IMG/VR virus record: IMGVR_UViG_3300019776_000339 | Coordinates: 1 to 26,559 of that record | Reading direction: 5' to 3' (one strand) | DNA: 26,559 bases | From: a virus | Shown here: one piece after another, positions 1 through 26,559 of the stretch | Layout: the number at the start of each line of letters is the position of its first letter | How positions within the stretch are numbered: position 1 is the stretch's first letter | Position numbers and translations under genes: made by a program | The notes under the pieces: model-generated | What the model saw: the letters and a program-made list of their open reading frames with translations, nothing else | The model's database searches: none | What the model was told of the DNA's origin: nothing

Positions 1-1
1 C

Positions 2-193
2 GACTGCGAACCGACGCTGTGCCACAGCAGGGCAGGACGTTGTCGTTGGCAAGCGATGCCACATCGTCGCGAATGGCAGGGGCTGACTGATGAGGAGATT
101 GACGAGTTGTCTCAAATGGTTAAGGGTGATCGGTCTGTCAACTGGCTCTCTCGCACCATCGAGGCCGCGCTGAAGGGGAAGAACCATGGTTGA
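2..193 (+). CDS. Small phage protein, 3' part or complete 45 aa
   Basis: The frame is open from the window edge and ends with TGA at 191-193. An in-frame ATG at 56 would give a 45-residue protein beginning MPHRREWQGLTDEEIDEL. I recognise the W-x-GLTDEEID core and the basic AIEAALKGKN-like end from short proteins common in betaproteobacterial phages. Their function is unknown. No clear ribosome binding site precedes the ATG at 56, so the gene may begin outside the window. Its end overlaps the next start codon (186) by 8 bases, which fits a tightly coupled operon. The reading is well supported and the start is not. Confidence 0.6.
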   Translation, partial: DCEPTLCHSRAGRCRWQAMPHRREWQGLTDEEIDELSQMVKGDRSVNWLSRTIEAALKGKNHG

Positions 194-428
194 AGAAATA
201 TCACCGCTTGAAGACCACGCGTGGTGGATGTCGCGGTTGCGCGAAGCACGAGAACCAAAGCAACCCGAAGCCCTGCGGCTGGCTGACATCTTGCAGCATA
301 AAATTCCGAGCATTGAATGCCTTGAAAAAGCCGCCGCTGAACTGCGCCGGTTGCATGCCGTGAACCGGGAGCTGATGGAATCGCTTCGGGAGGTCGAGGC
401 CGAGCTAAAGGAGGAGAAGAACACATGA
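186..428 (+). CDS. Hypothetical coiled-coil phage protein (80 aa)
   Basis: The ATG at 186 follows an AAGGGGAA ribosome binding site at about 173-180 and overlaps the end of the previous gene. The product is 80 residues, highly charged and probably helical. Residues about 40-78 (ECLEKAAAELRRLHAVNREL and onward) have the heptad-like Leu/Ala and Glu/Arg pattern of a coiled coil, and the C-terminus is rich in Lys and Glu. The stop TGA at 426-428 overlaps the next ATG as ATGA. I do not recognise a function. Short leucine- and glutamate-rich proteins of this kind are frequent in phage early operons and may be assembly or regulatory partners. Confidence 0.7.
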   Translation: MVEEISPLEDHAWWMSRLREAREPKQPEALRLADILQHKIPSIECLEKAAAELRRLHAVNRELMESLREVEAELKEEKNT

Positions 429-520
429 CAAGAATCCACTATTGGTGCCCCATGCATCGGGCATACGTTTACGCGTTGGTCCCTGTGGAGGTGGCGTTCA
501 AATTAGTGGGGTTGACATGA
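425..520 (+). CDS. Very small hypothetical protein (31 aa)
   Basis: This short frame begins with ATG at 425, inside an ATGA overlap with the preceding stop, and ends with TGA at 518-520. Its main support is a strong ribosome binding site (AAAGGAGGAG at 407-416) placed 8 bases before the start, and a second ATGA overlap with the next gene at 517. The 31-residue product contains HYWCPMHRAY and a hydrophobic C-terminal half (VYALVPVEVAFKLVGLT) that could contact a membrane. No family is recognised. The alternative is that the site serves only to couple translation into the gene at 517. Confidence 0.55.
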   Translation: MTRIHYWCPMHRAYVYALVPVEVAFKLVGLT

Positions 521-771
521 ATCGTGAAGACATTATCCGCATGGCGCAGGAGGCGGGAGTAGTGGGATTAGCGAAAACGCCGGGATTCACCGACTTTTTA
601 GAATACTTCGCCTCCCTTGTCGCCGCTGCCGAGAGAGAAGCGTGTGTGAAAATCCTTGAAGCGTATCAGATTCCAATCGGGAATTCTTCGGCGGGTGAGC
701 TGGCTGCTGAATGGACGTATGACGCCTTGCACTCGATCCGCGCCGAAATAAAAGAGCGGGGAAACAAATGA
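517..771 (+). CDS. MNREDI-type small phage protein, paralogue A (84 aa)
   Basis: The chosen start is ATG 517, overlapping the previous stop as ATGA, because the protein then begins MNREDIIRMAQEAG, the same N-terminus as the next gene. A longer frame from 442 exists but would add sequence that the neighbour lacks. A central AAAEREACVKILE segment matches the AEREAC core of its neighbour. The product looks helical and soluble. Proteins with this MNREDI...AEREAC...IRARG layout are common in phages of Burkholderiales and have no assigned role. It shares an ATGA junction with the next gene at 768. Confidence 0.72.
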   Translation: MNREDIIRMAQEAGVVGLAKTPGFTDFLEYFASLVAAAEREACVKILEAYQIPIGNSSAGELAAEWTYDALHSIRAEIKERGNK

Positions 772-1019
772 ATCGTGAAGACATTATGCGCATGGCGCAA
801 AAGGCTGGTGTGCGGTTTTACCCGTCTCCTTGGAATGAGGTGGAACTTTGTTCGCTAGACAATCTTGTCCGCTTCCACAACCTCGTCGCCTCTGCCGAGC
901 GAGAAGCGTGTGCGCAGGTGTGTGAGGACATGGATTTGCGCAACAGATATACGCGGCCTGAATATCAACAAGGGTTGCATAGCGCTGTACGTGCCATCCG
1001 CGCTAGGGGGGAAGCATGA
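768..1019 (+). CDS. MNREDI-type small phage protein, paralogue B (83 aa)
   Basis: ATG 768 overlaps the previous stop and follows a GCGGGGA ribosome binding site. The 83-residue product begins MNREDIMRMAQKAGV, contains AEREACAQVCEDMD near residue 44, and ends AIRARGEA. The first 15 codons are almost identical in DNA to those of the upstream paralogue, whereas the middle has diverged (YPSPWNEVELCSLDNLVRFH here). This indicates tandem duplication followed by divergence. Function is unknown. The stop at 1017-1019 overlaps the start of the methyltransferase gene at 1016. Confidence 0.72.
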   Translation: MNREDIMRMAQKAGVRFYPSPWNEVELCSLDNLVRFHNLVASAEREACAQVCEDMDLRNRYTRPEYQQGLHSAVRAIRARGEA

Positions 1020-1525
1020 CCCGAGACAAGATCATCCACCAAAGTCAACTTGTTCCATCGCTAAACAAGTTTCACGTCGGCAATGGCAGCGACGGCAAAC
1101 ACTATTGGATTACTCCGCCGGAACTACTGACTGAGTTGTCGAACGAGTTTGGGCCTTTTGACTTCGACCCGTGTCCGTTCCCGCTGCCTGATGGTTTTGA
1201 CGGCCTTACATGCGATTGGGGTCAATGCAACTACGTTAATCCACCCTTCGGATCAATAGTCCACCAAGGCAAAAAAAAGGGACCAACCGCCTGGGTAAGA
1301 AAAGCAATTAATGAGTGGCGCAAGGGCAAAACCGTCGTGCTGGTTTATCCTGTGGACAAGTGGATTCTTATGCTGCTTGATGTCCTGCTTGGCGACAACG
1401 CCAAGGTGCGTAATCTTGGTGATGTGCAATGGCTTGCTATAGAGGACCGCTCTGTCGGAAAGGGAACCGGACGCCATATTGCGTGCTTTGTGCTTAATCA
1501 TTCTGCCACCAAGGACTACAAATAA
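1016..1525 (+). CDS. Phage DNA N6-adenine methyltransferase (Dam-like)
   Basis: The start ATG 1016 follows a purine-rich AGGGGGGAAG site and overlaps the previous stop. The 169-residue product has the layout of the phage Dam family (Pfam Dam, PF05869): a WITPPELLTELSNEFGPFDF segment near residue 32, an FDFDPCPFP motif with the acidic residue expected to contact S-adenosylmethionine, and the catalytic NPPF tetrapeptide in NYVNPPFGSI near residue 84. It should methylate adenine in DNA at the N6 position, which could protect phage DNA from host restriction or mark it for replication. No restriction enzyme lies beside it, so it is an orphan methyltransferase here. The target sequence cannot be read from the protein. 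Confidence 0.85.
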   Translation: MTRDKIIHQSQLVPSLNKFHVGNGSDGKHYWITPPELLTELSNEFGPFDFDPCPFPLPDGFDGLTCDWGQCNYVNPPFGSIVHQGKKKGPTAWVRKAINEWRKGKTVVLVYPVDKWILMLLDVLLGDNAKVRNLGDVQWLAIEDRSVGKGTGRHIACFVLNHSATKDYK

Positions 1526-1545
1526 CCCCCGTCGTCACTGCACCC

Positions 1546-1809
1546 GTGGCAGCATGGCTTGACCCGGAAGATTACCCACCCCCTCGGGCCAAAAAGGTGT
1601 TGTTGTTAACGAAGTATGGGGTGGCAGTCCTGGGTCCTTGGGCTGGGGATTGCGTGGCGTGGTCCCCGCTGCCTCGGATACCCCAACACATCAAGGAGAG
1701 AATGAATGAATCTCATGCGACAGGCAGTAAAACTGTGGAAGACCGGCGACCGAAATCTGGATCGCTACAACCGTCGAGCGTGGATCAAGGCGCGCAGGCG
1801 CCTTGGTGA
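1546..1809 (+). CDS. Conserved small phage protein with PPP-K-LLLT motif (87 aa)
   Basis: The frame has no ATG near its beginning, and the likely start is GTG 1546, 20 bases after the methyltransferase stop. No convincing ribosome binding site precedes it. The N-terminal half (WLDPEDYPPPRAKKVLLLTK, then YGVAVLGPW and AWSPLPRIP) resembles a short protein seen in many phages whose core is a proline-rich segment, LLLT, a glycine-rich strand and AW.PLP. The C-terminal 36 residues run over the start of the better-supported gene at 1706 in another frame. That tail looks compositionally unlike the rest, so a natural frameshift or a stop lost near 1705 is possible. Function unknown. Confidence 0.6.
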   Translation: MAAWLDPEDYPPPRAKKVLLLTKYGVAVLGPWAGDCVAWSPLPRIPQHIKERMNESHATGSKTVEDRRPKSGSLQPSSVDQGAQAPW

Positions 1810-1864
1810 TCGCTGGATTCTGGCACAACCTGTAAGGAGGCATGATGAGCAAAATCGACCCTGA
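1706..1864 (+). CDS. Small basic Trp-containing phage protein (52 aa)
   Basis: This 52-residue frame starts at ATG 1706 and ends with TGA 1862-1864. AAGGAG at 1693-1698 sits 7 bases before the ATG, the best-placed ribosome binding site in this part of the operon. The product begins MNLMRQAVKLWKTGD and contains RAWIKARRRLGDRWILAQPV, a strongly basic pattern I recognise from short proteins in related phages (RQA.KLW...RAW....R.LG..W.LA.PV). It overlaps the previous gene by 104 bases and the DUF3310 gene by 20 bases, each in a different frame. The charge suggests nucleic-acid binding, but no function is established. Confidence 0.65.
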   Translation: MNLMRQAVKLWKTGDRNLDRYNRRAWIKARRRLGDRWILAQPVRRHDEQNRP

Positions 1865-2084
1865 TCACTACACCTCGCACCCCAGCGGTGTCGAGTGCAT
1901 CGAGATCACCGAGCATATGGGCTTCAACCTCGGCAACGCCATCAAGTACATCTGGCGCTGCGACCTCAAGGGTGAGGAGATTGACGATCTCAGGAAGGCG
2001 AGGTGGTATCTGGACCGGGAGATCGCCAAACGAATGAAGCAGCCCCAACTTCGCGGGCTCATGACTCCCATCTCAAATCAGTGA
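1845..2084 (+). CDS. DUF3310 family protein
   Basis: AAGGAGG at 1834-1840 precedes two adjacent ATGs, 1842 and 1845. The second is preferred because the first is only one base from the Shine-Dalgarno sequence. The 79-residue product has the full DUF3310 signature: DPDHYTSHPSGVECIEITEH, GFNLGNAIKYIWRCDLKGE and DDLRKARWYLDREI. DUF3310 occurs alone or fused to other domains in many phages and is described as related to a predicted SPO1-type nucleotide kinase. No catalytic role is proven. The stop overlaps tail-to-tail by 12 bases with the endolysin gene on the other strand, so this is the last gene of the rightward operon. Confidence 0.85.
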   Translation: MSKIDPDHYTSHPSGVECIEITEHMGFNLGNAIKYIWRCDLKGEEIDDLRKARWYLDREIAKRMKQPQLRGLMTPISNQ

Positions 2085-2516
2085 TGCCTCGGCGGCGCGG
2101 CGGCGTACCAGACCCGGCAACCGCCGTCCGCCACCATGAACCCATCGCATCAGTTGGTCGGGGACGCGATCCCATTCGCCAGCGTTGACACAGCGCCGCA
2201 GGGTCGAGGACTTCAACGCCCCGGCTCCCAGGTTGAACGTGAAGTCCAGCAGTGCTGCCAGCCGGTACTCGTTGTCCACCTCCGGACACAATCGATGCAC
2301 TGCTGGCACGCACACCTGCTCCATCTCCCAGCGCAGCAGCGCATCGGCCTGCACCTTTGATACGGGTGAGTCGGTCAGTGCCACGCGTCGCCCGTCCGGA
2401 TAGCGCGTGGCCCCGTAGCCGATGGTCGGCACTCCCGCAGGGCACAGGTACGGTGACGCATAGAACCCCTCGAACCGTGCGGCCAGCGACAGCGCGATAG
2501 CCAGGCTCTTGTTCAT
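2073..2516 (-). CDS. Endolysin, lysozyme family GH24
   Basis: The start is ATG 2514-2516, overlapping the stop of the upstream gene (ATGA). A longer upstream frame is out of context. The 147-residue product is the normal length for a T4/lambdoid-type muramidase that cleaves the glycan of peptidoglycan at host lysis. The catalytic region is at the N-terminus: Glu16 in RFEGF, Cys25 in YLCPAG and Thr31 in PTIGYG. The spacing of 9 and 6 residues matches the T4 lysozyme Glu-Asp-Thr triad, with Cys replacing Asp as in P1 Lyz. DFTFNLGAGAL in the second half is also typical. Only 15 residues precede Glu16, leaving no room for a signal-anchor segment, so export presumably needs the holin-like protein encoded just upstream. 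No Rz/Rz1 spanin pair is visible nearby. Confidence 0.9.
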   Translation of the reverse strand: MNKSLAIALSLAARFEGFYASPYLCPAGVPTIGYGATRYPDGRRVALTDSPVSKVQADALLRWEMEQVCVPAVHRLCPEVDNEYRLAALLDFTFNLGAGALKSSTLRRCVNAGEWDRVPDQLMRWVHGGGRRLPGLVRRRAAEASLI

Positions 2517-2977
2517 TTGCCCCGCTTGGCAAGTGCCCTGTCGGCTAGATACAGCCCCAGAGCCGCGTAGCAGACCGCCCCTGCCCCGTCGTTCAGGGTG
2601 ATGAGTGCCGCAGCTTCTGCCGAGAGCATGGCAACCGCCCACGTTGCCACGCCGGGGCGAATGGCGGCGTTCCACCCATCGACCCATTTCACGCCGATGG
2701 CGCGTCCTGTGGCGCGGACAGCCTCAAGCCACGCCTCACTCTCAATCTCGCCCATCTTCGCCTCGGCCTGCACCTGAATCGTCTTGACACCCAACTCGGC
2801 CTGCACCCTGATGGCCTCGAGGTTCCGCGCATGCTGAGCGGCGTCGAGTTCACCCTGGAGGCGCAGGCGCTCCGTTTCCATGCGATGCTCCTGGCGCTTG
2901 TTGACCCATGCGGCCACCTCTCCCCAGACCATGCGGAACGCGGAGCCGCCGAGGAACGACAAGATTGCGGAAATCAT
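2513..2977 (-). CDS. Holin-like membrane protein with coiled coil (154 aa)
   Basis: The product begins with a hydrophobic MISAILSFLGGSAFRMVWG segment. A long charged coiled coil of about residues 28-85 follows, rich in Gln, Glu, Arg and Ala. It ends with two hydrophobic stretches, around PGVATWAVAMLSAEAAALI and AGAVCYAALGLYLA, which can form two membrane helices. This layout and the position directly before the endolysin, with an ATGA overlap, suggest the holin that permits endolysin release. The fold is reminiscent of the three-helix GTA-type holin group, but that assignment is inference. Similar coiled-coil membrane proteins sit at the end of the late operon in Burkholderiales podoviruses. 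An alternative is a structural membrane-interacting protein. Confidence 0.6.
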   Translation of the reverse strand: MISAILSFLGGSAFRMVWGEVAAWVNKRQEHRMETERLRLQGELDAAQHARNLEAIRVQAELGVKTIQVQAEAKMGEIESEAWLEAVRATGRAIGVKWVDGWNAAIRPGVATWAVAMLSAEAAALITLNDGAGAVCYAALGLYLADRALAKRGK

Positions 2978-2982
2978 TGCGA

Positions 2983-4743
2983 CTATCTTCCGAGTTGATT
3001 GGCGACCGGAACACCGACCATCGAACCAAGTAGTCTTGGATCGGTTCCCGCGAGAGCGTTGACACCCGGACGACTGTACGTGGGAATGGCTCGACTCTGC
3101 CCAAATTGGGAAAGAAGGTAGTTTTTAGCCAAGGATTGGACTAGTTGAGGAGCAATCGCACCGGCAAGTCCACCATACGCCGCAGCCGCAGGTCCGCCTG
3201 TGGTATACCCGACCACACCACCCAACCCCCCACTGATGCTGCCATTGACGAGTGTCTGTGAACCAGGAGTGCCTGTCGTACCGGGTGTCCTCATCACGGG
3301 TCGAGCAATGTTGGCAAAACGGGCAATCAGGTCAAGATCGCCGCTAAAGTATCTTCCCTGCCTCTGAAGATCGTTTGCGAGTTTGCGCGAATCGACAGAT
3401 CCTCCACCTTCCACGATGCTGTCTTCAACGGCATGACTGATCGCCATGCGTTGTCGAGATGCGCGAAATTGATCCAGCATTGCCTGTGCATTGGGGTTGC
3501 CGGACTGAGTCAGTGTTCTTTCAATCTGATCTTCCAGCGCATCACTGATTGCACGTTGAGCAAGACCCAGCGCGTGATCACCACGCGCCCGATTCGCATT
3601 GGCCGCGTCGCGCAGTGTGCGAGTTGCGGAAATTGCGTCGGCTGAGTTGAACTGACCCACGCGATAGTTCTTAACCAGATCAACCACTGGTTGCGGAATT
3701 GCACCCGGAAACGATTTCCCTGGTCCCGTGTATGCGCTCAACACATCGTCTAATGCTTGGCTGAACTGCTGATCTGTCTGCACTGGTCCGATGCGGTTCA
3801 GCGGTTCATATCCCTTGTTGAACTCTTCCTGACGAATGCGCCGCATGTTTTCGCGTGTGAGGTCATCAGTGCTACCGATCCCAACTGCACGGCGCGCCAA
3901 CCGATCTGTTACTTTTTGATTTCGCTCCGTCGCTTGGTCTTGTACCCTTTGTTTCCCCGCAAGGCGTTCGATCAATACGTTCTGCGCGTTGGGCGTCACA
4001 CTGCCGGGAGTTGTGACAAATCCTTCACGCTGCGCCTGACGAACTGTGAGATCGCGCACAGCATTCTGTCGTTGCTCCGCTTGCAGACGCGCCTGTCGTG
4101 CCTGCGCACCAGAAACCACGACGCCCGGTGCTGCCATTGACGTGGCAACGCCAAGCGCCGGTTGACCGGTCGCCTCAGTCACCATTTGCCCACCCGCTCC
4201 GGCCAGAGCGCCGGTTGTTGCCATACCGGTCGCGGCTCGAGCCTGTCCTGCCAGTGTGGGCGCTGCACGAGCAATCGACGAAGGGCTACCCATAAGGGCA
4301 CCCGTGGCTCCTTGCAGGCCCACGTCCAGCACCCGTTGACCCGGTGTCATCTCGCCCTGTGGCTCTTTGATAAGCCCCATGCGCGTCAATGCTTCGGCAG
4401 TCAATTGTCGAGGCGCGGTCACCTCGGGTGCCAGATCAGGGCGTCCAACCGCAGTCGCCAGTGCGCCATAGCCCATCTTGGCAAGATTCATGACGTTCTG
4501 CGGTGCGTTCAAAAGCATATCGGCCGATCCTGCTACTGCGCGATAGGGTGCGCTAGTAACAATGTCAGCCGTAGACGCTTGCTGTTGTGATCGGGGGCCA
4601 GGGATCTCGGATTGCTCTTGCCGCAGTCTTTGCAGATCCGCCAGAGTCGGACCCTGTGCTTCCCGACGCGGTGTCTCCGAGTCCGAGAGAATTGCACCCT
4701 GTGTCTCTCGACGCAGTTTTTCCAGATCCGCGAGAGTGGGCAT
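2983..4743 (-). CDS. Probable DNA ejection (internal virion) protein, gp16-like position
   Basis: The 586-residue product starts at ATG 4741-4743, overlapping the previous stop by one base. It is rich in Gln, Arg, Ala and Gly. The N-terminus carries an internal duplication (PTLADLEKLRRET and PTLADLQRLRQEQ, residues 2-14 and 32-44). Residues about 130-215 are Ala/Gly-rich and weakly hydrophobic, and a second hydrophobic Gly/Ala-rich stretch near residues 500-545 (SISGGLGGVVGYTTGGPAAA) could enter a membrane. No enzymatic motif is visible. Its place as the third large gene after a p32-like DNA-transfer protein parallels P22 genes 7, 20 and 16, whose products are ejected with the DNA and build a channel across the cell envelope. 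Function is assigned by position and composition rather than by motif. Confidence 0.6.
   Translation of the reverse strand: MPTLADLEKLRRETQGAILSDSETPRREAQGPTLADLQRLRQEQSEIPGPRSQQQASTADIVTSAPYRAVAGSADMLLNAPQNVMNLAKMGYGALATAVGRPDLAPEVTAPRQLTAEALTRMGLIKEPQGEMTPGQRVLDVGLQGATGALMGSPSSIARAAPTLAGQARAATGMATTGALAGAGGQMVTEATGQPALGVATSMAAPGVVVSGAQARQARLQAEQRQNAVRDLTVRQAQREGFVTTPGSVTPNAQNVLIERLAGKQRVQDQATERNQKVTDRLARRAVGIGSTDDLTRENMRRIRQEEFNKGYEPLNRIGPVQTDQQFSQALDDVLSAYTGPGKSFPGAIPQPVVDLVKNYRVGQFNSADAISATRTLRDAANANRARGDHALGLAQRAISDALEDQIERTLTQSGNPNAQAMLDQFRASRQRMAISHAVEDSIVEGGGSVDSRKLANDLQRQGRYFSGDLDLIARFANIARPVMRTPGTTGTPGSQTLVNGSISGGLGGVVGYTTGGPAAAAYGGLAGAIAPQLVQSLAKNYLLSQFGQSRAIPTYSRPGVNALAGTDPRLLGSMVGVPVANQLGR
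4612..4743 (-). repeat. Internal N-terminal duplication in the ejection-protein gene
   Basis: Codons 2-16 and 32-44 of the 586-residue protein encode near copies: PTLADLEKLRRETQG and PTLADLQRLRQEQ. A third partial copy, PRREAQG, lies at residues 25-31. The sequence shows a short in-frame tandem repeat at the extreme N-terminus, possibly a repeated docking peptide. Confidence 0.6.
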
Positions 4744-6323
4744 TAACGTCGTCCTTTGGTTTGTTGCTTATACTTTTGCCGCTCTTCAAATTCTTTCATC
4801 TCTTGCGGGTTCAGTGGTCGATTGGGATCATCGCTCGGCTTGCCACCACCGGCGGCGGGAGCAGCAGGCGCACCAGCAGGCGCGGGCTTTTTGTACATCT
4901 TTAACTCGGGCCGGTCGAATAGCGACTTGGACCCTTCGCCCTCAAGCCACGCATCTGATGCCCTATCGTATGTTTTTTTATCCCTCCACCATTTGTCGTA
5001 GAACTTGCGCTCCTCAATGTCTCGATTCGCTTGCGCTCGGGCTACCGCCAGAATGAACCTGTTCGCCTCTACGGTATTGCCGAGTTGTGGATAAATTTCC
5101 TCAATGACTTTCCGGTCATTTTCGGTCTGTGTGCCTTTTTGCTCCTGCATCCGGTCATTGACCATTTCTCTCGACGCTGCCAAGAATGTTTGCGCACTCG
5201 TGGCGTACTTTTCAGCTTCGGGTACTCCTAGCGCACTCAGCACGCTGGCAGCGGCTTTTTTGGCACCCGTTCCCCATCCTGTCTTGAACCCATCGTCAAG
5301 AATTCTTTGCTGCACGTCTATACTGCCTAATTGCCGCCGAGATCGCTCTGCGGTATCGTATATTTTCTCGTACTGCCTAGCCAACAATTCTCCACGTTTG
5401 CTCCGCTCGGCTTTTTCCTGGGGCTCAAGGCCAACCCTAACATTGGTCGCGCCACTGCCGGGGAAGTGCGGTTCTCCTTTTCTGTCAACGTAAGCAATTT
5501 GATCAGGTTTGACGTTGTACCGTACTCTTTCCTCCGGCGTCATGGGACGTGCTTCACCCATTGCATCAATGATCGCGTTTCTTTCCTTGGTGAATTGCTC
5601 CACGGCTTTCCAGTTACCTTGCCTACTGGCAGCCGTTATGAGTCTGTCGTACTTTGCGACCTCGGTGTCGGTAGTGTTCACATTGGGTGCAACAAGTTCA
5701 CCGGGAGCCGCTACGACCGGTTGACCTGTTACAGGAGGCAACGCTTGCGTCTTGGGTCGAGCATCCTCGTAGATCGCCTCCATTTTCGTTTGGTCTATCA
5801 ACGAGTCTAAGCCCGACATTGATTTGGCGCGCAACTGTGCGAAAGTGCCATTCTGAACGGCGTTAGCCAACTCCTGATTTCCCTGCTCGGGGGTGATGCC
5901 ATAACGAGCATAGAATCCTTTTAGTCTGTTGTCCTGATGATTTCCCATGTGCCATGCAGCATACCCTTCCGGGGTTGTGACGTTTCGCAAAGCCTCGCGT
6001 CGTTCTGCAAGAGCCTGTTGTGTTAATTCCGCTTCGGCTTTATTAGCTTCTGCGAACTTTTTGGAAAGATCAGCAGCCTGTGTGTGATATCCACGTTCCG
6101 CCAACGCATTGATGGCCTTACTCGTGTCACCCCCCGCACCCGCGAGGAGGTTGCGCGTTGTCTCTTCTTGCGCCATCTCGCGCCGAGTCTTCTCCATCGC
6201 GAGTTGGTTCTTCTCGGACTCCCCTTGCAGTGCGCGCAACTGATACATCTGCGCCATCGCATTGACCGGAGACATGACCTCCGGGGGACGAAAACTGCCG
6301 ATGATGTTGGGATCAAGTGGCAT
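4743..6323 (-). CDS. Probable DNA ejection (internal virion) protein, gp20-like position
   Basis: The 526-residue product begins MPLDPNIIGSFRPPEVMSPV and quickly enters a long helical, coiled-coil-like section rich in Gln, Glu, Lys and Ala (about residues 25-120). The C-terminus is a proline/alanine/glycine linker (PAPAGAPAAPAAGGG) followed by a charged tail with EEFEERQKYKQQTKGRR-like content. There is no signal peptide and no catalytic motif. In transcription order it lies between the p32-like gene (upstream) and the 586-residue protein (downstream), like gp20 of P22, an ejected protein needed for DNA delivery. The start at 6323 is 3 bases from the upstream stop. The assignment rests on size, composition and order. 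Confidence 0.6.
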   Translation of the reverse strand: MPLDPNIIGSFRPPEVMSPVNAMAQMYQLRALQGESEKNQLAMEKTRREMAQEETTRNLLAGAGGDTSKAINALAERGYHTQAADLSKKFAEANKAEAELTQQALAERREALRNVTTPEGYAAWHMGNHQDNRLKGFYARYGITPEQGNQELANAVQNGTFAQLRAKSMSGLDSLIDQTKMEAIYEDARPKTQALPPVTGQPVVAAPGELVAPNVNTTDTEVAKYDRLITAASRQGNWKAVEQFTKERNAIIDAMGEARPMTPEERVRYNVKPDQIAYVDRKGEPHFPGSGATNVRVGLEPQEKAERSKRGELLARQYEKIYDTAERSRRQLGSIDVQQRILDDGFKTGWGTGAKKAAASVLSALGVPEAEKYATSAQTFLAASREMVNDRMQEQKGTQTENDRKVIEEIYPQLGNTVEANRFILAVARAQANRDIEERKFYDKWWRDKKTYDRASDAWLEGEGSKSLFDRPELKMYKKPAPAGAPAAPAAGGGKPSDDPNRPLNPQEMKEFEERQKYKQQTKGRR

Positions 6324-6326
6324 AAG

Positions 6327-7079
6327 TTACACCAGTGGACCAGAATAATTGGGAGAACCCGGTGTCGGAGGAAACGCTTTATTCAATATCTGACCCTGCA
6401 TGTACGCATTACCGATGCCCGATAGTGCATTCGACAGGGCATTGGCCTGCCCCATGTACTGAGATGCGCGGACATTACCCATCTGCGCGGCACTCTCACC
6501 GGCCTGTTGACCATAGGCCAGCGCGTTCGACCCCATCGTGCCTGCGGTGGTCTGCCCCATCCCGGCAAGCGACTGAAGCGGATTGAGCCTAGCCTGGCGT
6601 TCGATCTGGTAACGATTGAAGGCATTCTGGTATTCCTGAGAGGCCAAGTCCTGCCCGTAGCGCGTAGCGCCTCGCAGCGTGGCTCCCGAGAGCAAGCCCC
6701 CTCGAGCCGCTGCACTACGGTCCAGCGCCTTCAGCCCTTCGCTCATTCGGAACGCGTAACCGGGGTCAGCCTCGAACTCTGCTGCGCTGAATGGCCGCGC
6801 TGCTGATCCAAAGTCTGCCTGCGAGTAACCCGTGGGCATCGAGCCACCGGGTGCTTGTTCTCCAAGCAGGAACAAGAGGCGATTGAGGCCAGTGACGCCG
6901 CCCTGTCGAAACGGTTCCTGAAGTTCAACGCTCTTGTTGAACATTCGTTCTTGCGACGCGATAGATTCTCGACCGGCTTGCAGTTGAGCATCGGCGGCTT
7001 TCTTGGCACCTTTGTAGCCAAGGATGCCGCCCAGCACAGCACTGCCTCCGGTAATAGCGGCAGCAGTAGCGAATGTCAT
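6327..7079 (-). CDS. DNA transfer / ejection protein (p32/gp7-like)
   Basis: The 250-residue product starts at ATG 7077-7079 in an ATGA overlap with the cupin-like gene. Its N-terminus is glycine-rich and hydrophobic (AAAITGGSAVLGGILGYKGA), followed by a helical charged section and the FSAAEFEADPGYAFRMSEGL region. I recognise this arrangement, including GYxFR..EG..AL..SAAARGGLLSG, from proteins annotated as phage DNA transfer protein p32 and from the gp7-like ejection proteins of P22-type phages. The C-terminal third is rich in Gln, Ala and Asn. It is expected to reside inside the capsid or tail and be ejected at infection. Its position, first of three consecutive candidate ejection genes, agrees. 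Confidence 0.7.
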   Translation of the reverse strand: MTFATAAAITGGSAVLGGILGYKGAKKAADAQLQAGRESIASQERMFNKSVELQEPFRQGGVTGLNRLLFLLGEQAPGGSMPTGYSQADFGSAARPFSAAEFEADPGYAFRMSEGLKALDRSAAARGGLLSGATLRGATRYGQDLASQEYQNAFNRYQIERQARLNPLQSLAGMGQTTAGTMGSNALAYGQQAGESAAQMGNVRASQYMGQANALSNALSGIGNAYMQGQILNKAFPPTPGSPNYSGPLV

Positions 7080-7474
7080 GCGATCACCTTCAGTTTGTTA
7101 CCCGCAATGAATGGACAATCGGGTTCCGGTAGCACCAGTTCATCTTCCACCGCTTCCACCGTGTCGGAATCCGCACGATGGATGGTCATGCACAACGCGT
7201 CTGTCAACGCCAGCACGGCGCGCTTTGTGCCCGGTTTGCTGCATAGCAAGAACGGCCCTGTCAACGTCTGCACCCCGTCGTCTGTGGTAACGGCCACCGT
7301 GCCGTAGACCACCATGTAAAAATGTTCTTTTTTGTGGACTTTGCCGACAATAACCGCACCTGCGGGTCGCCACACCTGACGGCAGTACATGCCACCGTGG
7401 AAGATGTGTTCAGTCGGCAGTTCCAACTGCGGGCATTCCAGAATCTCCTTCTGGAGTTGAACCACGGCGTTCAT
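7076..7474 (-). CDS. Cupin-like phage protein (132 aa)
   Basis: The start is ATG 7472-7474, overlapping the preceding stop (ATGA); the longer frame adds only seven residues. The product is a small beta-rich protein resembling a single cupin: HGGMYCRQVWRPAGAVIVGK, then VHKKEHFYMVVYGTVAVTTDDG and LTGPFLLCSKPGTKRAVLAL. The HxxxEH group sits where the metal ligands of cupin motif 1 would be, although the spacing is not canonical. Similar proteins are frequent in the structural region of phages of Proteobacteria. Whether it binds metal or is an adaptor in the virion is unknown. Confidence 0.65.
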   Translation of the reverse strand: MNAVVQLQKEILECPQLELPTEHIFHGGMYCRQVWRPAGAVIVGKVHKKEHFYMVVYGTVAVTTDDGVQTLTGPFLLCSKPGTKRAVLALTDALCMTIHRADSDTVEAVEDELVLPEPDCPFIAGNKLKVIA

Positions 7475-7806
7475 GTGATCTCCCGACCGCTGCATCGAAT
7501 GGTGATGGCAGAGGATGCACTGGCGACGGTGCTGATGAACCCCGACGATGCCAGCGCATGACCCACGATCTCCGGGAAGGTGTACGTCTCACCTGCCTGA
7601 AGCGATTTCGTCTTCACAATCAAGTTCTGGTTACCCGCAGAGTCTGCACCCGTCACCAGGTTGACCGACAATGTGACAGTACCACCACTGGTGTTGGTGG
7701 CTGTGAACTTGTCGATGATCGCGATCACGCTTGTCGCGGTGTATTGCGTGGTCTGCGTGTTCTCCGCAACCTTCGCTGGGATCAGGACTCTGACCGAAAC
7801 GCTCAT
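7471..7806 (-). CDS. Small beta-rich virion-like protein (111 aa)
   Basis: The product is rich in Thr, Ser, Val and Ala and lacks charged helices: TSVIAIIDKFTATNTSGGTV, KTKSLQAGETYTFPEIVGHA and the end SAITIRCSGREIT. The pattern KSL..GETY.FPE.VGH.L...G.IST.A......I..SGREI is one I recognise from small proteins near fibre genes in phages. It looks like a small beta-sandwich, and a virion decoration or tail adaptor role is likely but unproven. It has ATGA overlaps with the genes on both sides. Confidence 0.65.
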   Translation of the reverse strand: MSVSVRVLIPAKVAENTQTTQYTATSVIAIIDKFTATNTSGGTVTLSVNLVTGADSAGNQNLIVKTKSLQAGETYTFPEIVGHALASSGFISTVASASSAITIRCSGREIT

Positions 7807-8054
7807 TTAAGCACCTTGACGAAGATGAAGAACATTATGGTAGCCAGCGCCCATGCGCCCATGCCTCGATTGATCCACATATCCACCTTGCGCTCCAGCG
7901 CGTGTAGCGCTTTCTCGTGGACGGCGACATTGGTTTCGCAATTTCCGATCCGTTCGCCTTGAGTGTTCTGTCGCTCCTCGAAGACGATGAGTTTCTGGAT
8001 GGCCTCGGTGAGCCGGTCAACCTTGACTTCAATACGCTTGAGATCGTCTTCCAT
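7803..8054 (-). CDS. XhlA-like coiled-coil protein with C-terminal membrane helix (83 aa)
   Basis: The chosen start, ATG 8052-8054, lies 4 bases after the fibre stop; a longer frame would overlap the fibre gene. The product begins MEDDLKRIEVKVDRLTEAIQ, a coiled coil with heptad Leu/Ile/Val, and ends with a hydrophobic helix (GAWALATIMFFIFVKVL) followed by Lys. This soluble coiled coil plus C-terminal membrane anchor resembles XhlA-type holin-accessory proteins. The gene is far from the holin/endolysin pair, so a lysis role is uncertain, and a virion membrane-contact role is also possible. Confidence 0.65.
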   Translation of the reverse strand: MEDDLKRIEVKVDRLTEAIQKLIVFEERQNTQGERIGNCETNVAVHEKALHALERKVDMWINRGMGAWALATIMFFIFVKVLK

Positions 8055-8058
8055 GTTG

Positions 8059-9321
8059 TCAGAGCCAGATGCAGTAAAGGTATAGATCCCAGTACGTGGT
8101 GCCGATGTTGTTGTTGCCACCCGTACCGTTTTTGAACGGCAAGTTTGGAGTCGCGCTGTATTGGCTATACCCGACCGTAGTGGCGTTGGCCCATGTAGCC
8201 ACGGCAGAACCGGTTACGGTGCTGGTAGTGAAACTGACCTCGTCGCCCGTGGAGTAGGATGCATCGACCGTTCCACCCGGCGCAGCTGTGGCGTTGCGCC
8301 GTATGCCTGCGCGAACCATGTCGGGGATGCGAGGGCCACCGTGCGCCACACTGACACTGCCACTAGTGGCCGGCAATGCCTGAATCGTGGACGCAAACCG
8401 AGTCACCGCGCCGTTCATCAGCAAGAAACCCGATCCGGCGCGGATGTCCAACTGTCCCGTGTTGGTTAGGCGCAGTCGAGAACTTGCTCCCGACTGCACA
8501 ACATCCAGTTGCGCGTTGCCCGATCCAGCAGCGCCCGAGTTCGTCAAACTGTAGGTGTTGCTGTTGTTGCTGTTCCACAGCGCCACCGAGTTGCCGCCAT
8601 CGACTCGGATGTTGCCGTTAACGTGAAGTTTCTCCGACGCCGGTATTGCCACGTTGATGCCGACGTTCCCGGCAGAAGAGCAGTTGAATCGGTCTGTGTA
8701 CGACACACCCGTGCCGGTGCCGAGACTGAACTGCGATGCGCGAAGGTACAAGGGCTGGGCACTGGTCTGCGACGCATCCTGTGTGTCCACCATGGCACCG
8801 GAGCCTGCGCCAAACGAGTTGCCGTCGCGAAAGATTATGTGAGCGTTGGCGGCAGCTCGTGCGTGAAGTATCCCAGCCGGTGACGTAATGGTCGCACCAA
8901 GCCCAAGACCTGTTGTGGTAAACCTGTAAAGTTCCGAGCCAACGAGAGAGACGGCCAGACTTGAGCCGGGAAAATAGATGCCTGTGTTGGTCTGCGCAGA
9001 TGACACAACCGCAGGCGCGGCGGCTGTGCCTGATCCAAACGATGGGACGTTGTTGATGATGTTGTCCACGGTCCAGATATCCACATCGGTGGCCGTGGTC
9101 AGTTTCAACTTGTACGACACGCCTGTACCTAACCAGACACTAGCCTCACCTCGAGAGTCCAGAATGACCGGGTTGGCGTTTTGCGTACCCTGTCCAGCAT
9201 CGGTGTATGTCGGCGTAAGCGTGGTGGTCCCGGCGAGATAGGAGTAGAGTTTCCCGCCCACCAACGGATTGCCGTTGATGTCGAAGAACTGAATCTTGGG
9301 ATTCGGGGTCAGGGTAGCCAT
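8059..9321 (-). CDS. Tail fibre protein, probable receptor-binding (420 aa)
   Basis: The N-terminal 100 residues (PKIQFFDINGNPLVGGKLYS, then AGTTTLTPTYTDAG, NANPVILDSRGEASVWLG and YKLKL) form the virion-attachment domain found in many podovirus fibre and tailspike proteins. The middle is Gly/Ser/Asn/Thr-rich with NVGINVAIPASEKLHVNGNI, a motif common in trimeric fibre shafts. The C-terminal 110 residues, ending TYWDLYLYCIWL, are aromatic at the tip and are the likely receptor-contacting part. There is no chaperone domain or catalytic motif. It follows the S74 fibre gene by 3 bases. The host receptor cannot be inferred. Confidence 0.8.
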   Translation of the reverse strand: MATLTPNPKIQFFDINGNPLVGGKLYSYLAGTTTLTPTYTDAGQGTQNANPVILDSRGEASVWLGTGVSYKLKLTTATDVDIWTVDNIINNVPSFGSGTAAAPAVVSSAQTNTGIYFPGSSLAVSLVGSELYRFTTTGLGLGATITSPAGILHARAAANAHIIFRDGNSFGAGSGAMVDTQDASQTSAQPLYLRASQFSLGTGTGVSYTDRFNCSSAGNVGINVAIPASEKLHVNGNIRVDGGNSVALWNSNNSNTYSLTNSGAAGSGNAQLDVVQSGASSRLRLTNTGQLDIRAGSGFLLMNGAVTRFASTIQALPATSGSVSVAHGGPRIPDMVRAGIRRNATAAPGGTVDASYSTGDEVSFTTSTVTGSAVATWANATTVGYSQYSATPNLPFKNGTGGNNNIGTTYWDLYLYCIWL

Positions 9322-9324
9322 GCG

Positions 9325-10629
9325 CTATTTGATCCTTTCATAGAGTTTCCCCACACTGGCCCAGAGTTCCTCAATAAGAACCTGCTGTTCCTGGATCGCG
9401 TTGACCAAGACAGGAACAAGACTCTCGCCATTGTACTTAAGATTCTCCGAATCTTCGGCATTGATGATGACCGGCGAATCGCCTTCCAGTTTCAAAATGT
9501 CCTGCGCCTTGAAGCCATATCGCACTCGACCGTTTGTCTCGTCCGAATCGCGGGACTTGCGAAACTGAAACGCAACTGGCCTCAGTTTGTTGACGAACTC
9601 CAGACCGTGGGGAACACGTGCGAAGTTGATCTTGTCGCGGGCATCGGAAGTGACAGTCCATGCGACCTGCACATAGGCGTCCGTCACAGCAGCATGGCCC
9701 ATCACCACTCGATTATCCTGAGTTGTGACGTTGAACACGGGATCGTACACACCCGCAGCTGTTACAGGTGCAGCACCAAAATTGCCCGCTCCCGTGGTCA
9801 CATTTCGGAGCGCATCTGAACCAATCGCCGTGTTGTAATTACCGGTCGCGTTGTAAAGTGCTTGGTAACCTACTGCCGTGCTTCGCGTACCCGTGACGCT
9901 AGTGGACAGTGATTCGGTGCCTATTGCCGTGTTATTTGCGCCTGTGGTGTTGCTGACAAGTGTTCGATATCCGTTGGCGACATTGCCGTTACCTTGCGTG
10001 TTGGCAACAAGGCAATTTTGCCCAACAGCAACATTCTGATAACCCGTGCCGTTGTTCACCAGCGCATACCGTCCCACGGCAGTGTTCTCGTTGCCCGTGG
10101 TGTTGTTGGCAAGCGCCACAGATCCAACTGCTGTGTTTCGCGCACCCGTGGTGTTGAGGTTAAGTGCGCCGTAACCCAGGGCCGTGTTCTCGTCACCCGT
10201 GGTGTTGACGGGCAGTGCAATTGCGCCCACTGCCGTGTTTGTACTTACACCACCCGCACCACGCCCCACGGTGAGACCTTCCGCGACCAGTTTGCTCAGT
10301 ACGGCGGGGCCGAAGAATGAGACGACCGAGTCTGGCTCAAACTGAGGTAGAACCTCTATCTCCTGACGCAGCACATCGATCTGCTGCTGGAGTTCATTGA
10401 GGAATGACGATGGTGTGCTGGATACATCGTCGAATTCCTTGGCGATCTCCGAATCACTGGCGATCTGCGACGGGGGGCCAAGTTGCAGATCGTCCAGCGT
10501 CACGTTGTTGGTGCCGCCGCCTGTCAGTTGGAACAGGTTGAAGAAGAACCGATACCACTCGCGGGTAATGGTGCCGGTGGTCAGATCGACCAGGGGCACA
10601 CGCGGTGGTGTGATCGTGGTGTTAGACAT
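9325..10629 (-). CDS. Fibre protein with YadA-like repeats and peptidase S74 chaperone
   Basis: The 434-residue product has three parts. Residues 1-125 begin with a VPLVDLTTGTITREWYRFFF attachment-like region and a short coiled coil near 76-93. Residues about 126-285 hold eight to nine repeats of roughly 16 residues with the pattern NTTGxxNTAxGxxAL, like the left-handed beta-roll of YadA head domains. Residues about 327-434 (TSDARDK, FVNKLRPVAFQF, YGFKAQDI, then a C-terminal coiled coil) form the intramolecular chaperone of endosialidases, peptidase S74. Ser328 and Asp329 correspond to the conserved self-cleavage residues, so the chaperone is probably released after trimer folding. The start overlaps the gp10-like gene by 8 bases. 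Confidence 0.85.
   Translation of the reverse strand: MSNTTITPPRVPLVDLTTGTITREWYRFFFNLFQLTGGGTNNVTLDDLQLGPPSQIASDSEIAKEFDDVSSTPSSFLNELQQQIDVLRQEIEVLPQFEPDSVVSFFGPAVLSKLVAEGLTVGRGAGGVSTNTAVGAIALPVNTTGDENTALGYGALNLNTTGARNTAVGSVALANNTTGNENTAVGRYALVNNGTGYQNVAVGQNCLVANTQGNGNVANGYRTLVSNTTGANNTAIGTESLSTSVTGTRSTAVGYQALYNATGNYNTAIGSDALRNVTTGAGNFGAAPVTAAGVYDPVFNVTTQDNRVVMGHAAVTDAYVQVAWTVTSDARDKINFARVPHGLEFVNKLRPVAFQFRKSRDSDETNGRVRYGFKAQDILKLEGDSPVIINAEDSENLKYNGESLVPVLVNAIQEQQVLIEELWASVGKLYERIK
9775..10254 (-). repeat. In-frame degenerate tandem repeats of about 48 bases (fibre shaft)
   Basis: The DNA encoding residues 126-285 of the S74 fibre consists of eight to nine imperfect units of about 48-51 bases, each coding for an NTTG...NTA.G..AL-like segment. 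One unit (residues 195-212) is the most diverged. Units similar at DNA level allow expansion or contraction of the shaft by recombination. Confidence 0.8.
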
Positions 10630-12052
10630 CAGTCGGTCGCAGATGCAGTTCCGCGCCCATGATTGCCAGTTTCACGGGGTCAGAACAGGATATCTCATAG
10701 ACACGATCCCGAGACTTCATGGTCATGCCCAACCGACGCCAAAACACCCGAGTCTGCGTTGTGCCCATGGCACCCAGCGAACGCCAATGCTCACTGGACC
10801 ACGTGTGCCCACCATCGTCTGACCAACGCAGCATAACTTGCGGATTGGACCCCTGACCCGTAGCCAATCCAACCCCGACCTCACAGTCCAGTTGCAGCGA
10901 GTCATGAATGGTGCGAACAAGCGTGTTTTGCCCCGGCGGAAGTGCGCGCCATGCCCGAAGACACACTTGCTGGAAGGCGTCGTCGGCATAGACGTTCATG
11001 TCGTAAGCGTACAGGCGTCCGAGTTGGTAGTCGCCGACGATCACCTCGTTGTTGAACACCATCTGGCAATTGCTGCGGTGGCGACCGAAGCCGGGGGACA
11101 TCCAGCGCCCCCGCTCATGCCACTGCTGGGTAGAGACATCGTAAACCCATGTCGCCTCGGCAGACGGGAACGACAGTACGTAGAACGCATGACCGTCCTG
11201 CTGATAGGTGTAGGCAATCGCATCCGACAGTGTCGGGTACTGCTGGATCTGCCATTCCATCGCATGAGTGCTGATGCGCTGACCAGTGTAACCATTGGAG
11301 CGATAGACGATCCCGCGCCCGCGAGTGTCGGAGCCTAGCCAGAAGATGCCGTTATCAAGTCGGGCAACAGAATAGGTGGCCGCACAGCCGATCTCGTTGA
11401 ATGCGCCCTGGATGCGTTCCAGCGGAAAATCGGCATTTCCCGAGTTATACCAGACTTCTACCGAGTTTTCACCAAAGAGCCAGACTTCGCGATGGTCAAC
11501 GATCATGCTGACCAGATCATCCGGTGACCCTTCGACGCTGGCGAAGTCCAGTGGATCCACCGAGGTGCCGTCGAGCAGCGATGTCACCCACAGCCGCTGA
11601 CTGTTGGGTTGGATGAACACGAAGTACCCATCCAGATATCCAACAACAATCGCACCGGGGAAATCCGGATCGCTGATGGGTGCGAACACGCCCGTACTGG
11701 CGTTGTAGATGTACCCGCCGAAGTTTGCCGCGATGAACAACTGGGTGCCATTGTCCACCATGCTCACCGGACCAGACCCGGACACGGTGCCGATGAGCGT
11801 AGTGGAATAATCCGAAGCCATGCGGTACAGGGATGAGCCGGACACCACGTATGCAAAGTCGCCGAACGCCCACAATCCCCGCACAGGCCCAACACCAACT
11901 ATCGCCACTCGACGCAACCCCGGCGCTCGAGTCAGGTACGCTGGCTCTTTGCCACCCTGCGGCACGATCTCCGGGTACAGGTTTACCATCCGATCCGCCG
12001 CCGCATTGGTGCTGCGGGCCAGATAGGATGCGCCAAGGATCGGCGTCTTCAC
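10622..12052 (-). CDS. P22 gp10-like packaged-DNA stabilisation (head closure) protein
   Basis: The 476-residue product starts with GTG 12050-12052, immediately after the stop of the gp4-like gene. It begins MKTPILGASYLARSTNAAAD and DRMVNLYPEIVP, then GKEPAYLTRAPGL, the hallmark of P22 gp10-type hub proteins. Repeated beta-hairpin segments such as GLWAFGDFAYVVSGSSLYRM, GYLDGYFVFI and GENSVEVWYN fit a propeller-like fold. In P22 this protein binds below gp4 on the portal ring, seals the packaged head and supports the tail needle and tailspikes. The gene order after gp4 supports this. Length is close to P22 gp10. Confidence 0.85.
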   Translation of the reverse strand: MKTPILGASYLARSTNAAADRMVNLYPEIVPQGGKEPAYLTRAPGLRRVAIVGVGPVRGLWAFGDFAYVVSGSSLYRMASDYSTTLIGTVSGSGPVSMVDNGTQLFIAANFGGYIYNASTGVFAPISDPDFPGAIVVGYLDGYFVFIQPNSQRLWVTSLLDGTSVDPLDFASVEGSPDDLVSMIVDHREVWLFGENSVEVWYNSGNADFPLERIQGAFNEIGCAATYSVARLDNGIFWLGSDTRGRGIVYRSNGYTGQRISTHAMEWQIQQYPTLSDAIAYTYQQDGHAFYVLSFPSAEATWVYDVSTQQWHERGRWMSPGFGRHRSNCQMVFNNEVIVGDYQLGRLYAYDMNVYADDAFQQVCLRAWRALPPGQNTLVRTIHDSLQLDCEVGVGLATGQGSNPQVMLRWSDDGGHTWSSEHWRSLGAMGTTQTRVFWRRLGMTMKSRDRVYEISCSDPVKLAIMGAELHLRPTDV

Positions 12053-12763
12053 TTAGAAGTTTCCGCTATAAATGTTGTAGCGAGGCCGAGTCGCCAGGAT
12101 TGCGAACGGCATGGACATCACACCATCGGAGGCATTGATGCGCTTCAGGTTGCGCTTGGATGCCATGGCGATGCGCGACACCGTGGGCGTGGGTTCGACG
12201 CCAAACTCAGGTGCCATCTCGCAGGCCAGGTTGTACCGGAACGCCCGCAGATAACCCGGCGGGAAGGCTATCGTGGTCGTCAGCGTCGCAGGCTGCGTAA
12301 GTTCCTCCACCGAGATGAAGTGCCACTCCAGTGCCCTTGTGGGCACCGGGTAGACGTACATCTCGATGTCAGGGTAGGTCATGTTCAGCCACAGCACCTG
12401 CGGATAGCTGCTCGTGACTGTCTTGAGCGCGATACCGTCGTACTGCTGCTGATTGATGATCTTGATCCCGAAGCTTAAGCCCGAGGCGGGATCTTTGAAG
12501 TAAGTGGAGTCGTCCACCTGCACCGGGCGCAGACCGATGAAGTTGCCCGATGGTCCGAGTGTTCGACTGATTGTGTTGGCAGGCCACGTGAACGTCTGGT
12601 CCTGCGTAGAAAAGATCATCAGGCGCTCGGTCGTCCATGACTCGATCATCTCGTTCATGGCGAACAGCCCGTCCTGCGCAGTCTCTGCGGACGCGACTTC
12701 GCCCTCGGCCAACTGGCCTAAGAGGCGAAGAGAGCCTTCAATCAGTTCTATCGCGGTTGTCAT
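12053..12763 (-). CDS. P22 gp4-like portal adaptor (tail accessory) protein
   Basis: The 236-residue product begins MTTAIELIEGSLRLLGQLAE, with EVASAETAQDGLFAMNEMIE and SWTTERLMIF following. This helical start is characteristic of the gp4-type head-completion adaptor of P22-like phages, which joins the portal ring after packaging and prepares binding of gp10. The central part is mainly beta (YPQVLWLNMTYPDIEMYVYP) and the C-terminus is helical (AFRYNLACEMAPEFG, then MASKRNLKRIN). P22 gp4 is smaller (about 166 residues) and has muralytic activity; I see no residues that would assign it here. It overlaps the preceding 53-residue gene by 26 bases and abuts the gp10-like gene. Confidence 0.78.
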   Translation of the reverse strand: MTTAIELIEGSLRLLGQLAEGEVASAETAQDGLFAMNEMIESWTTERLMIFSTQDQTFTWPANTISRTLGPSGNFIGLRPVQVDDSTYFKDPASGLSFGIKIINQQQYDGIALKTVTSSYPQVLWLNMTYPDIEMYVYPVPTRALEWHFISVEELTQPATLTTTIAFPPGYLRAFRYNLACEMAPEFGVEPTPTVSRIAMASKRNLKRINASDGVMSMPFAILATRPRYNIYSGNF

Positions 12764-12899
12764 TACGTCCCTTGCGCAGAGCGTTCTTCACAACCGTAGG
12801 GTCGAAGTCTTCCCACCCCACCTTGCGATCCTGTTCTGCCTCTTCTTCAGAGATAGCGACCTTGGTGCCGTGCTGCGGGTGTCTCAGGTATATGACCAT
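12738..12899 (-). CDS. Conserved small phage protein, HP-HGTK motif (53 aa)
   Basis: The start is taken at ATG 12897-12899. The longer frame from 12956 would run through the end of the previous gene and the hairpin. The 53-residue product, MVIYLRHPQHGTKVAISEEE followed by AEQDRKVGWEDFDP, has a pattern I recognise from short proteins in podovirus structural clusters (IY.RHP.HGTK.A..E.EA......GWE..DP). Function is unknown. The C-terminus is basic and polar. The Shine-Dalgarno-like AGGAGAGGAGG lies mostly on the far side of the hairpin at 12905-12926, so translation may depend on hairpin state or coupling. Confidence 0.65.
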   Translation of the reverse strand: MVIYLRHPQHGTKVAISEEEAEQDRKVGWEDFDPTVVKNALRKGRNDNRDRTD

Positions 12900-12904
12900 A
12901 GAAT

Positions 12905-12926
12905 GGAGGGGGCCGAAGCCCCCTCC
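12905..12926 (-). terminator. UUCG-loop hairpin after the coat/decoration genes
   Basis: On the minus strand a perfect 9-bp stem (GGAGGGGGC / GCCCCCTCC) closes a TTCG tetraloop through a C-G pair, the exceptionally stable C(UUCG)G form. It begins 5 bases after the TAA of the decoration-like gene (12932-12934) and ends 5 bases before the next start codon. The downstream bases (ATTCTATGG) contain no U-tract, so it is not a standard rho-independent terminator. It may be a partial terminator, an mRNA 3' end stabiliser for the abundant capsid transcript, or a translational block for the next gene. Confidence 0.5.
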
Positions 12927-12931
12927 TCTCC

Positions 12932-13342
12932 TTAGGCGATACGATACAGTTGCCACGCTCCCGCGCCGGTCTTACGGGCTTGGAAGCGCGCACTGGTGGA
13001 CAGCGCCACGGTTACGGAACCACCACCGGTTACCGTCCAACCAGTATTGGTGACCACAGTAATGGCGTTGGTGGCGTTAGTGTTGATGATGACGAACTCA
13101 AAGGCCACGTTGGGCTTTTCACCCATTGCCTGATAGGCCGTCTCCAGCGCCAACACAGTGGGCAGCGTGAAGTTGATGGCACCGCCAGGGTTGCCGATGA
13201 ACAGTGCAGTACCCGCCAGTTGCGCTGCAGTGGGCGCTGGGTCAGTCGTAAAAGAAACAGGAGTACTTTGGATATAGAAGTTGGGATTGCTATCACTACC
13301 GTCACCAACCTGATAACCAGATCCGGCTACAGGAAAAGCCAT
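12932..13342 (-). CDS. Probable capsid decoration or accessory protein (136 aa)
   Basis: The start at 13340-13342 has an AAGGAA ribosome binding site. The product is Gly/Ala/Thr/Asn-rich and mostly beta (VAFEFVIINTNATNAITVVT, GWTVTGGGSVTVALSTS, ARFQARKTGAGAWQLYRIA). The C-terminal pattern FxARKTGxGAWxLYRIA recalls small head-fibre or decoration proteins encoded next to phage coat genes. It lies 20 bases downstream of the coat gene and is followed directly by the UUCG hairpin, consistent with a high-copy virion component co-expressed with coat. No direct motif proves the role. Confidence 0.65.
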   Translation of the reverse strand: MAFPVAGSGYQVGDGSDSNPNFYIQSTPVSFTTDPAPTAAQLAGTALFIGNPGGAINFTLPTVLALETAYQAMGEKPNVAFEFVIINTNATNAITVVTNTGWTVTGGGSVTVALSTSARFQARKTGAGAWQLYRIA

Positions 13343-13362
13343 GATTCAGTTCCTTGTAAAAG

Positions 13363-14568
13363 TTAGCCCCAAATCCGGCAAGCCATCGGGGGACGGATGA
13401 CGCTGTAGCCGTACAGTACATCGACACGACACGGCATCCTGTCGTTGTTGATGTCGTACTGCCGCACGATCCGCAGCGAGATGCCGTTGTAGACCTGACG
13501 CGAAGCCATGTCTACGCCCTGCGGCAGGAGCAGGTCGGCGGTGGCAAACGTGATCGCGTCCTTGTGGAACACCAGGTTCTGCGGATAGGCGGTGGAGGCA
13601 GCACCAAGCCACGTTACCGCAGCACTACTGGCCGGGAACGAATCCACGGTAGCCAGTGCGTTGGTTGCCGTGAAGATCGCAGGGCTAACCGTCACCGTGG
13701 CCGCACCGCCAGCGGTAGCCGTGGTGTCGCTGGTCACAACAAACTGCTGGAGTGAACCCGTCGATTCACGAGTCTGCGGGTTGACCGAGAACACGCTGGC
13801 GACAGTGAACACCTCACCGGCACGAATCGTGGCGTTGGCACCCAGACCCGTGAGAGCGATCTGGTTGGCACCCTGAGTCGTAACCGCAGCGGAGGTCGTG
13901 CCGTTGGTCCTGGTACCCGTAGTCAGGAGTTTGACCGACTGCGACATGGCGATTTCTTCAAACCCGAGGACACCTTCACCCATCATGCCGTTCTTGAACT
14001 GACGGCTGATGGTGTTGGTGGGGTTGAAGAAACCCTTCATGCCTTCGACCAGACCGGCGTTGGCAGCAGGGTTGACCACCGCGTAACGGGGACTCATGAC
14101 AGCAGCGGACTCGTTCAACTTCTGTTGGGCTTGCAGCAGCACCAGAGAAGAGGCCGGAGTCGTGCCAGGGGTACCCACGGACTGAAACATGCTGCGGAAG
14201 GAGTTTGCCACGTCCGAGTCGATAGCCGCCGCGAGCTGCGAGATACGAGGCTTGAGAACACGGTCGGCAAAGTCGTCCAACTGCATCGTGAGTTCAGCAG
14301 TGGTGAAGTTCACACCCACATGCTTCTGGCTGGAAACGGACAGCGAGGTGAACTGTTCGTTGTCGTCCTGCACTTGCAGGGCGGCACCGTCGGTCACCAG
14401 CGCCCGGTCGGGCAGGCGGATACGCAGCGTGGAGCCGATCTTGGCTCCCTCGACCGCGAACGAGTCGTCGTACTGTCTGTTGCAATTTCGGGTGATCACC
14501 AGTTGGTTCTCGAGGATGTCGAGAGCCTTACGGGTGATCATGTCAATGGTAAGCAGGCTATTAGCCAT
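13363..14568 (-). CDS. Major capsid (coat) protein, P22 gp5-like
   Basis: The 401-residue product follows a TGAGGAA ribosome binding site and the scaffold gene by 12 bases. The N-terminus (MANSLLTIDMITRKALDILE), then QYDDSFAVEGAKIGSTLRIR, VGVNFTTAELTMQLDDFADR and LKPRISQLAAAIDSD, is the recognisable pattern of the P22 coat family, a HK97-fold protein that assembles on scaffold. A Gly/Thr-rich region near residues 215-330 corresponds to the region where P22 coat carries its inserted domain. The C-terminus ends RVDVLYGYSVIRPPMACRIWG, also typical of this family. Length is near the 430 residues of P22 coat. Confidence 0.9.
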   Translation of the reverse strand: MANSLLTIDMITRKALDILENQLVITRNCNRQYDDSFAVEGAKIGSTLRIRLPDRALVTDGAALQVQDDNEQFTSLSVSSQKHVGVNFTTAELTMQLDDFADRVLKPRISQLAAAIDSDVANSFRSMFQSVGTPGTTPASSLVLLQAQQKLNESAAVMSPRYAVVNPAANAGLVEGMKGFFNPTNTISRQFKNGMMGEGVLGFEEIAMSQSVKLLTTGTRTNGTTSAAVTTQGANQIALTGLGANATIRAGEVFTVASVFSVNPQTRESTGSLQQFVVTSDTTATAGGAATVTVSPAIFTATNALATVDSFPASSAAVTWLGAASTAYPQNLVFHKDAITFATADLLLPQGVDMASRQVYNGISLRIVRQYDINNDRMPCRVDVLYGYSVIRPPMACRIWG

Positions 14569-14580
14569 GTCAATTCCTCA

Positions 14581-15297
14581 CTAAAACTGCTTGCTCTGTG
14601 CCTTTTTGATCTGCCGTTGTCGATCCGCCGCAATCCACTCAGCCGTACTCATGGTCTTGATTGAGCGCGGGTCAGTGGTGTCGTAAGCGGGTGCGTTGGA
14701 ACTACGCGCACCGACAGGCGCAATCGGTTCAGGCGCCTTGGTTGTCGTCTTGATCGGAGGATTTGCGGCCAGTTTGGCCTCGATCTTACCGATCTCTTTC
14801 GCTTGCACAAAAGGCGTGAGACGCGAGATTCGATCTGCTTCTTTGGGGTTGGACCCCAGGAAGTAAGCAATCTCTGGCCCAATTTCGGAAGCCTGAATGG
14901 TCTGCGCCATCGCATCCGTAATGGGCAATCGGGGGTTGTAGGCGACCTGGTCAAAGTCTTCGTACTTGTCCCGAATGCTGTCTTCACGTTCGCGATACTC
15001 GTCCAACCGTGCCGCATCCTGTTTCCTGCGGACCATCTCCTCGGCCAGGGCTTGGGCGTACTCCTCGGTCGTGGAGAAATTGTCTGCTGGCGGCAGCGAT
15101 GTAGCGGGCTGCGAGGCCTGCGAAGATTGCTGGCGTTCCCATTTGCTTCTCTCACGGGCGAGTCGTTTGCCGATGAGTGCGTCTACTTCCTCTTGCGAGA
15201 ATGTTTTGGCCGGTTCAGGTGTTACCTCGGATTCCGGGGCGACCGTCGCCTCCGGTTCCGGCGCGGGAATTGCGTCCGCTATGACTTCATCTTCCAT
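14581..15297 (-). CDS. Scaffold protein for capsid assembly
   Basis: The 238-residue product is highly charged and helical, with an acidic, proline-rich N-terminus (IPAPEPEATVAPESEVTPEP). A central coiled region follows (KTFSQEEVDALIGKRLARER, then EEYAQALAEEMVRRKQDAAR). A basic C-terminal tail (ADRQRQIKKAQSKQF) would bind coat, as the basic helix-turn-helix tail of P22 gp8 does. The position directly before the coat gene is the standard one. The SQEEVDALIGKRLARERSKWE motif is widely shared by phage scaffolds. It is expected to leave the procapsid before DNA packaging. Confidence 0.85.
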   Translation of the reverse strand: MEDEVIADAIPAPEPEATVAPESEVTPEPAKTFSQEEVDALIGKRLARERSKWERQQSSQASQPATSLPPADNFSTTEEYAQALAEEMVRRKQDAARLDEYREREDSIRDKYEDFDQVAYNPRLPITDAMAQTIQASEIGPEIAYFLGSNPKEADRISRLTPFVQAKEIGKIEAKLAANPPIKTTTKAPEPIAPVGARSSNAPAYDTTDPRSIKTMSTAEWIAADRQRQIKKAQSKQF

Positions 15298-15333
15298 TGT
15301 CGATTCCTGAGAATCCCGGATATGCCGTATCCG

Positions 15334-15891
15334 TTACGGTGCTACGAAACCTTGGGCGTTGAAATACACAGCGCCCGTGCCGCTCAAGGTCAGCGTCACC
15401 ACCTCCAGAAGGGTGGCGGCGGTGCCCCGCAGCGGCACATCGAATGTGATACCAACGGTGTTGGGAATACCCGCAGTACTGATTTTGGTGCGCCAGATCA
15501 CCGTGCCCGCAGCACCGTCACGCACAGCCAGTTCGGTTGCGGTGCCAAGAGTCTCGGACATGATCTGAATGTTGGTAATGTAGTTGCGCAGGCCAGCGGC
15601 GGCAGCGGCTTTGATGGTCACCGCCGTTGTCGTGTTCAAAATGCCGTTTGTTGCAGCCGCATAAGACCACGTGGCTTCCGGGACCGCGTAGGGCAGGTTG
15701 ACCACGGAACCTGCTGACGACATTGTCGCCCGCGCAGCGTCACCGGCAATAAGCGTCGTGGGGCTGGTAGCGGTGCGGACCACACCGCCAACGATCACCG
15801 GGTTTGCGCTGGTCGCCGCATCCTCTGCCACGTTACCCGCAATGGCAACTGATCCACCACTGACCGCCGGTACTCCGGGGAATTGGTTCAT
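15334..15891 (-). CDS. Probable virion protein, Ala/Thr/Val-rich (185 aa)
   Basis: The product begins MNQFPGVPAVSGGSVAIAGN and consists almost entirely of small and beta-branched residues. The second half (GLRNYITNIQIMSETLGTAT, ELAVRDGAAGTVIWRTKIST, then TLTLSGTGAVYFNAQGFVAP) matches a fold seen in small phage structural proteins with an ITN.Q......GT.L.I.DGA.GTV.W pattern. Charged residues are few, consistent with a capsid- or tail-exposed beta-sandwich. It is coupled to the upstream gene by an ATGA overlap and lies 36 bases before the scaffold. The exact role is unknown. Confidence 0.65.
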   Translation of the reverse strand: MNQFPGVPAVSGGSVAIAGNVAEDAATSANPVIVGGVVRTATSPTTLIAGDAARATMSSAGSVVNLPYAVPEATWSYAAATNGILNTTTAVTIKAAAAAGLRNYITNIQIMSETLGTATELAVRDGAAGTVIWRTKISTAGIPNTVGITFDVPLRGTAATLLEVVTLTLSGTGAVYFNAQGFVAP

Positions 15892-16184
15892 TTGTAGTAA
15901 CTCACGTTTAGCGTTGCGGTAGCGGCCTGCTGGATGAACCGGATACGGGTCAGGTCACCGTCGTACACCAGAGTCGCCCCTGCGGCCAGCGGCATTCCAA
16001 TGGCTGCGGTCGGTGCCGTGCCGTCATCGCGCCACCGCACACCCTGACCCTCGGGGACGATGATCGCCACAGTAGGCGTGGACGACAGGCCGTTGATATC
16101 GCGAACGGGGACACTGAGCGCAGTAGATGCCGTCAACACGGTGATCTGCTGATAACCGAGAACCGACGTTACGTCCTTGATCAT
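15888..16184 (-). CDS. Small virion-associated protein (98 aa)
   Basis: The product begins MIKDVTSVLGYQQITVLTAS and contains SVPVRDINGLSSTPTVAIIV, then EGQGVRWRDDGTAPTAAIGM, then LRIRFIQQAATATLNVSYY-like strands. The EGQGVRWRDDGTAPTA..G.PL.AG segment is one I recognise from many short beta-barrel-like phage proteins encoded among head genes. It is probably a structural component, but no specific role is known. It starts and ends in ATGA overlaps with its neighbours, so it is likely made in proportion to them. Confidence 0.68.
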   Translation of the reverse strand: MIKDVTSVLGYQQITVLTASTALSVPVRDINGLSSTPTVAIIVPEGQGVRWRDDGTAPTAAIGMPLAAGATLVYDGDLTRIRFIQQAATATLNVSYYK

Positions 16185-16543
16185 GCGAGAAACCTCAACT
16201 TGTATAAGGTGGACAGGTACAGTCCCACAATCTCGTCAATGATGTTCTGGATAGCCGTGTCAGCCTTGTCGCAAACATCATACCTTGCGGATTCGATTTC
16301 ATCCAACTGCGACTGCAAGAACTCAGTGACATTTGTCGTCTTCTTCGCCGATTGTAGCGTGATTGGCCCAATCAGACCGTGTCGTCCCTGATACGCCTCG
16401 GCAAACGAGTCCGCTAGCCCGACAATCTCATCGTAGAAGGTGTTCAGAGCCACGTGCTTGGCATAACTGCGCGTGTTCAGATGCACCGAGTGGGCAACAT
16501 CTCGAGCCAGGAACAGCACACCTACGAAGTCGGCAGGTTTCAT
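16181..16543 (-). CDS. DUF5856-like helical protein, ferritin/Dps-like features (120 aa)
   Basis: The product is all-helical in appearance. DVAHSVHLNTRSYAKHVALN, FYDEIVGLADSFAEAYQGRH and a C-terminal helical region (EIESARYDVCDKADTAIQNI) match the layout I know from DUF5856 proteins of phages (H..HL.T.SYA.H.AL..FYD.I..L.DS.AE.YQG..G). His18, His30, Asn34, Asp45 and Glu49 have the spacing of the Dps ferroxidase ligands (12, 4, 11 and 4), with Asn where Dps has Asp. The alternative is that the conserved Asp38 is the functional acid. Function in phages is unknown. The gene is embedded in the head-gene operon with ATGA overlaps on both sides. Confidence 0.65.
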   Translation of the reverse strand: MKPADFVGVLFLARDVAHSVHLNTRSYAKHVALNTFYDEIVGLADSFAEAYQGRHGLIGPITLQSAKKTTNVTEFLQSQLDEIESARYDVCDKADTAIQNIIDEIVGLYLSTLYKLRFLA

Positions 16544-16860
16544 AATCTCCGCGCCAGTACGCTCACAGCGACTGCAAGAGTTGCAATGACATCCTTGGCA
16601 TCTGCCAACGTGTTCACGTTAGCGTTGACCCACGCTTGCGCCTGCGCCGGAGTCAGTTTGGCAAGTGCGGCAAGCTTGCCGTTGGATCGGGCCACTTTGG
16701 CATCCGCCTCGTCAGGGGTGTCGGGGCGGGGCGGAATGTAGTCGGAGCCGGTGCGAACCTCGAAGCCGTTGCCAATGAACGTGACGTTTTTGGGGTCAGG
16801 TGTCGCAAACGCTGCGGTTTGACCGTCTAGGGTGGGAGCAAATGAAAGGATGGGCATCAT
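16540..16860 (-). CDS. Hypothetical virion-cluster protein (106 aa)
   Basis: ATG 16858-16860 is preferred: it forms a TGATG overlap with the upstream stop. A TTG one codon earlier and a second ATG one codon later are alternatives. The N-terminal half (PILSFAPTLDGQTAAFATPD, then FIGNGFEVRTGSDYIPPRPD) is extended and proline-containing. The C-terminal half is an Ala-rich helical region (LAALAKLTPAQAQAWVNANV). I do not recognise a family. The conserved-looking LTPAQAQAWVNANV..LADAK resembles short proteins found next to P22-type portal genes. No membrane segment is evident. Confidence 0.6.
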   Translation of the reverse strand: MMPILSFAPTLDGQTAAFATPDPKNVTFIGNGFEVRTGSDYIPPRPDTPDEADAKVARSNGKLAALAKLTPAQAQAWVNANVNTLADAKDVIATLAVAVSVLARRL

Positions 16861-17849
16861 CAAGATCCGTAGAATGCTTCGATTCGTGCGCCTTGCAGAA
16901 TGGAATACGATCCAGCATTGCCAAGTTGTATGGTTGCAGTCATCGTTACATCGTTTGCGGTGTTTACCGAAAAGAATGCTGCTGAGTTGTTAGTGTTGTT
17001 GACAGTATCGCCCTGGAAAGCAGGAGCATACTGTCGAGACACGCTATTGATATTCATGATGCTGCAAATGAAGGCAATCTGACCATTGTTTGGATCATTC
17101 GCCGCTTGACCCTGTTGCATGTATAAATTACCGGAACCACCAAAAGTTGTGGCAAGAACACTTTGCGACGTAACGGAACGATACAACCCCATGTGCGTTG
17201 TCCGCAAAGATCCATTTGGTCCCATGCTTCCACCGGGCACCGTAATCTGATAAGTGGCCGTTGCAGTACCAACCGCAGATTGTGAATAGTTACCGGCTGT
17301 AACACCACTTGGTTGCACTAACGTGGTTGGTACAAAAAGCTTCGGATCACCACTTGTATAACGTGCCGTGTACAACTGCACCGAGGTTGTGCTTTGAACC
17401 GCCGCGTAATACCAACCAGCAGTACCCAATCCTGTGATTGCCGGCATGTATATCCACACATTACCCGTGCTGAAGGGCAACGTAGGTAATGCGGTAACTA
17501 AACCTGTAGCGTTAATTGTAAACTGGTTGGTAGCCGTTCCTCCGGCTATAAGAAACGGGATCGCACTTTGAAACAGCACTCGAGGTGTGTTCTCGAACAG
17601 AGGAAACGCGCTGGTAGTGACGTTGTAGGTCAAGAAACCCGTCGCGTTGTTGATCGTCACGATCCCCTGCGACCCCGGTGAAAATACCGGAGAATCCTGC
17701 ATCTGCTCGTTGGTGTAGCTGTACACCACGTCACCGCTCTTCTGAGCAGACAGCGTGACAGTGCCCGTGCTGAAGTTGTTGGTCAGAGTCAGAATCTGAT
17801 CGACCTGCAAGGGAAACGATACGGTAGAGCCGGGGGCCAGAGTTGGCAT
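16860..17849 (-). CDS. Virion structural protein, beta-rich (329 aa)
   Basis: The product is poor in charged residues and rich in Thr, Ser, Asn, Gly, Gln and aromatic residues: GTVTLSAQKSGDVVYSY, GNVWIYMPAITGLGTAGWYY, then LYTARYTSGDPKLFVP and the end QGARIEAFYGS. This composition suits an exposed capsid or fibre-like protein. I do not recognise a family. The region for the C-terminal half is visibly AT-richer than its neighbours (hand counts of 26 and 23 G+C in 60 for 16921-16980 and 17041-17100, against 34 of 60 in the portal at 18061-18120). This suggests recent acquisition or rapid change. It starts one base after the portal stop. Confidence 0.68.
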   Translation of the reverse strand: MPTLAPGSTVSFPLQVDQILTLTNNFSTGTVTLSAQKSGDVVYSYTNEQMQDSPVFSPGSQGIVTINNATGFLTYNVTTSAFPLFENTPRVLFQSAIPFLIAGGTATNQFTINATGLVTALPTLPFSTGNVWIYMPAITGLGTAGWYYAAVQSTTSVQLYTARYTSGDPKLFVPTTLVQPSGVTAGNYSQSAVGTATATYQITVPGGSMGPNGSLRTTHMGLYRSVTSQSVLATTFGGSGNLYMQQGQAANDPNNGQIAFICSIMNINSVSRQYAPAFQGDTVNNTNNSAAFFSVNTANDVTMTATIQLGNAGSYSILQGARIEAFYGS

Positions 17850-17850
17850 A

Positions 17851-19902
17851 TCAGTCCTCAGTCATCAGGGCTTCACGCTGCGGTGCAGCACCCATCACAT
17901 CACCGGAGTCAATGGCCGCATGAAGCGTACCCATGACGATCTCTTGAATCTGCTCGGGCGTCATGCCCGCCTGCACTGCGCTGATGCGCTTGGTTTCGGC
18001 ATCATACTCCTTGATGCGCAATTCCTGCGCCTCCATCGACTTCGACACGTTCTGGAGCATCTGGTGCAACTGGTCGAGTTCCTGTCCCATCGCCTGAATC
18101 TGCTGATTCGCAGCCTGTAGCGCCGGGTCGTCCTGATCCTCAAGCAGTTTGGGATCAAGGGTCTTGCGCAGCCGCTCCGCCAGTTCCTTCGATCCCGGCC
18201 AATCCATGTTCTTGACGAACAGATCACCCGCCACAGCCCACAACTGCGGGTTACCCTGAAGGATCTGCGCCATCGCCTCCATCGACTCCTGGCGCTTGGT
18301 CATGTAGCTGGGACCAGTGGTGACCGCCACATCGTACTTGCCGACGCTAGGGTTGTAGATCTTCTCGATCACGACACCCGTCTCGTCCTGAATCTTGCGC
18401 ACCGGCTCTTGCTGCGACGGGTCGATCTTGACCATGCGCGTCTCGCCGTCCAGACCAATGATCCGAGCGATGCGCTGGGTGTCGTAGATCTTGGGGATCA
18501 GGTCGATGATCTGCCGGGTGCTGTAGCGCACGGCACGGGCGTTGTTGTCCACAAAGTGGTAGGTGCCCGTGTCGCCCTGCCGCTCCCGTGCGAGGATGGC
18601 CTTGCCGCTGCGCTCGTTGCTCGTGGCACCGATGCTGCTGTCGTACTGGCCCGTGGTGGCTTTGATGTCGTCGGCTGCGCCCAGTTTCGCTTGCAGCAGG
18701 CCACTGGAGGCCATCGGAGGCTGTGCGCGCTGCGGCAGGGGCAGCACAGCCCCTGCGCCATCGGTGACGTCGGGATTGATCTCAAGGTAGGGCCAGTTGG
18801 TGACGTTGGCCGTCTTCCACTGCTGCTCGTAGCCCTCGAACTGCCCACCGTAACCGACGAACGGTGCCTTGGGTGCCAGGGCCAGCATCTCGGCTTCCTG
18901 ACTCACCCAGTAGTTGTACATTCTCTGGGCATCCTTGGCGTTACGCACCAGACCCGAGATGTACAACTTGCCGTCCACCTCAAACTCGTTGCCCACCAGC
19001 CGGATAACGGGGATCCACTTACCCGCCCAATCCCGCTCCTCCAGCATCTCGTAGCCGTTGGTCTTGCACCACTTGACCGCACGCTTCGTGGCGGTACGAC
19101 TGCGGATCGGCTTGCCGAACATGGCCCGCATCTGCTTGTCCTCGGGCGACCCGTCAGGAACAGAGACGTTGCCGGGGTACAGGTTCAACTTGAACGTCTC
19201 GTTCTCGTAGTAGAAGTATTCGGCGATGCGGACGATCTTGTCCGTGTACCAGGATGCCAGCGATTGGTCACCCGTGCCATGCTCGATGAGCGTGGTCACG
19301 GGCGTGGCATCGGGATACTGGGCCTCATACTCGGCCTTGTCCATGTCCTCCGTGATGAAGCACCACTTGGCATCCGCGCCACAGGGGTCCTGAATCATCG
19401 GGTCCATGTAGACCGAGAACGAGTTGCGGATACGCACGATGCGGATGTCCTGGTCAAAGGACGTATCGTCGCAGTACTCGGTCAGCAGACGCCAGTAGCC
19501 TTCGCCGTAAGTGACCTGGTTCTCGCAGGCGGTGTCGTAGGCCACGTCGGCGTCCGACATATACTCGATGTGCCGCACCACACCGTCGTATATCTCCGCG
19601 ATCTCGGGATCGGCCTTGTCATCGACCGGGATCACCTTGCCACTGGGACGATTCTGCCGCTGGTCGTTGGTGACCTGCCGCACGTGCTGCGGCAACTTGT
19701 TGATGGTCAGACACGGGCGGGCGTTGATCGTCTGCCCCTGGATCGAGCCTCGAGTGGACAGTACGTCCGCAGGCCACTGCCACTGATTGTCAGGCGACCC
19801 CGCAAGGAACTTGAGGTCGTCTACCTGATTGTCGCGGTTGTCGGAGTAGGCTGACACCGCCATCCGCAGGCGCTGCCGCATTTGCGCCAGCTTGTCGCTC
19901 AT
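17851..19902 (-). CDS. Portal protein, P22 type
   Basis: The 683-residue product is close to the 725 residues of P22 gp1. Characteristic segments include QTINARPCLTINKLPQHVRQ, VTNDQRQNRPSGKVIPVDD, the FSVYMDPMIQDPCGADAKWC segment, and SSIGATSNERSGKAILARER near residue 430. These are recurrent in the P22 portal family. The C-terminal 100 residues form a long helical, Gln-rich barrel-like region (QIQAMGQELDQLHQMLQNVS), which P22 portal also has and which may project into the capsid. The protein forms the dodecameric ring through which terminase pumps DNA and to which gp4 attaches. It starts in an ATGA overlap with the 45-residue gene. Confidence 0.92.
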   Translation of the reverse strand: MSDKLAQMRQRLRMAVSAYSDNRDNQVDDLKFLAGSPDNQWQWPADVLSTRGSIQGQTINARPCLTINKLPQHVRQVTNDQRQNRPSGKVIPVDDKADPEIAEIYDGVVRHIEYMSDADVAYDTACENQVTYGEGYWRLLTEYCDDTSFDQDIRIVRIRNSFSVYMDPMIQDPCGADAKWCFITEDMDKAEYEAQYPDATPVTTLIEHGTGDQSLASWYTDKIVRIAEYFYYENETFKLNLYPGNVSVPDGSPEDKQMRAMFGKPIRSRTATKRAVKWCKTNGYEMLEERDWAGKWIPVIRLVGNEFEVDGKLYISGLVRNAKDAQRMYNYWVSQEAEMLALAPKAPFVGYGGQFEGYEQQWKTANVTNWPYLEINPDVTDGAGAVLPLPQRAQPPMASSGLLQAKLGAADDIKATTGQYDSSIGATSNERSGKAILARERQGDTGTYHFVDNNARAVRYSTRQIIDLIPKIYDTQRIARIIGLDGETRMVKIDPSQQEPVRKIQDETGVVIEKIYNPSVGKYDVAVTTGPSYMTKRQESMEAMAQILQGNPQLWAVAGDLFVKNMDWPGSKELAERLRKTLDPKLLEDQDDPALQAANQQIQAMGQELDQLHQMLQNVSKSMEAQELRIKEYDAETKRISAVQAGMTPEQIQEIVMGTLHAAIDSGDVMGAAPQREALMTED

Positions 19903-20036
19903 TTCTTCTTCGCTTGCGCCTTGCGTTGAGTGGCATGCGCGATGGCGACGGCCTGCTTCTGCGGCTTGCCAGCCGCCACCTCGGCCTTCACGTTAGCCCG
20001 GAAAGCCGTCTGCGTGGGTGACTTTTTAAGCGGCAT
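19899..20036 (-). CDS. Small basic conserved phage protein (45 aa)
   Basis: The start is ATG 20034-20036; longer versions of the frame run into the previous gene out of phase. The product, MPLKKSPTQTAFRANVKAEV followed by AAGKPQKQAVAIAHATQRKA and a lysine tail, is a pattern I recognise in many phages (PL.KG.SQ.....N.K.E..AGKPQKQAVAIA...R). It is strongly basic, with about a quarter Lys and Arg. It may bind nucleic acid or the portal. It lies between terminase and portal and overlaps the portal start, so the two are coupled. Function unknown. Confidence 0.75.
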   Translation of the reverse strand: MPLKKSPTQTAFRANVKAEVAAGKPQKQAVAIAHATQRKAQAKKK

Positions 20037-20041
20037 GGTGC

Positions 20042-20455
20042 TTAGATGCAGTGGATCAGCGCGTAGTTGACGATCACAGCCTCGCCCAGCGCACCGGCTG
20101 TGGTGTTGCGCAGCGTGATGCTGGCCGAACCGGCGGACATCGAATTGACCCATATGTTGTACGCACCCACGGTCGCGTTACCGCTGATGGTGAGGATCAG
20201 AATGTCGTTGGAACTGATGTACGAGTTGTTCAGCGTGAACGACACGTTGGTCGTGGCACCCAGCGACGCCGCGTTCATCGTGATCCGACCCGCAGGCCGG
20301 TTCAACGTCACTGTGGTGGACTTGTCAGTCGCCTGAGTGACCGCACCCTGCGCTGCGGCGGTATATCCGAGTTCTTGATCAACGTATACACGGTCTGCGC
20401 CGATGATATTCTGGTCTTCAAAGGCGACACCGATGGATTTTGTGTTGGAAGTCAT
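20042..20455 (-). CDS. Small beta-rich structural protein (137 aa)
   Basis: The start is ATG 20453-20455, an ATGA overlap with the terminase stop; the open frame extends further upstream only through the terminase gene in another phase. The product begins MTSNTKSIGVAFEDQNIIGA and continues with TTVTLNRPAGRITMNAASLG, then VSFTLNNSYISSNDILILTI and SASITLRNTTAGALGEAVIV. The regular alternation and the ending NYALIHCI resemble small head or tail accessory proteins with a single beta-sandwich. The likely role is virion decoration, but there is no decisive motif. Confidence 0.68.
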   Translation of the reverse strand: MTSNTKSIGVAFEDQNIIGADRVYVDQELGYTAAAQGAVTQATDKSTTVTLNRPAGRITMNAASLGATTNVSFTLNNSYISSNDILILTISGNATVGAYNIWVNSMSAGSASITLRNTTAGALGEAVIVNYALIHCI

Positions 20456-21975
20456 GCGCTCATCCAGGAAGAGTTCACTGCGGAATAGGCTACACGGCGC
20501 TCGGGCTTCGTCGAGGCCTGCCGATGCGCCACGGGGAATGCGAAAGTCACTGCAAGCGCGTCTGCGGCGTCGGGAGAGGGCAATCCACGCGCTTTCATGT
20601 CCTTTTTCGTCTCCAGAAACATCGTACCGGACGAGTTGGGCTTGGTTTTGGGGCCAATCAGGTCGGTTTTGAGCTGTCTGTCGTCGGGGATTGATGCCGA
20701 TTTCAGCCACTCACGCATCGCGCCCCAGATCTCGGCGCGCTTGTTGCCCCACATGATGCTGTTTTTGGCCTTCTGGCCAAAGTTCACCCCGCGAACCTTA
20801 TACCTCTGTTCGTTCAGCCGGTCAAGTATGCCGTAGCCCAGCCCACCCTCGTCCATCACCACCAGCGCAGGCTTGAACTCCTCGATGGCCTCGATCACAT
20901 GACCCACCACGGTCATCGTGTCGTCGCCCCGATAGCGTCGAATCTCGGTCAGATCCCGCCCCTGACGCACCACGATCACTGTCGAGTCCGCACCATGACG
21001 CGCAGGGTCGATGCCCAGCACCACCGGCGCTGTCGGGTCCTTGTACCGGGGCCGTTTCATCGCCTCGTTGACGATGTGCGGCCCGATGAACTGGTCATCA
21101 CCCGTCGTGGGGAACTCACCATAGACCTCGACACGGGCCTGGAACGAGTCCTCGCCATGCTCTGCGATGATCTGGTCATAGATGGCCTTGTCCGTGCCCT
21201 CCACCGACCGTGCGTCGATCTGCCGCGTCGTCCAGAAGTCCCGCTTGGCGTGGAAGCACTCATAGAAGTACCCCGACCCTCGACGCGGGTTACTGAACGC
21301 AAACCAGTAGCGATGCACGATAGGCTCGGTAAAGAACCCCGACGCCACTGACCATATCCCGTCCGGTATCCCGCTCGCCTCGTCGAAGATGACCATCATG
21401 CCGTCGTGGTTGTGCACCCCGGCATAGGCGTCCGGGTTTTCCTCCGACCACAGTTTCCCCTCCGCACCCCAGTACCGAGTGCCCTTCTTCAGGTCACGCT
21501 CCACCAGCGTCGCGATCCACGCCGCCGGTGCGAGGTTGGTCGCACTCACCTCCCACCAATGCGAGTTGATCGACATCGCCGCCCACTTGGTCAACTCACC
21601 CCAGGTCACCTTGCGCAACTGGTTCTCACTGTTGGCGCTCACGATGACGGACGAGCCGATCTTGGTCGAGAGCATCCACAGGATGAGCCAGCTTACCAGC
21701 GCGCTCTTGCCGATCCCCCGACCCGATGCCACAGCCTCCCGCAGCGCCTGGAGCACCGCCTCCGGGGCCGTGTTGGCGCTTATGTGCCGTGCGAGGTCGC
21801 GCAGCACCGTGCGCTGCCACACCCGTGGGCCTGAGAACTTCTCGAGTGGTGTGCCCTTCTGACCCCACGGGAACACGAACAGGACGAACGCCTCGGGGTC
21901 GTTGGCCAGCATCGGCGACCACAGGCGCGCCATCAACTCCTGCTCATCCTGCGCCGAATAGACGGGCTTCTGCAT
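20452..21975 (-). CDS. terL: Terminase large subunit (ATPase/nuclease)
   Basis: The 507-residue product is the DNA-packaging motor. The ATPase part has a Walker A (SGRGIGKS, residues 84-91), a Walker B with catalytic Glu (MVIFDE, ending at Glu199) and the SNP coupling motif (residues 228-230). The RNase H-like nuclease part has Asp323 in GIDPARHG, Asp375-Glu376 in VVMDEGG and a third acidic group in SPDAADAL (Asp469/Asp472). All key residues are present, so it should be active. It starts in a TGATG overlap with the small subunit. The enzyme cuts concatemeric DNA and translocates it through the portal. Confidence 0.95.
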   Translation of the reverse strand: MQKPVYSAQDEQELMARLWSPMLANDPEAFVLFVFPWGQKGTPLEKFSGPRVWQRTVLRDLARHISANTAPEAVLQALREAVASGRGIGKSALVSWLILWMLSTKIGSSVIVSANSENQLRKVTWGELTKWAAMSINSHWWEVSATNLAPAAWIATLVERDLKKGTRYWGAEGKLWSEENPDAYAGVHNHDGMMVIFDEASGIPDGIWSVASGFFTEPIVHRYWFAFSNPRRGSGYFYECFHAKRDFWTTRQIDARSVEGTDKAIYDQIIAEHGEDSFQARVEVYGEFPTTGDDQFIGPHIVNEAMKRPRYKDPTAPVVLGIDPARHGADSTVIVVRQGRDLTEIRRYRGDDTMTVVGHVIEAIEEFKPALVVMDEGGLGYGILDRLNEQRYKVRGVNFGQKAKNSIMWGNKRAEIWGAMREWLKSASIPDDRQLKTDLIGPKTKPNSSGTMFLETKKDMKARGLPSPDAADALAVTFAFPVAHRQASTKPERRVAYSAVNSSWMSA

Positions 21976-22565
21976 CAGTCCGTGGCGCCATCATCATCGA
22001 CTGCCCGACCCGTGTTGTGGTCGATTGTCGCTGGTCTCAGGGTCAATACCCGACTCTCGGCCTGCTGGAGCGCCCCGCTGACACTGATCGACACCGCCAT
22101 CTCGCTCGACTTGTTCTCACCGTAGCGCAGTCGATTGTGCGCCGACATGATCCGCCAGCGCGTGTCGATGCGCAACTTGTCACGACTGACGCTGTCGCTG
22201 GACGTCGGGTCGATGGAGTTGATCCCATCGGCGATCTCGATGAGTTCAGCGGCCAGCAACTCCGTGCGCATCTCTTGCGCCTCTTTGAACCGCTCGTAAC
22301 GGTCAGGGTTGCGCCTGACCCAGCGCCAGAACGCCTCGTATTCGACGATGCGGCTGTCTTCGTTGACAAACGACTTAAGCGAGCCGCCCTGAATGATGTG
22401 CGAGAGGGCGCGCTCGAACATGCCCTCGAATGTCGCCTCCATCACCTCCCGAGTGTTCTGCCGACGAGCGTCGGGCGAAGTGGGTACGGGGGTGGAGACA
22501 GGAGGAGCGTTCGAAGTGCTTACGAGCCAATGGGGTAGGTCCATCGTGTTGGCGCAGTGTTCCAC
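21975..22565 (-). CDS. terS: Terminase small subunit
   Basis: The frame opens with GTG 22563-22565; ATG 22542-22544 (MDLPHWL) is an alternative, and neither has a clear ribosome binding site. The protein of 189-196 residues has a variable Pro/Ser-rich start. A helical part follows (YEAFWRWVRRNPDRYERFKE, then AQEMRTELLAAELIEIADGI), and then RIDTRWRIMSAHNRLRYGEN. The last two match the TerS type in which an N-terminal DNA-binding region is followed by the RYE..KEAQ..R......EI.EIADG...D...K..IDTR.W..SA.NR.RYG signature. It recognises the packaging site and recruits the large subunit. It is the first gene of the late operon. Confidence 0.88.
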   Translation of the reverse strand: MEHCANTMDLPHWLVSTSNAPPVSTPVPTSPDARRQNTREVMEATFEGMFERALSHIIQGGSLKSFVNEDSRIVEYEAFWRWVRRNPDRYERFKEAQEMRTELLAAELIEIADGINSIDPTSSDSVSRDKLRIDTRWRIMSAHNRLRYGENKSSEMAVSISVSGALQQAESRVLTLRPATIDHNTGRAVDDDGATD

Positions 22566-22583
22566 GGTTTCATGGTATCACGA

Positions 22584-22612
22584 GGGGAGAAGAATGGGGA
22601 GGGGGATTGGGG
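22584..22612 (+). other. G-rich tract with G-quadruplex potential beside terS
   Basis: Four runs of four or five G (22584-22587, 22596-22599, 22601-22605, 22609-22612) are separated by loops of 8, 1 and 3 bases, which satisfies the usual intramolecular G-quadruplex pattern. Purine bias continues to about 22638. The tract lies 19 bases upstream of the terS start, so the C-rich complement would be in the late mRNA leader. Confidence 0.5.
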
Positions 22613-22831
22613 AATGACGGAATCGGGGAGGGAGAGGATACGCGATGCGTTTGCAAATTGAAAAAAAATTTTGGGATTTGTGGGGCCTCCCGTGCCAACA
22701 CTCCGCCGCGTCGGCCCTACCCGGGCCCTCGATTCCGAGACGCGGCCGCATCCGCCACCAGCGCCACCAGCGCCACCCGCCCCACCCATCCGCCACACGG
22801 CACCCACGCACTCGCGCCAGTGGGTCAGCTA
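22613..22831. other. Non-coding region between terS and the GCGTCA cluster
   Basis: No supported gene lies here. Positions 22656-22674 are an A/T island (eight A followed by TTTT). Reading leftward, TTTTCA, 18 bases and TATCCT form only a weak promoter candidate for the late operon. From 22686 to 22830 the plus strand is strikingly C-rich with CGCCACC words, including a tandem CGCCACCAG pair near 22755-22772. Open frames across it on both strands are low-complexity and lack ribosome binding sites. Confidence 0.4.
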
Positions 22832-22965
22832 GCGCCATGCGTCAATGCGCCATGCGTCATGACGCAGCGCTGCGTTCATGCGCCATGCGTCCAGGAATGC
22901 GCGGAGCGTATTGACGCCATGCGTTTAGGGTAGTTTTACGCCATGCGTCAATGCGCCATGCGTCA
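22832..22965 (+). repeat. GCGCCATGCGTCA direct repeats (iteron-like cluster)
   Basis: The exact 27-base block at 22833-22859 recurs at 22939-22965. Each block is a tandem pair of CGCCATGCGTCA-like units about 15 bases apart. Further related units lie at 22881-22891 (ending GTCC) and 22915-22926 (ending GTTT). At 22862-22875 there is a perfect 14-base palindrome, ACGCAGCGCTGCGT. GCGTCA or its complement TGACGC occurs exactly six times within 134 bases. Such iterated sites suggest binding by a replication initiator or transcription regulator. Confidence 0.75.
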
Positions 22966-23019
22966 CCAGGGAAAACGCATCGCGCACCAGGAATCACGCG
23001 CTGCGGCCGGAATCACGCG
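22964..23019 (+). repeat. Second small direct-repeat pair
   Basis: CACCAGG occurs at 22964-22970 and 22985-22991. GGAATCACGCG occurs exactly at 22990-23000 and 23009-23019, 19 bases apart. These pairs follow the GCGTCA block directly and may be part of the same protein-binding array. Confidence 0.5.
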
Positions 23020-23192
23020 ATGCGGACGAAAATGCTCACGCTGAGCGTATTTAGACGATGTCTGCATCTCTGTGCCTTTGCAGGGAGACACAGAAAATAC
23101 TATATATGCAATGCGTTTTTTCTTTCGACTCCCCCCATTTCTGGTGCAGTGATGCAGAGATGCAAACTAACGCATTGCATCGTCCATCTTTT
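23020..23192. other. AT-rich non-coding stretch before the early promoter
   Basis: No gene is supported. A 5-bp hairpin GCTCA-CGC-TGAGC lies at about 23034-23046. Around 23090-23110 the sequence is AT-rich with TATATA. Rightward, TTGCAG, 17 bases and TATATA form a moderate promoter candidate. Leftward, TCGAAA, 16 bases and TATATA could fire toward terS. A T-rich run follows near 23115. The AT-rich stretch next to repeats would suit strand opening at an origin, which is inference. Confidence 0.35.
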
Positions 23193-23244
23193 TAACGCAT
23201 GGCGTCAAAAAGTGCTTGACGCATGAAAACGCGGAGCGTATGAT
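23193..23244 (+). promoter_or_regulatory. Sigma70-type early promoter with GCGTCA operator
   Basis: TTGACG at 23216-23221 and TATGAT at 23239-23244 are separated by exactly 17 bases, close to the ideal sigma70 promoter. The expected transcription start is near 23251. The -35 box overlaps a TGACGC half-site (23217-23222). An inverted pair, TTAACGC-ATG-GCGTCAA (23193-23208), lies just upstream. A regulator that binds GCGTCA would therefore overlap the polymerase site. The promoter reads into the small genes from 23295. Confidence 0.75.
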
Positions 23245-23252
23245 TCTATCCA

Positions 23253-23275
23253 TGCCGATGCGCGTCGCATCGGCA
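23253..23275 (+). promoter_or_regulatory. 5'-leader hairpin of the early transcript
   Basis: TGCCGATGCG and CGCATCGGCA form a perfect 10-bp stem around a CGT loop. It begins about two bases after the predicted transcription start, so it would cap the 5' end of the mRNA, with the GAGAGAGG ribosome binding site of the first gene downstream. The GATGCG/CGCATC core recurs in other leaders of this operon. Confidence 0.65.
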
Positions 23276-23294
23276 CCAACAGAGAGAGGCAAAC

Positions 23295-23510
23295 ATGATT
23301 CAGGCAACAGCGATGTGGCAGGACTGCGAAATCGGATATGGTGAAAGTGAATCCATCATCGGCGCGATCGACGAAGCAATTTCCGATCTGTTCGACCATC
23401 CGATGTACCCTCAGAACGAAATTGAAGTTCTCGTCCGACAGGGCGAGAATGCCCCGAGGTTCCGCCTTACCTGGAACTCAGCCGTGAGCATTGCGACCTA
23501 CGGCATCTGA
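23295..23510 (+). CDS. First early gene, hypothetical acidic protein (71 aa)
   Basis: ATG 23295 follows GAGAGAGG by a suitable distance and lies about 44 bases from the predicted transcription start. The 71-residue product (MIQATAMWQDCEIGYGESES, then IIGAIDEAISDLFDHPMYPQ and EIEVLVRQGENAPRFRLTW) is acidic and looks like a small alpha/beta fold. I do not recognise a family. As the first gene after the strong promoter it is expected to be made early and in quantity, and such proteins often act on host functions, but nothing here shows a target. Confidence 0.72.
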   Translation: MIQATAMWQDCEIGYGESESIIGAIDEAISDLFDHPMYPQNEIEVLVRQGENAPRFRLTWNSAVSIATYGI

Positions 23511-23521
23511 TCTTCCAGCCC

Positions 23522-23548
23522 GATGCGCACTCGTCATGAGTGCGCATC
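23522..23548 (+). repeat. Intergenic hairpin, GATGCG/CGCATC type
   Basis: GATGCGCACTC and GAGTGCGCATC form a perfect 11-bp stem around GTCAT. It lies 11 bases after the stop of the first early gene and 30 bases before the ribosome binding site of the next. No U-tract follows, so a simple terminator is unlikely. Confidence 0.7.
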
Positions 23549-23590
23549 AGGATGGAACGTCACCATCGAACCACTAACGGAGAGAACATC

Positions 23591-23731
23591 ATGGAACAAA
23601 AGAGAGACAAAAGCCGCGAAATCAGACGCGCAAGATCAATCGCCAAGAGTTTGGGTCACCGAGTCGCAGCGTATTATCTCAAGCGCCGTGGGTGGTCATG
23701 CGAAGCGGCCCTAGTGATTATCTTTGGGTGA
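23591..23731 (+). CDS. Small basic hypothetical protein (46 aa)
   Basis: The start ATG 23591 has GGAGAG at 23579-23584, six bases upstream. A longer frame from 23540 overlaps the hairpin and is not preferred. The product is strongly basic at its N-terminus (MEQKRDKSREIRRARSIAKS) and ends YLKRRGWSCEAALVIIFG. The GWS.EAAL..I.G ending resembles short proteins in several betaproteobacterial phages. A nucleic-acid-binding role is possible from charge alone. Confidence 0.65.
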   Translation: MEQKRDKSREIRRARSIAKSLGHRVAAYYLKRRGWSCEAALVIIFG

Positions 23732-23739
23732 TCACAATC

Positions 23740-24402
23740 ATGACCACCTATCATCTAACCCCGAAATCGTCCAATCAGAAAACTGGACCGATTCCGGTCT
23801 CTACATCGAGCAAAGCCACGTGTCCCGTGGATTGTGGCATGCGCAGTGAATGCTACGCCGATACCGGTCCTCTCGCGATTCATTGGTCTGCGGTATCCAC
23901 TGGTTCCCGTGGAACGGACATCGGAACCTTCTGCCATGCCATCTCATCTCTCCCGGATGGTCAACTGTGGCGCCACAATCAAGCTGGTGATCTACCTGGC
24001 AACGGTCACACTGTTGACCCTGTCGCGCTGGGTCAGATTGTCCACGCGAATCTCGGCAGGCGTGGATTCACTTATTCCCACTATCGGGACGCGGAATCCC
24101 TGCGATGGATCCGTCACGCAAACGAATGGGGATTCAGGATCAATCTGAGCGCGAACAGTCTAGAGGATGCCGACACTCTCGCGGCTAGCGGCGCCGGTCC
24201 TGTGGTTTGCGTGCTACCGAGTACGCAAACGAAAAACACATTCACGCCAGCAGGCCGGGCAGTGATTGTCTGTCCGGCTACCATTCGCGACGATGTCTCG
24301 TGCGCGACATGCCAGATATGTCAACGTGAGCGTGCCTTCATCGTCGGGTTTCCGGCGCATGGAACGAAAAAACGAGTCATCGATATAAAACTTGCGCGTT
24401 AG
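23740..24402 (+). CDS. DUF7227-like Cys-rich protein of unknown function (220 aa)
   Basis: The start ATG 23740 (MTTYHLTPKSSNQKTG) lies 8 bases after the previous stop. The longer upstream frame adds sequence from the previous gene. I recognise the family pattern KTGPIPVSTSSKATCP, then CYADTGPLAIHWSAVS, GQLWRHNQAGDLPG, RRGFTYSHYR, FRINLSANSLEDAD, PVVCVLP and IVGFPAHG. It is widespread in phages and known as DUF7227. Cys28, Cys32 and Cys38 cluster at the N-terminus and Cys178, Cys188, Cys191 and Cys194 at the C-terminus, suggesting a metal or iron-sulphur site, as proposed for the superficially similar Gp37/Gp68 phage proteins. No radical-SAM CxxxCxxC motif is present. Substrate and reaction are unknown. 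Confidence 0.75.
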   Translation: MTTYHLTPKSSNQKTGPIPVSTSSKATCPVDCGMRSECYADTGPLAIHWSAVSTGSRGTDIGTFCHAISSLPDGQLWRHNQAGDLPGNGHTVDPVALGQIVHANLGRRGFTYSHYRDAESLRWIRHANEWGFRINLSANSLEDADTLAASGAGPVVCVLPSTQTKNTFTPAGRAVIVCPATIRDDVSCATCQICQRERAFIVGFPAHGTKKRVIDIKLAR

Positions 24403-24416
24403 GGTCTCCCCATCTC

Positions 24417-24464
24417 GCAGCATGCTCCTCGTGAGCATGCTGCCGGATGCGCGATCCTCGCATC
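24417..24464 (+). repeat. Double intergenic hairpin
   Basis: The first hairpin has an 11-bp perfect stem (GCAGCATGCTC / GAGCATGCTGC) around CTCGT at 24417-24443. The second is GATGCG-N7-CGCATC at 24446-24464. The ribosome binding site GGAGAG of the next gene follows. The second hairpin and the following AATCAAC match the leader at 25436-25461. Confidence 0.7.
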
Positions 24465-24493
24465 AATCAACCCACTAACTGGAGAGAAGAACC

Positions 24494-24721
24494 ATGCAAT
24501 ATCGAATCACTGAAGTACAGAATGCACAATCACATCGCGGTCGATTGGCCCATGTCGTCATCAATGCATCGAGTCTCACGGCAGCGAAGCGTTACGCTTC
24601 GCGTTCTCGAATGTTCAAGGGAACGGTTCTCATCGTGCGCAGTGAGAATGGTGCGCCTTTGTCGTCATGGGAAGATGGTCGCTGGATTGATGCGCGGTCC
24701 TATTTGCCGGAGTACGCGTGA
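24494..24721 (+). CDS. Hypothetical protein (75 aa)
   Basis: ATG 24494 follows GGAGAGAAG within good range. The 75-residue product (MQYRITEVQNAQSHRGRLAH, then VVINASSLTAAKRYASRSRM and FKGTVLIVRSENGAPLSSWE) alternates strands and a basic helix (SLTAAKRYASRSRM), like a small alpha/beta domain. The ending GRWIDARSYLPEYA is acidic/aromatic. I do not recognise a family. It stands alone between two hairpin leaders. Confidence 0.68.
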   Translation: MQYRITEVQNAQSHRGRLAHVVINASSLTAAKRYASRSRMFKGTVLIVRSENGAPLSSWEDGRWIDARSYLPEYA

Positions 24722-24756
24722 CCCCGATCCCCGCGCCAACAAGCTGGCCCTTCCAT

Positions 24757-24815
24757 CGAGTGCCGAGCGGATCCGGCACTCGCTGGATCCTGATTCCACC
24801 GCCGGTCAGACCGGC
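24757..24815 (+). repeat. Double intergenic hairpin before the clamp gene
   Basis: CGAGTGCCG and CGGCACTCG form a 9-bp stem around an 8-base loop at 24757-24782. GCCGGTC-A-GACCGGC at 24801-24815 is a second inverted repeat, followed by ACCGTTTTG. The T run is only four long, so it is a poor terminator. This leader lacks the GATGCG arms but keeps the layout of two hairpins, then GAGAGAG. Confidence 0.6.
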
Positions 24816-24837
24816 ACCGTTTTGAGAGAGAACCAAA

Positions 24838-25395
24838 ATGATCACGATTCCCACAACCACCATCAAGGCTCTGCTCACTGTCGCCGCTAAGGGCGACGTG
24901 CGCTACTACCTCAACGGCATCTGCATCGACGTCCGCGAGTCGGATGTCACCCTGGTTGCGACCGATGGGACGATCCTTCTTGCCGTCCCCGTGGTTCCCA
25001 TCGAACCGATGCCCATCGGGCAGTACATCCTTGACCGCGCCCATGCCGAGATGATCAAGGGCAAGGAATGCACCATCACCATCGAGGGTGGAGTAATCAA
25101 AGTATCTAGGAAAGATGGCGTTCTCCCGTTCACGCCAGTTGATGGAAAGTTCCCCGATTGGCGCTCGGTCATGCCTGCGCAGGCATCTGGCGAGATAGCG
25201 CAGTTCAACTGCGAACTTGTCGGCAGGATGGGCAAGGCATTCGATCTTTTGGACGCTCCGTTCCCCACGATTTACCATAACGGTCAGAAAGGGGCGAGGG
25301 TCACTAGCGACTGCCAAGCCATCGGAATCATCATGCCGATGACTCGTTGTGACCGCGAGTTCCTGCCCCTGCCTGCCTGGGCGCTGAAGGTCTGA
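24838..25395 (+). CDS. Shortened DnaN-like (beta) sliding clamp
   Basis: The 185-residue product aligns by motif with domains 2 and 3 of the bacterial DNA polymerase III beta clamp (about 366 residues). Residues 17-49 (AKGDVRYYLNGICIDV, then LVATDGTILLA) correspond to the QDVRYYLNG...VATDGHRLA region of domain 2. Residues 103-113 (GKFPDWRSVMP) match the GRFPDYRRVLP end of that domain. AQFNCELVGRMGKAFDLL and the IIMPM element (Met166-Pro167-Met168) recall the domain 3 helix and the C-terminal VVMPM that lines the partner-binding pocket. Domain 1 is absent. It may encircle DNA as a trimer or modulate the host clamp; both are inference. ATG 24838 follows GAGAGAG. Confidence 0.78.
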   Translation: MITIPTTTIKALLTVAAKGDVRYYLNGICIDVRESDVTLVATDGTILLAVPVVPIEPMPIGQYILDRAHAEMIKGKECTITIEGGVIKVSRKDGVLPFTPVDGKFPDWRSVMPAQASGEIAQFNCELVGRMGKAFDLLDAPFPTIYHNGQKGARVTSDCQAIGIIMPMTRCDREFLPLPAWALKV

Positions 25396-25405
25396 GTTTC
25401 CGTAG

Positions 25406-25454
25406 CCTACTAGATCCTGTCGCAGGGTCTAGTGGGATGCGTGACTCGCGCATC
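25406..25454 (+). repeat. Double intergenic hairpin before the DUF7249-like gene
   Basis: The first stem of 14 bp (CCTACTAGATCCTG / CAGGGTCTAGTGGG, with two G-U pairs) encloses TCG at 25406-25436. The second is GATGCG-N7-CGCATC at 25436-25454, followed by AATTAACC and GGAGAG. Arms and spacing of the second hairpin match 24446-24464. Confidence 0.7.
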
Positions 25455-25477
25455 AATTAACCAATGGAGAGTGAACA

Positions 25478-25711
25478 ATGGACGATCGTACTTACAATGG
25501 GTGGACCAATTACGCCACGTGGTTAGTGTACACGTGGTTTTGCCTGGAATCCCGTGCCGATGTTGAATCGGCACGCGAGGTGATCGAAGAAGCCGAGGAC
25601 TCCATGCCCGACTTCATGCGCGCTTTTCTCTGCACTGACGAAATCAACTGGGATGAACTCATGGGTCACTTCGAGGATGACGAGGACGCGGAATGCGAGG
25701 TGTCGGAATGA
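25478..25711 (+). CDS. DUF7249-like acidic protein (77 aa)
   Basis: ATG 25478 follows TGGAGAG. The product begins MDDRTYNGWTNYATWLVYTW, a YNGWTN.ATWLV..WF pattern I recognise from a widespread small phage protein (DUF7249-like). The rest is strongly acidic, ending in FEDDEDAECEVSE. The charge and size would suit a DNA mimic or a protein-binding modulator, but that is speculation. The stop overlaps the next start in an ATGA junction. Confidence 0.75.
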   Translation: MDDRTYNGWTNYATWLVYTWFCLESRADVESAREVIEEAEDSMPDFMRAFLCTDEINWDELMGHFEDDEDAECEVSE

Positions 25712-25917
25712 ACAAGTTCGCACCCGGACCGCGCGGCGGCCACTACAGTGAAGCGGACGATGCCAACATGCAGATCGAGCAGGTGGGTCAAGAGTTTTTC
25801 TTGGACCGATGGGCGGGCGGCGGTTGGAAGAACATTGCCGTTTTTAAAACTTACGAGGAAGCGTTACGCGTTCGTACACACATCGCAGAAAGTTTAAAAG
25901 AGAGGGATGCGAAATGA
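25708..25917 (+). CDS. Hypothetical protein (69 aa)
   Basis: The start is ATG 25708, overlapping the preceding stop as ATGA; the frame five codons longer is less likely. The product (MNKFAPGPRGGHYSEADDAN, then FFLDRWAGGGWKNIAVFKTY and EEALRVRTHIAESLKERDAK) has a strand-rich middle and a C-terminal helix. The KTYEEALR helix is typical of small alpha/beta phage proteins. No family is recognised. The stop overlaps the next ATG at 25914. Confidence 0.68.
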   Translation: MNKFAPGPRGGHYSEADDANMQIEQVGQEFFLDRWAGGGWKNIAVFKTYEEALRVRTHIAESLKERDAK

Positions 25918-26069
25918 AACGGCATCGCGAAACTCACTATGAGCAGTACCGACGGCGGGTGCGTGATCCGCTGTCTTATGACGGCTGGTTGGACGTCGTT
26001 AGTGACGCTGCCGACGAGGCCGAGATGACAATCGATGAATTCTTGGAGATGCAAAATGATGACGATTGA
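25914..26069 (+). CDS. Small hypothetical protein (51 aa)
   Basis: ATG 25914 overlaps the previous stop as ATGA, with AGAGAGGGA about 9 bases upstream, and the frame ends with TGA 26067-26069. The 51-residue product has a basic N-terminus (MKRHRETHYEQYRRRVRDPL) and an acidic C-terminus (DEAEMTIDEFLEMQNDDD). The compact overlap on both sides is the main support, and no function can be inferred. Confidence 0.65.
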   Translation: MKRHRETHYEQYRRRVRDPLSYDGWLDVVSDAADEAEMTIDEFLEMQNDDD

Positions 26070-26559
26070 CGAAGAACAGAGGGCCGCAATTGCGGAAAAA
26101 TTGGCAGGGATGACTTTGCCCGTGGGCCTGGGTGACGAACACAATGCATGCTCTATCGCCGCGATCAACTTAGCCCTGTCGGGCAAATTGACCGACGAAA
26201 TCCCCGCATGCATGTCCGAAGTCATCGGCGAATGGATCATCGTGACACAGGACTTCATGCCCGCCGAGATGCGAAACTCGCGGAAGTGGAAGGCATTGTT
26301 GCCCCTCGCTGCCGGGACGGGGCGGGATCATGAGCGGCAGCGATTAGCCCTCATCCTTGATTGGATGTGGGGAACTGTCTTGCCTGCCGTGCAGCCGCTC
26401 GCAGATGATCGCGGATTCGGACCGGAGTGGCAGCGCATGATCGACAAGCGTAGCGTTGACGCGGCGGATGCGGCGGCGTGGGCGGCGTGGGCGGCGTGGG
26501 CGGCAAGGGCGGCGACGGCGGCGAGGGCGGCGGAGGCGTGGGCGGCGGAGGCGGCGGAG
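26056..26559 (+). CDS. Phage protein with Ala/Trp repeat tail, 3' end missing
   Basis: The frame starts at ATG 26056 (a second ATG follows at 26059), with GGAG at 26045-26048, and is open to the window edge (168 codons). It overlaps the previous gene by 14 bases. The first 130 residues include DEIPACMSEVIGEWIIVTQD, FMPAEMRNSRKWKALLPLAA, GTGRDHERQRLALILDWMWG and TVLPAVQPLADDRGFGPEWQ, a pattern I recognise from hypothetical phage proteins (DCMS.VI..W......MP...RN...WK.LLP.AAGTGRD.E..R...ILDWMW..VLP..QP.AD..GF...W). From about residue 136 it becomes an AAW/AAR/AAE repeat. Function unknown. Confidence 0.75.
   Translation, partial: MMTIDEEQRAAIAEKLAGMTLPVGLGDEHNACSIAAINLALSGKLTDEIPACMSEVIGEWIIVTQDFMPAEMRNSRKWKALLPLAAGTGRDHERQRLALILDWMWGTVLPAVQPLADDRGFGPEWQRMIDKRSVDAADAAAWAAWAAWAARAATAARAAEAWAAEAAE
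26461..26559 (+). repeat. Nine-base tandem coding repeat (GCGGCGTGG-like)
   Basis: Units of GCG GCG followed by TGG, AGG, ACG or GAG repeat in frame to the edge of the window, coding for Ala-Ala-X with X = Trp, Arg, Thr or Glu. Three consecutive exact GCGGCGTGG units are visible near 26472-26498. The length is likely to vary by slippage. Confidence 0.85.

Follow-up and report, generated by a model that had tools for sequence, protein, structure and literature searches.

What are the strong inverted repeats that stand in front of successive early genes in an uncultured tailed phage, and do they act as DNA or as RNA? The question is raised by record IMGVR_UViG_3300019776_000339, whose 26,559 bases were analysed at full length (the window). 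The record is a fragment of a tailed phage. It encodes a portal of the P22 type and a terminase whose relatives include those of phage DSL-LC05 (71%) and of two Manatee Spring phages (67% and 49%). Its structural genes run leftward, and an early block, which includes genes for DUF7227, a sliding clamp and a DUF7249-like protein, among others, runs rightward from ~23,250 (Table 1). The clamp scored 24.6 bits against Pfam DNA_pol3_beta_2, slightly under the cut-off of 27. The early transcript is predicted to start at ~23251-23252, immediately 5′ of the first hairpin, and the ribosome-binding sites of the leaders are of the GAGAG/GGAGAG type. An initial annotation had described the hairpins of five early leaders as one recurrent set, in which structure is kept while sequence changes, and had proposed that they serve as RNase processing sites, as a mobile intergenic repeat, or as binding sites that give each gene its own control.

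Two adjoining hairpins in three of the five leaders

Inverted repeats were found to be present in all five leaders, but only three of these form a common class. In these three, a first hairpin of 10-14 bp (HP1) is followed, with zero spacer, by a second hairpin of 5-7 bp (HP2), which the initial annotation had overlooked at the first of them. HP1 is often capped by a stable tetraloop, and HP2 mostly consists of a 5-bp stem with a loop of 5-7 nt. Downstream of HP2, an unstructured linker leads to the ribosome-binding site, whose predicted unpaired fraction in the window leaders was moderate (0.38-0.76). The leaders at 23253 and 24752 are atypical: the former holds a single, promoter-proximal hairpin, and the latter combines a longer HP1, located 30 nt from the stop codon, with an unrelated GCCGGT-CAG-ACCGGC hairpin. 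In the window, the element occupies breaks that separate translation units, and the genes from 25693 on overlap their neighbours. The covariance model described below detected no copy of the two-hairpin class in the late operon, as had been claimed.

The arms GATGCG...CGCATC, said to be common to four leaders, do occur in exactly four, although not in equivalent hairpins: those at 23257 and 23522 belong to the first or only hairpin, and those at 24446 and 25436 to the second, smaller one. The pattern GATGCG-N3-17-CGCATC occurred four times in the 26,559 bases, always in leaders, and a reversed-pattern control gave no occurrence. As a conserved clue, these arms did not hold up; GATGCG-N7-CGCATCAAT was present in 84 viral stretches, in chance contexts only, and none of these stretches gave a covariance-model match below E=0.01. 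Window folds also contained a long alternative hairpin between the stop-codon region and the HP2 5′ arm, which showed no excess over shuffles in 39 leaders. An sR7 snoRNA match at 23513 scored below the Rfam cut-off, lay on a near-perfect palindrome, and was treated as chance.

Table 1. Features of the early block of the window. Copies 1-3 are among the 19 leaders that built the covariance model from which the E-values derive.
Feature	Position	Strand	Remarks
Sigma-70-type promoter of the early operon, TTGACG-17-TATGAT	23216-23244	+	Predicted by consensus scan; 10 of 12 consensus positions
Single hairpin, 10 bp, 3-nt loop	23253-23275	+	Atypical, promoter-proximal, at predicted 5′ end of early transcript; model E=0.17
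71-aa ORF	23295-23510	+	Without family match
Copy 1, HP1	23520-23550	+	Model E=1.5e-12; first pair 9 nt past stop 23508-23510
Copy 1, HP2, GATGG-AACGTCA-CCATC	23551-23567	+	Zero spacer from HP1
46-aa ORF behind copy 1	23591-23731	+	Read from sequence; DUF7227 gene starts 9 nt on
DUF7227 gene	23741-24402	+	Pfam DUF7227, 2.8e-82
Copy 2, HP1	24415-24445	+	Model E=3.3e-11; first pair 12 nt past stop
Copy 2, HP2, GATGCG-CGATCCT-CGCATC, then AATCAACCCACTAACTGGAGAG	24446-24464	+	
75-aa ORF behind copy 2	24494-24721	+	
Clamp-gene leader hairpin, 14 bp, one mismatch	24752-24787	+	Atypical; 30 nt past stop; no covariance-model match
Clamp leader second hairpin, GCCGGT-CAG-ACCGGC	24801-24815	+	From sequence and fold; not adjoining the first
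Sliding-clamp (DNA polymerase III beta-like) gene	24838-25395	+	PHROG 3007, 3.2e-27; PHROG 947, 9.5e-12
Copy 3, HP1	25408-25435	+	Model E=1.4e-8; first pair 12 nt past clamp stop
Copy 3, HP2, GATGCG-TGACTCG-CGCATC, then AATTAACCAATGGAGAG	25436-25454	+	
DUF7249-like gene behind copy 3	25478-25711	+	DUF7249, 24.5 bits, slightly under cut-off of 27

Covariation and occurrence in related phages

Relatives were retrieved with the clamp protein (47 viral loci), with a clamp alignment (80 loci), and with DUF7249 proteins, which gave two more sets of 80 loci each. The same plan, written in different letters, was found in leaders of the clamp gene, of the gene that follows it, and of DUF7249 genes, with HP2 stems such as GATGC/GCATC, GGTGC/GCACC, GGTAC/GTACC, GGCGC/GTGCC, GACGC/GCGTC, and GGCGT/ACGCC. 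RNAalifold analysis of 19 leaders revealed adjoining helices of 13 bp and 5 bp without a spacer. In this alignment 92.6% of cells were paired, whereas slid controls reached 31-46%, and none of 500 shuffles equalled the leaders in any covariation measure. Because the 19 leaders had been picked for having hairpins, two less biased tests were carried out, namely a model search and an analysis of leaders chosen by protein.

With the covariance model, about 50 additional copies were identified in contigs of uncultured phages, where they precede the clamp gene, the following gene, or DUF7249 genes, with up to three copies per record. Matches at E<1e-3 in 994 kb of relatives were all on the gene strand, with more in the DUF7249 loci, whereas no match at this threshold came from 730 kb of unrelated viral DNA (best 0.012). 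The pairing of a DUF7249-type gene with an element leader recurs in loci L168, L188, L394, L406, and L456; the copy in L047 is doubtful (27 bits, no clear HP2, 53 nt from a stop). When leaders were chosen solely by their neighbouring protein, a tandem pair was present in 27/116 clamp-flanking leaders, compared to 0.2 expected from shuffles, and in 8 of the 109 DUF7249 leaders, compared to 0.3 expected, while coding controls had none (0/58). All element-bearing relatives are uncultured. Model matches were absent from the three terminase relatives (DSL-LC05 and the two Manatee Spring phages); clamp relatives in bacterial genomes gave none below E=0.3, with 150 candidates per genome scored in the whole-genome runs, and the DUF7249 search of phage records gave no match.

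In an alignment of 50 copies, 94.1% of cells were paired and double changes occurred at 16 of the 18 pairs; because this alignment was shaped by the model and contains three matches on the reverse strand, the slid controls (31-47%) provide the fairer comparison. The claim that structure is kept while sequence changes was thus borne out by strong covariation of the stems in related phages, and the twin-hairpin element is a real, covarying phage RNA element. HP2 showed distinct pair preferences, with G-C at the base in 46/50 copies and C-G as the closing pair in 41/43, and a purine occupied the first position in most of the 5-nt HP2 loops. The letters of loop and stem otherwise varied widely, even inside one genome. 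Judged from these comparisons of sequence, the element is a conserved, cis-acting structured RNA that lies between early genes in a wide range of uncultured tailed phages.

The pair types also indicate which strand folds. Among 58 distinct rows, G-U pairs (151) far outnumbered A-C mismatches (25), and at three positions, one inner and two basal, U-G pairs were the most frequent. A DNA palindrome would give no such bias, and the asymmetry therefore argues that the sense RNA, rather than the DNA, forms the structure. Palindromes acting at the DNA level, as a mobile intergenic repeat or as protein-binding operators, would be consistent with the multiple copies and with the slightly higher identity between copies within a genome (49%) than between genomes (43%). 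This small difference, however, disfavours the mobile repeat proposed initially, most copies being nearer to one in another phage than to those of their own genome, and the G-U/A-C asymmetry, together with the variable stem sequence, disfavours DNA binding sites. With double compensatory changes, orientation along the gene strand only, and arm sequences that are not shared, a DNA-level origin was considered very improbable.

Anchoring to the upstream stop codon

The first pair of HP1 was located 6-13 nt past the stop codon of the preceding gene in 45 of 47 copies (median 8), and the end of HP2 lay 13-35 nt from the next start codon. When a stop codon occupies the A site, the ribosome generally shields about this length of downstream mRNA, which would place HP1 where the message enters the terminating ribosome. 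The element was absent ahead of clamp genes that closely follow a near-consensus promoter, whereas it was present ahead of the gene after them, in a comparison that is dominated by one clade. Some hairpin occurred within 30 nt past the clamp stop in 44/60 relatives, compared to 1.9 expected; these comprised 24 tandem hairpins, 12 single hairpins, and 8 single hairpins with a U-rich tail. The position at the junction is thus kept while the type of hairpin changes, as would be expected of a barrier.

The U-tailed hairpins found at the same junction in eight relatives might suggest that intrinsic or attenuating terminators separate the genes. The tandem class, however, has no U-tract after HP2 (the longest U run is 4, and most are 1-2), and a terminator scan detected none at the leaders, so that this explanation can be practically dismissed. 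Of the roles proposed initially, processing by RNase or a separate control of each gene at the RNA level could still apply, and the placement anchored to the stop codon points to an intercistronic RNA role.

Possible functions of the element

Several features, namely the stop-anchored placement, the use of internal junctions, a shape that is retained although the sequence is free, and the substitution of other hairpins at the same junction, are best explained by an intercistronic barrier, or insulator, that would separate early cistrons and protect the flanking mRNA. This interpretation is favoured tentatively, at slightly less than an even chance. Since HP1 and HP2 are joined end to end without a spacer, they could stack coaxially into one rod. 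Folding of the untranslated gap into such a compact rod would block 3′-to-5′ exonucleases at the 3′ end of the upstream cistron, and perhaps also Rho loading, while the next cistron would gain a hairpin-protected 5′ side. The two translation units would be kept apart, which might allow each early gene to start independently. In E. coli, REP hairpins act on ribosomes when they lie no more than 15 nt from a stop codon, and stable REP hairpins block exoribonucleases (PMC12306157); a terminator a few bp past a gene was shown to be repressed by ribosomes (PMC4824070).

A barrier alone leaves the conservation of HP2 and the zero spacer unexplained. The moderate openness predicted for the ribosome-binding sites of the window also counts against it. 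The preference for a basal G-C pair and a purine at the start of the HP2 loop could reflect a binding partner, and the conserved HP2 geometry, together with the zero spacer, leaves room for a role in binding or in ribosome sensing. One such possibility, which is rather unlikely yet of appreciable weight, is that the element represents a new family of phage cis-RNA that senses the ribosome completing the gene upstream; translation would remodel the stacked twin hairpin, or a dedicated factor would bind it, giving each early gene of the polycistronic message its own post-transcriptional control. HP2, or the whole rod, might also be recognized in trans by a protein, of the phage or of its host, that regulates either elongation, as in antitermination at nut or put sites, or the translation of individual genes. 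The 5-bp stem and short loop give HP2 the size of lambda boxB, and its conserved geometry, its pair and loop preferences, and the several copies per operon in a single orientation are consistent with such recognition. However, loop and stem letters vary even within one genome, the element is missing just after the promoter, the expected place for a nut or put site, and recurs at internal, stop-anchored gene junctions, and a candidate protein was not found; trans recognition is likewise improbable, although it deserves consideration.

RNase III-type endonucleases might cut the early transcript at the element into single-gene messages, as between the early genes of T7. The hairpins do lie between successive early genes, and the two adjoining helices sum to 15-19 bp, but HP1 alone is under the length generally known for typical substrates and HP2 contributes merely 5-7 bp, which makes cleavage of this type, as far as it can be read from the leaders, unlikely. 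It is compatible with the barrier model, and the two could coexist. In a REP-like brake, HP1 would hold up ribosomes at the end of the upstream gene and so lower the yield of that gene; the distance of 6-13 nt from the stop, which is below the 15-nt maximum reported for REP action in E. coli, would agree with this. The upstream genes are varied, however, and such a brake needs neither HP2 nor the zero spacer, and it appears quite unlikely. Translational bypass, of the kind known from T4 gene 60, was set aside because the downstream genes have their own start codons and ribosome-binding sites.

Comparison with known elements

No Rfam family reached its gathering score in the window, and a permissive search of the leaders and relatives gave only sub-threshold matches. 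A description of the element was not found in the open-access literature, which is weak evidence of novelty. Intercistronic hairpins are known in general, and the twin-hairpin version appears to be new and, so far, undescribed. Structured RNAs that covary and recur ahead of multiple genes in a single phage operon have rarely been described. The element is defined by a model, a placement rule, and a set of relatives, which makes it testable with reporters, and it would show how phages with many genes per message still separate or tune these genes. Intergenic hairpins in uncultured phages, which are easily taken for noise or DNA repeats, can thus form a family under selection.

By analogy, the nearest functional counterpart would be the REP hairpins near stop codons, with which the element shares a stable intergenic hairpin within 15 nt of the upstream stop. 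REP sequences are chromosomal and have a shared consensus, whereas the stems of the element are free in sequence and its copies few per record. It further differs in its two abutting hairpins, in its fixed position between the stop codon and the next ribosome-binding site, and in its occurrence in phage early operons. Since REP is defined by a sequence consensus, the element is not a member of that family. Among the structured sites of early phage transcripts, HK022 put consists of two adjacent stem-loops and lambda boxB is a 5-bp hairpin with a 5-nt loop. Put and nut lie in the leader near the promoter, whereas the element, built from similar stem-loop parts, recurs between genes inside the operon and is lacking in clamp leaders that lie close to a promoter. 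The early intergenic RNase III sites of T7, like the element, are hairpins between successive early genes, but they are longer and irregular.

Cluster K mycobacteriophages carry several copies of SAS/ESAS, in one orientation, ahead of non-structural genes; the inverted repeats of ESAS lie just 5′ of the ribosome-binding site, and the 13-bp SAS, GGGATAGGAGCCC, lies at the ribosome-binding site itself (PMC3203893). The present element is similar in having multiple same-orientation inverted repeats before ribosome-binding sites. The SAS/ESAS are conserved in sequence, however, and binding at the DNA level was favoured, with little support for RNA pairing (PMC3203893), whereas the pairs of the element covary and its sequence is not conserved; the SAS sequence was absent from the window leaders, as read at the ribosome-binding sites. 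The translational operator of T4 gene 43 is a hairpin located ~40 nt upstream of the start of a replication gene (PMC3014915). That operator serves one gene through conserved loop letters bound by the polymerase, whereas the twin hairpins precede many genes and have variable loops.

Repeats and hairpins outside the main class

Dense direct repeats of CGCCATGCGTCAATG and CGCGGAGCGTAT lie between the divergent operons of the window; the former is present in five copies of 27 nt each, and the latter recurs at the −10 element of the early promoter. These repeats may act as operators for a repressor or as origin iterons. Among uncultured phage relatives, iterated inverted repeats (ATTGCCAAGATTGCCAAT / ATTGGCAATCTTGGCAAT) were found upstream of the sliding-clamp gene in L007, L009, L015, and L018, and are possibly operators or origin repeats. 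In the clamp leaders of L221, L223, L230, and L249, a terminator-like hairpin with a T-run (AGGCCTTCGGGCCTTTTTTAAGGGG) immediately precedes the ribosome-binding site. Directly 3′ of the clamp stop, L242, L244, and L245 carry another type of tandem hairpin, unrelated in sequence to the main twin-hairpin class, in which the second hairpin (TACGGGT/ACCCGTA) follows the first after 1 nt. The hairpin repeated upstream of several genes in L041 resembles a promoter that incorporates a palindrome.

Other coding features

The two adjoining ORFs at the left end of the window, which share MNREDIxRMAQ, are tandem paralogues. The GGCGGC-type repeats that end the ORF at the contig edge encode an Ala/Trp/Glu/Arg-rich run (AAWAAWAARAATAA...).

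Locations of repeats, hairpins, and ORFs
Feature	Location	Strand
CGCCATGCGTCAATG and CGCGGAGCGTAT direct repeats	window 22833-22965 and 22892-23241	
GGCATTGAC...GGGTCAATGCC-CCTATAAT hairpin	L041 150-6538	
MNREDIxRMAQ ORF pair	window 442-1019	+
ORF running to contig edge	window 26035-26559	
Tail-fibre-like protein with repeated NTAVGxxAL...NTTGxxN motifs	window 9325-10629	-
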